This document shows positions 1 to 64,000 of a stretch of DNA of 64,000 nucleotides, piece by piece (position 1 is the first letter of the stretch; each line of letters starts with the position of its first letter). The position numbers and the translations under genes were made by a program. The notes beneath the pieces were generated by a model. That model worked only from the letters and a program-made list of their open reading frames with translations. It was not told the origin of the DNA and ran no database searches. The stretch is from the NCBI GenBank assembly GCA_937862815.1, contig CALMED010000002.1, positions 744,001-808,000 on the forward strand, given 5' to 3'. The DNA comes from an uncultured Chitinophagaceae bacterium (lineage in GTDB: Bacteria; Bacteroidota; Bacteroidia; Chitinophagales; Chitinophagaceae).

Positions 1-751
1 TGCGCATGTCTTTGGCGTCTTTCAGAAAGTCGGACGCAAAGATGAATGCATTCAGCTCTTCGTTTTTACTGAAAATGATGTCCTGGTTGCTGCCTTCCCA
101 TTCCTTTATACCCCGGTGCATAAACAGGATGTGGTCGCCGATTTCCATCACGCTGTTCATATCGTGTGTGTTCACAATGGTGGTCATGTTGTATTCCAGC
201 GTGATTTCCTTGATCAATTGATCAATTACCAGGGAGGTCTTGGGGTCCAGTCCCGAGTTGGGTTCATCGCAGAACAGGTATTTTGGGTTGAGCACAATAG
301 CCCGGGCGATGCCCACCCGCTTTTTCATGCCCCCACTTATTTCAGCCGGAAACTTCCGGTTAACTTCTTTCAGGTTTACGCGGTCCAGTACTTCATTTAC
401 GCGGTCGAGCTTTTCACGGGTTGTCATACGGGTAAACATGTCCAGCGGGAACATAATGTTCTGTTCCACGGTCATCGAATCAAACAGGGCGGAGCCCTGG
501 AAGAGCATACCAATGCGCTGGCGCAGTTCTTTGCGGGCCGACTCGTTCATGTTGGTGAAACTCTCTCCATTATAAAGAATTTCGCCTTCGTTGGGTTCAA
601 ATAAACCCACAATGCATTTCATGAGCACGGTTTTTCCGCTGCCGCTTGCACCGATGATAAGGTTGCATTTGCCCGTGTCAAAACGGGCCGAAACGCCGTC
701 AATCACCACTTTTTCGTCAAACTGTTTCTTTATGTTTTTGATTTCTATCAT
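1..751 (-). CDS. mlaF: Mla-type ABC transporter ATP-binding protein (partial, runs off left edge)
   Basis: This is the ATPase of an Mla-type system that, with the MlaE permease, moves phospholipid between inner and outer membrane. Read leftwards from the ATG at 751, the product shows Walker A GASGSGKT (residues 34-41), the signature SGGMKKR, and a Walker B ending CDEPNSGLD followed by the THD H-loop. The gene leaves the window at base 1, so the C-terminus is not visible. Its start lies 6 bases after the permease stop, so the two are one operon; an MlaD-like gene would be expected further left (inference). The family is clear, the substrate is taken from the family. Confidence 0.9.
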   Translation of the reverse strand, partial: MIEIKNIKKQFDEKVVIDGVSARFDTGKCNLIIGASGSGKTVLMKCIVGLFEPNEGEILYNGESFTNMNESARKELRQRIGMLFQGSALFDSMTVEQNIMFPLDMFTRMTTREKLDRVNEVLDRVNLKEVNRKFPAEISGGMKKRVGIARAIVLNPKYLFCDEPNSGLDPKTSLVIDQLIKEITLEYNMTTIVNTHDMNSVMEIGDHILFMHRGIKEWEGSNQDIIFSKNEELNAFIFASDFLKDAKDMR

Positions 752-757
752 AGGTAA

Positions 758-1510
758 TCAAAGCAGGATGGCAGCCAGCGCATAATCGGCCAGCAGGATG
801 AGGATACAGCTTACTATTACTGCCTTTGTACCGGCACGTCCTATTTCAAGGGCCCCACCTTCCACGTGGTAGCCGAAATACGCCGGTATACTGGAAATGA
901 TAAAGGCATAGGTATAGGACTTGCTCATGGCAAAAAAGACGTTATACGGAATGAAGTCTTCCAGCAATCCCTGGTCAAATGTTTGTGGCGGCAGGATGCC
1001 GGAGAGTTCGCCGGCCACTTTGCCGCCCCAGATGCCCAGTACAGCGGCCAGTACTACCAGGCAAGGCACCACGATCAGTGCCGCAAGAATCTTAGGCAGT
1101 ACCAGGTAGGCCTTGGTGTTGATGCCCATGATCTTCAGGGCGTCTATCTGCTCGGAGATGCGCATGTTGCCCAGTTCGGAGGCGATGCGGCTGCCCACCA
1201 CGCCGGCCAGTACCACGCAAATGAGCGTAGGCGCCAGTTCCAGGATGATGTTGTCCCGCACAATCACGGCAATAACCGTTTTGGGGATGAGGGGCGTAAC
1301 GAGCTGGTAGGCTGTTTGTACCGTGGTTACGGCACCCAGGAAGATGGAGATAATGACCACAATGCCAATGGACCGTATGCCGATCTCATTGCACTGGTGC
1401 ATCAGTTCTTTCCAGTACAGCCGCCAGTTCTCCGGTTTGGAGATCATCTGGCGCAGCATGAGCAGGTATCGGCCAAGATGGGTAAAAAAGTTCATACGAC
1501 TATCGGGCAA
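758..1510 (-). CDS. mlaE: MlaE family lipid ABC transporter permease
   Basis: This is the inner-membrane permease of the Mla-type lipid transporter. The 250-residue product has a cytoplasmic N-terminal helix followed by about five hydrophobic segments. It carries the family hallmark around residues 105-130 (GSRIASELGNMRISEQIDAL), the conserved Glu-Ile-Gly-rich coupling region that contacts the ATPase. Length is normal for MlaE. A second Met at residue 6 (about 1495) is an alternative start. The ATPase gene follows after 6 bases. No Mla periplasmic component lies upstream; the next gene in that direction is maeB. Confidence 0.9.
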   Translation of the reverse strand: MPDSRMNFFTHLGRYLLMLRQMISKPENWRLYWKELMHQCNEIGIRSIGIVVIISIFLGAVTTVQTAYQLVTPLIPKTVIAVIVRDNIILELAPTLICVVLAGVVGSRIASELGNMRISEQIDALKIMGINTKAYLVLPKILAALIVVPCLVVLAAVLGIWGGKVAGELSGILPPQTFDQGLLEDFIPYNVFFAMSKSYTYAFIISSIPAYFGYHVEGGALEIGRAGTKAVIVSCILILLADYALAAILL

Positions 1511-1581
1511 CGGTTCATGAATACTACGTGCCAGTGCCGTGAAGATACAACACCAGGCGGAGAATGGACCGATATCCCTTC

Positions 1582-3927
1582 TCAGATATCATGGCTCACC
1601 CGCCTGAATTTCTTCCAGAGCGGGCTTTTGGCAATCGCTTCCCGTGTATTGCTTTTGTTTTTCATCTGTGCTTCCACCACTGCAATGAGTACCATGTTCA
1701 GGATGGCCCGCACCGAAGAACCCAGTTGCAGCACGTGTACCGGCTTGTTCAGTCCCAGCAATATGGGGCCAATGGCATCGGCTTCTCCTACTTCCTGCAA
1801 GAGGTTGTAAGCAATGTTGCTGCTCGCCAGGTTGGGGAAGATGAGAATATTGGGTTCGCCGTGCACCAGTTCGCTGAAGGGGTAGTTGTCTTTCAGGATA
1901 TCCCGGTTGAAGGCCACGATGGGCTGGATTTCTCCGTCGCAGATCAGGTTGGGCTCCCGTTCTTTCACAAGGCTGCGGGCACGGGCCACGAGGCGTGCTT
2001 CGGGCGAGTCGCTGCTGCCAAAGTTGGAATAACTCAGCATGGCTATACGGGGGGTGATGCCAAATGTGCGCACTTCCCGCGCCACCAGTTGGGTGATGTC
2101 GGCCAGTTCTTCGGCAGTGGGATTAAAGTTCACCGTCGCGTCGGCCAGAAAAAGAGGGCCTTTCTTGGTGAGCATGATGTACATGCCGGCAATCTTGTTG
2201 GTGCCCGGCTCGGTACCAATAATTTCCAATGCCGGCCGGATGGTATCTACGTACTTGCGGCTCAGTCCGCTGAGCATGGCATCGGCTTCCCCCATTTCCA
2301 CCATCATACAGCCAAAATGAGTGCGTTCTTTCATGGCCTTGCTGGCTTCGTACCGGTTCAGGCCTTTTCGCTGGCGTTTCTGGAAGAAGCGGCGTCCGAA
2401 CTCATCCCGTTGGTGGTTTTGGTGCGGACTCTTCGGGTCCAGCACCGGAATACCGTCGAGGTCAATTCCATTGGCCGCAGCCATTTCGTGGATATTTTTC
2501 ACATCTCCCAGCAGGATGGGATAGGCTATGCCTTCTTCATAAGCCAGTTGGGCCGCTTTGATGATTTTGATGTTTTCTGCATCGCTGAACACCACCCGTT
2601 TCGGATCCTTGCGGGCCTTGCTGCCGATGGCACGCATCAGCTGGTTGTCAATGCCCAGCCGCTTGTTGAGCTCCAGTTCGTAAGCTTCCCAGTTGGTGAT
2701 GGCTTTCTGCGCCACGCCACTCTCCATGGCAGCTTTGGCCACCGCAGGCGCCACAATGCTCAGCAGGCGTGGATCCAAAGGTTTGGGAATGATGTAATGT
2801 GGTCCGAACGTAATGCTCGTTTCGTTGTAGGCCATGTTCACGATGTCGGGAACCGGCGATTTGGCCAGGGCCGCCAATGCTTTTACGGCCGCCAGCTTCA
2901 TGGCTTCGTTGATCTGGCGGGCCCGCACGTCGAGTGCTCCGCGGAAGATATACGGAAAGCCAAGCACGTTGTTTACCTGGTTGGGGTAGTCGCTGCGGCC
3001 GGTGGCCATGATGATATCTTTTCGAACACTGGTGGCATCGTCCCAGGTGATTTCGGGATCGGGGTTGGCCATGGCAAAGACGATGGGGTTTTTGGCCATG
3101 CTCTTCACCATTTCTTTGCTGATGACATTACCCTTACTGAGACCAATGAATACATCAGCTCCCGTAAGGGCTTCTTCCAGTGAAAGGTTTTTTCCTTTGC
3201 TCAGGTAGATTTTTTTCAGCTCGTCCAGGTCGTTCCGTGATTCGTGAACCAGGCCTTTGCTGTCGAACACCATGAAATTTTCATGCCGGGCTCCCAGTGC
3301 TTCATAGAGCTTCATGCAGGCGATGGCGGCGGCGCCCGCTCCGTTTACCACAATGCGAACTTTCTCGATTTTCTTTTTCTGAAGTTCCAGTGCATTCAGC
3401 AGGGCGGCAGCGCTGATGATGGCGGTACCGTGCTGATCGTCGTGCATCAGCGGAATATTCATCTCCTGCTTCAGCCGCTGTTCAATGTAGAAGCACTCGG
3501 GGGCTTTGATGTCTTCCAGGTTAATTCCCCCGAAGGTGGGTTCCAGCGCTTTGACAATTTCTACAAATTTTGCAGGGTCTTTTTCGTTGATCTCAATGTC
3601 GTACACGTCAATGTCGGCAAAGATTTTAAATAATACCCCCTTCCCTTCCATCACCGGTTTACCGGCCTCGGGCCCTATATCGCCCAGGCCCAGCACCGCG
3701 GTTCCATTGCTGATCACGGCCACCAGGTTACCCTTGGCGGTGTACTTATACACGTCTTCCGGGTTGGCGGCAATTTCTTTACAGGGTTCGGCCACGCCGG
3801 GTGAATAGGCAAGGGATAAATCACGTTGGGTTTTGGCTTCTTTGGTGGGGATGACTTCAATCTTTCCGGGACGGCCTTTGGCATGGTATTCCAATGCCTG
3901 CTGGCGTCGTAATTGTTCTTTACTCAT
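1582..3927 (-). CDS. maeB: NADP-dependent malic enzyme with C-terminal phosphotransacetylase-like domain
   Basis: Decarboxylates malate to pyruvate with reduction of NADP, supplying NADPH and linking the TCA cycle to pyruvate. The 781-residue protein has the MaeB layout: an N-terminal malic domain (motif [10 protein letters not shown] near residue 40 and [18 protein letters not shown] near 70), a metal-site region ([11 protein letters not shown]), a Rossmann domain ([12 protein letters not shown] near 193), and from about residue 430 a phosphate acetyltransferase-like domain that in characterised MaeB proteins regulates activity through acetyl-CoA. Length and order fit the family well. It is probably transcribed alone, with about 80 bases upstream and 71 bases before mlaE. 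Confidence 0.95.
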
Positions 3928-4010
3928 ACTGTGGGTTTAAAGCAATCGGGCAGTAGCAACTGCCGGCGGGCAAGGTACGAAAAAGGGCATTGTGCCACTT
4001 GTGCGGCAGG

Positions 4011-5204
4011 TTACTTATGTGCAGGGGCCTGCAGTGCAGCACCCAGCCAGGCCATGAAGCCCATGCCGGTTTCTATTGCATCTTCATCTACATTAAATGT
4101 GGGGGTGTGCACACCGCTGGTGATGCCTTTTTCCCGGTTCATTACGCCTAAACGGAAAAAACATCCGGGTACCTGCTGCGAATAATATCCAAAATCCTCT
4201 GCGCCCATGCGCAGTTCGGTTTCTTCAATGTCGTCGGGGCTGAGGTAGGTGGCAGCAGCTGCCCGGGCGGCTTCATTCAGTTCTTCGTGGTTGTACACCG
4301 TTGGATAGCCCACATCAATGTGCAGGTCGGCGTTGCCGCCCATGCTTTGTACCAATTGCTCCGTTGTGCGGCGGATGAGGTCGTGTGCCTCGAAGCGCCA
4401 GGTTTCGTTCATGGCACGGAATGTCCCCATCAGTTTTACTTCACCGGGTATGATATTGGTGGTGGTGCCGCCGTGAATAGAGGTGATGGACAATACCGAA
4501 GGCTGGTGGGGATCGCGGTGGCGACTGATGACCTGTTGCAACGCCTGGATTAATTGAGCAGCAATGGGGATGGGGTCCACTGCCAGGTGAGGTGCTGCAG
4601 CATGGCCCCCTTTCCCTTTGATAGTGATGTACAATTCATCCGCGCTGGCCATTACTTTACCGCCGCGGAAGCTGAGTTTACCCACGGGAAGCCCGGGATG
4701 TACATGCAGTGCCACTATGGCTTCCGGTCTTGGATGTTCCAGCACGCCCTCCCTGATCATAAGACTGGCGCCGCCGGGGTTTTTTTCTTCGCCGGGTTGG
4801 AAGATCAGTTTAACGCTGCCGCTCCACTGGTCGCGGGTTGCCTGCAGGATGCGGGCGGCCCCCAGCAGGCAGGAAGTATGCACATCATGTCCGCAGGCGT
4901 GCATGATGCCCGGATGAACCGAAGCGTAGGAAACATTATTTTCTTCCTGGATGGGCAGGGCATCCATATCGGCCCGCAGGGCAATCGTGCGGGACGCCGG
5001 GTTCTTACCTTCAACCACGCCAACTACACCGGTGGTGGCCATGACGGTATAAGGAATGCCGAATTCTTTCAGCCTGGATTGAACGAAGGCCGATGTTTCA
5101 AATTCCTGGTAGCTCAGCTCCGGATGCGCATGCAGGTGGTGCCGGATGGCGATGCAGTCTTGTTTGTATTCGCGGGCTAGTTCCTGGATTGTTTGCAGCA
5201 GCAT
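4011..5204 (-). CDS. M20 family metallopeptidase / N-acyl-amino acid amidohydrolase
   Basis: Predicted cytoplasmic zinc hydrolase that removes acyl groups from N-acyl amino acids (hippurate hydrolase/AbgB-like group). The 397-residue product shows the M20 metal and catalytic motifs: ALRADMDALP near residue 75, MHACGHDVHT near 102, QPGEEKNPGGA near 137, the dimerisation-domain GGHAAAPH near 198, and the C-terminal ligand motif MGAEDFGYYSQ near 335. No signal peptide is seen. A TAnnTTTG-type box at 5210-5217 lies just upstream of the ATG, supporting this start and a very short leader. The actual substrate cannot be told from sequence. Confidence 0.88.
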   Translation of the reverse strand: MLLQTIQELAREYKQDCIAIRHHLHAHPELSYQEFETSAFVQSRLKEFGIPYTVMATTGVVGVVEGKNPASRTIALRADMDALPIQEENNVSYASVHPGIMHACGHDVHTSCLLGAARILQATRDQWSGSVKLIFQPGEEKNPGGASLMIREGVLEHPRPEAIVALHVHPGLPVGKLSFRGGKVMASADELYITIKGKGGHAAAPHLAVDPIPIAAQLIQALQQVISRHRDPHQPSVLSITSIHGGTTTNIIPGEVKLMGTFRAMNETWRFEAHDLIRRTTEQLVQSMGGNADLHIDVGYPTVYNHEELNEAARAAAATYLSPDDIEETELRMGAEDFGYYSQQVPGCFFRLGVMNREKGITSGVHTPTFNVDEDAIETGMGFMAWLGAALQAPAHK

Positions 5205-5209
5205 GGGTG

Positions 5210-5217
5210 CAAAAGTA
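5210..5217 (-). promoter_or_regulatory. Putative -7 promoter box of the M20 hydrolase gene
   Basis: On the minus strand this reads TACTTTTG, matching the Bacteroidota TAnnTTTG element. It ends 5 bases before the ATG, which would give an extremely short leader. No clear -33 TTTG partner is seen. Confidence 0.4.
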
Positions 5218-5262
5218 CAACTTATCCCAAGAGAGCAGATCCATGCCGGGACTGCAGCAATT

Positions 5263-5748
5263 TTAACGTAATTCTTCGGGAGCGGGTTTTACCTCAATTT
5301 CACTGGGAATCACAAAAACCCCGCTGGGGAACAGGCGGTTGAGCTCTTTACGCAGTTCATCGGCATCTTTACGTTCAATAAAATTCCCGATGCGTAATTT
5401 GAAATAGGGTGCCTGGTACATCAGGTAGGTCCTGTGATCGGGGTAGAGCGACAGCAGGCGGGATTTGGTGTTCAGCGCTTCGTTCCGATCGGTGGTGTTC
5501 AATACCTGGATGCGGAAACCCCGCTTGGGTACATTGCGTACGGCGGTTGCTTTTTTGTTGATCTCGGCTCTTTTAGCGGCCAGCACACCATATCGCAGGT
5601 CGTTTTCCACCACAATTCCGTTTGCGAGGGTGTCTGAAATGACCTGGCCGTTTGATGCCGTCGCAACTGACAGCAGCAGCAGCAGCAAAATAAACGGCTT
5701 TATATACCTTGAGTCCAGGTGCATGGATACTTTCAATGCAGAGATCAT
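5263..5748 (-). CDS. Secreted SPOR-domain-like protein
   Basis: Small exported protein of unknown role. The likely start is the Met at about 5724, because the residues after it form a signal peptide (basic IKP stretch, then a run of Leu, ending near ATASNGQ). The mature part ends in a region of about 75 residues (RGFRIQVLNTTDRNEALNTK onward, with YFKLRIGNF and DADELRKELN) that fits a SPOR domain, a fold that binds denuded peptidoglycan glycans. This suggests a cell-envelope role. It lies between the M20 hydrolase and the dehydrogenase pair on the same strand, with no functional link evident. Confidence 0.75.
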   Translation of the reverse strand: MISALKVSMHLDSRYIKPFILLLLLLSVATASNGQVISDTLANGIVVENDLRYGVLAAKRAEINKKATAVRNVPKRGFRIQVLNTTDRNEALNTKSRLLSLYPDHRTYLMYQAPYFKLRIGNFIERKDADELRKELNRLFPSGVFVIPSEIEVKPAPEELR

Positions 5749-5807
5749 ACCAAAGATGACGAAAGTGCGTAGGGTTGCGTTGGATGCGTGCCGGTTTTAG
5801 CAGGAAA

Positions 5808-6746
5808 TTAATACTTACTGCCCCCTCCACCGATGTTTTCAATGGGATGCCAGGTCGTTTTGATTTCCTGTGTATCCAGAATGAAATAGGGCGATTGTCC
5901 TTCGTTACCGGCCCAGGATACTTCCGAGTAGTTAAACACCCGTTTTACATTTGCGGCTGCCTTTTCCTGCAGCAGTTTCAATGTGGCTGCGTCATGTTCG
6001 GCATGTACAAGAGCGTTTACGTCCATGTGATCGGCCATCCAGGGGGCCAGTTCGCTCACCTTGCCGGTGAGGATATTGACCACACCACCGGGCAGGTCGG
6101 AGCAGTTAAGCACTTCTGAGAACGTAACGCTGCAGAGAGGCTTGTTGTACGATCCCAGGACGATGCAGGTATTTCCGCCGGCAATGACGGGAGCCATCAC
6201 CGAAACGAGGCCGAGCAGCGACGTTTCCTGCGGGGCAATGATCGCCACCACACCGGTGGGTTCGGGCACCGAAAAGTTGAAATGAGAGGAAGCCACCGGG
6301 TTTACTGAGCCAAAGAGTTGCTGGTATTTATCACACCAGCCGGCATAATAGATCAGCCGGTCAATAGCCAGGTTCACTTCTTTTTCTGCCTGGGAACGTG
6401 ATGCATCCTGCAGTTGCAGCTCTTCCACGAACTGGGCTTTGCGTCCTTCCAGCATCTCAGCCATGCGGTACAGGATCTGGCCCCGGTTGAAGGCCGCCCG
6501 TCCGCTCCAGCCGCCAAACGCATTGCGGGCCGCTTCCACCGCATCGCGGAAATCTTTGCGGGAGCTGAGGCATACATTGGCCAGCTTCTTTCCTTTGGCG
6601 TTTACCGGTACATAATACCTGCCCGACTCGGTGCGGGGGAACTGTCCGCCGATGTAGATTTTGTATGTTTTTAAAACCTCGAGGCGGGATTCCGGGGTTG
6701 TTCCGCTGTTAGAACTTGCTGCTTTTTTCGAAATTGAACGGGCCAT
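5808..6746 (-). CDS. Half-size, catalytically incomplete aldehyde dehydrogenase-like protein
   Basis: The 312-residue product matches only the N-terminal and NAD-binding parts of aldehyde dehydrogenases (YIGGQFPRTESGRYYVPV near residue 30, GVVAIIAPQETSLLGLVSVM near 165, LPGGVVNILTGKVSELAPWM near 219). It stops before the ELGGK glutamate loop and the catalytic-cysteine loop, so it should not be an active dehydrogenase. It is the third gene of a deoC/ALDH operon, separated from the full ALDH by a four-helix-bundle element. By analogy with ALDH16, which joins an active and a vestigial ALDH domain in one chain, it may be a structural partner of the neighbouring enzyme (inference). There is no frameshift relic: the C-terminus ends naturally with a Gly-rich tail. 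Confidence 0.85.
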   Translation of the reverse strand: MARSISKKAASSNSGTTPESRLEVLKTYKIYIGGQFPRTESGRYYVPVNAKGKKLANVCLSSRKDFRDAVEAARNAFGGWSGRAAFNRGQILYRMAEMLEGRKAQFVEELQLQDASRSQAEKEVNLAIDRLIYYAGWCDKYQQLFGSVNPVASSHFNFSVPEPTGVVAIIAPQETSLLGLVSVMAPVIAGGNTCIVLGSYNKPLCSVTFSEVLNCSDLPGGVVNILTGKVSELAPWMADHMDVNALVHAEHDAATLKLLQEKAAANVKRVFNYSEVSWAGNEGQSPYFILDTQEIKTTWHPIENIGGGGSKY

Positions 6747-6777
6747 ATATTTTGTTTCAAAAGTTCAAGGTTTTTTT

Positions 6778-6804
6778 GGTTCCAGGGGTTCCAAAGGTTC
6801 CAGA
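6778..6804 (+). repeat. Three 9-bp units GGTTCCARR (left arm of the inserted element)
   Basis: Three consecutive 9-bp units beginning GGTTCCA at 6778, 6787 and 6796. They run directly into the stop codon of the four-helix-bundle gene and are the reverse-sense counterpart of the array at 7260-7295. Confidence 0.8.
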
Positions 6805-6806
6805 GG

Positions 6807-7208
6807 TTAGGTATTTCTCATGTTTTTGTTCCTAACTCCTTTATAGGATGAGTTTTCAAGGTAGCTGATCAGTCGTTGAATCAGGCTACTTAGTTTTGCC
6901 TGCATTGTGAAGCTGCCAAATTCATCTTCTGTTACTATTTTACGATCCATTGCTCTGTATAATTGTGATCTGAATTCACCGCAAGATGCTTTTGCTATGT
7001 ACAGGTATTGAATGAACTCTCTGTTGCCTCCTCTTTCGAATCCTTCCGCAATGTTATCCATAATGGACCCTGCCGATCCTTCAATTTGATTGATCAGTCG
7101 GTAACTGTTTTTGAAACGTCCTTCATCAATCAACTTTCCTATCGATTCATTCAACTTTCCGGCTTCCTGCCATGAAAGGATGTCCTCAAATCTTTCAATT
7201 TTTGCCAT
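6807..7208 (-). CDS. Four helix bundle protein (23S rRNA IVP family)
   Basis: The 133-residue product belongs to the four-helix-bundle family first found encoded in intervening sequences of 23S rRNA genes. The diagnostic stretch is NIAEGFERGGNREFIQYLYI (about residues 52-71), followed by AKASCGEFRSQLYRA. No biochemical function is established for the family; the related Avd protein of diversity-generating retroelements binds RNA, so RNA binding is a reasonable guess. Codon use and base composition are clearly AT-richer than in the flanking dehydrogenase genes, suggesting acquisition. It lies inside an element with inverted repeat arrays. A second, divergent member is at 49711-50094. Confidence 0.88.
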   Translation of the reverse strand: MAKIERFEDILSWQEAGKLNESIGKLIDEGRFKNSYRLINQIEGSAGSIMDNIAEGFERGGNREFIQYLYIAKASCGEFRSQLYRAMDRKIVTEDEFGSFTMQAKLSSLIQRLISYLENSSYKGVRNKNMRNT

Positions 7209-7259
7209 GGTGCTTTTTTTATAGGTTAAATGAATAATCCGGATTCGATCTCAAACTTC

Positions 7260-7295
7260 TTGAACCTCTTGAACCTCTTCAGCTTCTTGAACCTC
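7260..7295 (+). repeat. Four 9-bp tandem units TTGAACCTC (right arm of the inserted element)
   Basis: Units start at 7260, 7269, 7278 (degenerate, TTCAGCTTC) and 7287. A fifth weak unit precedes at 7251. The array stops exactly at the first base after the ALDH stop codon (TGA on the minus strand at 7296-7298). Confidence 0.85.
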
Positions 7296-8777
7296 TCAAA
7301 CCAAATTCACGTATGCACTCAATCCATGCAATCCCCCTTCCCGGCCATACCCGCTCTCTTTGTAGCCGCCAAACGGCGAGGTGGGGTCAAATTTGTTATA
7401 GGTATTGGCCCATACCACACCGGCCCGCATTTTGGTGGTCATATTAAATATTTTGGAACCCTTATCGGTCCATACGCCCGCCGATAAACCAAACGGCGTA
7501 TTGTTGGCTTTTTCAATCACTTCGTCTTCGGTACGGAAGGTCTGGATGGCCAGTACCGGTCCGAAGATCTCTTCCTGCGCAATGCGGTTGCTCTGCGCCA
7601 CATTGGTGAAGAGGGTGGGGCGGCAGAAGAATCCTTTCGGGGGCAGGACACAGCTGCTCTGGTGCATTTCGGCGCCTTCCTGCAGCCCGATTTTGATGTA
7701 CTGTTCAATGGTCTGCAGCTGTTGCCGCGAGTTAATGGCGCCCACATCGGTGTTTTTGTCGAGCGGATCGCCCACAATGAGGGTATCGAGCCGGTCTTTG
7801 AGTTTGCGCAATACCGTTTTATAAACCGATTCCTGCACGTACAGGCGGGAGCCGGCGCAGCATACATGACCCTGGTTGAAGAAGATGCCGTTGATTACAC
7901 CTTCTACGGCCTGGTCGAGCGGAGCGTCTTCAAAAATGATATTGGCTGCTTTGCCGCCCAGTTCCAGGGTGGCTTTTTTATTGGTGCCGGCAATGGCCCG
8001 CTGGATGATCTTGCCCACATCGGTGGAGCCGGTGAAAGCTATTTTATCAACGCCCGGGTGGTTCACCAGGGCGGCCCCCGTAGCCCCGGCGCCGGTGATG
8101 ATGTTCACCACGCCAGGCGGCAGGTCGGCTTCCTGGATGATTTCTGCAAGTTTAAGGGCGGTGAGCGAGGTGGTTTCGGCCGGCTTCAGCACCACGGTAT
8201 TGCCGGTGGCAAGTGCCGGGGCTATTTTCCAGGCAGCCATCAGCAAAGGGAAGTTCCAGGGGATGATCTGCCCGGCAACGCCCAGCGGCGCTGTACGGCG
8301 GTTGGGGAAGGCGTATTCCAGTTTGTCGGCCCAACCCGCATAATAAAAGAAATGATTGGCGGCGGTAGGTACGTCAAAGTCGCGGCTCTCGCGGATGGGC
8401 TTTCCTCCGTCGAGGGATTCAATCACGGCAAATTCGCGGGCCCGCTCCTGAACCATACGGGCGATGCGGTAAATGTATTTGGCCCGCTCTTTACCCGGCA
8501 TCTTTTTCCAGTACTTATCCGAAGCCGTGCGGGCAGCTTTTACGGCGGTATCCACATCGGCAGAACCGGCTTCGGCGATCATGCTGAGTTTTTCTTCTGT
8601 TGCGGGGTTGATGCTGGGAAAATATTTTTTACTGCCGGGCTTTACGAAGGCACCGTTGATGAACAGTTCATACCGCTCCCGGATGGTGGCGATGTCGCGG
8701 CTTTCCGGTGCCGGGGCATATTGCCAGGTGGTATCAAACTGCAGTTTCAGGGTGTTGGCGGCTTTTTTGGTTGCCAT
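7296..8777 (-). CDS. Aldehyde dehydrogenase (full length, active-site residues present)
   Basis: Soluble NAD(P)-dependent aldehyde dehydrogenase of 493 residues. The N-terminal region, cofactor domain (GQIIPWNFPLL, FTGSTDVGKIIQ), general-base loop TLELGGKAANI and catalytic-cysteine loop FFNQGHVCCAGSR are all present, and the C-terminal PFGGYKESGYGREGG is intact. It follows deoC by 51 bases on the same strand; DeoC releases acetaldehyde from deoxyribose-5-phosphate, so oxidation of acetaldehyde to acetate is a sensible role (inference). Downstream come the inserted four-helix-bundle element and then the half-size ALDH. Substrate range is not determined by the sequence. Confidence 0.92.
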   Translation of the reverse strand: MATKKAANTLKLQFDTTWQYAPAPESRDIATIRERYELFINGAFVKPGSKKYFPSINPATEEKLSMIAEAGSADVDTAVKAARTASDKYWKKMPGKERAKYIYRIARMVQERAREFAVIESLDGGKPIRESRDFDVPTAANHFFYYAGWADKLEYAFPNRRTAPLGVAGQIIPWNFPLLMAAWKIAPALATGNTVVLKPAETTSLTALKLAEIIQEADLPPGVVNIITGAGATGAALVNHPGVDKIAFTGSTDVGKIIQRAIAGTNKKATLELGGKAANIIFEDAPLDQAVEGVINGIFFNQGHVCCAGSRLYVQESVYKTVLRKLKDRLDTLIVGDPLDKNTDVGAINSRQQLQTIEQYIKIGLQEGAEMHQSSCVLPPKGFFCRPTLFTNVAQSNRIAQEEIFGPVLAIQTFRTEDEVIEKANNTPFGLSAGVWTDKGSKIFNMTTKMRAGVVWANTYNKFDPTSPFGGYKESGYGREGGLHGLSAYVNLV

Positions 8778-8828
8778 ATCAGAATGTGTTTAACCTTGAT
8801 GGAATGGTGCTGGCTGTTTGGCCGTTTA

Positions 8829-9749
8829 TCAGTCGATGGAGAAATAATCTTTGCTCTGGTAGCGGCCGGTTTGTTCTTTCACCAGCTGCATGAGGATGTC
8901 GTTGGCCAGGCTGCTGGCCCCGAAGCGGAACCATTCGTTGGTGAGCCAGGCTTCGCCCAGTATTTCTTTTACCATCACCAGGTAGTGCAGGGCCAGTTTC
9001 GACCGGGAAATACCGCCGGCCGGCTTCATGGCAATCATTTTACCGGTGGTATAATAAAAGTCGCGGATGGCTTCCAGCATCACGAGGGTTACCGGCAGGG
9101 TGGCTGCAGGTGATATCTTCCCCGTTGACGTTTTAATAAAATCAGCGCCGGCATACATGGCAATGTCGCTGGCACGCCGCACTTTGTCGTAAGACCCCAG
9201 TTCGCCGGTTTCGAGGATCACTTTCAGCCGCGCTGCGCCACAGGCTTCTTTTACCGCTGCAATTTCATCAAAAACAAAATTGTATTCCCCTTCCAGGTAC
9301 TTGCCCCGGGAAATGACCATGTCCACTTCGTCGGCGCCATTATCTACGGCATAACGGGTGTCACGGATCTTGATATCGCGGGGAGCCTGTCCGCTGGGGA
9401 AGGCCGTAGCCACAGAAGCTACTTTGATACCTGAATCGCCAAGGGCTGTTTTGGCTGTTTTCACCATGGAGGGGTATACGCAAACGGCTGCCACGGTGGG
9501 CAAGCCGGGGTAGGCATCGTGCAGGTGACGGGCTTTGTAACAAAGCTGCTGCACTTTGCCGGTGGTATCTTTTCCTTCCAGCGTGGTGAGGTCAATCATG
9601 TTGAGGGCCAGGAGCAGGGCGTTGCGCTTGCTGTCTTTTTTGATACTGCGCTTGGTAACGCGGGCGGCCCGTTCTTCGATGCCCACCTGGTCAACACGGG
9701 GCGAAAGGGCAAAGTCGGGAATCCTGGAGGCAGAACGTTCAGCAATCAT
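8829..9749 (-). CDS. deoC: Deoxyribose-phosphate aldolase
   Basis: Class I aldolase splitting 2-deoxyribose-5-phosphate into glyceraldehyde-3-phosphate and acetaldehyde in deoxynucleoside breakdown. Motifs include ADEVDMVISRGKYLEGEY, LKVILETGEL with the first active-site lysine, and GADFIKTSTGKISPAAT with the Schiff-base lysine; MIAMKPAGGIS supplies the second conserved lysine. The start at 9749 (MIAERSAS) is preferred over an upstream in-frame codon at 9770, because a TAnnTTTG promoter box (9768-9775) overlaps that upstream codon. About 306 residues, longer than the roughly 250-residue E. coli enzyme, with a family-typical N-terminal extension. First gene of the deoC-ALDH-ALDH' operon. Confidence 0.93.
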   Translation of the reverse strand: MIAERSASRIPDFALSPRVDQVGIEERAARVTKRSIKKDSKRNALLLALNMIDLTTLEGKDTTGKVQQLCYKARHLHDAYPGLPTVAAVCVYPSMVKTAKTALGDSGIKVASVATAFPSGQAPRDIKIRDTRYAVDNGADEVDMVISRGKYLEGEYNFVFDEIAAVKEACGAARLKVILETGELGSYDKVRRASDIAMYAGADFIKTSTGKISPAATLPVTLVMLEAIRDFYYTTGKMIAMKPAGGISRSKLALHYLVMVKEILGEAWLTNEWFRFGASSLANDILMQLVKEQTGRYQSKDYFSID

Positions 9750-9767
9750 GCATTTGAGTTGTGAGGG

Positions 9768-9775
9768 CAAACATA
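9768..9775 (-). promoter_or_regulatory. Putative -7 promoter box of the deoC operon
   Basis: The minus strand reads TATGTTTG, a match to TAnnTTTG, 18 bases upstream of the preferred deoC start. Its position argues against translation from the in-frame codon at 9770. Confidence 0.5.
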
Positions 9776-9882
9776 CTGAAAAATGATGGTTGCTGCTGCT
9801 GAAACGGTTTGCAGGTTCAGGCAGACAATATCCTGCAACTACCGGGTCGGACGTTCATCTCCAGTTCCCCGGATGCGGGGCT

Positions 9883-9918
9883 AAAAGCACGCACCCGGCA
9901 GCGGGGTCCGGGTGCGTG
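9883..9918 (-). terminator. Intrinsic terminator downstream of secA
   Basis: An 11-bp perfect stem (CACGCACCCGG at 9888-9898 with CCGGGTGCGTG at 9908-9918) is followed on the minus strand by GCTTTT. It lies about 70 bases past the secA stop, oriented to end secA transcription before deoC. Confidence 0.65.
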
Positions 9919-9985
9919 AGATGTATACATCGGTTTAAGGCTCGGTTCAGGATGTCCGGCCGGCGAAAAAACGCCGCTTAACGAT

Positions 9986-13312
<3,327 letters not shown>

Positions 13313-13415
13313 ACGGGAATGATATTACGGGGCTGGTTAAAACGTTTTCTTGTCAAATTCAGTGCAGGATTTCCGGAAAGGTCAAAATGACAGCCCGGCT
13401 TCGTGCAGCGGGCGA

Positions 13416-13423
13416 CAAAGGTA
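13416..13423 (-). promoter_or_regulatory. Putative -7 promoter box of secA
   Basis: The minus strand reads TACCTTTG, matching TAnnTTTG, 104 bases upstream of the secA ATG. Confidence 0.4.
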
Positions 13424-13566
13424 ATGAATCAGCCACAGAGTTATTGGGAAATCAGCCCGAATGCAGGGGGCCGCCGCCGTTCGCGGCTCTTGTTAACGAT
13501 CTGCCAAAAAGCCCGGAATGGCAGCGACTACCCGCTGGTACGGATGGCCGGTGTCCGTCCGTCTGT

Positions 13567-13574
13567 TAGTTTTG
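13567..13574 (+). promoter_or_regulatory. Putative -7 promoter box of the outer membrane barrel gene
   Basis: Reads TAGTTTTG, matching TAnnTTTG, about 120 bases upstream of the ATG at 13695. No good -33 element is visible. Confidence 0.35.
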
Positions 13575-13694
13575 CCATTCGTCAGGTTTAGGAAACGATT
13601 GCCCCTTAAAACCATGGTTTTCACTCCGATTGTTCATCTTTACTCCCGTATATCACATGATATGTTTCAACTTGCTTTCATCTTTGATCAACCC

Positions 13695-16583
13695 ATGAAA
13701 AAATCATTCCTGCTGCTGGTGGCTGTCTTGTCTGTCTTGTTTACATATGCGCAACCCGCAGGCCTCTCGGGCAAAGTGACCGATTCCACCGGCGAGAAGG
13801 GAATGACAGGCGCCACTGTAAAACTGGTGGAGAAAGCCACGCCCGCCGATACGCTGCGCACCATCACCAACAGCAAAGGGGAGTTCAGTTTCAGCCGTAT
13901 TCCGGCTTCGGGCTACCAGTTGATTGTTTCCTATGCCGGCTACAATCCGTTGGTGAAAGAGTATTTCAGGCCTTCCCCCGGTGTTACCAGTATTGATATT
14001 GGTGAACTGGTGCTGAGCAATGCTTTTAAGCTGCTCACCGAAATTGTTGTGGAAGCCCCGGCCGTTAGTATCAAAGAAGATACGGTGGAATACCGCGCCA
14101 GCGCTTTCCAGGTGAAGCCCAACGCCACGACGGAGGATCTGCTGAAAAAACTGCCGGGGGTACAGGTGGATCGCGACGGTAACATCACCGCCCAGGGTAA
14201 ACAGGTAACCCGCATAAAGGTGAACGGAAAAGACTTCTTTACCGGTGATCCTAAAAGTGCCACGCGTGAGCTTCCGGCCGATATGATTGACAAAGTGCAG
14301 GTGGTGGATGACTACGGCGACCAATCGGCTATCTCGGGTATCCGTGACGGTGAGCCGGAGAAGGTGATCAACCTGCAGCTGCGAAAAGACAAGAACAAAG
14401 GCTGGTTCGGACGCGGACAGGCCGGGGTGGGCACCAGCGATCGGTACCAGGCAGGGGTGACGCTCAACTATTTCAACAACAACAACCAGTTGTCCATCAT
14501 CGGCAACTCCAATAATGTAAACCAGTCCAACTTCAACCTCGGCGAAATGTCTGGTTTTGGCGGGGGTAATTTTGGCGGCGGAACCATCAATTTCGGTGGC
14601 GGCGGTGGAGGTTTTGGTGGAGGCGGCGGTGGTCGCGGGGGCGGGGGAATGGGAGCCGCCTTCGGTAACCTGCTCGGCGGCAACCAGGGCCAGAACCAGA
14701 ACGGCATCAGCCGCACGCACTCCATCGGTACAAACTTCCGGTCCGACTTTGGCAAGCGGAACTCCTTTTACGGAAGTTATACCTACACCAACCGCAATAC
14801 CCGGCAGGACCAGTTTACTTCGCAACAGAGCCTCATCGCGGATCCGCCGTTCACCAACGTCACCAACCAACTCACCAACAATACGCAGGGCACCCACCGG
14901 GCTTTCCTGAACCTGGAGCTCTGGGTGGACTCATTCAACTACATCAAGATAACGCCCAATATTTCGGTACAGCAGAGCAACAACCTGCTCAGCAACAGCT
15001 TCGATATCTTCCGGTCGGCCTCCCTCAAGGCCCAGCAGGGGGTCAACCAGGATACGACTTTGTCAACACGCCCCAGCTTCCGTACCGGCATCCTCTACAA
15101 CCACCGCTTCCGCAAACGGGGTCGTAACTTCTCCCTGAACACCGACATCGGCTACAATGAAACCGACCTGGAGCAACTGCGGGCCAACAACACGCAATTT
15201 TTCCAGCCCGACGGAAGCAACGGGTTTCTGCTGAACCAACTGCAGCGCATCAACCAGGATAACCGCAACAACAGCATCAACCTGCGGGCCGTATACACCG
15301 AACCCCTGTCGGCAGAGCGGTTCCTCGATTTCAGTTACAACTTCAACCGCAACGTAGCGGTGAACGACCGCAGTACCGACCAGAAGGACCTGGTTAGCGG
15401 CCAGTTCAACCGCATTGATTCGCTCAGCAATGCCTTTGAGAACAATTTCAACTTCAACCGTTTTGGCGCCAGCATCCGCACGGTGAAGAAAAAATACAAT
15501 TATACCCTCGGCATCCAGCTGCAGCCCGTGAGTCTCCGCGGGTACAGCATCACAAAAGACAGTACCTACCAGCCCATCCGCAATCTCAACTGGTTCCCGG
15601 TGGCCCGGATGACCTACAATCTATCCCGCACCAAATCGTTTAATTTCCAGTACAACGGCAGCGCCCAGCAACCTTCGTTTGAACAGCTGCAGCCGGTACG
15701 GGATGTAACCAATCCCCAGAACCAGCGGGAAGGGAACCCGTTTCTCAGGCCTTCCATCAACCACACGCTCAGCACCAATTACAATAACTTCAATTTTGCC
15801 AGCGGGCAGGTGTTGTTTACCGGGGTGACCCTTACCCTGGCCAGGGACCAGATTGTTAACAATACCATCAACATCAAAGGCCCCGGGGGGCTGCCTACCG
15901 GGGCCCAGCTGAGCCGGCCGGAGAATGTGAACGGCTTTTACAACGTAACGGGTTTCTATACCTTCAGCAAGCCCTGGAAGAACCGGAAATACGTGCTCAC
16001 CCTGCTGGGCACTCTTAATTATAATAATAACATCAACCTGGTGGATGCTGAGCGCAACATCGGCCGCAACTGGCTGGTGGTGCAGGGGCTCAATTTCGAT
16101 TACAACGCGAAACAGTGGCTGGAACTCAGTTTTGGTGCCCGGTACAATATGAACCAGGCCAGTTTCTCCCTGCAAAACGTGGCGCCTCAGACCCAGGAAA
16201 CCTGGGTGCTGAGCAACGATATCCGTGTAGACCTGCCGGGCAGCTGGATCCTGCGCTGGCATTTCGATTTTACCCTCAACCTGGGCCTGGCCCAGGGGGT
16301 GAGCCGTAACATCGCCCTGTTTAACGGGTCGCTGGAAAAGGAGCTGTTCAAGAAGAAAAACGGTACGATCCGCCTGGAAGCATTTGACCTCTTTAACCAG
16401 AACATCAACGTAAACCGCAGCGTAAGCGCCAACTTCATCACCGACACCCGTATCAACCGGCTGACACAGTATTTCATGCTTACCTTCCAGTACCGGCTCA
16501 ACAAGTTCCGTGGACAGCAGCCCCAGCAGCAGAATAATTTCCGGCGGATGGGGGGGCGGATGCTTTTGAACAATGGCGATTGA
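13695..16583 (+). CDS. Outer membrane beta-barrel protein with carboxypeptidase-regulatory-like and plug-like domains
   Basis: Large outer membrane protein of the TonB-receptor-like family common in Bacteroidota. The start at 13695 is chosen because MKKSFLLLVAVLSVLFTYAQ is a clear signal peptide; the open frame extends upstream without one. Then come a regulatory-like beta-sandwich (about residues 22-110, GLSGKVTDSTGEKGMTGATV), a plug-like region (TEDLLKKLPGVQVDRDGNIT, about 140-210) and a long barrel rich in Asn and aromatic residues. A glycine-rich stretch at about residues 288-330 (DNA 14555-14690) interrupts the early barrel. No TonB box is obvious and no SusD partner follows. The ligand is unknown. 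Confidence 0.85.
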   Translation: MKKSFLLLVAVLSVLFTYAQPAGLSGKVTDSTGEKGMTGATVKLVEKATPADTLRTITNSKGEFSFSRIPASGYQLIVSYAGYNPLVKEYFRPSPGVTSIDIGELVLSNAFKLLTEIVVEAPAVSIKEDTVEYRASAFQVKPNATTEDLLKKLPGVQVDRDGNITAQGKQVTRIKVNGKDFFTGDPKSATRELPADMIDKVQVVDDYGDQSAISGIRDGEPEKVINLQLRKDKNKGWFGRGQAGVGTSDRYQAGVTLNYFNNNNQLSIIGNSNNVNQSNFNLGEMSGFGGGNFGGGTINFGGGGGGFGGGGGGRGGGGMGAAFGNLLGGNQGQNQNGISRTHSIGTNFRSDFGKRNSFYGSYTYTNRNTRQDQFTSQQSLIADPPFTNVTNQLTNNTQGTHRAFLNLELWVDSFNYIKITPNISVQQSNNLLSNSFDIFRSASLKAQQGVNQDTTLSTRPSFRTGILYNHRFRKRGRNFSLNTDIGYNETDLEQLRANNTQFFQPDGSNGFLLNQLQRINQDNRNNSINLRAVYTEPLSAERFLDFSYNFNRNVAVNDRSTDQKDLVSGQFNRIDSLSNAFENNFNFNRFGASIRTVKKKYNYTLGIQLQPVSLRGYSITKDSTYQPIRNLNWFPVARMTYNLSRTKSFNFQYNGSAQQPSFEQLQPVRDVTNPQNQREGNPFLRPSINHTLSTNYNNFNFASGQVLFTGVTLTLARDQIVNNTINIKGPGGLPTGAQLSRPENVNGFYNVTGFYTFSKPWKNRKYVLTLLGTLNYNNNINLVDAERNIGRNWLVVQGLNFDYNAKQWLELSFGARYNMNQASFSLQNVAPQTQETWVLSNDIRVDLPGSWILRWHFDFTLNLGLAQGVSRNIALFNGSLEKELFKKKNGTIRLEAFDLFNQNINVNRSVSANFITDTRINRLTQYFMLTFQYRLNKFRGQQPQQQNNFRRMGGRMLLNNGD

Positions 16584-16664
16584 GCGCAGGTTGCCCGGAA
16601 CGGCGGCAGGCAGACGGATGACCGCCTTAAGGGCCTGGACGGTGCAAAAACCACCCAATCAAAT

Positions 16665-16696
16665 TTTGTTCCATTCAGGATAAATGGTTAACTTTG
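16665..16696 (+). promoter_or_regulatory. Promoter upstream of rpoB (-33 TTTG, -7 TAACTTTG)
   Basis: TTTG at 16665-16668 and TAACTTTG at 16689-16696 are separated by 20 bases, a good fit to the Bacteroidota sigma-A pattern. The leader to the rpoB ATG would be about 130 bases. Confidence 0.6.
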
Positions 16697-16809
16697 CCCT
16701 CCCTAAATTTAGGCTGAATAGCAGTTGGCGCCCAAAATCAGTCATAAATAACTGAAAATCAATACACTTGTCTTTGAAAAAAGACAGGCAGCTATTCTTG
16801 TGCACAAAC

Positions 16810-16827
16810 TTTAAAACCGGTTTTAAA
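16810..16827 (+). promoter_or_regulatory. 18-bp perfect palindrome just upstream of the rpoB start
   Basis: TTTAAAACCGGTTTTAAA is self-complementary over all 18 bases and ends 3 bases before the rpoB ATG, covering the region where a ribosome would bind. It may act as an RNA hairpin or a protein site; function is unproven. Confidence 0.5.
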
Positions 16828-16830
16828 CGT

Positions 16831-19800
16831 ATGTCTTCAACTCGAGCTGCAGCAAACAAGAGAGTAAATTTTGGAAAAGTTAAGCATCTGGCCGAAATCC
16901 CCGACCTTCTTGGGATCCAGATTCAGTCCTTTAAAGACTTTTTTCAGTTAGAAACCACCCCCGACAAGCGTAACAACGAAGGCCTCTTCAAGGTGTTCAA
17001 GGAGAATTTTCCTATCACCGACACCCGGAACATCTTTGTACTGGAGTTCCTCGACTATTTCATTGATCCTCCCCGTTACACCATTGACGAATGTATGGAG
17101 CGCGGCCTCACTTATGCGGTGCCCCTGAAAGCCAAGCTGCGCCTCAGCTGTAATGATGAGGAACACGTAGACTTCCAGACCATTGTACAGGATGTGTTTC
17201 TGGGCAACATTCCTTATATGACCCCCCGCGGCACATTTGTGATCAACGGAGCCGAGCGGGTGGTGGTAAGCCAGCTGCACCGCTCCCCCGGCGTATTTTT
17301 CGGTCAGAGCATTCACCCCAACGGCACCAAGATCTACAGTGCGCGGGTGATTCCGTTCAAGGGTGCCTGGATGGAGTTTGCCACCGACATCAACAATGTG
17401 ATGTACGCCTACATCGACCGGAAGAAAAAATTCCCCGTAACCACGCTGTTGCGTTCCATTGGCTTTGAAACCGATAAGGACATCCTGGAACTTTTTGGCA
17501 TGGCCGATGAAGTGCCTGCTGAAAAGAAGGCGCTCGCCAAACACGAAGGCAAGCGGCTCGCCGCCCGGGTTCTCCGCAGCTGGGTGGAAGATTTTGTGGA
17601 TGAAGATACCGGCGAAGTGGTGAGTATTGAACGGAACGAAGTGGTGCTGGAACGCGACTCTATCCTTGACGCAGAAGCAATTGAGATGATCAGCGAAATG
17701 GAGGTGAAGAGCGTTTTCATCCAGAAAGAAGAAGTAAGCGGCGACTTTGCCATCATTTACAATACACTGAACAAGGACACGTCCAACAGTGAACTGGAAG
17801 CCGTGCAGCACATCTACCGCCAGTTGCGGGGTGCCGATGCGCCGGACAACGAAACGGCCCGCGGCATCATTGACAAGCTGTTTTTCAGTGATAAACGTTA
17901 CGACCTGGGCGAAGTGGGCCGTTATAAAATCAACCGCAAACTCAATCTCAGCTTCCCGCTCGATAAGAAGGTTCTGACCAAGGACGATATCATCTCCATC
18001 ATCAAGTACCTGGTGAAGCTCACCAACGCCAAAGCGGAAATTGACGACATTGATCACCTGAGCAACCGCAGGGTTCGCACCGTGGGTGAGCAGCTCTATG
18101 CCCAGTTTGGCGTAGGCCTGGCCCGTATGGCCCGCACCATCCGCGAGCGTATGAACGTGCGGGACAATGAAGTGTTCACACCTGTGGACCTCATCAACGC
18201 CCGTACCCTGTCGTCTGTAATCAATTCATTCTTCGGAACCTCGCAATTGTCGCAGTTCCTCGACCAAACCAATCCGCTTTCCGAAATTACCCACAAGCGG
18301 CGTATCTCCGCGCTCGGTCCCGGTGGCCTGAGCCGCGAACGCGCCGGCTTTGAGGTGCGTGACGTTCACTACAGCCACTACGGCCGCCTCTGCACCATCG
18401 AAACGCCCGAGGGCCCCAATATCGGTCTGATCTCCACGCTCTGCGTACACGCCAAAGTGAACGACATGGGCTTTATTGAAACACCTTACCGCAAGGTGCA
18501 GGAAGGTAAAGTGGAAATGAAACATCTCACGTACCTGAGTGCCGAGGAGGAAGATGAAGCCAAGATCGCCCAGGTGAACATTGCCGTGGACGAAAAAGGA
18601 AACATCGTTGAAGAAAAAGTACGTTCCCGCGAAAGCGGCGACTTCCCCATCCTAGAAAAGGCCGAGGTGGAATACATGGACGTGGCGCCCAACCAGATTG
18701 TGGGTCTCAGCGCCTCGCTCATTCCGTTCCTGGAACACGATGATGCCAACCGGGCACTGATGGGATCGAACATGCAACGCCAGGCCGTGCCCCTGCTCCG
18801 TCCCGAAGTGCCCATCGTGGGAACCGGCCTGGAAGCAATGGCCGCCCGCGATGCCCGCATCCAGCTCACCGCCGACGGAAACGGTGTGGTGGAGTATGTG
18901 GACAGCAACGAAATACACGTGCGTTACACCCGCAACGACGAGCAGAAACTGGTGAGCTTTGAAGAAGATCTCAAAGTGTACAAGCTCACCAAGTTTATCA
19001 AAACCAACCAGGGTACCTGCATCAACCTGAAGCCTTGCGTACGCAAAGGCCAGGCCGTTAAGGATGGCGACTTCCTCACAGAAGGCTATGCCACCAAAGA
19101 TGGCGAACTGGCACTGGGCCGGAACCTGAAAGTGGCCTTTATGCCCTGGAAAGGTTACAACTTCGAAGATGCCATCGTTATCAGCGAGCGCATTGTACGC
19201 GAAGACCTGTTTACCTCCATTCACGTAGAGGAATACGAGCTGGAAGTACGCGATACCAAGCTCGGTGAGGAAGAGCTGACCCCCGATATCCCCAACGTGA
19301 GCGAAGAAGCCACCAAGGATCTCGACCAGAACGGTATCATCCGCATCGGCGCCGCTATCAAGGAAGGTGATATCCTCATCGGTAAAATCACCCCCAAGGG
19401 AGAAAGCGATCCCACGCCCGAAGAAAAGCTGCTCCGTGCCATCTTTGGCGACAAGGCAGGTGATGCCAAAGACGCATCGCTGAAAGCACCGAGCGGAACC
19501 GAAGGTGTGGTGATTGACAAGAAGCTGTTCCAGCGGGCTAAAAAAGATAAGAACGGAAAGATTCGTGAGAAGGCGCTGCTGGAGAAAACCGAAAAGATCC
19601 ACGAAAAGAACATTGCCGACCTGCTGGACGTGCTGCTGGGTAAACTGCAGATGCTGCTCAAAGACAAAGCCTCTGCCGGTGTGAGCAACAACTTCGGGGA
19701 AGTGCTGATTGGTAAAGGAGCCAAGTTCAATGCGAAGAATCTGTCCACCATTGACTACCAGAATGTAAATCCGCTCGGCTGGACCGGTGATGCCCATACC

Positions 19801-20643
19801 GATGAGCTGATCAACCAGCTGCTGCACAACTACAGCATCAAGTACAACGAGGAACTGGGCCGCTACAAGCGGGAGAAGTTCAACATCAGCATTGGTGACG
19901 AACTGCCCGCCGGCGTACTCAAACTCGCTAAAGTGTATCTGGCTGTGAAGCGTAAACTGAAGGTGGGTGATAAGATGGCCGGCCGCCACGGTAACAAGGG
20001 TATCGTAGCCAAGATTGTGCGCCACGAAGACATGCCCTTCCTGGAAGACGGAAGCCCGGTAGACATTGTACTCAACCCGCTGGGGGTACCCAGCCGGATG
20101 AACCTCGGCCAGATCTATGAAACCGTGCTCGGGTGGGCCGGTCAGAAACTGGGTATCAAGTTTGCCACCCCCATCTTCGACGGAGCCACTGTTGAAGAAA
20201 TTGCAGGGCATATCGAGCAGGCACAGCTGCCCAAGTTTGGCCACACGTTCCTTTATGATGGCGAAACCGGCGAGCGCTTCCACCAGAAAGCTACCGTGGG
20301 TATTATCTATATGATCAAGCTGCACCACATGGTGGATGATAAGATGCACGCCCGTTCCATCGGCCCCTACAGCCTCATTACCCAGCAGCCGCTGGGTGGT
20401 AAAGCCCAGTTCGGTGGCCAGCGTTTCGGCGAAATGGAAGTGTGGGCCTTGGAAGCTTACGGTGCTTCCAACATCCTGCAGGAACTGCTCACCATCAAGT
20501 CGGATGACATAATGGGCCGTGCCAAGACCTACGAAGCCATCGTAAAGGGTGACAACGTACCGCGTCCCGGTGTGCCGGAATCCTTCAATGTACTGGTGCA
20601 CGAACTGCGCGGGCTGGGTCTGGATCTGAAATTTGAAGAATAA
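16831..20643 (+). CDS. rpoB: DNA-directed RNA polymerase subunit beta
   Basis: Catalytic beta subunit of RNA polymerase, about 1,270 residues. The start at 16831 ([16 protein letters not shown]) follows the family; an upstream in-frame TTG at 16768 would add residues unlike any beta subunit. The rifampicin region reads [20 protein letters not shown] then [20 protein letters not shown], with the residues commonly changed in resistance mutants in their sensitive state. [15 protein letters not shown] and the C-terminal [19 protein letters not shown] are intact. It has its own promoter and leader; the usual rplJ-rplL genes are not upstream. rpoC follows after 116 bases. Confidence 0.98.
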
Positions 20644-20696
20644 CGCTGCAAGCGGTTGCCACATGCTACCGCCTGTTGCTTTACCGGTGCTCCATG

Positions 20697-20733
20697 GAAG
20701 TACGGCAGCCGGTAGTTAGGATGAACGTACTTC
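20697..20733 (+). other. Hairpin in the rpoB-rpoC intergenic region
   Basis: GAAGTACG (20697-20704) and CGTACTTC (20726-20733) form a perfect 8-bp stem with a 21-base loop, about 25 bases before the rpoC ATG. There is no T-run, so it is not an intrinsic terminator; it could be an RNA processing or stability element. Confidence 0.4.
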
Positions 20734-20759
20734 TTAAAATTTAATTTGTAATAACACAT

Positions 20760-23700
20760 ATGGCATTCAGAAAAGACAATCGTCAGCGGCCTACGTTTTC
20801 CAAGATCACCATCGGGCTTGCTTCTCCCGACACCATCCTGGAGCGCAGCTTTGGTGAGGTACTGAAACCCGAGACCATCAACTACCGCACGTACAAACCC
20901 GAGCGGGATGGTCTGTTCTGCGAGCGCATTTTTGGTCCTGTAAAGGACTACGAATGCGCCTGCGGTAAGTACAAGCGTATCCGTTACAAAGGGATTGTGT
21001 GCGACCGTTGCGGTGTGGAAGTAACCGAAAAGAAAGTACGCCGCGAGCGCATGGGTCACATCAAACTGGTGGTGCCGGTGGTGCACATCTGGTACTTTAA
21101 GTCGTTGCCCAATAAAATCGGCTACCTGCTGGGGATGAGTTCCAAGAAGCTGGAGACGATTGTGTATTACGAACGCTACGTGGTAATCCAGCCCGGGGTG
21201 AAGGAAAACCTGAAAGCAGGCGATCTCCTCACGGAAGAAGAATACCTCGACCTGCTCGATACGCTTCCCAAGGACAATCAATACCTCCCCGACGAAGACC
21301 CGCAGAAATTTGTGGCCAAGATGGGAGCAGAAGCCGTACAGGACCTGCTGGCCCGTATTGACCTGGACCAGCTGAGCTACGACCTGCGGAATGCCGCTGC
21401 CACCGAAACCTCCCAGCAACGGAAAGCCGACGCGTTAAAGCGTCTGAGCGTGGTGGAAGCGTTCCGTGAAGCCAATGAAAATATTACCAACCGCCCGGAG
21501 TGGATGGTGATGCAGTACATCCCGGTTATTCCGCCGGAGCTGCGCCCCCTCGTACCTCTCGACGGTGGCCGTTTTGCCTCTTCGGATCTCAACGATCTTT
21601 ACCGTCGTGTGATCATCCGCAACAACCGTCTCAAGCGCCTGCTGGAGATCAAGGCTCCCGAGGTGATCCTCCGCAACGAAAAGCGGATGCTCCAGGAAGC
21701 CATTGACAGCCTGTTTGATAATTCCCGGAAGTCCAACGCGGTGAAAGCCGAAGGTGGCCGTGCACTGAAGTCGCTGAGCGATGTGCTCAAAGGCAAACAG
21801 GGCCGTTTCCGCCAGAACCTGCTGGGTAAGCGGGTGGATTATTCCGGCCGTTCGGTTATTGTAGTGGGTCCTGAACTGAAGCTGCACGAATGCGGTCTGC
21901 CCAAAGACATGGCAGCCGAACTGTTCAAGCCTTTTATCATCCGCAAACTCATTGAAAGAGGTATCGTAAAAACGGTGAAATCGGCCCGTAAACTGGTCGA
22001 CAAAAAAGAAGCCGTTGTTTGGGATATCCTCGAGAATATTCTGAAAGGACACCCGGTGATGCTCAACCGCGCCCCGACGTTGCACCGTTTGTCCATCCAG
22101 GCCTTCCAGCCCAAACTCATTGAAGGGAAAGCCATCCAGCTGCATCCCCTTGTTACCTCCGCGTTCAACGCCGACTTTGACGGTGACCAGATGGCAGTGC
22201 ACGTGCCGCTGAGCAACGCCGCCATCCTGGAGGCACAACTGCTGATGCTGGCATCGCATAACATCCTCAACCCCCAGAACGGAACGCCCATCACACTGCC
22301 TTCGCAGGACATGGTGTTGGGTTTGTATTACATTTCCAAAGGGAAAAAGACAACTGAAACCGAAGTGGTGAAGGGAGAGGGCAAGGCCTTCTACTCACCG
22401 GAGGAAGTGATCATTGCCTTCAACGAAGGCCGTGTAGACCTTCATGCACACATCAGGGTGAAGACCCATGTTCGGGAAAACGGCCAGCTGGTGCGCAAAC
22501 TGGTAGAAACTACAGTAGGACGTATAATTTTCAACCAGTTTGTTCCCAAAGAAGTAGGTTTCGTGAATGCGCTGCTGACCAAGAAAAACCTTCGCGAAAT
22601 CATCGGTGAGATCATTGAAATCACTGATGTTCCCAAAACGGCAAAATTCCTGGACGATATCAAGCAGCTTGGTTTCCGCATGGCCTTCCAGGGCGGCTTG
22701 TCGTTTAACATCAACGACCTGATCATCCCGGAAATCAAGCAGGAGATGATCGCTTCTGCCCAGGATGAAGTGGACGAAGTGTGGGATAACTACAACAACG
22801 GTCTGATCACCAATAACGAGCGGTACAACCAGATCATTGATATCTGGAGCCGCGTGGATACCCGTGTTACAGAAACGCTGATCCGCGAAATGGCAACCGA
22901 TAAGCAGGGTTTCAATTCTGTTTACATGATGCTCGACTCCGGCGCACGGGGCAGCAAGCAGCAGGTAAAGCAGCTGGCCGGTATCCGGGGCCTGATGGCC
23001 AAGCCGCGTAAGAGCGGATCCACCGGCAGCGAGATCATTGAAAACCCGGTACTGTCGAATTTCAAAGATGGGCTGAGTGTATTGGATTATTTCATTTCCA
23101 CCCACGGTGCCCGTAAAGGTCTTGCCGATACGGCCCTCAAAACAGCCGACGCCGGTTACCTCACCCGTCGTTTGGTTGACGTGGCCCAGGATGTGGTGAT
23201 TACAGAAGAGGATTGCGGTACCCTGAGGGGCATTGCCACAACGGCATTGAAAGACAACGAAGACATCATTGAGCCCCTGAGCGACCGGATTGAAGGCCGC
23301 ACTTCTGTACATAATGTGTACGATCCCCAGAGCGATGAATTGATCATAACTGCCGGTGAAGAAATTTCTGCGGCGGTAGCCAAGCGGATTGAAGACGCGG
23401 GTATTGAGATGGTCGAAATCCGCTCGGTACTTACCTGCGAAAGCAAACGGGGTGTGTGCGTGAAGTGTTACGGAAAGAACCTGGCCACCGGTATCCTTGC
23501 ACAGAAAGGCGACGCCGTTGGCATCATCGCGGCCCAGTCGATCGGTGAACCCGGTACCCAGCTTACCCTGCGTACCTTCCACGTGGGTGGTGTGGCCGGA
23601 TCTGCTTCGGTGGAATCCACACTCAATGCCAAATTCGATGGCACCATTCAGTTTGACGGTCTGCGTACTGTTACCACCACCAACAACGAGGGTAACAAGA

Positions 23701-25046
23701 TCCAGGTGGTGATTGGTCGTACCGGGGAAGTTCGGATCATGGACGTGAAGAATGACCGGCTGCTGATCACAAATAACATTCCCTACGGTTCAACTCTCCA
23801 GGTGAAGGAAGGACAGCAGGTGAAAAAAGGTGAAGTGATCTGCTCCTGGGATCCGTTCAACAACGTGGTAATCGCCGAGATTGCAGGTACCGTTAAGTTT
23901 GAGAACATCATTGACGGTGTAACCTACCGCGACGAGGCCGACGAACAAACGGGTCACCGCGAGAAAGTGGTGATCGAAACCAAGGACAAAACAAAGATAC
24001 CTGCGGTACTGGTAGAGGGCGGTAAAGAAGTTAAATCCTACAACCTCCCTGTTGGCTCTCACATTGTGATAGAAGAAGGCGAAGACGTGGTGGCCGGCCA
24101 GGTGCTGGTGAAGATTCCCCGCGTACTGGGCAAGCTCCGGGATATCACCGGTGGTCTGCCCCGCGTAACGGAACTCTTCGAAGCCCGGAACCCGGGTAAC
24201 CCTGCCATTGTATCTGAGATTGACGGTGTGGTATCCTTTGGCGCAATTAAACGGGGTAACCGCGAAATCATCGTTACCAGCAAGGACGAAGTGGTGAAAA
24301 AATACCTCGTTCCGCTGACCCGCCAGATCCTGGCACAGGAAGGTGATTTCGTAAAAGCCGGTGCTCCCCTGAGCGATGGCCAGATCGCACCCGGCGATAT
24401 CCTCACCATCAAAGGTCCCTTCGCCGTTCAGGAGTATGTGGTAAATGAAATCCAGGAAGTGTACCGCCTCCAGGGTGTGCGCATCAACGACAAGCACATT
24501 GAAGTGATCGTACGCCAGATGATGAAGAAAGTTGAAATCATAGATGCCGGCGATACCAAGTTCCTCGAAGAAGACCTGGTGGATCGTTTCGAATTCATTG
24601 ATGAAAACGACCGCATCTTCGATAAAAAAGTGGTGACCAACCCCGGCGACAGCAGCAAGTACCGTCCCGGTCAGATCATTACGCTCCGTGAACTGCGGGA
24701 AGAAAACAGCCAGCTGCGCCGCAGCGATAAGGTCCTCATCGAAGTACGCGATGCGCATCCCGCCACCGCACAACCTGTGTTGCTGGGTATCACCAAAGCC
24801 TCGCTGGGCGTTCAAAGCTGGATTTCGGCAGCTTCCTTCCAGGAAACAACCAAGGTCCTGAGCACAGCCGCAATCGAAGGCAAAACCGACTACCTGCTCG
24901 GTCTGAAGGAAAACGTGATCACCGGTCACGCCATCCCGGCGGGTTCCGGTCTTCGCGAATTCGAAAACATGATTGTGGGCAGCAAAGAGGAATACGAACT
25001 GCTGTTGACGGCCAAGGAAGCCATGAGCTTCGACGACGAAGAATAA
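20760..25046 (+). CDS. rpoC: DNA-directed RNA polymerase subunit beta'
   Basis: Largest RNA polymerase subunit, 1,428 residues. It has the N-terminal zinc site ([20 protein letters not shown], about residues 64-83), the catalytic magnesium motif [16 protein letters not shown] (about residue 467), the bridge-helix and trigger-loop region ([20 protein letters not shown]) and the second zinc site beginning at CGTLRG with [13 protein letters not shown]. Length fits Bacteroidota. It follows rpoB on the same transcript and ends before a strong intrinsic terminator. Confidence 0.98.
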
Positions 25047-25068
25047 ACGGAGCATTCCATAAAAAAGT

Positions 25069-25098
25069 AAAGCCCTGCCGCCTGCGGCGGGGCTTTTT
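25069..25098 (+). terminator. Intrinsic terminator of the rpoBC operon
   Basis: A 12-bp GC-rich stem (left arm 25069-25080, right arm 25085-25096, loop CCTG) runs into TTTTT, 23 bases after the rpoC stop. Confidence 0.85.
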
Positions 25099-25186
25099 AC
25101 TGACCGGATCCCGCTGTTAATGCTTTCTTAATTATTTCAACCGACTTTCTGAATCGCAGGCATTTAAAGTAGCTTGCTTCACGCGT

Positions 25187-25801
25187 ATGAAACAGTTTCA
25201 ATCTATTTTACTGGTAGTGCTAACGCTGGCACTTGGGGTACTCTATTTTCTTCATTTCAAAACCGGTGCTGCGCCCAAAAAAGCAGGCACACCCGCAACG
25301 AATACCTCAGCGGCTGAACCGTCGCCCGAACAGGTCCGGATCGCCTACATTGACCTCGACACGATCAAGGAATATTACACCTACTTCAAGCTGAAGAATG
25401 ATGAGATAGACCGGGAAAAGCAGAGGATTGAAAATGAAATCCAGGGTGGTGTCAGCAAACTGGAAAAAGACCGCATGGAGTTTCTGAAAAAAGGAGAGGC
25501 CATTACCCAGATTGAAGCGGAAAATTTTCAACGGGATTACCAGAACCGGTATCAGCAGTTGGGCGTACGGCGGGAAACCCTGCTCAATCAGCATCTGAAT
25601 AACCAGGCCAAAGCTCTCGACGATATTCAGAAGCGAATCAACGAATACCTGAAAGATTACAATCAGCAGGCCGGTTACCATTTTATTTTCTCCACCGGCG
25701 AGGGCAACCTCACCCTGTACTACAAAGATTCTGCCTACAACATCACCCGGGAAGTCATTGCCGGCCTCAATGAAGCGTACGAGCGTACTAAAAAGAAATA
25801 A
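25187..25801 (+). CDS. OmpH/Skp-like periplasmic protein
   Basis: Probable envelope chaperone of the OmpH (Skp) family, which escorts outer membrane proteins across the periplasm. The 204-residue product starts with an N-terminal hydrophobic segment (SILLVVLTLALGVLYFLHF) that may be an uncleaved anchor, then a low-complexity Ala/Pro/Thr linker. The OmpH core opens with RIAYIDLDTIKEYYTYF, followed by a long coiled coil rich in Lys, Glu and Gln (about residues 75-165). The C-terminal FIFSTGEGNLTLYYKDSAYN is the usual family ending. It sits alone between the rpoC terminator and a permease gene. Confidence 0.82.
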   Translation: MKQFQSILLVVLTLALGVLYFLHFKTGAAPKKAGTPATNTSAAEPSPEQVRIAYIDLDTIKEYYTYFKLKNDEIDREKQRIENEIQGGVSKLEKDRMEFLKKGEAITQIEAENFQRDYQNRYQQLGVRRETLLNQHLNNQAKALDDIQKRINEYLKDYNQQAGYHFIFSTGEGNLTLYYKDSAYNITREVIAGLNEAYERTKKK

Positions 25802-25862
25802 GCTGCAGGTTTAATTCTTATCTTTCCTTCCTGTTTCATAACAACCGCACGGAGCCGGAGGT

Positions 25863-25882
25863 AAAAGCTTTTTCGCTTTTTT
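25863..25882 (+). terminator. Weak terminator-like hairpin after the OmpH-like gene
   Basis: AAAAGC and GCTTTT form a 6-bp stem around a TTTTTC loop, followed by further T. It is weak but correctly placed between the OmpH-like gene and the permease. Confidence 0.35.
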
Positions 25883-25914
25883 AAGGGCTTCAGCGCCATG
25901 ACCAACTGACTACT

Positions 25915-27327
25915 ATGTCTGCACAACAGGAATTCAAGCCCACCCTCGGTCTGCTCGATGCCACCATGGTGGTAGCCGGCTCCATGATCGGTTCCGGCAT
26001 TTTTATTGTAAGCGCCGATATTACCCGCAATGCAGGCAGTGCCGGTTGGCTCATTGCCGTATGGCTGATTACGGGATTTATGACACTTACAGCAGCCGTC
26101 AGCTATGGGGAGCTGAGTGGTATGTTTCCCAAGGCCGGCGGGCAGTACGTGTACCTGAAAGAAGCATACAATCCACTTCTCGGCTTTTTGTATGGGTGGA
26201 GTTTTTTCATGGTTATTCAAACAGCCACCATCGCCGCCGTAGGAGTTGCGTTTGCCAAGTTCATGGCCTACCTCGTGCCGGGTGTGAGTGAGGACCTTGT
26301 AGCCATCGACCTGGGCTTTTTGCAGGTATCACCGGCACAGCTGGTTTCTATTGCCCTCATCGTGTTACTTACCTACATTAACACCCGGGGCGTGCGGGAA
26401 GGCAAACTGATCCAAACGACGTTTACAGTTACCAAACTTATCAGTCTTTTTGGGCTGATAGTATTCGGACTGATCTTTCTGAAACCCGACGTTTGGAACA
26501 GCAACTGGTCCAATGCCTGGAATCTCCGCCCGCTGGATGCAGATGGAACATACGGCACCTACACAATCATGGCGGCCCTCGGGGCCATAGCGGCAGCTAT
26601 GGTGGGATCCATCTTCAGCAGCGATGCATGGAATAACGTAACCTTTATTGCCGGCGAAATTAAAAATCCCAAACGCAACATCGGGCTGAGTCTTTTTCTT
26701 GGTACGCTGATCGTGACCATCATCTATGTATCCGCCAACCTGATGTACACCGCCGTACTTCCTCTGCAGGAGATTGCTTCCGCCGAAAAAGACCGGGTGG
26801 CCGTAGCTGCCTCGCAACAAATCTTCGGCAATGCGGGCACCGTGATCATTGCCCTTATGATTATGATCGCCACGTTTGGCTGTAACAACGGACTCATCCT
26901 GGCCGGCGCCCGGGTGTACTATACCATGGCCAGGGATGGCCTTTTTTTCAAACAGGCCGGTCAGCTCAACCGTTTTGCCGTTCCCCAGTGGAGCCTCTGG
27001 GTGCAGTGCGTGATTGCCTGCCTGTGGAGTATGAGTGGCCGTTATGGCCAGTTGCTCGACATGATCTCTTTTGTAGTGGTATTATTTTACATGCTCACCA
27101 TCGCCGGAATTTTTATTCTCCGGAAAAAGCAACCCCATACGGAACGTCCGTATAAGGCATTTGGGTACCCGGTTCTTCCGGCCCTGTACATTCTGATGGG
27201 ACTCAGCTTTTGCGGCCTACTCATCGTGTACAAACCGCAGTTTACCTGGCCGGGCCTCATCATCACCCTGCTGGGTATTCCCGTTTATTTCCGGGCCGTC
27301 GCCGGCAGGAAAAAGCAGCAGCCGTAA
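25915..27327 (+). CDS. APC family amino acid permease
   Basis: Inner membrane amino acid transporter of the amino acid-polyamine-organocation superfamily, 470 residues with about 12 hydrophobic segments. The N-terminal segment contains VVAGSMIGSGIFIVSADI, the unwound helix-1 motif (GSGIF) that binds the substrate amino group; GELSGMFPKAGGQYVYLKEA in helix 3 and SDAWNNVTFIAGEIKNPKRN in the loop after helix 6 are also typical, the latter seen in the LAT/SteT-like branch. Substrate cannot be fixed. It is preceded by about 110 bases with a weak terminator and followed closely by the DUF4254 gene. Confidence 0.88.
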   Translation: MSAQQEFKPTLGLLDATMVVAGSMIGSGIFIVSADITRNAGSAGWLIAVWLITGFMTLTAAVSYGELSGMFPKAGGQYVYLKEAYNPLLGFLYGWSFFMVIQTATIAAVGVAFAKFMAYLVPGVSEDLVAIDLGFLQVSPAQLVSIALIVLLTYINTRGVREGKLIQTTFTVTKLISLFGLIVFGLIFLKPDVWNSNWSNAWNLRPLDADGTYGTYTIMAALGAIAAAMVGSIFSSDAWNNVTFIAGEIKNPKRNIGLSLFLGTLIVTIIYVSANLMYTAVLPLQEIASAEKDRVAVAASQQIFGNAGTVIIALMIMIATFGCNNGLILAGARVYYTMARDGLFFKQAGQLNRFAVPQWSLWVQCVIACLWSMSGRYGQLLDMISFVVVLFYMLTIAGIFILRKKQPHTERPYKAFGYPVLPALYILMGLSFCGLLIVYKPQFTWPGLIITLLGIPVYFRAVAGRKKQQP

Positions 27328-27329
27328 GT

Positions 27330-27337
27330 TATCTTTG
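27330..27337 (+). promoter_or_regulatory. Putative -7 promoter box of the DUF4254 gene
   Basis: Reads TATCTTTG, matching TAnnTTTG, 13 bases upstream of the ATG at 27351 and just after the permease stop. Confidence 0.5.
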
Positions 27338-27350
27338 CACAAACTTTTAT

Positions 27351-27953
27351 ATGCTCACCAGCCAGCAATGCTTTCAAGTATTTGAGTCCTGCATCCGGGA
27401 TTATCATGTAGTTGACCATGTAGACCAGCCGCTGCACATTCCTTATGCCCCCGGAACTGCTGAACACCTGTTGTACCGGAAAAACTGGATTGATACGGTA
27501 CAGTGGCACCTGGAAGACATCATCCGCAACCCGGCGATTGACCCGGCCGAAGCATTACAACTTAAGCGGCGTATCGATGCCAGCAACCAGGACCGTACCG
27601 ACCTGGTGGAAGTGCTCGACAACCTGCTGCTCCAGGAACTAACCCCGGCAACAGCCGACCCGGTTGCACCCTTGAACACGGAAACCCCGGCCTGGGCCAT
27701 TGACCGTCTTTCCATTCTGGCATTAAAAATTTACCACATGCGGGTGGAGGCTGAACGCACGGATGTGGACGAAGTTCACCGCCAGCGGTGCAGCGCCAAA
27801 CTGGCGGTGCTGCTGGAACAACAGGCCGATCTTTCCGGGTCCATTGATGCCTTGCTGGACGATATCCGCACCGGCAAAAAACGCATGAAGCTGTACCGGC
27901 AGATGAAGATGTACAACGATCCTTCCCTCAACCCGGTTCTGTATAAAAAGTAG
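27351..27953 (+). CDS. DUF4254 domain-containing protein
   Basis: About 200-residue cytoplasmic, largely helical protein of unknown function. The start at 27351 (MLTSQQCFQVFES) is set by the promoter box just upstream; the open frame extends further but overlaps the permease. The conserved family segments are LYRKNWIDTVQWHLEDIIRN near residue 43 and ETPAWAIDRLSILALKIYHM near 108, with a charged C-terminus (GKKRMKLYRQMKMYNDPSLN). The neighbouring GT9 heptosyltransferase gene, starting 4 bases after the stop, suggests a role in lipopolysaccharide or glycan assembly (inference). Confidence 0.8.
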   Translation: MLTSQQCFQVFESCIRDYHVVDHVDQPLHIPYAPGTAEHLLYRKNWIDTVQWHLEDIIRNPAIDPAEALQLKRRIDASNQDRTDLVEVLDNLLLQELTPATADPVAPLNTETPAWAIDRLSILALKIYHMRVEAERTDVDEVHRQRCSAKLAVLLEQQADLSGSIDALLDDIRTGKKRMKLYRQMKMYNDPSLNPVLYKK

Positions 27954-27957
27954 ATAC

Positions 27958-29034
27958 TTGCCGCTGCCCCGACACATATTGGTGATCCGGCTCTCCGCTC
28001 CCGGCGATGTGGCCATGACCATTCCGGTGCTGCATTCACTCCGGGCTGCATACCCCGATCTGCGGATAACCGTCCTCACCCAGGAACGGCTGGCCCCGCT
28101 TTTTGCAGGACTGGATGCAACCCTGCTGGCTGCCGATACAAAAGGACGTCACAAAGGATGGAAAGGATTGCTGCTGCTGGTGCGGGAGGTAACTGCCTTC
28201 CTGCGGCAATCAGGCGGACGAACAGTTGTAGCCGATCTGCACGGCGTTTTACGGGCAGCTGTGCTGTGTTCCTTGCTACGGTTACAGGGATACCCGGTTG
28301 CTGTCATTCAAAAGGGAAGGAACGGGAAACGGCTGCTGACACGCAGAGCAGGCAAACAGCTGAAGCCGCTGCCCACTTCGTTTGATCGGTACCGTGATGT
28401 TTTGGCCCGCCTGGGTTTTTCGTTTCCATACCGGTTTAATGGACTGTTTACCGAACCCCCGGCACTGCCCGAAGCTGCTGCCGCACTCGCGGCCGGGAGA
28501 CGTCAACCCTGGATCGGGCTAGCGCCTTTTGCCGCTTTCCGCGAAAAAATGTATCCCCTGGAGCAGATGGAACAGGTGGTGGCCCGCTTGCAGGAAAAAT
28601 ATACGGTCTTCTTGTTTGGCAGTCCGGCCGAAGCCCCGCTCCTTGCATCCTGGCAGCAACGATACCCCGGTTGTGTGTCGGTGGCAGGAACCCTGCACCT
28701 GGAAGAAGAACTGCAGCTGATGGCCCACCTGGCCGTGATGGTGAGCATGGATTCGGCGAACATGCATTTTGCCTCCCTGGTACGGGTACCGGTGGTGTCG
28801 GTATGGGGACCAACCCACCCCTTTGCCGGTTTTATGGGCTGGCAGCAGGAGGCCGCCCTGGCGGTTCAAACCGATCTTCCCTGCCGCCCCTGTTCGGTTT
28901 TTGGCAACCAGCCCTGCTACCTGGGTACGCATGCCTGCATGCGGGAATTATCGCCGGAACGGATCGTGGAACGGGTTAGTTTTGTGCTTGGAGAGCAGTC
29001 GTTCACAACCCCCTCTGCCGCTACATTAACATGA
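27958..29034 (+). CDS. Glycosyltransferase family 9 (ADP-heptose:LPS heptosyltransferase-like)
   Basis: Probable GT-B heptosyltransferase adding a sugar to the lipopolysaccharide core at the inner membrane. The 358-residue product has the family's N-terminal RLSAPGDVAMTIPVLHSL and C-terminal donor-site elements (GLAPFAAFREKMYPLEQMEQ, VSMDSANMHFASLVRVPVVS, VWGPTHPFAGF). The start appears to be TTG at 27958, since no ATG or GTG lies at the correct N-terminus; this is unusual and less certain. It begins 4 bases after the DUF4254 stop and overlaps the next gene by 4 bases (ATGA), so the genes are translationally coupled. Confidence 0.85.
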   Translation: MPLPRHILVIRLSAPGDVAMTIPVLHSLRAAYPDLRITVLTQERLAPLFAGLDATLLAADTKGRHKGWKGLLLLVREVTAFLRQSGGRTVVADLHGVLRAAVLCSLLRLQGYPVAVIQKGRNGKRLLTRRAGKQLKPLPTSFDRYRDVLARLGFSFPYRFNGLFTEPPALPEAAAALAAGRRQPWIGLAPFAAFREKMYPLEQMEQVVARLQEKYTVFLFGSPAEAPLLASWQQRYPGCVSVAGTLHLEEELQLMAHLAVMVSMDSANMHFASLVRVPVVSVWGPTHPFAGFMGWQQEAALAVQTDLPCRPCSVFGNQPCYLGTHACMRELSPERIVERVSFVLGEQSFTTPSAATLT

Positions 29035-29963
29035 ACCCTTGTTATTCCATTGCCATTCACGGCGGCGCCGGCACCATCCGGCGGGAGGACATGGATCCTT
29101 CCCTCGAACAGAAGTACACCCAGGCGCTGGAGGATGCGCTCGCAGCCGGTTACCGGGTGCTGGAAACGGGCGGAACGGCTACCGATGCGGTTGCTGCCGC
29201 CGTGGTATCGCTGGAAGACTGCATCCTCTTTAATGCCGGGCGGGGTTCGGTGTTTACCCGCCAGGGCCAGCACGAGATGGATGCCGCCATCATGGACGGC
29301 CAAACCCTGGCGGCCGGAGCCGTGGCCGGCGTGCAGCAAGTACGCAACCCGGTACTGCTGGCCCTTGCCGTCATGCAAAAAAGTCAGCATGTCATGCTCA
29401 GCAATGCAGGTGCCTTGCAGCTTGCCCGGGAGCAGGGCCTGGCGCTGGAACCCGACGATTATTTTTATTCCGCCTTCCGCTATGAACAATGGCAGCAGAT
29501 GCGTTTGAGCGACCAAACCATGCTGGATCATAACCTGCCGGGTGAACGTAAATTTGGAACCGTTGGCGCCGTGGCCTGCGACCGGCAGGGAAACCTGGCT
29601 GCTGCCACCAGCACGGGAGGGATGACCAACAAAGACTACAACCGCATCGGCGACAGTCCCATCATCGGCGCCGGTACCTATGCCAACAACCGCACCTGTG
29701 CTGTTTCCTGCACCGGTCATGGTGAAATGTTCATCCGGGCTGTTGCGGCCTACGATGTCAGCTGCCTGATGGAATACAATGGATGCACTTTACAGGAAGC
29801 TATGAACATTGTAACACTGGATAAATTAGTGCACCTGCAGGGCGAAGGGGGCATGATTGGTGTGGACGCCCGGGGAAATGCAGCGCTCGTGTTCAACAGC
29901 GAAGGTATGTACAGGGGACTGCAAAGCAGCGATGGCACCCGGAAAGTGGCCATTTACCGCTGA
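29031..29963 (+). CDS. Isoaspartyl peptidase / plant-type L-asparaginase
   Basis: N-terminal nucleophile hydrolase that cleaves beta-aspartyl dipeptides and asparagine. The 310-residue precursor should self-cleave before the Thr of FGTVGAVACDRQG (about residue 180), making alpha and beta subunits. Further motifs are IHGGAGTIRREDMD at the N-terminus, AVVSLEDCILFNAGRGSVFT, and in the beta part AATSTGGMTNKDYNRIGDSP and SCTGHGEMFIRA. It has no signal peptide, so it is cytoplasmic. It overlaps the glycosyltransferase gene by 4 bases and is followed after 28 bases by ispD, though the functions do not obviously relate. Confidence 0.92.
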   Translation: MNPCYSIAIHGGAGTIRREDMDPSLEQKYTQALEDALAAGYRVLETGGTATDAVAAAVVSLEDCILFNAGRGSVFTRQGQHEMDAAIMDGQTLAAGAVAGVQQVRNPVLLALAVMQKSQHVMLSNAGALQLAREQGLALEPDDYFYSAFRYEQWQQMRLSDQTMLDHNLPGERKFGTVGAVACDRQGNLAAATSTGGMTNKDYNRIGDSPIIGAGTYANNRTCAVSCTGHGEMFIRAVAAYDVSCLMEYNGCTLQEAMNIVTLDKLVHLQGEGGMIGVDARGNAALVFNSEGMYRGLQSSDGTRKVAIYR

Positions 29964-29991
29964 GTACTTGCAACAAAAATACAAGTGTCAC

Positions 29992-30660
29992 ATGAAAACA
30001 TATGCAGTTATCGTAGCCGGCGGATCCGGCACCCGCATGGGGTCGGTGTTACCCAAGCAGTTTTTACTGGTGCAGGGGAAGCCCGTGTTGTATCATACCA
30101 TCCAGGCCTTTGTACAGGCTTTTCCCGGAATTGACGTGATTCTCGTACTCCCGGAAGAGCACCTGGAACTGGGCCGGGAAATAGTGGATGGATATTTTGA
30201 TGACCGGCAAATACGCCTCACTGCAGGAGGAGAGACCCGCTTTCATTCGGTGCAGAACGGCCTCCGGTTGGTGCAGGAGGAATCCATCGTATTTGTGCAC
30301 GACGGAGTGCGTTGCCTGGTATCCGGCGACTTATTGCAGCGCTGTTATAACTCCGCCCTGGAGACCGGCAGCGCCGTGCCCGTTGTGGAGTCGCGTGACA
30401 GCCTGCGCATGCTCACCGAAGAAGGCAGTGAACCGGTGGACCGTTCGCGGATCCGGCTGGTACAAACCCCGCAGACCTTTCACAGCAAGATCCTGCAGGC
30501 TGCTTTTGATATTGATTATAAAGAACGCTTCACTGATGAAGCAACCGTTGTGGAAGCCTTTGGTTTAAAAGTGACCCTGGTGCCGGGGGATCCGTCGAAC
30601 ATTAAAATCACCACGCCCATTGATCTCGTGGTGGCCGAACAACTGATGCAGACATCCTGA
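29992..30660 (+). CDS. ispD: 2-C-methyl-D-erythritol 4-phosphate cytidylyltransferase
   Basis: Third step of the MEP isoprenoid pathway: CTP plus methylerythritol phosphate gives CDP-methylerythritol. The 222-residue product starts with the nucleotide-binding loop AVIVAGGSGTRMGSVLPKQF, and has VFVHDGVRCLVS, QTPQTFHSKIL and TDEATVVEAFGLKVTLVPGD followed by NIKITTPIDLVVAE, all standard for IspD. The usual Ala of the HDGARP-type motif is Val here. The start at 29992 is fixed by the N-terminal loop. The gene converges on the next one, with stops 5 bases apart. Confidence 0.95.
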   Translation: MKTYAVIVAGGSGTRMGSVLPKQFLLVQGKPVLYHTIQAFVQAFPGIDVILVLPEEHLELGREIVDGYFDDRQIRLTAGGETRFHSVQNGLRLVQEESIVFVHDGVRCLVSGDLLQRCYNSALETGSAVPVVESRDSLRMLTEEGSEPVDRSRIRLVQTPQTFHSKILQAAFDIDYKERFTDEATVVEAFGLKVTLVPGDPSNIKITTPIDLVVAEQLMQTS

Positions 30661-30665
30661 GTACT

Positions 30666-31583
30666 TCATTCTTTCAGCCAGCGCAGCAATGCCGGCAGGC
30701 GGTTCATCCGCAAGGCGGCGTACCGCTCTTCCGTTGCACCGAAACTGCTGTAGAAAAAGGCCAGGTTGCGGATATCGCTGCCTTCAAAGTCCAGCCATGT
30801 ACCGGTGCCGGCCTGCCGGGCAATGAAGCGGTCAATCAGGTAATGCGAGGCCCCATTCGTCTTTCCGTTGGGATGATTTCCCACAACTATGTAGTACCAA
30901 CGGTGGTGCGAGTACAGAAATACGGCGGATGCCAGCAATTCTCCCTGCGTGCTACGGATGCCTGCTGCCATGGCCTGTTCTAACGAAGTAGCCTTTGCGA
31001 AAACTTCCCGGAAACGGTCAATCTCACCGATGGTAATGTCGGACAGTTGCTGCAGGGTGGGAGTGGACAGCCGCAGAATCTCATCCAGGCTGCAGCTAAA
31101 GTCGGGGTACAGGCCCGCGCTTTCCGCCTTACGGATGTTGCGTTTCAGATTGTCGCGGAACATGGCCCGCAGGTCATCGTATGCCGGCTGCAGGGATAAA
31201 ATGTAATTCACCCGTTGGGTGAGAGGAAACCCTTCCACCGCAAACAGGTTCTGCTGGTTGAGATAAATATCCATGTAGCGGAAACGTGCCGGTATCTGCT
31301 GCAGAAAACTGCTCAGCAGCGCCGCATCCATCCCGCAGCGGGCAAACACCCCGAGGCTGGCGCAGAACCAGGGCTGGTAGAGATAAGCGATGCCCCATTT
31401 CTGTTTCCAGGGCAGCGGCATCACGGCTTCATAGTCGTTCAGCACCAGGGCATCCCAGTTGTCGGCCATGGCATCGAGGTACCAGCTGTAAGCATAGATC
31501 AGTCCGTTGGGCGCCTGCCGGATACAATCATTCCATTGGTCCGTATTTACTTCCATTCGTGATATGTGCCGGAGCTGTTGCAT
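30666..31583 (-). CDS. FemAB/GNAT-like acyltransferase-fold protein
   Basis: Cytoplasmic protein of about 305 residues, not assignable to a named enzyme. It resembles the FemAB/BioF2-like acyltransferase group: FRDNLKRNIRKAESAGLYPD in the middle, then AAGIRSTQGELLASAVFLYS and a C-terminal DRFIARQAGTGTWLDFEGSD, the usual donor-binding half. The start at 31583 is preferred because its ATG shares a base with the stop of the upstream peptidase gene (TGATG), indicating translational coupling. It is the last gene of a four-gene operon with an exopolysaccharide-type sugar transferase, so peptidoglycan or surface-glycan modification is plausible (inference). Confidence 0.65.
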   Translation of the reverse strand: MQQLRHISRMEVNTDQWNDCIRQAPNGLIYAYSWYLDAMADNWDALVLNDYEAVMPLPWKQKWGIAYLYQPWFCASLGVFARCGMDAALLSSFLQQIPARFRYMDIYLNQQNLFAVEGFPLTQRVNYILSLQPAYDDLRAMFRDNLKRNIRKAESAGLYPDFSCSLDEILRLSTPTLQQLSDITIGEIDRFREVFAKATSLEQAMAAGIRSTQGELLASAVFLYSHHRWYYIVVGNHPNGKTNGASHYLIDRFIARQAGTGTWLDFEGSDIRNLAFFYSSFGATEERYAALRMNRLPALLRWLKE

Positions 31584-34474
31584 CAGAAGGGCAGGCGGCG
31601 ATCCAGTTTTTTCAGCGACCATTGCTGGATATCAATGCTGAAAGCGATGTTCCGGCGGAACCGGTTGTCGGGGAAGGTGGACTGAAAATAATCGCGGTAT
31701 ACGTTGCTGTAAAACAGGGGGAAATACACCTGTACGGTATTGCTTAGCAATGACAGCTGCAGCCCGGCATCGTAGAGGATTTTACTCCCGGTGGCTTTAG
31801 GACCCCATACTTCGGCATAGGTGCCGAGATCGAGGAACACTTTCAAGGGTATGCGCACCGGCAGCACGTTCAGAATGTTGATGGCATCGGGCAGGTCGCT
31901 CACGAAGTTCATCGCGGCCAGCCAGTTATCGGTTTTGCCTACCTTGGCGGCCAGCAGGTCGGTACGCACCTTAAACCCACCATCCCGCATCATAATCTGC
32001 TGGCTGGCAAATCCCTCAAATTCATTGCGTCCTGCGAAGTAATTGCTGTAGGTATAGTCTTCATAGCCTTTGGGGCCACTCATGTTCAGGTGATAGGGAT
32101 CGTTGAGGAAACGTTTGGTGAGGGTGCGTTCACCCAGGTAGATGAATTTCCCGGCAAAGAAGCGCACGTTGGCACCCTGCCTTTCGTTGTAGTTGAAATA
32201 GTAATTGCCGGTGAAGGCCAGGCGCACAAAATCTTTTGCCTGTTCTGCCTGGAATTCTGCCTGGTAAGGATAGAGCGCACGGGTGTCGCGTACCACAAAC
32301 CGCAGCTGGTTGAGATAGCGTTGATTCACCTGCCGGGTGATCTCCGTAAAGCGGTTTCCGTTGGGGAAGGTGTCGCGCCGGAAGCGCAGGCGGTCTTCCC
32401 AAAACAAAAATGTTTTCCATTGTATGAACCGCTCCCTTGTGCTGCGGGGGTTGGTTTCGCGTACTACCAATCGAACGGAGGGTACCAGTTTGCGGAAGCC
32501 GGTGATGTACTGCCGCCCGGCCGTATCAGTGAAATCGTTGGTGGAGAATTTCATGCCGCTGAGTGAGGCGTGAATCCGCTCAAAGCGCCCTTGATCGGGG
32601 AATGCATTGTAACCCAGCCGCACGGCTCCATTCCATTCCCGGCTCCTGGTTCCATAGAGGGGCGCCACAAGAAAATGGAAGCGGGTGGGAGCGAGGGTGT
32701 AATTGGTAATTGCCAGGCCCGGCATCAGGCCGTCGTAGAGATTGGAGCCGGCAAAGGGCGCAAGGATCAGTGCACGCTCGCCGGGTGTATTATAACCGGT
32801 GAACAAGGAGGGGCGCAGGGTTTTCTTTTCAACCGGTTGTAACGGACCGGTTTTGTTTACCAGGGCAAACAGGGAATCGAGCCGTTGACCCGTTGCCTGC
32901 TCCAGGGTTTGTTGCAGATCTGCAGGATTGGGATGCCGGAATTTCCAGGTTTCATAATACAACTGCATGCCCTTGTCGAAGCGGTCGCGTCCCAGGTGAT
33001 TTTCCAGCAGTTGCATGAACATGGCTCCCTTTACATAGGATGTGAGTACGTAATCTGTTTCACTGCTGCTATCTGCGGACAACGACAGCGGTGCGTCTTT
33101 CCTCAGTTGCTGACGGGTGTACAACAGTACTTCTTCGGTGGGCAATAAGCGGGTTTTTCGCGTCGGGAAACGGCTCCGTTCCCGGGAAAAGCGTTGCCCG
33201 TAGTAACTATTGATCCCTTCGTCCATCCAGGCATGCAGGCGTTCGTTGCTGGCGAGGATACCCTGGAACCAGTTGTGGCCCACTTCGTGCTCAAGCACAC
33301 TTTCCAGCGCTGCTTCCGACATCACCGGTGAGATGGATGTGATGCAGGGATATTCCATTCCGCCGTTGAAACCCATCTTTGCTTCCACTGCCGTGCAGAT
33401 GGAGTAGGGATAAGTACCCACCCAATTGCTGCGGCTGCGGAGCACTTCCTTCATCACCGGCACGCTGTTCTTCCACACCGGGGCACTGCCGGGCAGGTGA
33501 GCGGCATACACTTCTACGATATGTCCGTTACCCAGCTGTACCGTATCGTGCTGAACGATGAAGTTCTTGTCGGCAAACCAGGCAAAGTCATGCACCCGCT
33601 CCTGCTTAAAGACCAGCGTTTTTACCGGTATCGGTTCGCGTGGACCGGCCGCGGTTGGCGTCGTGCTGCGGCCGGGTTTCTGGGTACCCGCAGGTGCAAT
33701 CTTTTTTACGGGCGCAGGCGGCGTTTTCCGGTTGTGCAGCCAGGCTCTTTCTTCGGGCGATTCCAGCCGCCCGGTGCTCAGCACTACATAGGGCTGTGGT
33801 AGGGTCACCATCACCTCGTAATCCCCGAATTCACTGTAATATTCGCCCTGGTCGAGGTAGGGCATCGGATGCCAGCCGTAACGGTCGTACACCGCCGGTT
33901 TGGGATACCATTGCGTTACCTGGTACGACTGTCCCACATGCCCGCCCCGGGAAAAGTTGGCTGGGAGTTGCACATGAAAAGGGGTGGTTATTTCAATAGA
34001 GTTGCCTGGTGCCAGGGGCCGGGGCAGGATCAGTTTAATGATATCAATGTGCTGGGGGTGGTCTTCCGTTTCGGCCAGCTGTTCATTCACCCGGAAATCA
34101 AGGCGGTTGATGTATCCCCGGTCTCCCCGGTTGGAAAAGTAAAAGTCGGTGCGCCCGTTTTCCAGCAGCTGGTCGCTGAATGCTGTACGGTCGGTACGAT
34201 AAGCGTTGGGCCAGAGATGAAACCAGATGAAGGTCAGGGTGTCGGGGGAATGGTTGGTGTAGCGGATGCGGGCAAAACCGTCGAGCGTATGTTCCTCGTC
34301 GTTCAGCTGTACATTGATTTTATAATCGACCTGCTGCTGCCAGTAGGCAGACTGTGCACCGCTGCGGGTGACCAGCAAAAAAAGCACAAGAAAGGTAAGC
34401 AGGTAGTTCACGGCATCCGTTTTCTCAAAAATAAACGCTTGGCGGCAAGAATTCTTGTTCTGTGCCCGATTCAT
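31583..34474 (-). CDS. M1 family metallopeptidase with probable C-terminal outer membrane barrel
   Basis: Exported zinc aminopeptidase-like protein of 963 residues. After an N-terminal hydrophobic stretch (VNYLLTFLVLFLLVTRSGAQ, signal peptide) come the beta-sandwich N-domain and the catalytic domain with GGMEYPCI, the zinc motif HEVGHNWFQG and the downstream glutamate in DEGINSYYG. Roughly the last 370 residues are not peptidase-like: alternating polar/aromatic strands (NLYDGLMPGLAITNY, FLVAPLYGTRSREWNGAVRL) and a terminal Phe suggest an outer membrane barrel (inference). A low-complexity Pro/Thr insert lies near residue 260. It starts 5 bases after the sugar transferase stop. Confidence 0.82.
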   Translation of the reverse strand: MNRAQNKNSCRQAFIFEKTDAVNYLLTFLVLFLLVTRSGAQSAYWQQQVDYKINVQLNDEEHTLDGFARIRYTNHSPDTLTFIWFHLWPNAYRTDRTAFSDQLLENGRTDFYFSNRGDRGYINRLDFRVNEQLAETEDHPQHIDIIKLILPRPLAPGNSIEITTPFHVQLPANFSRGGHVGQSYQVTQWYPKPAVYDRYGWHPMPYLDQGEYYSEFGDYEVMVTLPQPYVVLSTGRLESPEERAWLHNRKTPPAPVKKIAPAGTQKPGRSTTPTAAGPREPIPVKTLVFKQERVHDFAWFADKNFIVQHDTVQLGNGHIVEVYAAHLPGSAPVWKNSVPVMKEVLRSRSNWVGTYPYSICTAVEAKMGFNGGMEYPCITSISPVMSEAALESVLEHEVGHNWFQGILASNERLHAWMDEGINSYYGQRFSRERSRFPTRKTRLLPTEEVLLYTRQQLRKDAPLSLSADSSSETDYVLTSYVKGAMFMQLLENHLGRDRFDKGMQLYYETWKFRHPNPADLQQTLEQATGQRLDSLFALVNKTGPLQPVEKKTLRPSLFTGYNTPGERALILAPFAGSNLYDGLMPGLAITNYTLAPTRFHFLVAPLYGTRSREWNGAVRLGYNAFPDQGRFERIHASLSGMKFSTNDFTDTAGRQYITGFRKLVPSVRLVVRETNPRSTRERFIQWKTFLFWEDRLRFRRDTFPNGNRFTEITRQVNQRYLNQLRFVVRDTRALYPYQAEFQAEQAKDFVRLAFTGNYYFNYNERQGANVRFFAGKFIYLGERTLTKRFLNDPYHLNMSGPKGYEDYTYSNYFAGRNEFEGFASQQIMMRDGGFKVRTDLLAAKVGKTDNWLAAMNFVSDLPDAINILNVLPVRIPLKVFLDLGTYAEVWGPKATGSKILYDAGLQLSLLSNTVQVYFPLFYSNVYRDYFQSTFPDNRFRRNIAFSIDIQQWSLKKLDRRLPF

Positions 34475-34479
34475 CCGGG

Positions 34480-35895
34480 TTATCTTCCTTTTCCGAGGAA
34501 GATGAGCCGGAAAGTATGGATCATGATTTTGAAATCAAGCGCCAGGGAAATGTTTTCGATGTACACCAGGTCGTAGCGGCTGCGCTCAATCATCTGTTCC
34601 ACATTTTCGGCGTAGCCAAACTTCACCATTCCCCAGGAGGTCAGTCCGGGTTTTACTTTCAGCAGGTACCTGTAATAGGGGGCTGTTGTAACAATCTGGT
34701 CTATGTAAAAGCGGCGCTCCGGTCGCGGACCCACCAGGCTCATGTCGCCCACCAGGATGTTCCAGAACTGCGGCAGCTCATCGAGCCGCCATTTGCGCAT
34801 CACTTTTCCCCAGGGGGTGATGCGGGGGTCGTGTTCGGAGGAAAGAGCGGGGCCATTCGACTCCGCATCCATCCGCATGGAGCGGAACTTGAGGATGTGG
34901 AACGGTTTCCCTTTCAGGCCGATGCGCTCCTGTGAGTAGAAAACAGGTCCCTTCGAAGAAAATTTAACCCGTATGGCGATGAACAGCAGGAAGGGAAGCA
35001 GCAGCACCAGCGCTGTAACGGATACCATTACATCAATCAGTCGTTTGATGTTCTGCTGCCATTCGCTCATCATGCCGTTGTGCAGTTCAATCAGCACCGC
35101 ACCCATTACATTGCTGGTACGCACCGAACCTGATAGAATGGCCAGTGTATTGGGCAGGAGTTTGATTTGCACATCCAGCTCACTGAGAATGTTGAGTGCT
35201 GTTTCGATGGCGTCCTGTTCTTTGTCTTCAATGGCAATGATTACCTGTTCGATCTGCTGTTCCTGTACCACCCGGTTCAGTTGCGGCAAGCTGCCGAGCG
35301 AAGGGAGGTAGCGGCTCAAACCGTTGGGGGTGGGTTGTGCGGGATAAAGAAAACCGTTGAAGTGATAGCCCGTTGTTTCCAGGGAGCCTTTGATGTCTTT
35401 GTACAGGCGTACGGCTTTTGATCCCGCGCCAATGATGAGTGTATTGATCTGTACCTGCCCGTTGAGAAACTGGTGTTTGATCCGGTTCAGAATGAACCAG
35501 CGCAACAGCCAGGTGATGCCGAAGTGAAAGAAAAAGAGCAGCAGGGCTTCTTTGTAGTAAAACTTATAGGAAGATATCCGGTCATCGAGCAGTACGGCAA
35601 AGAAGATTACAACCGTTCCCAGCAGGGCGCAGAAAAAAGTACTTGTAAGTTCCTGCAGGCGCGACTTGCTGTAGAGATTACGGTAGCTGCCAAACAGGTG
35701 GTAGAGTACAATCCATCCGACGGGGATGAACAGGATGCCCAGGAAAAATCGATTGTCCAGCGGTTGTTCCAGCAGGGTGGACGATTCGCCGAGTAACACC
35801 CGTCGCGACAGGTAGAAGAGCGTCCAGGCCAGCAGGGCAGCCAGCCAATCGGCAAAAAGGTACCAACCGATATGGATGCGGGACGAATGGGGCAT
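34480..35895 (-). CDS. Exopolysaccharide-type polyprenyl glycosylphosphotransferase (sugar transferase)
   Basis: Inner membrane enzyme that transfers a sugar-1-phosphate to undecaprenyl phosphate, the first step of a surface polysaccharide. The start at 35895 (MPHSSRIHIGWYLFADW) fits; the open frame continues upstream into the previous gene. There are four N-terminal hydrophobic segments, a CoA-binding-like Rossmann domain (TLIIGAGSKAVRLYKDIKG), a further membrane segment (MVSVTALVLLLPFLLFIAIR), and the C-terminal bacterial sugar transferase domain with FYSQERIGLKGKPFHILKFR, KWRLDELPQFWNIL and GDMSLVGPRPE. It begins 7 bases after the oxidoreductase stop. Confidence 0.9.
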   Translation of the reverse strand: MPHSSRIHIGWYLFADWLAALLAWTLFYLSRRVLLGESSTLLEQPLDNRFFLGILFIPVGWIVLYHLFGSYRNLYSKSRLQELTSTFFCALLGTVVIFFAVLLDDRISSYKFYYKEALLLFFFHFGITWLLRWFILNRIKHQFLNGQVQINTLIIGAGSKAVRLYKDIKGSLETTGYHFNGFLYPAQPTPNGLSRYLPSLGSLPQLNRVVQEQQIEQVIIAIEDKEQDAIETALNILSELDVQIKLLPNTLAILSGSVRTSNVMGAVLIELHNGMMSEWQQNIKRLIDVMVSVTALVLLLPFLLFIAIRVKFSSKGPVFYSQERIGLKGKPFHILKFRSMRMDAESNGPALSSEHDPRITPWGKVMRKWRLDELPQFWNILVGDMSLVGPRPERRFYIDQIVTTAPYYRYLLKVKPGLTSWGMVKFGYAENVEQMIERSRYDLVYIENISLALDFKIMIHTFRLIFLGKGR

Positions 35896-35902
35896 GCTGG
35901 AA

Positions 35903-36874
35903 TCAGAGAATTGCGGTACGTTGAATTTTTTGGAGGATCTGGTGTGCCACATCCATAGCCCGGAGCCCGTCCATTTCTGAAACCGGAACCGGTTTATTGT
36001 GCAGGATCGCATTGCGGAAATGTTCCAGTTCCATTCGGATGGCATTTACCTCCTGCACAGGCGGGTTGGCAACGGCAATGGTTTTGGTACCCTGCTTTGT
36101 TTCGATGTCGAAGGTGAAGTCGTCCGCCGTGCTGTTGTTCTTCATGCGGATCACTTCCGCTTTTTTCTCCAGGAAGTCAATTCCGATGTAGGCATCGCGT
36201 TGAAAGAGCCGGATCTTCCGCATCTTTTTCATGCTGATGCGACTGCTGGTGAGATTGGCCACGCAACCGTTATCAAATTCAATGCGTACGTTGGCAATAT
36301 CTGGCGTGTCGGTCATCACGGCCACTCCGTTGGCATGAACCTGCTTCACATCGCTTTTTACGAGGTGGAGTACGATGTCAATATCGTGGATCATCAGGTC
36401 CAGGATCACGCTCACTTCGGTACCACGGGGGTTGAACTGTGATAACCGGTGCACTTCAATGAACATGGGATTGAGCTCCAGGTCTTTGATGGCGAGGAAG
36501 GCGGGGTTGAATCGCTCCACATGTCCCACCTGGAATTTAATATTTGCCTCCCGCACCAGTTTCATCAGTTGCTGCGCTTCTTCCATGCTGTCGCACATGG
36601 GTTTCTCCACAAACACATGCTTGCCCATGCGGATGGCCAGTTGGCAGAGTTCAAAGTGGTGGTTGGTGGGCGCTACAATATCGGCGGCGTCAATGGCTGC
36701 CATCAGTTCTTCGGGGTGGCCGAACCGCCGCAGGCCGTATTTTTCCACTACCTGCCGCGCTGTTTTGTCGCCGGGGTCGTAAAACCCCACCAGTTCCACA
36801 CCGCTGATTTCCTTCCAGTTGTTGAGATGAAATTTTCCCAGGTGACCAACGCCAAACAATCCGATCTTGAGCAT
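35903..36874 (-). CDS. Gfo/Idh/MocA family NAD(P)-dependent oxidoreductase
   Basis: Soluble sugar dehydrogenase-like protein of about 323 residues. The N-terminal Rossmann motif GLFGVGHLGKFHLNNW and the conserved FVEKPMCDSMEEAQQLMKL (the EKP lysine is catalytic in the family) are visible, followed by the alpha/beta C-domain. The start at 36874 (MLKIGLFGV) is preferred over an in-frame codon at 36901, which would lie inside a TAnnTTTG promoter box. It heads an operon with the sugar transferase, M1 peptidase and acyltransferase-like genes, so it probably acts on a nucleotide sugar for surface glycan synthesis (inference). Confidence 0.85.
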   Translation of the reverse strand: MLKIGLFGVGHLGKFHLNNWKEISGVELVGFYDPGDKTARQVVEKYGLRRFGHPEELMAAIDAADIVAPTNHHFELCQLAIRMGKHVFVEKPMCDSMEEAQQLMKLVREANIKFQVGHVERFNPAFLAIKDLELNPMFIEVHRLSQFNPRGTEVSVILDLMIHDIDIVLHLVKSDVKQVHANGVAVMTDTPDIANVRIEFDNGCVANLTSSRISMKKMRKIRLFQRDAYIGIDFLEKKAEVIRMKNNSTADDFTFDIETKQGTKTIAVANPPVQEVNAIRMELEHFRNAILHNKPVPVSEMDGLRAMDVAHQILQKIQRTAIL

Positions 36875-36898
36875 GCGATAATCCTTACAGTTGAGGGA

Positions 36899-36906
36899 CA
36901 AATATA
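36899..36906 (-). promoter_or_regulatory. Putative -7 promoter box of the oxidoreductase-sugar transferase operon
   Basis: The minus strand reads TATATTTG, matching TAnnTTTG, 24 bases upstream of the preferred ATG. Confidence 0.45.
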
Positions 36907-36962
36907 ATCAAGCTTTTCCGGTGCCGGGGCAGGTTAGGCGGAAAGAAAGGGGCAAAATATTT

Positions 36963-36992
36963 TTTGAAAAAATGGTCAATTCCATATCTTTG
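36963..36992 (+). promoter_or_regulatory. Promoter of the tRNA-Asp gene
   Basis: TTTG at 36963-36966 and TATCTTTG at 36985-36992, with an 18-base spacer, fit the Bacteroidota consensus well. The mature tRNA starts 17 bases further on. Confidence 0.65.
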
Positions 36993-37009
36993 CCGTCCCA
37001 AAAACGGAA

Positions 37010-37083
37010 GGATCGGTAGTTCAGTCGGTTAGAATGCCGCCCTGTCACGGCGGAGGTCGCGGGTTCGAGTCCCGTCCGGTCCG
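37010..37083 (+). tRNA. tRNA-Asp (anticodon GTC)
   Basis: A full cloverleaf can be drawn: acceptor stem GGATCGG/CCGGTCC, D arm with GTTCAGTCGGTTAGAAT, anticodon stem CCGCC/GGCGG around loop CTGTCAC (anticodon GTC), and T arm GCGGGTTCGAGTCCCGT. The discriminator is G, as expected for Asp; CCA is not encoded. The G34 anticodon is a queuosine target, which matters because gluQ follows 37 bases downstream. Confidence 0.97.
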
Positions 37084-37085
37084 CA

Positions 37086-37115
37086 AAAAGCTCTGAGGAA
37101 CCTCGGGGCTTTTTT
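37086..37115 (+). terminator. Intrinsic terminator between tRNA-Asp and gluQ
   Basis: A stem (37086-37098 with 37101-37113, including G-T pairs) is followed by a T-run. It ends about 5 bases before the gluQ ATG, so gluQ translation would depend on read-through or an internal start. Confidence 0.6.
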
Positions 37116-37120
37116 GTTTT

Positions 37121-38035
37121 ATGCCTCTTACACCCGCCTTCACCCGCACACGCCTCGCCCCTACACCCAGCGGCTACCTGCACCTGGGCAATGTGGCTTC
37201 GTTTGTGCTTACTGCTGGACTGGCCCGCCGCTCCGGCGCTTCCATCCTGTTACGCATTGATGATCTCGACCGCGAACGGGTGCGGGATCATTACCTGGAG
37301 GATATTTTCGATACGCTGCTATTCCTGGACATTCCCTGGGACGAAGGTCCCCGCTCGGCCAACGAACACAGGCAATTGTTTACCCAGTCAACCCGGATGC
37401 AGGCCTATGCGGATGCGCTGGATTATCTCCGGGCAACCGGTGCAATCTTTGCCTGTAACTGCTCCCGCTCAGCGTTGGCGGCTCAAGCCGGCAGTACTTA
37501 TCCCGGCACCTGTCTGCACCGGGGGCTTCCGCCCGAACAGCCCGGCGTGAACTGGCGTCTGCATACCGAACGGTCGGGCGGGATTACCTGGCAGGACATG
37601 CGGCAAGGACCGACGCAGCTTCCCCTGCCGCCGGATATGCACTTTTTTATGGTGCGCCGTAAAAACGGGTATCCGTCCTACCAACTGGCATCCGTGGTGG
37701 ACGATCTTTATTTCAATGTAGACCTCGTAGTACGCGGTGCCGACCTGCTTCCCTCCACGCTCGCTCAACAATGGCTTGCCGGGCACCTGCCTGCCAATCG
37801 TTTTTCCGCCACCACCTTTGTGCATCACCCCTTACTGCATGCTCCCGGCGGAACCAAGCTGTCCAAGTCGGCAGGCGACACTTCGGTTTACAGCTTAAGA
37901 AAAACGGGCCATGCTGCAGCCGGAATTTACCGGTTGGTTGCTTCAGCCTGCGGCAGCCCGGAACAGCCCGGCAGCTGGGAAGAGTTGTTTGACGTGCTGG
38001 AGCCGCTTTGGCTTACGGGTGGAGGGCAGGGATGA
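37121..38035 (+). CDS. gluQ: Glutamyl-Q tRNA(Asp) synthetase
   Basis: A truncated glutamyl-tRNA synthetase paralogue that attaches glutamate to queuosine-34 of tRNA-Asp. The 304-residue product has only the catalytic core: the ATP motif APTPSGYLHLGN (HIGH variant) near residue 13 and KLSKSAGD (KMSKS variant) near 243, with no anticodon-binding domain. A zinc site typical of GluQ is visible: Cys112, Cys114, Tyr127 and Cys131 (ACNC...TYPGTC). Full GluRS is ruled out by length. It lies directly behind the tRNA-Asp gene. Its end overlaps the upstream part of the DUF3467 reading frame but not that gene's likely start. Confidence 0.9.
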   Translation: MPLTPAFTRTRLAPTPSGYLHLGNVASFVLTAGLARRSGASILLRIDDLDRERVRDHYLEDIFDTLLFLDIPWDEGPRSANEHRQLFTQSTRMQAYADALDYLRATGAIFACNCSRSALAAQAGSTYPGTCLHRGLPPEQPGVNWRLHTERSGGITWQDMRQGPTQLPLPPDMHFFMVRRKNGYPSYQLASVVDDLYFNVDLVVRGADLLPSTLAQQWLAGHLPANRFSATTFVHHPLLHAPGGTKLSKSAGDTSVYSLRKTGHAAAGIYRLVASACGSPEQPGSWEELFDVLEPLWLTGGGQG

Positions 38036-38066
38036 CCGCGGATGTCCGTTCTCGACCTACAATCAG

Positions 38067-38074
38067 TATCTTTG
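38067..38074 (+). promoter_or_regulatory. Putative -7 promoter box of the DUF3467 gene
   Basis: Reads TATCTTTG, 18 bases upstream of the ATG at 38092, and supports that start over an in-frame ATG at 38008. Confidence 0.5.
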
Positions 38075-38091
38075 AATCTCAACTGAAATAC

Positions 38092-38409
38092 ATGGACGAA
38101 CAACAAGTACAACCCCAGAACCAGCTCAATATTGAAATCACCGAAGAAGTGGCAGAAGGCGAATACGCCAACCTGGCCATTATCACGCACAGCCATGCCG
38201 AATTTGTGATTGATTTCGTGAATGTGATGCCCGGAACGCCCAAGAGCAAAGTGAAATCCCGCATCATTCTCACCCCGCAGCATGCCAAACGGTTCATGCA
38301 TGCCATCACCGAAAACATCCAGCGCTTTGAACAGGCCAACGGTACGATCCGCGACCTGGAAGATGTGCAGATTCCCCTCAACTTCGGCGGTCCCACAGCA
38401 CAGGCATAA
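38092..38409 (+). CDS. DUF3467 domain-containing protein
   Basis: Small cytoplasmic protein of 105 residues with no known function. The conserved core is GEYANLAIITHSHAEFVIDF followed by PGTPKSKVKSRIILTPQHAK, with a C-terminal amphipathic helix (FMHAITENIQRFEQANG); this matches DUF3467, widespread in Bacteroidota. The start at 38092 (MDEQQVQPQNQ) is supported by the promoter box and by the family's usual length. It lies between gluQ and an Ldh-type dehydrogenase; no operon logic is apparent. Confidence 0.82.
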   Translation: MDEQQVQPQNQLNIEITEEVAEGEYANLAIITHSHAEFVIDFVNVMPGTPKSKVKSRIILTPQHAKRFMHAITENIQRFEQANGTIRDLEDVQIPLNFGGPTAQA

Positions 38410-38451
38410 TTTCCTGAAGGATTGATTTTTTACACCTCTACGGAAAAAAGC

Positions 38452-39528
38452 ATGGAGAGATCTGTTCCATACGAGCATTTGCAAAACTTTGCAAGGTCCA
38501 TCTTCACGGCCATTGGATGCAGTGAATCGCATGCCGCATTGGCTGCCAACGTTTTGTTGAGCGCCGATCTGCGGGGCATCGACAGCCACGGCATTGCCCG
38601 CCTGAGCGGCTATGTGCGCCTATGGGAAGTAAAGCGCATCAATGCGCAGCCACAACTCCGCATTCTGCACGAAACACCTTCCACCGCCGTGGTGGATGGA
38701 GACAGTGGTCTGGGTCTGGTGGTGGCACCCCACGCCATGGAAATTGCCATTCGCAAAGCCTTTACCGTTGGTACCGGTTGGGTGAGCGTACAAAACAGCA
38801 ACCACTTTGGTATTGCCGGGTATCATGCGCTCATGGCGCTGGAGCACGGGATGATTGGCGTGGCCATGACCAACGCCAGCGCCCTGGTAGCACCTACCTT
38901 TTCCTCTGAACGCATGCTGGGGACCAATCCCATCGCAGTGGCCGTACCGGCTGGTAACGAACCCCCCTTTGTGGCCGATATGGCCACCACCACGGCTGCC
39001 AACGGCAAACTGGAGATTCTCCAGCGTAAACAAGAAGACGCACCGCTGGGATGGATCCAGGACGCCACAGGTGCACCCACCACCGATGCGCATGCCCTGA
39101 AAGAAAACGGCGCCCTCCTGCCCCTGGGGAGCGACCGCGAACACGGCAGTCACAAAGGCTATGCGCTGGGTTCCATCGTGGATATTTTTTCGGCCCTGCT
39201 CAGCGGGGCCAACTACGGACCCTGGGTGCCGCCCTTCCCGGCCTATGTGCCCATGCCCACCAACCAGCCCGGCAAGGGAATTGGTCACTTTTTCGGCGCC
39301 ATGCGGATTGACGCCTTCCGCCCGGCGGAGGAATTCAAACGCGACATGGATTACTGGCTCCGGCGTTTCCGCAGCGCACAGCCCGTTAATGGCCAATCGC
39401 GGGTGCTGGTACCCGGCGATCCCGAGCGAATCTGCGAAGCCGAACGGTTGGAAAACGGCATCCCCCTGCTACCGGCTGTGTGGGAAGATTTGACAAAACT
39501 GGGACAGAAATTCGGCGTCAATCTTTAA
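38452..39528 (+). CDS. Ldh family (malate/L-lactate dehydrogenase type 2) oxidoreductase
   Basis: NAD(P)-dependent 2-hydroxyacid dehydrogenase of the type 2 malate/lactate/ureidoglycolate family, about 358 residues. Motifs are LLSADLRGIDSHGIARLSGY (His of the active site), GWVSVQNSNHFGIAGYHALM with the catalytic region, MLGTNPIAVAVPAG for cofactor binding, and GSHKGYALGSIVDIFSALLS near the C-terminus. The ATG at 38452 is preferred over an upstream TTG at 38422. Which hydroxyacid it uses cannot be told. It ends about 80 bases before lysC. Confidence 0.88.
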   Translation: MERSVPYEHLQNFARSIFTAIGCSESHAALAANVLLSADLRGIDSHGIARLSGYVRLWEVKRINAQPQLRILHETPSTAVVDGDSGLGLVVAPHAMEIAIRKAFTVGTGWVSVQNSNHFGIAGYHALMALEHGMIGVAMTNASALVAPTFSSERMLGTNPIAVAVPAGNEPPFVADMATTTAANGKLEILQRKQEDAPLGWIQDATGAPTTDAHALKENGALLPLGSDREHGSHKGYALGSIVDIFSALLSGANYGPWVPPFPAYVPMPTNQPGKGIGHFFGAMRIDAFRPAEEFKRDMDYWLRRFRSAQPVNGQSRVLVPGDPERICEAERLENGIPLLPAVWEDLTKLGQKFGVNL

Positions 39529-39607
39529 TTTCGCGGGCCCCGATTGCCTGCCTGCTGAATAATTATTTCAACCACCGCAACCGTACCGGTTGCACAAACA
39601 GCGTTGT

Positions 39608-40930
39608 ATGAAAGTCATGAAATTTGGAGGGACTTCTGTTGGGAAGCCCGAGCGGATGCACCAGGTAGCCGAACTCGTCACCCGGGATACTGAAGAAAAA
39701 ATTGTTGTACTGAGTGCGCTCAGCGGCACCACCAACGCGCTTGTGGCCATCGGCGACTCGCTCGCCAAAGGCGAAAAGAGCGCCGCCAAGGCACAGATCG
39801 ACCAACTGGAGGCCCATTACCAGCAGTTCATCATTCACCTGCTTGCCAGCGAGGCCATGAAGACCAAATGCCGCTCCATCATCGCCGAGCATTTTGAATT
39901 CCTCAACATCATCCTGAAAATATCTTTCAACGAGGCGCTCAACAAAGACATCCTGGCACAGGGCGAACTGATGAGCACCAAGATGTTCAGTTGCTACCTC
40001 GAGGAGCAGGGCATTGACCATGTGCTGTTGCCCGCCCTTGACTTTATGAGCATCGACAGCTACGAAGAGCCCCAGGTGGGCACCATTAAGGTGAAGTTGA
40101 GCCAGCTGCTGCATCAACATGCCCATACCAAAATTTTTGTTACCCAGGGCTATATCAGCCGCAATTCCAAAGGCGAGGTAGATAACCTCAAGCGCGGTGG
40201 CAGCGATTACAGTGCATCGCTCATCGCAGCGGCCATCCAGGCCAGCGTATGCGAAATCTGGACCGACATTGATGGCATGCACAACAACGACCCGCGGGTG
40301 GTGGGAAAGACGGTGGCTATTGAACAACTGAGTTTTGAGGAAGCAGCGGAGCTGGCCTATTTCGGTGCAAAAATCCTGCACCCGGCTTCCATCTGGCCGG
40401 CCCAGCATTACAACATACCCGTTAAGCTGCTCAATACGATGCAACCCGACGCAAAGGGTACCCTAATAGTGGAAGATGCCGGCAGCGTGGGAGTGAAAGC
40501 CGTAGCCGCCAAAGACGGCATCATCGCCATTAAGATCAAGAGCAGCCGCATGTTACTGGCTTACGGCTTTCTGCGAAAAATCTTTGAAGTGTTTGAAAAG
40601 TACCGCACATCCATTGACATGATCACTACCTCGGAAGTGGCCGTGTCGGTTACCATTGACACCGATGCCAATCTCGACGCGATTGTACAGGAACTGGAAC
40701 CGTTTGGATCGGTGGAGATAGACAAAGGACAAACCATTGTTTCCATTGTAGGGAATGAGATTGCAAAGACCGACAAAATACTTACGCGCCTTTTCGATAG
40801 CCTGGAAGGTATTCCCGTTCGCATGGTGAGCTATGGCGGCAGTCCGCACAACGTTTCCCTGCTGGTACCCTCCGACAATAAAGTGCAGACACTCCGGGCG
40901 CTGAACACGGGCATCTTCGGCCTCGATTAA
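39608..40930 (+). CDS. lysC: Aspartate kinase (monofunctional)
   Basis: Phosphorylates aspartate in the first step of lysine, methionine and threonine synthesis. The 440-residue protein begins MKVMKFGGTSVGKPERM, the kinase signature, which sets the start at 39608. RGGSDYSASLIAAAIQAS and EIWTDIDGMHNNDPRVV form the aspartate/ATP site. The C-terminal 140 residues are two ACT domains (SSRMLLAYGFLRKIFEVFEK, then QTIVSIVGNEIAKTDKILTR), so feedback by an end-product amino acid is expected. It is not fused to homoserine dehydrogenase. A terminator follows. Confidence 0.95.
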   Translation: MKVMKFGGTSVGKPERMHQVAELVTRDTEEKIVVLSALSGTTNALVAIGDSLAKGEKSAAKAQIDQLEAHYQQFIIHLLASEAMKTKCRSIIAEHFEFLNIILKISFNEALNKDILAQGELMSTKMFSCYLEEQGIDHVLLPALDFMSIDSYEEPQVGTIKVKLSQLLHQHAHTKIFVTQGYISRNSKGEVDNLKRGGSDYSASLIAAAIQASVCEIWTDIDGMHNNDPRVVGKTVAIEQLSFEEAAELAYFGAKILHPASIWPAQHYNIPVKLLNTMQPDAKGTLIVEDAGSVGVKAVAAKDGIIAIKIKSSRMLLAYGFLRKIFEVFEKYRTSIDMITTSEVAVSVTIDTDANLDAIVQELEPFGSVEIDKGQTIVSIVGNEIAKTDKILTRLFDSLEGIPVRMVSYGGSPHNVSLLVPSDNKVQTLRALNTGIFGLD

Positions 40931-40952
40931 CGCAACCTGTTTTAATTGTTTC

Positions 40953-40980
40953 AAACGCAGCCCCCGGGTTGCGTTTTTTT
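40953..40980 (+). terminator. Intrinsic terminator after lysC
   Basis: AAACGCAGCCC (40953-40963) pairs with GGGTTGCGTTT (40966-40976) and runs into T7. The convergent photolyase-like gene ends inside the T-run. Confidence 0.75.
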
Positions 40981-42097
40981 ATACCCCCCGGTACAGATAT
41001 CGTTCTACTTTTTTCCAGAACGAAAAGAAGGAGCCGTGATAGCCTTGCACCTCCGGAAACAGCCAGGGGTAGGGATCGGCCGTGCCGCGGAAATGCCGGT
41101 GCAGCGGATGGTCGGGGTAATAGACCGGCTGCCCGGGCTGCAGCTGTTGTTGCAGCTCGTGAAAGTTGCCTACAAAGACCTGGATGCCGGAGATGTTTTG
41201 CCGGGCCAGGTCCAGGATGAACTGCAGAACGTTGCTGCTTACCGGGAAGCGGTTAAAGTGGTCGGGTTCCAGCAGCAGGATGCGGTTGGCCGTTGTTTCC
41301 TGCCGCCAACCCGGATTAAGCCAGTACGACGTGTAGAGGCAGACGGGGAGGGAGGGGTCGGTTAAAAGCCGATTGCTGTTCGTGGGTAACTGTATGCTGA
41401 GTTGCGGTTCTTCTGTTGCCTGCAGTTGCGGTGGTACGGGTTGCTGGAGAATGGTGTCGTAGGACTGATCGAGGTAGGTATGCCGCTGGTTGCTGTGCAG
41501 GTAGTGGTTGATGTTTTCCTGGTTGGCGATGTATTTTTTGGAGGAGAAACTGCCGGCCACCCACTGCCAGCTGCAGGTATTGCTGGCGAGGTCACCGTCC
41601 AGCAGGTGGTAGTACATCCAGCGGCTGGGCTGCCACCAATGAGCCCGGGCGAGGTTGCAGGTGATGCCGGCAATGTACATGCGTGCATGATTGTGCAGGT
41701 AGCCGGTGGCATAAAACTGCCGGATCTGTTCATCGAGGGCTGCGATACCGGTGGCGGCGGTCCGGATGCCCACCGGAACTTGGTAATGCAGCACATCCGT
41801 TTGTTCCTGTTTGAGGCTGCTGAAGAGGGCATCGCCTTTGTGCCACCAGACTCGCTGGAAATATTCGCGCCAGGCTAATTCCTGCAGAAACTTTTCAATG
41901 GATGGTGGTTTGTATCCACGTGCGAGTACATGATCCCGTATTTCGGGTAGTGTGATTACGCCCCGCGAAATGTAAGGCGACAAACGGGTAACCGCTCCAT
42001 CAATGAAGTTGCGGGTTTTTCCGTATGCAACGGGGTCTGCTTGCTGCAGGCGTTGCCGGATGGAGGCGGGATCCGTGGGAAAGAAAGGCATAACCAT
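40979..42097 (-). CDS. Photolyase/cryptochrome FAD-domain protein with C-terminal alpha/beta extension
   Basis: Flavoprotein of the photolyase/cryptochrome superfamily. Residues about 30-230 match the FAD-binding helical domain: RLSPYISRGVITLPEIRDHV, FLQELAWREYFQRVWW, NHARMYIAGITCNLARAHWW and LLDGDLASNTCSWQWVAGSF. The usual N-terminal antenna domain is absent. Instead about 120 residues follow the FAD domain (LYTSYWLNPGWRQETT, RILLLEPDHFNRFPVSSNVL, GIQVFVGNFHELQQQL) with a strand-helix rhythm like the missing alpha/beta domain, suggesting a circular permutation (inference). The start may be Met1 or Met3. It is last in a minus-strand cluster; a dispersed repeat abuts its start. Confidence 0.8.
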   Translation of the reverse strand: MVMPFFPTDPASIRQRLQQADPVAYGKTRNFIDGAVTRLSPYISRGVITLPEIRDHVLARGYKPPSIEKFLQELAWREYFQRVWWHKGDALFSSLKQEQTDVLHYQVPVGIRTAATGIAALDEQIRQFYATGYLHNHARMYIAGITCNLARAHWWQPSRWMYYHLLDGDLASNTCSWQWVAGSFSSKKYIANQENINHYLHSNQRHTYLDQSYDTILQQPVPPQLQATEEPQLSIQLPTNSNRLLTDPSLPVCLYTSYWLNPGWRQETTANRILLLEPDHFNRFPVSSNVLQFILDLARQNISGIQVFVGNFHELQQQLQPGQPVYYPDHPLHRHFRGTADPYPWLFPEVQGYHGSFFSFWKKVERYLYRGV

Positions 42098-42101
42098 AAT
42101 T

Positions 42102-42271
42102 TTAACGTCTTTTGCTATTGAATGAAGTTGATTTTCAATTCTGATACGCTGTACAGCTCTGTGGAAAACTCCTTGACTCTGTGGTTTTGCTGTTTAACCT
42201 TAGAATACACAAAGGTTTCCACAGAGGAATGCACAGAGGTTTATAGATTTTTTTAATTGCAAATAAGGTTA
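42102..42271 (+). repeat. Dispersed foldback repeat, copy A (MITE-like)
   Basis: A 170-base element fills the gap between the DoxX-like and photolyase-like genes. Its left end, TTAACGTCTTTTGCTATTGA (42102-42121), and degenerate right end, TTAATTGCAAATAAGGTTA (42253-42271), are inverted relative to each other; the right end includes the DoxX stop codon. Inside, TGAAGTTGATTTTCAATT (42123-42140) and CTGTGGTTTTGCTGTTTAAC (42179-42198) recur in copy B at 63087 and 63143. CTCTGTGG-type units on the left and CACAGAGG-type units on the right make it a foldback. It has no open frame of its own. Confidence 0.75.
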
Positions 42272-42661
42272 TTGTTTTAGTGTACACCACCAGGCCCAGA
42301 GCAGCAGCAGGGGATGCACCACCAGCAGCCGCACCCAGGCAATCCAGGCAGGAACGCAAAGTCCGTCGCTAACGCAGCCGCCCAGCCGGATGAAATGGAT
42401 GTGTGCGGGAATGAAGAACAGTAATAAAAGCAGGATGCCATAGCCTGCCAAACGGCGGGTGACCAGTGGCAGCAGGGCGATGCCGAGCAGCACTTCGGCT
42501 ATGCCGCTGAGGAAGTTGATGGCCGTGTGTGCCGGCAGCCAGGGCGGGATCAGTGGCAAGTAAAAATCCGGGTTAACAAAATGATTCAACCCGGCCACAA
42601 CATAAAATCCTGCCAGCAGGTACAGGGCGGGTTTGCGGAAGCGTATCAGTTGGGCATTCAT
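42269..42661 (-). CDS. DoxX-like family membrane protein
   Basis: About 130-residue inner membrane protein with four hydrophobic segments. The sequence LYLLAGFYVVAGLNHFVNPD followed by FYLPLIPPWLPAHTAINFLS and GIAEVLLGIALLPLVTRRLA fits the DoxX-like family, linked in some bacteria to redox or thiol stress, but no specific role can be assigned. The start at 42661 (MNAQLIRF) lies one base after the stop of the upstream membrane protein gene (TGA-A-ATG). It is the third gene of a photolyase-linked operon, and a dispersed repeat begins at its stop codon. Confidence 0.75.
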   Translation of the reverse strand: MNAQLIRFRKPALYLLAGFYVVAGLNHFVNPDFYLPLIPPWLPAHTAINFLSGIAEVLLGIALLPLVTRRLAGYGILLLLLFFIPAHIHFIRLGGCVSDGLCVPAWIAWVRLLVVHPLLLLWAWWCTLKQ

Positions 42662-42662
42662 T

Positions 42663-43097
42663 TCAATGGTTTGTAACTTCTGTAACAGGTGTTGCCGTTG
42701 CAGGTTCCTGCATCTGCTTTGCAAGCCAGGCCTCCCGGAGGATCAAAGCGAACGGAATCCACCAGATCAGGTCGTTGGTAATCAGCGTGTAACCAAAAGC
42801 GGGCGGAATGGTTTCCTGCAGCAGGTTCCACACATATCCCAACGGACCGAAAATTTTTCCCAGCAAACCCACCGCTACGATTGGCCAATGCACCAGCGGT
42901 TGACGGCTGGCCCACCAGTAACCCAGTCCGTACACCCCTACAATCATACCGGTACCCTGCCAGATGGCGGGATGGTTCACGGGTTCCATGCCGGTGAGTT
43001 GAAAATAGTGTTGCGGAAACAGAACGACCCAGCCTCCCCAGGCAAGATTATACAGGGCAGCAGCCTGCAAGGTGAACCGCATGGAACGGGGGCTCAT
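42663..43097 (-). CDS. Conserved four-helix membrane protein in the photolyase cluster
   Basis: The 144-residue protein has about four membrane segments (ALYNLAWGGWVVLFPQHYFQ, IWQGTGMIVGVYGLGYWWAS, PIVAVGLLGKIFGPLGYVWN, LITNDLIWWIPFALIL) and is rich in Trp and Tyr. I do not recognise a named function; similar proteins are sometimes annotated loosely as hydroperoxide reductase, which the sequence does not support. It starts with a 4-base overlap with the DUF2805 gene and is followed one base after its stop by the DoxX-like gene. The tight coupling suggests a shared role in this light/DNA-repair neighbourhood (inference). Confidence 0.7.
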   Translation of the reverse strand: MSPRSMRFTLQAAALYNLAWGGWVVLFPQHYFQLTGMEPVNHPAIWQGTGMIVGVYGLGYWWASRQPLVHWPIVAVGLLGKIFGPLGYVWNLLQETIPPAFGYTLITNDLIWWIPFALILREAWLAKQMQEPATATPVTEVTNH

Positions 43098-43375
43098 CGT
43101 TTCGAAATTTTATTGCGTGATATGGTGCGTTGCCGGTTGCATTTGAATCGGCCTACCGATTCCGGACGCAAGGCCCGGTGTTTGGTGGCCCGGCCCTGCA
43201 CCCGCTTGCGCCAGCGCCGGAAGGAGGGAGGCAATAACTGCTGCCGCATCAGCTCTATCACCTCCTGTTCGGTTACACCAAACTGGAAGCGGATGGCTTC
43301 AAAGGGAGTACGGTCTTCCCAGGCCATTTCGATGATCCGGTCGAGTTCGGAAGGGTTAAAATGTGTTGCCTTCAT
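43094..43375 (-). CDS. TIGR03643/DUF2805 family protein
   Basis: Small basic protein of 93 residues. FNPSELDRIIEMAWEDRTPF followed by EAIRFQFGVTEQEVIELMRQ looks like a helix-turn-helix, and FRRWRKRVQGRATKHRALRP is the conserved basic tail of the TIGR03643 family. These proteins are small and uncharacterised and in my recollection often neighbour photolyase genes. DNA or RNA binding is plausible from charge. It is the first gene of a minus-strand operon (this gene, a membrane protein, DoxX-like, photolyase-like) and divergent from the HTH gene at 43430, sharing a short upstream region with it. Confidence 0.78.
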   Translation of the reverse strand: MKATHFNPSELDRIIEMAWEDRTPFEAIRFQFGVTEQEVIELMRQQLLPPSFRRWRKRVQGRATKHRALRPESVGRFKCNRQRTISRNKISKR

Positions 43376-43429
43376 GCAGTAAAATCAAACGTCTTTTCAA
43401 CAATCAGCCAACTCTTTTGTTGTAATTCC

Positions 43430-43708
43430 ATGCTCAAAACAATGGAAGCCTATCAACCGCTCGACGCGGTTACCTTCAAGCAGGCGGCGCTTGAAATATT
43501 AAAAGCCACCGGTATGCCCATGCACTATACCGAAATCACCAAAGTGGCCATTGAAACCGGTTACTGGCGGGCGCAGGATGAAGACTTCATCCGCCAGCAT
43601 ATGTACCAGGCCATCAAATCCGACATCCGCAAAAAGCGGTACGGCTCTGTGTTTGAAGAAGTGGCGCCAGGTACCTACCAGGTGAACAAGCTGATGGTGA
43701 AAGACTGA
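43430..43708 (+). CDS. HARE-type winged-helix (HB1/ASXL HTH) domain protein
   Basis: About 90-residue single-domain protein. The sequence VTFKQAALEILKATGMPMHY followed by TEITKVAIETGYW, an HMYQAIKSDIRKKRYGSVFE segment and a closing beta hairpin (EEVAPGTYQVN) fits the HARE-HTH domain, a winged helix found alone or in restriction, repair and RNA polymerase delta proteins. The start is either 43430 (MLKTMEAYQ) or 43442 (MEAYQ). It is divergent from the DUF2805 operon and its stop touches the stop of the convergent flavin reductase gene. A transcription or DNA-repair role is possible but unproven. Confidence 0.72.
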   Translation: MLKTMEAYQPLDAVTFKQAALEILKATGMPMHYTEITKVAIETGYWRAQDEDFIRQHMYQAIKSDIRKKRYGSVFEEVAPGTYQVNKLMVKD

Positions 43709-44194
43709 TCAGGCACGGATAATCCCTTTCTCCCGCAATACATCCAGCGTAAGTGCGGTGCCGGTATGCAGGTTTTTCCACTGCACCACATCGCAGAGAA
43801 AGGCTTTGTGATCACCTGCATCCATTGCATCCAGTATCTGTAGTTCCATTACGGCAAGGCAGCCCTTCAGTACCGCATAGCCATTCCATTCCACGAGCAA
43901 TTTTCTTTTTTCCAGCCGGCTGATCTTATCCACTTTTTTTCCGCTTTGCTGCCCCAGTAACTTCACCAACGGGTATTGTTCCGCTGCCAGCAGTTGCAGT
44001 ACGAAGGACTGTTCCTGTTCCACCAGTTCCAGGGTGCGGGTGCCGTGGTAGATGCCCACGATGAATCGTTTGGGTTGCATGCTGATGGCGGTGGCGTAGG
44101 TGAGGATGTGCATGTTTTGTGCATCACCGCTTCGGGAACTCACGGAGTAAACCGGTTGGTTGGTGCGGTTCCAGGGTTTTTTACGCAGACTCAT
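43709..44194 (-). CDS. Flavin reductase family protein
   Basis: The 161-residue product fits the FMN-binding split-barrel flavin reductase family: NRTNQPVYSVSSRSGDAQNM then HILTYATAISMQPKRFIVGI near the N-terminus, FVLQLLAAEQYPLVKLLGQQ, and AFLCDVVQWKNLHTGTALTL at the end. Such proteins supply reduced flavin or act as small flavoproteins. It lies 32 bases downstream of the (6-4)-type photolyase-like gene on the same strand, so reduced flavin supply to a photolyase-like partner is an attractive idea (inference). There is no signal peptide. Confidence 0.82.
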   Translation of the reverse strand: MSLRKKPWNRTNQPVYSVSSRSGDAQNMHILTYATAISMQPKRFIVGIYHGTRTLELVEQEQSFVLQLLAAEQYPLVKLLGQQSGKKVDKISRLEKRKLLVEWNGYAVLKGCLAVMELQILDAMDAGDHKAFLCDVVQWKNLHTGTALTLDVLREKGIIRA

Positions 44195-44226
44195 AAATTC
44201 TTATTTAGATGTTGAATTTGTTTCTT

Positions 44227-45702
44227 TCAGCCCAGGGAAGAAAGAAACCGGTCGGCCTCTTGCAGGTGTTGTTGTTTTTTTGCTTCCGGCATTTTGTCGA
44301 AGGTTTTCAACAGCATGCCCAGCCGGGGATTGCTGCCAAAAAAGTCGCGGTGTACGTGCATAAACCGCCAGAACAGCCCGTCCCAGGTGGCGCACCAATC
44401 CCCTTTTTTCCAATCTCCCATTTTGAGCAGGTAATTGCTGCCGCTGATGTAGGGTTTGGTGGTCATGAGGCCCCCGTCGGCAAACTGCGTCATGCCATAT
44501 ACGTTGGGTACCATCACCCAGTCGTAGGCATCCACGAACAATTCCATGAACCAGCGGTACACTTCGTCGGGGTCAAACTCGCAGAGCAGCATGAAGTTGC
44601 CCAGCACCATCAGGCGTTCGATGTGGTGGCAGTAGCCGGTATCCAGCACTTTGCGGATGACAAGATCCACCGGTTCAATTCCAGTGGTGCCGTTCCAGAA
44701 GGAAGCCGGGATCTTCCGCGTAAAGCCCCAGTAGTTGGTGGTGCGTTGCCGGCTGCCCTCGCGCTCGTATACCAGCCGGATGAACTCCCGCCAGCCGATG
44801 ATCTGGCGTACAAAGCCTTCTACAGAGTTGAGCGGAATGTTCCGCTCCACGGCTACCTCCAGCGCATCGTGGAGGATCTGCTGCGGCGAAAGCAACCCGA
44901 TGTTGAGCATGGGAGTGAGCACGGAATGGTACAAAAAGGATTCCCGTGCCACCATGGCATCTTCGTACACACCAAATTTATGAAAGCGCTCTTCGAGAAA
45001 AAGCCGCAACCAGCGCTGCGCATCGGCAAAAGTAACGGGGTAACGGAACGGCTGTGCTTTTCCGTAGTGGGCTCCGAAATGCTGTTCCGTATAGCGGATT
45101 GCTTCCTGCACCCAAGCGTTGGGTTCCGGAAACCACAGGTCGGGCACCTGTTCATTTTTGGGAAACTTCTGGCGGTTGTCGGCATCGTAAGTCCACTTGC
45201 CTCCGGCGGGTTGCTGATTGGCTTCCAGCAGGATGTTCCGCTGTTTGCGTTGCCAGATGTAAAAATCGGTCTGGAAATAGGTCTTCCGTTTGTTGAAAAA
45301 CGCATCGGTCTCCGCCGGGCTGTTCAGGAAGTTGGGTGTTGGAAATTCTTTCAGTTGCACTCCGTACCTGCGGGCTGCCTGCTGCAGGCGGCGGCGCAAC
45401 CAGTTATCGGCCACATCGGCGAACAGCACGTGTTGTACACCTTGGCCCACGAGTTGTTTCATGAGCATACGGACATCCGACTCCGGCCGGCTGCTTTCCA
45501 CATAGGTAACCGGCAATTTCTTTTTCAGCAGGTAGTGCCCGTAGGCTTTCATGCTGGCGCGGTGCAGTACGATTTTCTGCTGGTGAAACGCATACTGCCG
45601 GAAAAAAAGTTGTTCTTCCACCAGGTAAACGGGCATGCCCCGCTGCAGGGCAGGGTGTTGTTCAAACAATTGGTGTGGAAAGATGAGGGCAACGCTTTTC
45701 AT
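44227..45702 (-). CDS. Cryptochrome/photolyase-related protein (DPRP/PhrB-like), lacking the Fe-S cysteines
   Basis: The 491-residue protein belongs to the deoxyribodipyrimidine photolyase-related group that includes bacterial (6-4) photolyases. The N-terminal alpha/beta domain (VALIFPHQLFEQHPALQRGM) and C-terminal FAD domain (VRQIIGWREFIRLVYE, HHIERLMVLGNFMLL, FMELFVDAYDWVMVPNVYGM, FADGGLMTTKPYISGSNYL) are complete. Members of the group normally bind a [4Fe-4S] cluster through four cysteines, three of them in a C-x2-C...C stretch just after this last motif. Here that stretch is shortened to KMGDWKKGDWCATWDG and the whole protein has only three cysteines, so the cluster is probably absent. 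It is upstream of the flavin reductase gene. Confidence 0.88.
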   Translation of the reverse strand: MKSVALIFPHQLFEQHPALQRGMPVYLVEEQLFFRQYAFHQQKIVLHRASMKAYGHYLLKKKLPVTYVESSRPESDVRMLMKQLVGQGVQHVLFADVADNWLRRRLQQAARRYGVQLKEFPTPNFLNSPAETDAFFNKRKTYFQTDFYIWQRKQRNILLEANQQPAGGKWTYDADNRQKFPKNEQVPDLWFPEPNAWVQEAIRYTEQHFGAHYGKAQPFRYPVTFADAQRWLRLFLEERFHKFGVYEDAMVARESFLYHSVLTPMLNIGLLSPQQILHDALEVAVERNIPLNSVEGFVRQIIGWREFIRLVYEREGSRQRTTNYWGFTRKIPASFWNGTTGIEPVDLVIRKVLDTGYCHHIERLMVLGNFMLLCEFDPDEVYRWFMELFVDAYDWVMVPNVYGMTQFADGGLMTTKPYISGSNYLLKMGDWKKGDWCATWDGLFWRFMHVHRDFFGSNPRLGMLLKTFDKMPEAKKQQHLQEADRFLSSLG

Positions 45703-45713
45703 GCCAGTCCTAT

Positions 45714-45738
45714 CAACAATACGGCAGGTCTATTGTTG
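45714..45738. promoter_or_regulatory. Inverted repeat in the divergent photolyase/SDR promoter region
   Basis: CAACAATA (45714-45721) and TATTGTTG (45731-45738) form a perfect 8-bp inverted repeat with a 9-base spacer, centred in the 54-base gap between two divergent genes. Its size and place fit an operator for a dimeric regulator. A looser CAACAA/TTGTTG pair lies in the other divergent gap of the cluster (about 43399-43423). Confidence 0.45.
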
Positions 45739-45756
45739 TAACACCAAACAAAACAC

Positions 45757-46473
45757 ATGGAATCCGTAAAAGGAAAACACGTTCTCATTGTGGGTGCCAC
45801 CGGGGGCATTGGCGCGGCTACGGCCCGGCTGCTCGCCGGCAGCGGTGCACAGGTGTTCCTCGCCGGCCGTAACGCCGAAAAGCTGCAGCAGGTGGCCACT
45901 TCTTTGCAATTGCCATCCAACCGGATCTGTGTGGTGGATGTAAGCCAGGCTGCTTCTGTTGAGGGACTGCGCACGGCTTATTTCTCTGTTTTCCCGGCTA
46001 TAGACGTCCTCATCAACGCCACCGGTGTGGGCATTATCCGTCCGGTGGAGCAGCTTTCGGAAGAAGATTTCATTACATCGCTTCATACCAACCTGCTGGG
46101 CAGTTTTCTGCTGGTGAAGGCTTTTCTGCCGGCCATGAAAGAAACGAAGAAGGGATTGATCATTAACATCCCCGGCGTATTGGGTAAAGTACCCATGGCG
46201 GGCGCGGCTGCTTACAGCGCCAGCAAGTACGGGCTCACCGGCATGATGCAGAGCATCCGCGAAGAGCTCAAGCGCACCGACATCCGCATCACCAACCTCT
46301 TCCTGGGCGGGGTGGATTCTCCCTTCTGGGACCAGATTGACCTGCGGGTGCAGCGCGAAAAAATGATCCGCTCCGAAGAAGCGGCCAAAGCTATCTGGTT
46401 CCTGTGCCAGCAACCGGCCAGTGGCGTAGTGAGCGAAATGGTATTGCAACCCTTCAATCACCAGGCGATTTGA
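45757..46473 (+). CDS. SDR family NAD(P)-dependent oxidoreductase
   Basis: Classical short-chain dehydrogenase of 238 residues. The cofactor motif VGATGGIGAATARLLAGSGA is near residue 12, the NATGVG motif near 87, and the active-site AAYSASKYGLTGMMQSIREE with catalytic Tyr and Lys near 149. Substrate is unknown. It diverges from the photolyase-like gene across a 54-base region holding an inverted repeat, so co-regulation with the photolyase cluster is possible. SDR genes are frequent companions of bacterial photolyases (general recollection). Confidence 0.88.
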   Translation: MESVKGKHVLIVGATGGIGAATARLLAGSGAQVFLAGRNAEKLQQVATSLQLPSNRICVVDVSQAASVEGLRTAYFSVFPAIDVLINATGVGIIRPVEQLSEEDFITSLHTNLLGSFLLVKAFLPAMKETKKGLIINIPGVLGKVPMAGAAAYSASKYGLTGMMQSIREELKRTDIRITNLFLGGVDSPFWDQIDLRVQREKMIRSEEAAKAIWFLCQQPASGVVSEMVLQPFNHQAI

Positions 46474-46502
46474 CAGCACCGAATATTCCTTACTTTCAGG
46501 CA

Positions 46503-47363
46503 ATGAAATCATGGTGTTTTATTGCCTGTTTTGTTTTCCTGTACACCTCGGGCGTGACCGGCCAGGGATTGTCCGGCCAATGGGAAGGACAGATCAAACT
46601 GGGATCCGCCCGTAAAGCGCCCCTGCTGCAGCTGCGGCTGGAATGGATGAACGGCGACAGCGCCGCTTTTGGCATGCTGTACACCCGGGGCTACAACGAA
46701 GGAACGGTGTTTGGTTGCGACTACATCGTCACCGGTGGCCGCCAGGGCAATACCTGGCTGCTGCGGGCGGTGGACGTACAACGGAAAGTGGACATTGAAA
46801 TGGCCGACTGCCTCCAGTTTCATTACCTCCGCTTCAACGGCGGCACATCCGATACGGTGACCACACTGCAAGGCAGTTGGGTGTGGGTGGGCGGCGAAGC
46901 CCTGCCGCTCCAGCTCCGCAAAACAGCAGCGGAACCCTCGTACCTGCTGGAAGAAGAAATAGACGATTGGCTCCGCCGCCGGCACGACGGTTACGATGCC
47001 GCGGGTATGCGCTTTCCTCCGGAACAGCGTTGGAAGCAGGTGGTGAAGCAGGTGGTAACGCCGGAAACGGAAGTGGTGCTGGAACTGCGGGCAAAGGACA
47101 GCACGGCCACCGACAGCATGCAGGTACTGGTCAATGGAAATGAAGTGATCTCACCACGGGTACTGAGAATGCAAACCCTGCGCATCCGTCTGCAGTTGCC
47201 CGACGACAGCGATCAGGAACTGCAGGTGGTGAACCGATCGCTCCGGCCTTCGGTTAACCGGGTTGTGGTCACCCTCCGGACCGGTACTTCCACCGAAACC
47301 CTGGAGCTGGAATGCACCGGCTCCCGGACCCCGGTTCTTCGATTCCGGCGCAAAGGACCCTGA
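46503..47363 (+). CDS. Secreted protein of unknown function
   Basis: About 286-residue exported protein. The start at 46503 is chosen because MKSWCFIACFVFLYTSGVTG is a signal peptide with a short basic N-region; the open frame upstream runs into the SDR gene. After GQWEGQIKLGSARKAPLLQL, the first 140 residues look like a lipocalin- or beta-sandwich-type domain, and the last 90 (VLELRAKDSTATDSMQVLVN) like an Ig-type domain with alternating hydrophobic strands. No enzyme motif is visible. It follows the SDR gene closely and precedes the proline dehydrogenase gene. Confidence 0.65.
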   Translation: MKSWCFIACFVFLYTSGVTGQGLSGQWEGQIKLGSARKAPLLQLRLEWMNGDSAAFGMLYTRGYNEGTVFGCDYIVTGGRQGNTWLLRAVDVQRKVDIEMADCLQFHYLRFNGGTSDTVTTLQGSWVWVGGEALPLQLRKTAAEPSYLLEEEIDDWLRRRHDGYDAAGMRFPPEQRWKQVVKQVVTPETEVVLELRAKDSTATDSMQVLVNGNEVISPRVLRMQTLRIRLQLPDDSDQELQVVNRSLRPSVNRVVVTLRTGTSTETLELECTGSRTPVLRFRRKGP

Positions 47364-47384
47364 GCGGCTGCGCTGCTTTTGCGT

Positions 47385-47392
47385 TATCTTTG
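47385..47392 (+). promoter_or_regulatory. Putative -7 promoter box of the proline dehydrogenase gene
   Basis: Reads TATCTTTG, 17 bases before the ATG at 47410. Confidence 0.5.
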
Positions 47393-47409
47393 CAGGACAA
47401 CGATTGTTT

Positions 47410-48639
47410 ATGTCGCCCTTCGAATCCATCTCCTTCGACAACACGGCCAACGCATTTGAATACAAGTCGGACCGTCAGCTTAAAAAAGCCCATTTTCTTT
47501 TCTCCGCCATGTCGTACAGCTGGCTGGTGCAGGTGGGAGCCCGCATCACCCCCTGGGCCATCAAAGCCGGACTGCCCATCAACGGGCTGATCAAAAAAAC
47601 GCTGTTTGAACAGTTTGTGGGCGGCGAAACGCTGGAGGAAACAGCGCAGGTGGCCGATATGCTGGAAAAGTTTCATGTGCAGGTGATCCTCGACTACGGC
47701 GTGGAAGGCGGCGACTACGGCGAAGCCGAAAAAGATCACTCCCGCGATCAGTTCATCCGGGTGATTGATTATGCCGCCACCCAGGCTAATATCCCCTTTA
47801 TGAGCATCAAGGTAACCGGTATTTCCCGGTTTGACCTGTTGGCAAAAATGGACGACCTGATGCACGCCGAAACGGGTACACTCATCAAACGGTATGAGAA
47901 GGTGCTGGAACAACTGGGCCGTGAGGAAAAGGCGGAGTGGCAGCGCATCTGGGACCGCATGGAACTGATCTGCAGCACGGCGGCGGCCAAAAATGTGGGC
48001 GTGCTGATTGACGCGGAAGAGACCTGGATCCAGGACCCGGTAGATGCACTCACCATGCTGATGATGGACCGGTTTAACAAAGAAAAAGCCATCGTCTACA
48101 ATACGGCCCAGATGTACCGGCACGACCGCCTGCAGTTTGTAAAAGACTGCCACGAGGCGGCGGTACAACGCAACTTCATCCTGGGGATGAAACTGGTGCG
48201 GGGCGCTTACATGGAGAAAGAACGGAAGCGGGCCGCGGAAAAAGGCTATCCCTCACCCATCCAGCCGGATAAGGCCAGCAGTGACCGCGACTTTGATGCC
48301 GCGGTGGAATTCTGTATCAACAACATTGACCGCGTGGCGCTCATCGTTGCTTCGCACAACGAACACAGCAATATGCTCACCACCACCCTGATGGACCAGC
48401 GGGGCATCCGGCACGATCATCCGCATGTGCATCTCAGTCAGCTCTACGGCATGAGCGATCACATCACCTTCAACCTGGCCAAGGCCGGCTTCAGCGTAAG
48501 CAAGTACCTGCCCTTTGGTCCCATAAAAGATGTGGTGCCCTACCTTATGCGCCGGGCGCAGGAGAACAGCTCGGTTAAGGGCCAGACCGGCCGCGAATTA
48601 AGCCTGCTGCAGAAAGAAAAGAAACGCCGGAATTTATAA
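47410..48639 (+). CDS. Proline dehydrogenase
   Basis: FAD-dependent oxidation of proline to pyrroline-5-carboxylate, a TIM-barrel enzyme. The roughly 409-residue product has the PRODH signature elements: VILDYGVEGGDYGEAEKDHS, FMSIKVTGISRFDLLAKMDD, VGVLIDAEETWIQDPVDALT, MKLVRGAYMEKERKRA and LIVASHNEHSNM, with GFSVSKYLPFGPIKDVVPYL and MRRAQENSS at the flavin-binding C-terminus. It is monofunctional, as usual in Bacteroidota; no P5C dehydrogenase is adjacent. The start at 47410 follows a promoter box. tRNA-Val follows 13 bases after the stop. Confidence 0.92.
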   Translation: MSPFESISFDNTANAFEYKSDRQLKKAHFLFSAMSYSWLVQVGARITPWAIKAGLPINGLIKKTLFEQFVGGETLEETAQVADMLEKFHVQVILDYGVEGGDYGEAEKDHSRDQFIRVIDYAATQANIPFMSIKVTGISRFDLLAKMDDLMHAETGTLIKRYEKVLEQLGREEKAEWQRIWDRMELICSTAAAKNVGVLIDAEETWIQDPVDALTMLMMDRFNKEKAIVYNTAQMYRHDRLQFVKDCHEAAVQRNFILGMKLVRGAYMEKERKRAAEKGYPSPIQPDKASSDRDFDAAVEFCINNIDRVALIVASHNEHSNMLTTTLMDQRGIRHDHPHVHLSQLYGMSDHITFNLAKAGFSVSKYLPFGPIKDVVPYLMRRAQENSSVKGQTGRELSLLQKEKKRRNL

Positions 48640-48652
48640 TATTTGCAGCCAC

Positions 48653-48730
48653 GGACTGCTAGCTCAGTTGGTTCAGAGCACTACTTTGACAGAGTAGGGG
48701 TCACTGGTTCGAGCCCAGTGCAGTCCACCA
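48653..48730 (+). tRNA. tRNA-Val (anticodon GAC), CCA encoded
   Basis: Cloverleaf: acceptor GGACTGC/GCAGTCC, D arm with GCTCAGTTGGTTCAGAGC, anticodon stem CTACT/AGTAG around loop TTGACAG (anticodon GAC), T arm CACTGGTTCGAGCCCAGTG. Discriminator A is followed by an encoded CCA (48728-48730), unlike the tRNA-Asp in this window. Confidence 0.95.
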
Positions 48731-48812
48731 CTTCCCCGCTATTCGTTCACAACTTTCGCACAGGGGCCACCGCCTGTTCGGGCCCGGGTTGTATTCTCCT
48801 TATCTTGCGTCC

Positions 48813-49634
48813 ATGCAACAATACCAAGCTTTACTGCAACATATACTCGACAACGGGGCACAAAAACACGACCGCACCGGCACCGGCACCATCAGTGTGT
48901 TTGGCTACCAGATGCGGTTTGATCTGAGCGAAGGATTCCCGCTGGTCACCACCAAAAAAGTGCACCTGCGCAGCATCATCCATGAGCTGCTGTGGTTTCT
49001 GAAAGGGGAAACCAATATCCGGTACCTCAAAGAAAACGGGGTAAGCATCTGGGATGAATGGGCCGATGAAAACGGCGAACTGGGACCGGTGTACGGCAAG
49101 CAGTGGCGCAGCTGGGAAGGGCCCAACGGGGTGGTGGTGGACCAGATCAAAGAACTGGTGCAGCAGATCCGTAGCAACCCCGACTCCCGGCGGCTCATCG
49201 TCAGCGCCTGGAATGTGGCCGAACTGCCAAAGATGGCACTCATGCCTTGTCATACACTGTTTCAATTTTATGTAGCACCCCCTAACCCCCTGAAGGGGGA
49301 AGTAAAATCCAAACTCAGTTGCCAGTTATACCAGCGTAGTGCTGATGTTTTTCTGGGCGTTCCGTTCAATATTGCTTCGTATGCGTTGCTGACGATGATG
49401 ATTGCCCAGGTGTGCAACCTGCAGGTGGGCGACTTTGTACACACCTTCGGCGATGTGCACATTTACAACAACCACCTGGAGCAGGTGAAACTGCAGCTCA
49501 GCCGCACGCCGTATCCATTGCCCACAATGCAACTGAACCCGGACGTGAAAGATATCTTCGCGTTCCGCTATGAAGATTTCACGCTGCATAACTACCAGTG
49601 TCATCCCGCCATCAAAGCACCTGTTGCGGTATAG
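48813..49634 (+). CDS. thyA: Thymidylate synthase with an in-frame palindromic insertion
   Basis: Converts dUMP to dTMP using methylene-tetrahydrofolate. The 273-residue product has [31 protein letters not shown], the catalytic-cysteine motif [31 protein letters not shown] and [10 protein letters not shown]. Between FYVA and KLSCQ, where most ThyA have two residues, there are eleven ([11 protein letters not shown], about residues 156-166), encoded by DNA containing a CCCCC-TGAA-GGGGG palindrome (49286-49299). The loop is on the surface in known structures, so activity may persist. The ATG at 48813 matches the family N-terminus. An inserted element separates it from folA. Confidence 0.95.
49278..49310 (+). 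repeat. In-frame palindromic insertion within thyA
   Basis: About 33 bases, including CCCCCTGAAGGGGG with neighbouring CCCCCTAA, add roughly nine net residues to thymidylate synthase. The GC palindrome resembles small repeats scattered between genes in Bacteroidota genomes (recollection). No second copy was found in this window. Confidence 0.6.
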
Positions 49635-49710
49635 AAATGAAAAATGGGAAATGAAAAATTAAGAATTAAAAAGTTGGGCAGCCTCTAAAAGTGTAATAAA
49701 CATCACAAAA

Positions 49711-50094
49711 ATGGCTAAGGAAAAACACAAGTTTGACTTGGAAGACAGGTTGGTTGATTTTGCCTGCATGTGTCTCGATGTTTGTGATAAGCTGCCCGGT
49801 ACAAAATCTGGTCAGAATCTGGAATATCAATTGTCAAAAAGTAGTACAGCACCTGCTCTGATCTACGGTGAAGCTCAGGCTGCTGAATCAAGAGCTGACT
49901 TTATTCATAAAATGAAAATGTGTTTGAAGGAAATCAAAGAGTCAAGAATTAATTTAAAAATCATACGCCGCAAACCTGTTGTTGTTCATGAGAATGTTGA
50001 AAGAGCATTTAATGAAAGCAATGAGTTAATGGCCATTTTTCTGACGAGTATTGAAACAGCTGAAAGAAATGACGAAAGACGAAAGAGGCAGTAA
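49711..50094 (+). CDS. Four helix bundle protein (IVP family), second copy
   Basis: The 127-residue product is a divergent member of the family seen at 6807-7208. Its signature is IYGEAQAAESRADFIHKMKM followed by CLKEIKESRINLKIIRR (about residues 51-88), the other common flavour of this family. The N-terminus (HKFDLEDRLVDFACMCLDVC) is a helix typical of the group. No enzymatic residues are apparent; RNA or DNA binding is a guess. Codon use is AT-rich compared with thyA and folA. It lies inside an element with inverted ends, between two folate-cycle genes that would otherwise adjoin. Confidence 0.85.
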   Translation: MAKEKHKFDLEDRLVDFACMCLDVCDKLPGTKSGQNLEYQLSKSSTAPALIYGEAQAAESRADFIHKMKMCLKEIKESRINLKIIRRKPVVVHENVERAFNESNELMAIFLTSIETAERNDERRKRQ

Positions 50095-50114
50095 GCCGGG
50101 CTATTTTTCATATC

Positions 50115-50426
50115 TAATTCTTAACGTGTTGTGCTGTTAAAAGTCTTGAATTATTTTAGACTTGCTATTGATGAACGATATCAGGGCTCTACTGCTGGGC
50201 ACTACAGTAGTAATACAGCTAAATCCCCGCCTCAGCGGGGGACCCCTCCGCCATCGGGCTGTAATCGATGGCGGGGCCCTTTTTGGTTACTTTTTGGAAG
50301 CAAGTCGAAGATCCCGGCCGACAGAGTCGGGGCAAAAAGTAACGAAGAGACAAAATGTAATTGATAATCTAAACACAGCTATAAAATCAGTTTAATTTTT
50401 CAGTAGCACACCACGTTAATTCTTAA
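50115..50426 (+). repeat. Nested repeat with related ends and a 10-bp flanking duplication (copy C)
   Basis: Bases 50095-50444 hold no gene. The ends TTAACGTGTTGTGCTGTTAA (50121-50140) and CAGTAGCACACCACGTTAA (50401-50419) are inverted and match the ends of copies A and B. The 10-mer TAATTCTTAA occurs at 50115-50124 and 50417-50426, overlapping the ends, as a target duplication would. The interior differs from A and B: a GC-rich hairpin (50243-50276) followed by TTTTT, and an outer stem GTTACTTTTTG/CAAAAAGTAAC (50286-50296 with 50333-50343). Two 77-residue open frames here are judged spurious. Confidence 0.6.
50243..50285 (+). terminator. Terminator-like hairpin inside the thyA-folA element
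   Basis: CCGCCATCG (50248-50256) and CGATGGCGG (50266-50274) form a perfect 9-bp stem, extended by flanking C/G runs and followed by CCCTTTTTGG. If active it would end thyA transcription before folA. Confidence 0.5.
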
Positions 50427-50444
50427 TTTTTTATTTTTCATTTC

Positions 50445-50960
50445 ATGATTCTTTCGCACATCGTCGCCGCCGGCACCAACGACGCTATCGGAAAAAACAA
50501 CCAGTTGCTGTGGCACCTGCCGCAGGACCTGAAATTTTTCAAAAACACCACCTGGGCCATGCCGGTGATCATGGGGCGCAAGACTTTTGAGGCCGTGGGC
50601 AGCAAGCCGCTGCCCGGCCGGTACAACATCGTGGTAACCCGGCAGGACCCGTTGCCGGGCACACAGGAGAACCTGGTGTTTGTGCCCGATATTGCGGCCG
50701 CCATACAGGCAGCCACCGAAGCCACCGGGGCCAAAGAAATTTTCATTGCGGGCGGTGCCCAGATCTATGATCAAACTTTTGCACAGGCCGACCGCATTTA
50801 CATGACACGTGTACACGCCGCTTTTGAAGCCGACGCGTTTTACCCTGCTATTGACGCCACTGCATGGGACCTGCTGCAGAGCAATCATTTCAATGCCGAC
50901 GAAAAGCACGCCTACCCCTTCAATGTGCAGGTGTGGGAACGTAAAAAGCAGGTTGGGTAA
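50445..50960 (+). CDS. folA: Dihydrofolate reductase
   Basis: Reduces dihydrofolate to tetrahydrofolate, recycling the product of thymidylate synthase. The 171-residue protein has the family N-terminus (SHIVAAGTNDAIGKNNQLLW followed by HLPQDLKFFK), the NADPH motif MPVIMGRKTFEAVGSKPLPG, KEIFIAGGAQIYDQTF, and the C-terminal YMTRVHAAFEADAFYP. The catalytic acidic residue is the Asp of LPQDLKFF. The ATG directly abuts the right end of the inserted element, so its ribosome-binding region is supplied by repeat sequence. thyA lies 810 bases upstream. Confidence 0.95.
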   Translation: MILSHIVAAGTNDAIGKNNQLLWHLPQDLKFFKNTTWAMPVIMGRKTFEAVGSKPLPGRYNIVVTRQDPLPGTQENLVFVPDIAAAIQAATEATGAKEIFIAGGAQIYDQTFAQADRIYMTRVHAAFEADAFYPAIDATAWDLLQSNHFNADEKHAYPFNVQVWERKKQVG

Positions 50961-50991
50961 TTCAACTCTTCTTCATCTCATTTTTTTATTC

Positions 50992-51792
50992 ATGTACACG
51001 CCGTTGCAACTGGGTCTTAAGTATGCCCGTTATTACTGTACCGCCTCCAACGGGAAGGGGCACGGCATCCATTCGCCCTTTGTGTTTGAATTGGTAACCC
51101 GGGTGCTGAATGACCGCACAGTTTATGCCGATTACGGGCCGGTGGAAACGCTGCGGCAGCAGTTGCTCCAGGACAGGCGCGTGGTGGAAGTGGATGATTT
51201 CGGTGCCGGTTCGGTTACCGGTCTGCGGCGGCAACGCCGGGTGTGCGGCATTGCCCGCAGCTCACTCAAGCCACCCAAATACGCTCAACTTCTTTACCGC
51301 CTCGTACGCCACCTGCAGCCCCGCCGCATCCTCGAGTTGGGCACCTCCCTGGGTATTACCACCGCCTACCTGGCCAAAGGCGCCCCCGGGGCCGAAGTGG
51401 TGAGCCTGGAAGGCGCACCCGCGGTGGCCAAGCTGGCAGCGGCTAACCTGGCCGCCTTGCAGGCAGACAATACTGCAATCGTTTCCGGCAATTTTGATAG
51501 CACCCTGGCGCAGGTGCTTGCCGCAAATGCACTACCTTTCGACTTCGTTTTTGTGGATGGCAACCATCGTTACGAACCATCGGTCCGCTATTTCCGCCAA
51601 CTGGCAGAACAGGCTGGCCCTGATACGGTACTGGTGTTCGACGACATTCACTGGAGCCGGGAAATGGAAGAAGCCTGGAACGAGATCTGCTCGGCTTCGG
51701 GCGTACGTCTCACCATTGACCTGTTTTTCATTGGCCTGGTATTTTTCCGGACCGAACAACTGGAGCGGGAACATTTCCGGATCCGGTTCTGA
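50992..51792 (+). CDS. Class I SAM-dependent methyltransferase
   Basis: About 266-residue soluble methyltransferase of the Rossmann type. The SAM-binding motif ILELGTSLGITTAYLAKGAP is near residue 104, VVSLEGAPAVAKLAAANLAA follows, and the acidic post-motif FDFVFVDGNHRYEPSVRYFR and VFDDIHWSREMEEAWNEI resemble O-methyltransferases of the catechol-like group. The N-terminus (LKYARYYCTASNGKGHGIHS) is basic. The start at 50992 fits; the longer open frame overlaps folA. Substrate is unknown. It lies 31 bases after folA. Confidence 0.8.
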   Translation: MYTPLQLGLKYARYYCTASNGKGHGIHSPFVFELVTRVLNDRTVYADYGPVETLRQQLLQDRRVVEVDDFGAGSVTGLRRQRRVCGIARSSLKPPKYAQLLYRLVRHLQPRRILELGTSLGITTAYLAKGAPGAEVVSLEGAPAVAKLAAANLAALQADNTAIVSGNFDSTLAQVLAANALPFDFVFVDGNHRYEPSVRYFRQLAEQAGPDTVLVFDDIHWSREMEEAWNEICSASGVRLTIDLFFIGLVFFRTEQLEREHFRIRF

Positions 51793-51810
51793 CAGAATGG
51801 TTACATCCGC

Positions 51811-51818
51811 TACATTTG
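51811..51818 (+). promoter_or_regulatory. Putative -7 promoter box of the pnt operon
   Basis: Reads TACATTTG, 19 bases before the pntAA ATG. Confidence 0.5.
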
Positions 51819-51837
51819 CGCACAGAACTTTACCTGC

Positions 51838-52953
51838 ATGGCAATTACAATCGGAATTTTAAAAGAACCCGCTCACGAAACCCGGGTTTCCCTCCTGCCC
51901 GAACAGGTGCAGGCACTCACGAAAAAAGGCATTACCGTACAGGTCGAGTCCGGCGCCGGCGCCGCGGCCTTTGCAGCCGATGAAGCCTACCAGACGGCCG
52001 GTGCCCAGGTCAGCGACCGCGCCGGCATCATCGCCGGTGCCGATGTGCTGCTGGCCATTCATGCACCGGAGGATGCAAAAGACAAAGCCGTGCTGGTGGG
52101 CGTGTATCAGCCCCTGTACCACCCCAACCGCATGCAGGCATGGGCCGGTCGCGGCATCACCAGCTTCAGCCTCGACATGATCCCCCGCACCACGCGTGCC
52201 CAAAGCATGGACGTGCTCAGCTCACAGGCCAACATCGCCGGTTACAAAGCCGTGTTGCTGGCTGCTGCCACCTACAGCCGTTACTTTCCCATGTTTATGA
52301 CCGCCGCCGGCAGCATTGCCCCCGCCAAAGTGCTGATCCTCGGCGCCGGAGTAGCCGGACTGCAGGCCATTGCCACAGCCCGCCGCCTGGGCGCCGTGGT
52401 GGAAGTGTTCGACACCCGCCCCGCCGTAAAAGAAGAAGTGATGAGCCTGGGCGCCAAATTTGTGGAAGTGGAGGGCGCCGCCGATCCCTCGCAGGCAGGC
52501 GGCTACGCGGTGGAACAGACGGAAGAATACAAACAGCGCCAACAGCAACGCATAGCCGAAGCCATCGCCAAGGCCGATATCGTGATCACCACCGCCCAGA
52601 TACCCGGTAAAAAAGCGCCCATCCTGATCACCGAAGACATGATCCGGCCTATGCGCAATGGCAGCATCATCATGGACCTGGCCGCCGCCACCGGCGGAAA
52701 CACGCCCGTTACGAAGAACAATGAAACCGTGGTGTTCAACGGTGTGAGTATCATCGGCAACAGCAACCTGGCCGCCAGCATGCCCAGCGACGCCAGCAAG
52801 ATGTACGGGAAAAACGTACTCAATTTCCTGCAACTCCTGCTTACCAAAGAAGGCGGGCTGCACCTCAACTGGGACGATGACCTGGTGAAGGGCTGCTGCA
52901 TCACCCACGACGGTAACATTGTACACGAACGGATTCAACCATTAACCGCATAA
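51838..52953 (+). CDS. pntAA: NAD(P) transhydrogenase subunit alpha, NAD-binding part
   Basis: Domain I of the proton-pumping transhydrogenase, which transfers hydride between NADH and NADP. The 371-residue product has the alanine-dehydrogenase/PNT fold: ITIGILKEPAHETRVSLLPE at the N-terminus, VLILGAGVAGLQAIATARRL (NAD-binding) near residue 165, and VEVFDTRPAVKEEVMSLGAK. It lacks membrane segments, which are encoded separately by the next gene. The three-gene arrangement alpha1, alpha2, beta is common outside enterobacteria. It likely supplies NADPH, alongside MaeB. Confidence 0.94.
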   Translation: MAITIGILKEPAHETRVSLLPEQVQALTKKGITVQVESGAGAAAFAADEAYQTAGAQVSDRAGIIAGADVLLAIHAPEDAKDKAVLVGVYQPLYHPNRMQAWAGRGITSFSLDMIPRTTRAQSMDVLSSQANIAGYKAVLLAAATYSRYFPMFMTAAGSIAPAKVLILGAGVAGLQAIATARRLGAVVEVFDTRPAVKEEVMSLGAKFVEVEGAADPSQAGGYAVEQTEEYKQRQQQRIAEAIAKADIVITTAQIPGKKAPILITEDMIRPMRNGSIIMDLAAATGGNTPVTKNNETVVFNGVSIIGNSNLAASMPSDASKMYGKNVLNFLQLLLTKEGGLHLNWDDDLVKGCCITHDGNIVHERIQPLTA

Positions 52954-52963
52954 TCAGAAACAT

Positions 52964-53287
52964 ATGGAACAACTGCTCTCCTGGATTTCCGACAACCAGC
53001 AAATGATTTACATCGTTGTGCTCATGGTTTTTGTAGGGATCGAAGTCATTGGCCGCGTGCCGAGCGTGCTGCACACACCCCTCATGAGCGGCGCCAACGC
53101 CATTCACGGCGTGGTGATCATCGGCGCCATCATTGTAATGGGCAAGGCGGAAGCCGATAATTACCCGGCCCTCATTTTCGGCTTCCTGGCGGTGATCCTC
53201 GGTACGCTGAACGTGGTGGGTGGATTTGTGGTGACCGACCGCATGCTGGAAATGTTCAAATCGAAACCCAAACCCGGCAAACACTGA
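52964..53287 (+). CDS. pntAB: NAD(P) transhydrogenase subunit alpha, membrane part
   Basis: The 107-residue product is the alpha-2 membrane piece, with about three transmembrane segments (QMIYIVVLMVFVGIEVIGRV, AIHGVVIIGAIIVMGKAEAD, PALIFGFLAVILGTLNVVGG). PSVLHTPLMSGANAIHG is the conserved motif of this domain, forming part of the proton channel. It starts 10 bases after pntAA and ends 58 bases before pntB. Confidence 0.93.
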   Translation: MEQLLSWISDNQQMIYIVVLMVFVGIEVIGRVPSVLHTPLMSGANAIHGVVIIGAIIVMGKAEADNYPALIFGFLAVILGTLNVVGGFVVTDRMLEMFKSKPKPGKH

Positions 53288-53345
53288 TTGCAGCCAACCA
53301 CCGCATTCAACATCCAATCACTACATCTGAACGAACTGTCTGAAT

Positions 53346-54773
53346 ATGGAACTTAGCTTACTCACCATCGCCTACCTGGTTGCTTCGGTTACTTTCATCA
53401 TAGGTCTGAAAATGCTGTCGAGTCCGGCTACCGCCCGCCGGGGCAACCTGGTGGCCGCCGCCGGTATGGCCATCGGCATTTTTGCCACCATCTTTCTGTA
53501 CGAGGAAGAAGGTGCCGGCCTGCACAATTATGGTTGGATTTTTGGCGGACTGGCCATCGGTACCCTGGTGGGAACCGTTGCCGCCAGAAAAGTTAAGATG
53601 ACGGCCATGCCGCAGATGGTAAGTCTGTTCAACGGCATGGGAGGCGCCTGTGCGGCCCTTATTTCCATCATTGAATTCCGCCACCTCGTGCATGGCTATG
53701 ATGGCAGCGCCGACTTCTTCACCCTGCTCAACGGCGGTACCCTGCTGGTGATCTTTGCCGGCCTCATCATCGGGTCGGTATCCTTTGCGGGCAGCATGAT
53801 TGCCTGGGGCAAACTGGACGGCCGCATCAGCGACTTCTCCTTCCCGGGACAGCACATCGTGAACCTGCTCATCCTCGCGGTTATTGTGGGACTTGCGGCA
53901 TATATCATCTTTGCAGGTCCCGCTCAAACACCGTTGTACTTCTATATCATCCTCGCGGGAGCCCTGGTGTATGGCATCTTCTTCGTGCTGCCCATCGGCG
54001 GCGCCGACATGCCGGTGGTCATCTCGCTACTCAACTCCTTTACCGGTGTGGCCGCTGCCTGCGGCGGTTTTCTGTACGACAACAAAGCCATGCTCACCGG
54101 CGGTATCCTGGTGGGTGCAGCCGGCACCCTGCTCACCATCCTCATGTGCAAAGCCATGAACCGCTCGCTCACCAACGTACTCATTGGTTCCTTTGGCGGC
54201 GGATCAGCCGCCGCTGCCGGCGGTGGCGCCAAGGCCCAGGGCAACTACAAAGAAATCAACCTCAGCGATACTGCCGTGGTGATGAGCTATGCCAGCAAGG
54301 TCATGATCGTACCTGGCTACGGACTTGCCGTGGCACAGGCGCAGCATGCCTGCCACGAACTGGAGAAAATCCTTACCGAAAAAGGGGTGGAAGTGAAGTA
54401 CGCCATTCACCCGGTTGCCGGCCGCATGCCCGGTCACATGAATGTACTGCTGGCCGAAGCCGATGTGAGTTACGACAAGCTCCTCGAAATGGAACAGGCC
54501 AACGAAGAGTTTCCCACCACCGATGTGGTACTCATCCTGGGCGCCAATGACGTGGTGAACCCCGCCGCTAAATCGGATCCCGCTTCGCCCATCTACGGCA
54601 TGCCCATCCTCGATGTGGAACTGGCCAAGACCGTGATTGTGAACAAGCGGAGCATGAAACCCGGCTACGCGGGCATTGAAAACGATTTGTTCTTCCGTCC
54701 CAAGACCAGCATGCTCTTTGGTGACTCCAAAAAAGTTTTACAGGACCTGATTACCGAAGTGAAGAGCCTATGA
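53346..54773 (+). CDS. pntB: NAD(P) transhydrogenase subunit beta
   Basis: The 475-residue beta subunit completes the transhydrogenase. The first 290 residues hold about eight or nine membrane segments, with MPQMVSLFNGMGGACAALIS and ADMPVVISLLNSFTGVAAAC. The last 180 form the NADP-binding domain III: VMIVPGYGLAVAQAQHACHE, KYAIHPVAGRMPGHMNVLLA, VVLILGANDVVNPAAKSDPA and MPILDVELAKTVIVNKRSMK with the conserved KRS loop. A Gly/Ala linker lies near residue 290. Confidence 0.95.
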   Translation: MELSLLTIAYLVASVTFIIGLKMLSSPATARRGNLVAAAGMAIGIFATIFLYEEEGAGLHNYGWIFGGLAIGTLVGTVAARKVKMTAMPQMVSLFNGMGGACAALISIIEFRHLVHGYDGSADFFTLLNGGTLLVIFAGLIIGSVSFAGSMIAWGKLDGRISDFSFPGQHIVNLLILAVIVGLAAYIIFAGPAQTPLYFYIILAGALVYGIFFVLPIGGADMPVVISLLNSFTGVAAACGGFLYDNKAMLTGGILVGAAGTLLTILMCKAMNRSLTNVLIGSFGGGSAAAAGGGAKAQGNYKEINLSDTAVVMSYASKVMIVPGYGLAVAQAQHACHELEKILTEKGVEVKYAIHPVAGRMPGHMNVLLAEADVSYDKLLEMEQANEEFPTTDVVLILGANDVVNPAAKSDPASPIYGMPILDVELAKTVIVNKRSMKPGYAGIENDLFFRPKTSMLFGDSKKVLQDLITEVKSL

Positions 54774-54792
54774 GGCAACGCCGGAACTTGTG

Positions 54793-54800
54793 TAGCTTTG
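54793..54800 (+). promoter_or_regulatory. Putative -7 promoter box directly before the RsmF-like gene
   Basis: Reads TAGCTTTG and ends 4 bases before the GTG start, implying a leaderless or nearly leaderless transcript. The TAG within the box is also an in-frame stop, so no earlier start is possible. Confidence 0.45.
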
Positions 54801-54804
54801 CCCG

Positions 54805-56151
54805 GTGACGCTTCCCGCTGCTTTTACCTCCTCGCTGCAGGGCATTCCCGGTTATGATGCCACCTCCTTCCGGGAGGTGCACGAAAGCGGCGTGCAGGTA
54901 ACTTCACTGCGATACAACCCCGCCAAGCCTGTGCCGGTATCGGCAGAAGCTATTCCCGTCCCCTGGTGTTCACAAGGGTATTACTTACCACAACGTCCCT
55001 CCTTTACGCTGGATCCCTTGTTTCATGCCGGCACGTATTACGTGCAGGAAGCCAGCAGCATGTTCCTGGAGGCCGTGCTGCGGCAAACAGCCGACCTGTC
55101 GCATCCGCTGCTGGCCCTCGATCTCTGCGCCGCACCGGGTGGTAAATCAACGTTGCTGCAATCGGTCCTCGGCAGCAACAGCCTGCTGGTGAGCAATGAA
55201 GTGATCCAGACACGCGTGCCGGTGCTCAAAGAAAATCTCATCAAGTGGGGGTTGCCGCAAACGGTGGTGACCCACAACGATCCCCGTGACTTTTCCCGCG
55301 TACCCGGTTTGTTTGACGTGCTGGTGGTGGATGCACCCTGCAGCGGCAGCGGCCTTTTCCGGCGCGATCCTGCCGCTATCAGCGAATGGACGCCGGGGCT
55401 GGTGCAGCTGTGCAGCGCCCGCCAGCAGCGCATTTTGGCCGACAGCTGGTCCTGCCTGAAGGAAGACGGCCTGCTCATCTATTCCACCTGCTCTTATTCC
55501 CGCGAAGAAAACGAAGCCCTGCTCGACTGGCTGGCAGCCACTTTTCCGGTTGCCTCCTGCCGGCTGGAAGTGCCGGCGGAGTGGAACATCACCGAAGTGC
55601 AGAGCGAATCGGGCCAGTGGGGTTACCGGTTCTGGCCGCACCGTTTGCAGTGTGAAGGTTTCTTTATCGCGGCCTTCCGGAAGCAGGAAACTGCAACCAC
55701 TCCCGTTCTGAAGTCAAAAACCGTTGCACTGCCCACGAAGCGGGAAGTAGCGGTAGCCGCTCCCTGGCTGCGGCATGCGGCCGCGATGAACTGGATCTGG
55801 CAGGGCCGGCAGCTCGCCGCCGTACCGGCACGCTGGTGGGAAACCATCCGGCTGCTGCAGCAGCAGTTGCAGGTGCGGTACGCCGGTGTGGAAGTGGGTA
55901 CGCTGGTGCGGGACGAACTGCTGCCCGATCACCCCCTCGCCTTGTCGGTGGAGCTGCGGCCCGACCTGCCGGCTGTGGATCTCTCCCGCGAAGAAGCGCT
56001 GCAGTACCTGCGCAAGCAGGAGTTATCACTGGCTACAAACGGCAGGGGCTGGACACTCGCCCGTTACGCAGGCTATAACCTCGGCTGGATGAAGCTGCTG
56101 GGCAACCGCATCAACAACTACTACCCGAAGGAGTGGCGCATCCTTAAATAA
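54805..56151 (+). CDS. RsmF/NOL1-NOP2-type RNA m5C methyltransferase
   Basis: SAM-dependent cytosine-5 RNA methyltransferase, 448 residues, resembling RsmF. LALDLCAAPGGKSTLLQSVL binds SAM, VVDAPCSGSGLFRRDPAAIS carries the PCSG cysteine, and LIYSTCSYSREENEALLDWL carries the second cysteine of motif TCS. After about residue 300 come RsmF-type C-terminal domains with a PUA-like fold (YAGYNLGWMKLLGNRINNYY at the end). The start is GTG at 54805, just after an in-frame stop. It likely modifies 16S rRNA, but the exact base is not deducible. Confidence 0.9.
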   Translation: MTLPAAFTSSLQGIPGYDATSFREVHESGVQVTSLRYNPAKPVPVSAEAIPVPWCSQGYYLPQRPSFTLDPLFHAGTYYVQEASSMFLEAVLRQTADLSHPLLALDLCAAPGGKSTLLQSVLGSNSLLVSNEVIQTRVPVLKENLIKWGLPQTVVTHNDPRDFSRVPGLFDVLVVDAPCSGSGLFRRDPAAISEWTPGLVQLCSARQQRILADSWSCLKEDGLLIYSTCSYSREENEALLDWLAATFPVASCRLEVPAEWNITEVQSESGQWGYRFWPHRLQCEGFFIAAFRKQETATTPVLKSKTVALPTKREVAVAAPWLRHAAAMNWIWQGRQLAAVPARWWETIRLLQQQLQVRYAGVEVGTLVRDELLPDHPLALSVELRPDLPAVDLSREEALQYLRKQELSLATNGRGWTLARYAGYNLGWMKLLGNRINNYYPKEWRILK

Positions 56152-56171
56152 ATTTCGTTTACAGGAGACTG

Positions 56172-56801
56172 TTATTTACGGCCGAAGTCGGCGGGGTTCT
56201 CTCCCCAGTCCGCTGTTTCCCATTTGAGGATGGGATTGCGGTATGTGTGCTGCTGCAGCCACTGCTCCGCCCGGCGGATGAGCTCAAAAATGTGTTGGGT
56301 GCGGGCCGATTCCTCCAGGTTGGTTTTGCACTTTTTCTGCTTCACCCAGCCGATGGCGTTGCGGCTGTCGCTGTAGATGGGCAGGGTGGGGAGCTGGTGT
56401 TTTTGACAGTAGGCGAGGGCATGTACGATGGCGAGAAATTCCCCGATGTTGTTGGTGCCGTTGGCCAGCGGACCGTTGTGAAAGATCCGTTTCCCCGTCT
56501 TGTAGAAAATGCCCTGGTATTCCATGTCCTTCTGCACGCTGTTCCAGGCCGCGTCCACCACGATGCTGTCGTGAATGGGTGTGCCAGCACCTGTACGTCG
56601 GGAGGCTGCAGGTTGTTTGTCTTTTTTGAACACATGCCGTGCAGGCGGTTCCTGCAGCGCCGCATCGGCCGCGGCCCTGGTTTCAAAGGCTTTGTACATC
56701 GCGCCGGCAAATCCTTCCACCTGTTGCCGGCAATCGTCCCAGGAGGTGTACACCCCCGGTTCCCGTCCCTTCCATACCACGTAGTATTTTGATTTTTTCA
56801 T
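56172..56801 (-). CDS. Ribonuclease H with N-terminal viroplasmin-type domain
   Basis: Cuts RNA in RNA-DNA hybrids. The start at 56801 (MKKSKYYVVWKGREPGVYTS) gives the N-terminal viroplasmin/hybrid-binding module typical of eukaryote-like RNase HI; the open frame upstream adds an atypical 11 residues. The catalytic domain shows the acidic residues in SIVVDAAWN, NNIGEFLAIVHALAYC, IYSDSRNAIGWVKQ and WGENPADFGRK. A Lys/Pro/Ala linker (KKDKQPAASRRTGAGT) joins the halves. About 209 residues. It converges with the methylase gene. Confidence 0.9.
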   Translation of the reverse strand: MKKSKYYVVWKGREPGVYTSWDDCRQQVEGFAGAMYKAFETRAAADAALQEPPARHVFKKDKQPAASRRTGAGTPIHDSIVVDAAWNSVQKDMEYQGIFYKTGKRIFHNGPLANGTNNIGEFLAIVHALAYCQKHQLPTLPIYSDSRNAIGWVKQKKCKTNLEESARTQHIFELIRRAEQWLQQHTYRNPILKWETADWGENPADFGRK

Positions 56802-56912
56802 GCTGCTGCCCCATTGCGGGCGACAAACTAACAAAATGTTAGTAATTCAGCCGGTTTTTTATCCCGCTTTCTTTGGCCGTTTTCCGCATCTTTGCCTTCT
56901 AAATTGTTTCCC

Positions 56913-57896
56913 ATGAAGAGAGCCGCTGTATTGATTGGATTGCTTGGGCTGCACCTGGGTTTGCTGGCACAGAAGCTTCCCCTGGAGGTACAACTGGATG
57001 GGCGCAATCAACCCTATCTCAACCATGCAGTAGGACCGCAGGAAAACTTTTACAGCATCGGGCGTATTTACAACATCAGTCCCCGCGTTTTTGCCCCCTA
57101 CAATAAACTCGAACTCACCAGCGGCCTCAGCATCGGGCAGGTGCTCCGCATCCCTCTGCAGGAAACCAATTTCTGGCAAAGCGGCACCCGCAAAGACAAT
57201 GAAGTGGTTGTGCCCGTTTACCATACGGTTCGCAGTGGTGAAACTATGGCAGCCGTTGCCCGCCTGTTTCAAACCGACGCGGCTTCGCTCCGATCCTGGA
57301 ACAACCTGAGCGGCGAACCGGCCGCAGGTAAAAAACTCATCATCGGTTTTTTAAAAGTGGACAAGACCTTGTCCTCATTGGCCGCCCAGGGTATGCAGGT
57401 GCGCCAGGATCCGCCCATGGCCCGGCAGGAGCCGGTAAATGAAACCAAACAGGAACCGGTGAAGGAAACCAGGCAGGAACCCGTAAAGGAAACGCCACCC
57501 AAAGATCAACCCAAACCCGAACCCAAAAAAGAACCCGTGGTACCAACGACCACAACGGCCTCCTATTCAGGCAATGGCTTCTTCCGCGATGAGTTTAACC
57601 GCCAGACCAACAACGGGCGCTATGTGCAGAGCAATGCGACCGAAGGCGCTTCTTTCAAAAGCACAAGCGGCTGGAGCGACGGCAAGTATTACATCCTGGT
57701 GGATGGCGCCGAAAAAGGCACCATTGTGCTGGTGAAAAACCCGGCTAATGGTAAATCGGTTTATGCCAAAGTGCTGGCTTCGGTGCAGGAAACCCGTCCG
57801 GGCAGCAAGGAAGCTTTTCTACTGAGCAGCGCAGCGGTGGCCCAGCTGGGCATCAGTGCCGATCGCTTTGCGGCAGAACTGGTTTGGAGTAAGTAA
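56913..57896 (+). CDS. LysM-domain secreted protein with octapeptide repeats
   Basis: About 327-residue exported protein, probably binding peptidoglycan. The start at 56913 gives the signal peptide MKRAAVLIGLLGLHLGLLAQ. A degenerate LysM lies near residues 45-85 (YSIGRIYNISPRVFAPYNKL) and a second at about 108-150 (HTVRSGETMAAVARLFQTDA). Three octapeptides QEPVxETx follow (residues 172-195, 24-bp DNA units 57426-57497), then a Pro/Lys linker. The last 110 residues form a compact domain (GKYYILVDGAEKGTIVLVKN, KVLASVQETRPGSKEAFLLS) of double-psi-barrel type (inference). Confidence 0.8.
   Translation: MKRAAVLIGLLGLHLGLLAQKLPLEVQLDGRNQPYLNHAVGPQENFYSIGRIYNISPRVFAPYNKLELTSGLSIGQVLRIPLQETNFWQSGTRKDNEVVVPVYHTVRSGETMAAVARLFQTDAASLRSWNNLSGEPAAGKKLIIGFLKVDKTLSSLAAQGMQVRQDPPMARQEPVNETKQEPVKETRQEPVKETPPKDQPKPEPKKEPVVPTTTTASYSGNGFFRDEFNRQTNNGRYVQSNATEGASFKSTSGWSDGKYYILVDGAEKGTIVLVKNPANGKSVYAKVLASVQETRPGSKEAFLLSSAAVAQLGISADRFAAELVWSK
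57426..57497 (+). repeat. Three 24-bp tandem repeats in the LysM gene
   Basis: Units at 57426, 57450 and 57474 encode QEPVNETK, QEPVKETR and QEPVKETP, making a flexible charged linker whose repeat number could vary between strains. Confidence 0.75.
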
Positions 57897-57932
57897 CGGT
57901 ACGTGTCCCGGGATGATCAGCTATGGTCTGCC

Positions 57933-58904
57933 TCAGGCGTTTCCCGCATCCGGGCGGTAGCCCCGTAAAAACTCTTCTATTCCCATCTTTTTCTTGCCTT
58001 CCAGTTGCACCTCCCGGCAAAGGAGATAGCCGTCGGCACAGGCAAACCTGAGGAACTGTTTGCCGTCGGTCACCACGCTGCCGGGCGGTTGTGCCGGTTT
58101 TACTTCTTCTTTATCGCTGCGGAAAATTTTCAGGATTTTGCCCTGCAGGGTGGTAAAAGCCCCCGGGAAGGGGGAGAGGCCCCGTACCAGGTTGTGCACC
58201 TGCGTCACCGGCAGGTCGAAGTGGATGCGGCAGGTATCGGTGAACAGTTTGGGGGCATGGGGCAAGTCGGTTCCCGGCGCCGCTGCCGGCTGTGGTTGTG
58301 GTGTGAGGGTTCCCGCTGCCATCTCCTGGATGGTAGTGACAAGCAGGCGGGCCCCGATCTCTTTCATGCGGTCGTGCACTTCGCCGGCGGTTTCATCGGG
58401 ACCAATAGAAAAGGCTTCCTGCAATAGGATCCCGCCTGTATCAATTTCGTGCTGCAGCTGAAAGGTGGTGACCCCGGTTTCTGTTTCGCCGTTGATCACG
58501 GCCCAGTTGATGGGCGCGGCACCGCGGTAGCGGGGCAGGAGGCTGCCATGTACGTTGATGGTGCCGAGGGGCGGCATCTTCCACACCAGTTCCGGCAGCA
58601 TGCGAAAAGCCACCACCACCTGCAGGTCGGCTTGCAGGTTTTGGAGTTCCTGCAGGAAGGCGGGGTCGCGTAGTTTGATGGGTTGCAGCACCGGCAGCTG
58701 GTGCGCAAGGGCATAGGATTTAACGGCGCTTTCCCGCAGCTGCATACCTCTGCCGGCCGGCTTGTCGGGGGCCGTTACCACCCCCACGATGGAGCAGCCG
58801 GCCTGTACCAATGCATCCAGGGAGGCAACGGCAAATTCAGGTGTGCCCATGAACACAATGCGCAGTTTCCGGTAGTCGATTGGCTGGGGAGCGGTGGCAG
58901 TCAT
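57933..58904 (-). CDS. fmt: Methionyl-tRNA formyltransferase
   Basis: Formylates initiator Met-tRNA using 10-formyltetrahydrofolate. The 323-residue protein has RIVFMGTPEFAVASLDALVQ at the N-terminus, the catalytic NVHGSLLPRYRGAAPINWAV (Asn and His), VINGETETGVTTFQL with HEIDTGGILLQEAF, and the C-terminal domain motif VRGLSPFPGAFTTLQG. Length is normal. A TAnnTTTG-type box (58909-58916) ends 4 bases upstream of the ATG, suggesting a near-leaderless transcript. It follows ParA by 33 bases on the same strand. The peptide deformylase gene is not in the window. Confidence 0.95.
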   Translation of the reverse strand: MTATAPQPIDYRKLRIVFMGTPEFAVASLDALVQAGCSIVGVVTAPDKPAGRGMQLRESAVKSYALAHQLPVLQPIKLRDPAFLQELQNLQADLQVVVAFRMLPELVWKMPPLGTINVHGSLLPRYRGAAPINWAVINGETETGVTTFQLQHEIDTGGILLQEAFSIGPDETAGEVHDRMKEIGARLLVTTIQEMAAGTLTPQPQPAAAPGTDLPHAPKLFTDTCRIHFDLPVTQVHNLVRGLSPFPGAFTTLQGKILKIFRSDKEEVKPAQPPGSVVTDGKQFLRFACADGYLLCREVQLEGKKKMGIEEFLRGYRPDAGNA

Positions 58905-58908
58905 GCTG

Positions 58909-58916
58909 CAAAAGTA
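58909..58916 (-). promoter_or_regulatory. Putative -7 promoter box of fmt
   Basis: The minus strand reads TACTTTTG, matching TAnnTTTG, immediately before the fmt ATG at 58904. Confidence 0.45.
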
Positions 58917-58937
58917 AGGGAAGCGGCTGCAGCCCTC

Positions 58938-59756
58938 TTATGGCTGTTCGTTGTCGATTTCAATGATTTTGTCTTCCTGCCGCATCCGGGTGAGGTTGTT
59001 CCGCTGCAGGATTTCCTTGGCAAGGTTGAGGTAGTTGATGGCGCCCTTGCTGTCGCTGTCGTACAGGATCACCGGCTTGCCGAAGCTGGGCGCTTCGCTC
59101 AGGCGGGTGTTGCGATGGATGATGGAGTCGAATACGATGCCTTCAAAATGCCGCCGCACTTCGCTCACCACCTGGTTGCACAGGCGCAGCCGGCCGTCGT
59201 ACATCGTCATCAGGATGCCTTCAATAACCAGTTCGGGATTGAGCCGGCTCTGCACAATCTTGATGGTGTTAAGCAGTTTGCCCAACCCTTCGAGGGCAAA
59301 AAACTCGGTCTGCACGGGAATAACCACCGCGTCCGCCGCAGTCAGCGCATTTACGGTGATTAGTCCCAGCGACGGGGAGCAATCAATGATGATAAAATCG
59401 TAATCATTGCGCACCGGCTCCAGCAGTTGCTTAAGTACGTTTTCCCGGCTGGGTTGGTTGATCATTTCAATTTCCGCACCAACCAGGTCAATGTGGGAGG
59501 GGATCAGATCCAGGAAGGGGATTTCCGTTTTCAGCACCACATCGCGGGCGTTGGCGCCGTTCACAAAACAGTCGTACAGGCTTTGCTGTACGTTGTGCAG
59601 ATCAAACCCAACACCGGTGGTGCTGTTGGCCTGGGGGTCGGCGTCCACCAGCAGGGTTTTGTATTCCAGTATCGCAAAACTCGCTGCCAGGTTGATGGCC
59701 GTAGTGGTTTTTCCCACGCCGCCTTTCTGATTCGCAATGCCTATGATTCGTGCCAT
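58938..59756 (-). CDS. ParA/Soj family ATPase
   Basis: Chromosome-partitioning ATPase of 272 residues. The deviant Walker [21 protein letters not shown] is at the N-terminus, [14 protein letters not shown] follows, and [20 protein letters not shown] is the Walker B. These mark the Soj group of ParA proteins, which bind DNA non-specifically and work with ParB. No parB follows; the next gene on this strand is fmt. In many genomes parB directly follows, so the partner is presumably elsewhere (inference). Start at 59756 fits the family. Confidence 0.92.
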
Positions 59757-59815
59757 AATTTCTGATTTCTGTCTGCTTGCCGCTGTTCCGTTTACTGCTG
59801 TGTTATTCCTGCTGC

Positions 59816-60493
59816 TTACAGTTGAATGGTTTCGCCAATGTGCGGCAAAAGCAGGGTCAACCCGTTTTTGCTGAAGTGATCTTTTGCCTTTACCGTGTCA
59901 ATTTCAATGTAGGGAAAGGTGTTGTAATGTACGCCGATAACTGTTCCGCACTGCATCAGGTGGGCTGCCTTAGCGGCATCCTCAAAGCCCATGGTGAAGT
60001 TGTCGCCAATGGGCAGGATGCTGTAGCTGATGGGCGCACCCTGGGGCACCAGTTGCATATCGAGGGTAAGCGCGGTATCACCACTGTAATAAATATTTTT
60101 ATCGGCCATGATCACAAAGCCCATGGGGTTACCGGCGTAGCTGCCGTCGGGCAGGGAGGAGGAATGCTGGGCCACCACACATTTCACCGTGAAGAGGTCA
60201 AAGGATTTCTTGCCACCGGTGTTCATGGGATGGATGTTTTCCACGCCCTGGCTTTGCAGCCATTGGTAGATTTCCCAGGAACAGATCACCAGCGCGCCGG
60301 TGCGTTGGGCAATGGATACACAGTCGGCTATGTGGTCGGCATGCCCGTGGCTCACAAGAATGTAATCGGCTTCCACCTGGTCGGCTGCTATCCCTTTTGC
60401 CAGGTCGTTGGGTGTAATGAAGGGGTCGAATAATAATTTTTTCCCCTTGATCTCCAGCGAAAAACAGGAATGACCGTAATATGTGTACTTCAT
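59816..60493 (-). CDS. UPF0173-type metal-dependent hydrolase (metallo-beta-lactamase fold)
   Basis: About 225-residue cytoplasmic hydrolase. The start at 60493 ([20 protein letters not shown]) is the family N-terminus; the open frame extends upstream without similarity. The metal motif is [16 protein letters not shown] (HxHxDH), with further ligands in [12 protein letters not shown] and [10 protein letters not shown] and a terminal H in [13 protein letters not shown]. This fits the UlaG-like UPF0173 group, whose substrates are mostly unknown. It lies 59 bases upstream of parA on the same strand. Confidence 0.88.
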
Positions 60494-60560
60494 AATACCT
60501 TGATTGTGAACAAAAAACCGGCAGATAATCCCGCCCGGGAAGCGGGGTTTGCCATTCCAA

Positions 60561-60568
60561 CAAAAATA
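60561..60568 (-). promoter_or_regulatory. Putative -7 promoter box of the UPF0173 hydrolase gene
   Basis: The minus strand reads TATTTTTG, matching TAnnTTTG, about 68 bases upstream of the ATG, in the gap to the divergent metallophosphoesterase gene. Confidence 0.35.
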
Positions 60569-60683
60569 CGGGTTCGGCCTAAATTCCGGGAACATTCTTA
60601 TCCCCCTGCCTGTTTGTGTGATGACCGTTGGATGTGAAGAAATCTTAACGGCCGCTCTTCATCGAAAAACTGAACTTTGCGCC

Positions 60684-61937
60684 ATGCAACGATTTGCCGG
60701 ATCCTGGATTTTTCTTCTCGTTTTCATCCTGGTGGACTTTTACGTGTTCCAGGCGCTTAAATCAGTGGCTTTTGGCTGGACACCCCGTGTCCGCTGGACG
60801 GTGTACGGGTTGTACTGGGCCGTGAGTGTGATGGCGCTGGCATTGGTGCTTAGCCTTACCTATACCAGTTATGAAAGCTGGCATCGCCTCCTGCGTACCT
60901 ATGTGTTTGCCACCATCACCGGGTTGTTCATCGCCAAAGTGCTGGCCAGTGTTTTCTTTTTGATGGATGACACACGTCGTCTTGTGCAATGGACCGGCAG
61001 TTTTTTCATTCCTGCCTGGAAGTCCGATCCTGCCACCGGTAACGGCATAACCCGTTCGGTCTTCCTCAGCTGGGTGGGCATTGCCACCGGCGGCGGTTTA
61101 TTCGGCACCCTTCTCTACGGTTTCAGCAACAAGTACCGTTACCATCTTCAGCGCATTGCTTTGCAGTTTCCCAACCTGCCGCCTGCTTTCCGCGGCTTTA
61201 AGATCATTCACATCAGCGATATCCACAGCGGCAGTTTTACCGATAAAGCGGCTGTGCAGAAAGGCATTGATAAGATCAACGCCCAGGAACCCGATGTCAT
61301 CCTGTTTACCGGCGACCTTGTGAACTACTCCGCGGAGGAAATGCGGGAGTACATGGATGTGTTCCGCGGCCTCCGGGCCCGGCACGGCGTATATGCCACC
61401 CTGGGCAACCACGACTATGGTTTTCCGCGGGCTTCCTCCCGGGAGGAACAACGGGAACTGCAACTGGCCAACGCAGCTGCCGTGGCGGAGGTACACAGCC
61501 AACTGGGCTGGAAAACCCTGCGCAACGAGCATGCAGTGCTGGATGCCGGCGGGCAACAGATTGCTTTGCTGGGGGTGGACAATACCAGCGCTAAAGCCAA
61601 CTTTCCCTCCTTTGGGAAGTTGGAAGAAGCCCATGCCGGCACAAAGGACGTTCCGTTTAAAATCCTGCTGAGCCATGATCCGTCGCACTGGAATGCCGAA
61701 GTTACCAGCCGCTTCAAAGATGTGGACCTTACCCTTTCTGGGCATACCCACGGTATGCAGTTTGGGGTAGAGCTGCCCGGTTTCCGCTGGAGCCCGGTGA
61801 AATACGTATACCGGCAGTGGGCCGGTCTGTATGAACAGGAGGCACAGAAACTGTATGTCAACCGGGGCTTTGGTTTTATTGGTTATCCCGGCCGGGTGGG
61901 CATCCTTCCCGAAATAACCCTGATTGAACTGAGCTGA
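60684..61937 (+). CDS. Membrane-anchored metallophosphoesterase
   Basis: About 417-residue protein with roughly four N-terminal membrane segments (SWIFLLVFILVDFYVFQALK, VYGLYWAVSVMALALVLSLT, VFATITGLFIAKVLASVFFL, SWVGIATGGGLFGTLLYGFS) and a calcineurin-like phosphoesterase domain. Metal motifs are KIIHISDIHSGSF, VILFTGDLVN, YATLGNHDYGF, LLSHDPSHW and LTLSGHTHGMQFG. This is the YkuE/YaeI-type layout; YkuE is a cell-wall-targeted phosphatase in Bacillus and YaeI hydrolyses model phosphodiesters, so the substrate here is open. The start at 60684 precedes the first segment. Confidence 0.88.
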   Translation: MQRFAGSWIFLLVFILVDFYVFQALKSVAFGWTPRVRWTVYGLYWAVSVMALALVLSLTYTSYESWHRLLRTYVFATITGLFIAKVLASVFFLMDDTRRLVQWTGSFFIPAWKSDPATGNGITRSVFLSWVGIATGGGLFGTLLYGFSNKYRYHLQRIALQFPNLPPAFRGFKIIHISDIHSGSFTDKAAVQKGIDKINAQEPDVILFTGDLVNYSAEEMREYMDVFRGLRARHGVYATLGNHDYGFPRASSREEQRELQLANAAAVAEVHSQLGWKTLRNEHAVLDAGGQQIALLGVDNTSAKANFPSFGKLEEAHAGTKDVPFKILLSHDPSHWNAEVTSRFKDVDLTLSGHTHGMQFGVELPGFRWSPVKYVYRQWAGLYEQEAQKLYVNRGFGFIGYPGRVGILPEITLIELS

Positions 61938-61991
61938 TTTTGCCCCGCCTGCACTAACTTGGTACCAAAGAACGTTAGAGTGGTTCCGGGT

Positions 61992-63044
61992 ATGAAGCAT
62001 TTTTTCCTTTTCCTCCTGCTTGGCGTCTCGCTGGGTGCCTCTGCCCAGCTGCCCGATACCATTCCGCTGAACACCGATTCCATCGAGCGGGAGCTCGATG
62101 CCTTTCTGAAATTATACGGCCCTAAAAAAGAACAATCGTATTTCCTCGTGGGAGCGGGCCTCTCCAATATCCAGTCAAGCCTCAGCAACCTGGCGCTGAA
62201 CGCCCAGCAGCAGTCGCGGGGAGTTACCCTGCTGCCTACCCTCCAGTACATGCACAAAAGCGGGCTGAACCTTTCGTATACCGGTTACCTGCTCACCAGC
62301 CGGGAAACGTCGGGTTTCATGCAGCATGCCCTTACGCCCGGCTTTGAATTTTCAAGGCAAAAGCATTTTGACTTTGGTTTGTATTACACCCGCTTCCTGG
62401 GCAACAACCGCTTTGATGAGTTTTCATCCCCTTACCGGAACGATTGGTACGCTTATGCCGAATACAAGCGCTGGTACCTGCAGCCTTCTCTGGCGCTGGG
62501 TTATTCCACGGGGCGGTTTACGGAGACCAGCAAGACCGACAGCAGCATCCGCATCCCGCTTCCGTTTCCGCGCCCGGATACGCTGATCCGCTTCAGCATT
62601 TATGATACCCTCTCAATCGGACTGCGTGATTTCTCCGTAATCTTTACCCTGCGGCACCAGTACCAGTGGGCCAGTCACAACCGGAAGACCTATTACACCT
62701 TCACCCCAGCATTGCTTCTGTTTTTTTTGCAGAACCGCTACGAGGTGGAATACACGTCGGTGAGCGTACTGGATCCCCGCACCCGCATCTTTCTGCAAAA
62801 CCGCCCCTTACTGCGTGATCAGCTGGTGCGCCAGTTGCAACAGCAGTTTCCGGGCCTCAACCAAACAAGGAATTTCCTGGGCAGTACGGATTTCAACCTG
62901 CAATCGCTGGGTTTGTCCCTGGATGCGGCGGTCTATTGGGGTAAATGGTACCTAAATCCCAACCTGTACATTGATTATTACCTGCTGAGCAGTACAGGTA
63001 AGTGGACCGGGTTTTTCCAGTTGCAGACCGGTTTCTTTTTCTGA
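61992..63044 (+). CDS. Outer membrane beta-barrel-like protein of unknown function
   Basis: About 350-residue exported protein. The start at 61992 gives MKHFFLFLLLGVSLGASAQ, a clean signal peptide. The rest is built of alternating aromatic/polar strands (GVTLLPTLQYMHKSGLNLSY, HFDFGLYYTRFLGNNRFDEF, WYLQPSLALGYSTGRF, WYLNPNLYIDYYLLSSTG) and ends in three consecutive Phe, fitting an outer membrane barrel with a terminal aromatic signal. No enzymatic motif is visible. It lies 54 bases after the phosphoesterase gene on the same strand and before repeat copy B. Confidence 0.7.
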   Translation: MKHFFLFLLLGVSLGASAQLPDTIPLNTDSIERELDAFLKLYGPKKEQSYFLVGAGLSNIQSSLSNLALNAQQQSRGVTLLPTLQYMHKSGLNLSYTGYLLTSRETSGFMQHALTPGFEFSRQKHFDFGLYYTRFLGNNRFDEFSSPYRNDWYAYAEYKRWYLQPSLALGYSTGRFTETSKTDSSIRIPLPFPRPDTLIRFSIYDTLSIGLRDFSVIFTLRHQYQWASHNRKTYYTFTPALLLFFLQNRYEVEYTSVSVLDPRTRIFLQNRPLLRDQLVRQLQQQFPGLNQTRNFLGSTDFNLQSLGLSLDAAVYWGKWYLNPNLYIDYYLLSSTGKWTGFFQLQTGFFF

Positions 63045-63065
63045 AGACCGGCGCAGGGTTAACAT

Positions 63066-63237
63066 ATAACGGTTTGTACTATTGATTGAAGTTGATTTTC
63101 AATTGTATTACGCTGTATAACGTTGTGCAAAACTCATGGACGCTGTGGTTTTGTTGTTTAACCACAGGGTGCACAAAGGTTTTCATAGAGGAAAGCACAG
63201 AGGTGTATAGCTTTTTTTCAATAGCACAACACGTTAA
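63066..63237 (+). repeat. Dispersed foldback repeat, copy B (MITE-like)
   Basis: A 172-base element between two outer membrane protein genes. The left end ATAACGGTTTGTACTATTGA (63066-63085) and right end TCAATAGCACAACACGTTAA (63218-63237) are imperfect inverted repeats. The interior shares TGAAGTTGATTTTCAATT (63087-63104) exactly with copy A, and CTGTGGTTTTGTTGTTTAAC (63143-63162) with one difference. CACAGAGG-type units on the right oppose CTGTGG units on the left. It contains no open frame. Confidence 0.75.
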
Positions 63238-63264
63238 CATTTATTTACCGTGCAGCGGGTATTC

Positions 63265-63292
63265 TTGGCATAAGATTCGTCGTTTACATTTG
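63265..63292 (+). promoter_or_regulatory. Promoter of the porin-family gene
   Basis: TTG at 63265-63267 and TACATTTG at 63285-63292 with a 17-base spacer fit the Bacteroidota consensus; the ATG follows 17 bases later at 63309. Confidence 0.5.
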
Positions 63293-63308
63293 CATTAAAT
63301 CCTTCTGT

Positions 63309-63896
63309 ATGCACAAACATCTCATCCTTTTCATTTTTACAGCCACACTGGCTTCTTCCGCCCTGGCCCAGGGTTTCAAAATCGGTCCCAAGCTGGGTGC
63401 CAACATCGGCAAAATTGAGGGAGCCGGCTTCAGCGACATGTACACCCTCGGTTACCACGTGGGTGGCTTTACGGAAATTGATTTCAGCAAGAAGCTGGGC
63501 ATCCAGGCCGAAGTGCTGTGGAACCAGATCGGCGCCGATACGGTAAGCGGCTTTGATGCCATTTACCAGAATATCAACGGGGATGATTTTTCCAACCCCC
63601 GGCTGAACTACCTCAGCATCCCCGTATTGCTCAGCTACCGCCCCACCAAGATCCTGGCCCTGCAGGCGGGACCGCAGTTTGGCGTGCTGATCGACAAAAA
63701 CAGGAACCTGCTGCAAAACGGACAGGAGGCCTTCCGCAACGGCGACTTGTCGCTGCTGCTGGGCGCCCAGCTGAACCTGCTCAAGTTCCGGGTATACGGA
63801 AGGTATGCCATCGGGTTGAGCGACATCAGTGACGCAACGGTTCCGGGCGAATGGAAGTCCACCGGCTTTCAGCTGGGAGTGGGGATTGCCCTGTAA
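63309..63896 (+). CDS. Porin family outer membrane beta-barrel protein
   Basis: Small 195-residue outer membrane barrel of the common Bacteroidota PorT/OprF-N type. MHKHLILFIFTATLASSALA is the signal peptide, followed by QGFKIGPKLGANIGKIEGAG, YTLGYHVGGFTEIDFSKKLG, IQAEVLWNQIGAD, LNYLSIPVLLSYRPTKILAL and QAGPQFGVLIDKN, the alternating strands and turns typical of the family. The C-terminus (GFQLGVGIAL) is a closing strand. Specific function is unknown. It is probably transcribed alone from the promoter after repeat copy B and ends at a terminator. Confidence 0.85.
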   Translation: MHKHLILFIFTATLASSALAQGFKIGPKLGANIGKIEGAGFSDMYTLGYHVGGFTEIDFSKKLGIQAEVLWNQIGADTVSGFDAIYQNINGDDFSNPRLNYLSIPVLLSYRPTKILALQAGPQFGVLIDKNRNLLQNGQEAFRNGDLSLLLGAQLNLLKFRVYGRYAIGLSDISDATVPGEWKSTGFQLGVGIAL

Positions 63897-63918
63897 AAAA
63901 TTATGGCTGAAACCACCG

Positions 63919-63947
63919 GCCGTTTCCCTTGCGGAAGCGGCTTTTTT
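63919..63947 (+). terminator. Intrinsic terminator after the porin-family gene
   Basis: GCCGTTTCC (63919-63927) pairs with GGAAGCGGC (63933-63941), followed by T6. Confidence 0.75.
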
Positions 63948-64000
63948 ATGCGTTGCCCGTAAGCCATTCGTAGAACCACTTCCCGGGCAGGTAACTGCAA
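63946..64000 (-). CDS. Possible C-terminal end of a minus-strand gene (partial)
   Basis: From the right edge the minus strand reads an open frame ending SYLPGKWFYEWLTGNA and a TAA at 63946-63948, right beside the terminator. Eighteen codons are too few to identify a family; it may be chance. Confidence 0.3.
   Translation of the reverse strand, partial: CSYLPGKWFYEWLTGNA

Follow-up and report, generated by a model that had tools for sequence, protein, structure and literature searches.

An S23-family gene between inverted heptamer arrays in a thyA–folA spacer: a candidate operon-inserted element of the intervening-sequence type

Anatomy of the thyA–folA spacer and its S23 gene

The window, a 64-kb stretch of DNA, carries an S23-family gene between the co-directional genes thyA and folA, enclosed by a pair of inverted repeat arrays (Table 1). 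The thyA stop codon occupies positions 49632–49634 and the folA ATG begins at 50445, with a unit of 811 nt between them that includes the last base of the stop. An inverted pair of end blocks around a four-helix gene, reaching from the thyA stop to the folA ATG, had been predicted from the sequence (hereafter the original prediction), and the pair is real, with 28 nt of each arm (49642–49669 and 50416–50443) showing 89% complementarity. The ends are not plain blocks, however, but degenerate tandem units of 7 nt, which in the left arm read AAATGAA, AAATGGG, AAATGAA, AAATTAA and GAATTAA. Across the 64-kb window a lag-7 scan returned three period-7 arrays at the chosen threshold, two of which are the arms of the element. 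An Rfam search of 48500–51000 returned only one tRNA and one sub-threshold match, and the element lies between protein genes rather than in an rRNA gene. A scan for gene-less hairpins in the window, with partners within 700 nt, reported none; it missed even the S23 element because the arms are ~745 nt apart and exceed this partner limit. Within thyA itself, an in-frame CCCCCTAACCCCCTGAAGGGGG palindromic repeat at 49277–49304 adds residues that 12 of the other 13 genomes in the genus lack, and the thyA of one genome (G008) has a different insert at this place.

Table 1. Features of the thyA–folA locus, in window coordinates
Feature	Position	Strand	Remarks
thyA	48813–49634	+	upstream gene, co-directional; from ATG; start in the ORF list is an earlier TTG, 48789
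Left arm, degenerate heptamer array	49634–49672	+	AAATGAA-type units; first base is the last of the thyA stop
S23/IVP four-helix-bundle gene	49711–50094	+	127 aa
Right arm, inner part	50099–50124	+	ATTTTTCATATCTAATTCTTAA at its end; lies left of the MITE-like repeat; compare loci L049, L050, L054
MITE-like repeat of ~299 bp within right arm	50121–50419		inverted ends of TTAACGTGTTGTGCT type
Right arm, outer part, inverted heptamer array	50416–50444	+	last base adjoins the folA ATG
folA	50445–50960	+	downstream gene, co-directional

The right arm is interrupted by a MITE-like repeat with 15 further matches across the genome, some of them partial; it is flanked by TAATTCTTAA direct repeats (50115–50124 and 50417–50426). 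Three relatives share this S23 gene and its site, and their thyA–folA gap, at 505–514 nt, lacks the ~299-nt insertion. Judged from its copies and from these shorter gaps, the repeat is a separate, later insertion that splits the right arm. The outer boundaries predicted for the element, 49634–50444, stand, but the whole interval as a single element is ruled out, since 50121–50419 is a repeat in its own right.

The S23 protein exceeds the cut-off of TIGR02436 (‘four helix bundle protein’) with 54 bits against 24, and matches PF05635 with 29 bits, below the cut-off of 33.8. Its AlphaFold2 model, computed from a 17-sequence alignment, consists of four helices with a mean pLDDT of 93.7 and matches the S23 structures 2rld and 2gsc; the TIGR02436 score and this fold bear out the predicted family. 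With weaker E-values the model also resembles the accessory protein Avd of diversity-generating retroelements (DGRs; 4dwl, 8ub7), including Avd within a DGR ribonucleoprotein, the likeness to 4dwl amounting to a TM-score of ~0.7 by query length with 12–14% identity and E-values of 0.03 or above. A profile built from 14 S23 proteins and compared with PDB sequences found 2rld and 2gsc alone at E ≤ 0.01, and Pfam bAvd was matched by seven of the 19 S23 members scanned. Of 18 pairs, the 12 with defined dS had a dN/dS ratio no higher than 0.18, and in the remaining six synonymous sites were saturated with dN of at most 0.15. At the folA site the non-synonymous distance was 0.05–0.14 against a synonymous distance of 0.68–0.90. 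On these substitution rates, the S23 gene is under purifying selection. A role in anti-phage defence was considered and rejected, with no PADLOC matches for the two proteins scanned, and a single S23 query used to look for phage carriage gave no match among 50,697 phage records.

Inverted heptamer arms around other S23 genes

Matches to PF05635 were present in 116 of the 148 Bacteroidota genomes sampled, including the genome of the window, which has nine. To score the flanks of each S23 gene, the upstream flank was aligned to the reverse complement of the downstream flank and compared with mismatched flank pairings. In the own genome this covered eight loci, L015 being left out as it equals L014 in score and length on a separate contig, and the self pairing beat all 36 mismatched partners at seven of the eight. 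The exception was L013, and the advantage was narrow at L009 (13.0 versus 12.5) and L012 (12.5 versus 12.0). Over all loci of this first comparison, the self pairing was best at 20 of 37. Among 101 S23 genes from the own genome and its relatives, 78 had a self score above the 95th percentile of the mismatched pairings and 55 one above the 99th; for 80 named loci from several phyla, 79 of them usable, the corresponding numbers were 59 and 32.

For a further control, 2151 intervals of S23 size were drawn from other parts of the loci that contain the S23 genes. Against it, the flanks of 165 of 194 S23 genes, from several phyla, exceeded the 95th percentile and those of 143 the 99th, the 194 genes not being independent because orthologues are included. 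With thresholds fixed, a hold-out of 30 phylum-wide loci gave 21 above the 95th percentile, 18 above the 99th and nine below the lower mark. S23 genes without paired inverted flanks, which would have told against the original prediction, are thus not the rule, yet 29 of the 194 did not rise above the control 95th percentile. Among 29 plasmid records with an S23 match, five were inspected, all cyanobacterial, and arms were seen in four and none at L230. Two heptad-armed S23 genes on two cyanobacterial plasmids (L229, L232) lie between cas6 and cas4, one of them adjoining a type I-D cas1d.

A repeat period of 7 (also 14 and 21) is present in both S23 flanks, and it is missing from the far flanks and from the S23 gene itself; units of 8 or 9 are apparent in a few elements, such as L191 and L196. 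Where an array is clear (98 left and 101 right arms) the median is 4.7 units per arm. The unit differs among elements and is common to both arms of each, although unrelated elements sometimes have a similar one, and the order of unit variants is kept between the arms: for 110 of 124 elements the actual order scores higher than the mean over permutations of the units. A fixed terminal inverted repeat common to all copies was rejected, as arm sequences differ between elements and are alike mainly among close S23 relatives. On this comparison the arm ends are element-specific, and a genome search with the end sequences, as originally suggested, would find close relatives of the element only. Between differently grouped sites, the cross-arm score averaged 18.2 where S23 identity was at least 80% (n = 10) and 9.6–9.7 where it was below 50%. 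This supports arms owned by the element less strongly than the figures suggest, because several of the ten pairs are orthologous loci of related species (for example L122/L177, L166/L176 and L161/L178); L100/L103, also among the ten, pairs the genomes G012 and G011.

Some individual loci depart from the common layout. The window contains a second S23 gene (L012; 6897–7184, minus strand) with weaker arms and, by eye, a period of ~9 nt. The left arm of L204 has eleven perfect copies of GGGCAAT beside a degenerate right arm, perhaps a recent expansion of the array. Further heptad hairpins, made of the unit of the respective element, stand beside the S23 gene at L149, L151, L114 and L074, as if they were nested gene-less copies. 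The S23 matches L014 and L015, on contigs C10 and C19 of the own assembly (G000), are near-identical in offset on contigs of similar length, and may represent a second strain in the assembly, for which the listed contamination is 8.5%.

Presence, absence and movement among relatives

The state of the thyA–folA site was judged by eye in 14 genomes of the genus, including that of the window. A full element is present in four, a remnant in one, a solo heptamer array in one and a short empty gap in three. Two others (L055 in G007 and L058 in G013) have a gene-less heptad hairpin of ~70 nt with CAGATTG/CAGATTT units, possibly a non-autonomous form, and the last three (L052, L057, L059) a CCCC-type (CCCCTAAAGGGG-type) repeat pair that apparently lengthens the folA frame. 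In a tree of thyA and folA, neighbouring species differ in site state. The comparison of related junctions called for at the outset thus produced empty sites, and the contrary outcome, all relatives sharing the same gap and gene, did not occur.

The distribution of S23 genes is likewise sporadic between close relatives. S23 matches number 16 in the genome G011 and seven in G012, a close relative, of which 13 and five respectively were covered by the comparison. Nine of the 13 G011 loci had no DNA match among the five of G012; eight of these nine sites could be located in G012, and none of the eight matched across S23. Six of the G012 sites have 26–120 nt between matching flanks and two have other sequence. 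One short site (L226, at the L074 site) carries a CCCC-type repeat pair, and the retention of arm-like sequence at some of the short sites suggests loss. At L092/L221 the element replaces the entire spacer from stop to start. Rapid evolution of spacers could account for part of such replacement, and gain and loss are not polarised site by site.

Different elements are also found at one site between near-identical neighbours. At the site shared by L061 and L062 the neighbouring genes are 95 and 98% identical, S23 is 59% identical and the arms differ; L083 compared with L018, L019 and L021 at another site shows neighbours at 90–98%, S23 at 43–44% and again different arms. Many different gene pairs are hit, and 26 same-site families were distinguished among 120 elements. 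One genome has two copies (L217 and L218) that are 80% identical over 455 columns between unrelated flanks, their homology starting at the left arm and stopping no more than 4 nt from the right one. The TGA that closes the upstream gene frame (403 and 406 codons) lies inside the element in both copies. By eye, neither L217/L218 nor the filled and empty pairs showed a target-site duplication. The idea that a unit resembling an intervening sequence (IVS) can sit in a protein operon is well supported by this comparative anatomy, that is, by the empty sites of relatives together with the paired inverted flanks around most S23 genes; its suggested RNA-level action and effect on folA are still proposals.

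Orientation, predicted RNA pairing and interpretation

Among 193 elements with both flanks, with the longest open frames rather than annotated genes taken as neighbours, S23 was co-directional with both neighbours in 168, antisense in 11, between opposed genes in 13 and unassigned in one. The 30 hold-out loci divided into 24 sense, one antisense, four opposed and one unassigned. S23 is antisense at two of the five annotated plasmid loci (L230, L231). The sense bias may reflect only selection for S23 expression.

In predicted RNA folds of 150 of the 168 sense elements, using flanks of 25–180 nt, pairing of at least 15 bp between left and right arm formed in 79% with the element's own flanks versus 16% when the right flank was swapped. 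For the window transcript a stem of 31 pairs is predicted between 49637–49669 and 50416–50446, with the thyA stop and the folA start at its base. Folding-out of the element at the RNA level is plausible on these models. The mismatches in 77 arm pairs showed no excess of the G-U-compatible kind (52, against 68 of A-C type), and no compensatory or lineage-specific co-variation was found, the arms of orthologues pairing across genomes as well as within them. With both tests negative, selection for pairing itself is unproven. The left arm, assessed alone in 37 of 47 orthologous pairs at a synonymous distance of at least 0.6, had a mean identity of 0.72, compared with 0.48 for shuffled flanks and 0.26 for synonymous identity. 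Such conservation of the arms as sequence would be explained more readily by a protein that recognises them than by pairing alone, with repeat homogenisation as the alternative.

The locus is probably best explained as a mobile element of the IVS type inserted in an operon, in which an S23 gene between inverted, element-specific heptamer arrays occupies the thyA–folA spacer. At the level of sequence, what is established comprises the arms, the heptads, presence and absence, the transposed pair, the sense orientation, the constraint on S23 and a predicted capacity for pairing; excision from the RNA, binding to the heptads and regulation of folA are put forward as possible consequences. In a thyA–S23–folA co-transcript the arms would form a stem of ~31 bp that brings the thyA stop and the folA start together, and this stem might be cut by RNase III, in the manner of rRNA IVSs, whose excision is not followed by ligation, or be tolerated as a fold-out. 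A pentamer of S23 would bind the heptad stem in cis, which would keep S23 under selection, and S23 would take part in mobility by some route. The pentameric state comes from the structure of a relative's protein (Xanthomonas), as cited in PMC4990558, and the median of 4.7 units per arm is suggestive only of one subunit per heptad.

Short intergenic units with inverted ends and gene-less derivatives are familiar as MITEs and as palindromic repeats of the REP/BIME type, and the S23 elements resemble them in all of these respects. The element could on this basis be a MITE-type DNA transposon in which S23 is a passenger, mobilised in trans by a transposase, and RNA pairing is incidental, as the unit at two sites of one genome (L217/L218), the empty sites, the gene-less hairpins at the thyA–folA site (L055, L058) and arm mismatches free of G-U preference would all allow. 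We consider this unlikely, given that S23 elements have 7-nt tandem arrays in place of fixed ends, that these ends differ between elements, that no target duplication is visible by eye in L217/L218, and that the S23 gene they carry is constrained and strongly sense-biased (168 versus 11).

That S23 and stem form a resident module, inherited vertically as an attenuator or expression controller of the operon and not mobile, would account for same-site orthologues whose arms are conserved even though the synonymous sites of S23 are near saturation, and for the sense position between co-directional genes. It is harder to reconcile with presence that varies between neighbouring species, with the replacement of one element by another between near-identical neighbours and with the range of gene pairs hit, and is accordingly held improbable. 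Hardly credible is the view that the spacer is merely AT-rich and of low complexity, its inverted similarity due to chance and the small gene next to it unrelated: the window arms are AT-rich and arms are undetectable at a minority of S23 genes, but two of only three period-7 arrays in 64 kb are the arms, arms elsewhere (L016, L035, L044) are not AT-rich, and control distributions are exceeded at most S23 genes.

The operon-inserted element is therefore preferred, and as the same layout with differing heptad units surrounds most S23 genes examined, it looks like a widespread, little-noticed mobile element. A wider reading is offered tentatively: S23/IVP genes in general might be unrecognised RNA intervening elements of operons, with private heptad stems read by their own Avd-like pentamers, co-diversification of protein and stem, and transposase-free spread into stop–start junctions, of which rRNA IVSs, and perhaps the Nostoc trnL heptad stem, would be special cases. 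If S23 normally belongs to heptad-armed operon elements, the rRNA cases make up a small part of a wider system, and numerous natural pairs of element and empty site could be used to test the role of S23. The question also touches on the tolerance of operons for small insertions and on where the Avd proteins of DGRs came from.

The searches of open-licence literature turned up no account of S23 elements with heptad arms in operons. Among the closest counterparts is the 23S rRNA IVS of Coxiella burnetii as described in PMC4990558, which likewise has an S23-family gene and complementary ends able to form a stem. There, two or three tandem heptamers and a degenerate one precede S23, in a copy number that varies between strains; there is a terminal stem of 28 bp, and RNase III cleaves where the first repeat begins. 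The same account calls the role of rRNA IVSs and S23 proteins little known. IVP genes are also reported in rRNA insertions of CPR bacteria (PMC11270868), and S23-encoding rRNA IVSs share the sporadic distribution seen here. Unlike the rRNA IVSs so described, the present elements lie between protein genes and have heptads in both arms, in units that differ between elements. No rRNA was found at the 20 of 80 named S23 loci scanned with Rfam, so that these data hold no link of their own to rRNA IVSs.

Heptamers recur in other settings. A paper whose main text does not use the word S23 reports direct repeats of the heptamer TAACTGA from Beggiatoaceae, cyanobacteria and some Bacteroidetes (PMC4679880). 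The P6b stem of the tRNA-Leu(UAA) group I intron of Nostoc and Calothrix is built on one of two seven-nucleotide motifs, the Class I and Class II repeats, and undergoes indels of repeat units and shifts between the two classes (PMC4476775). Its heptads sit in a loop of a self-splicing intron, and the available portion of that text mentions no S23, unlike the elements described here; by analogy, the P6b heptad stem may be related to them. PF05635 has been noted as Avd-like (PMC10053308), and the S23 protein of the window shares with Avd of DGRs the four-helix fold of its predicted model, beside the Pfam bAvd matches of other S23 members.
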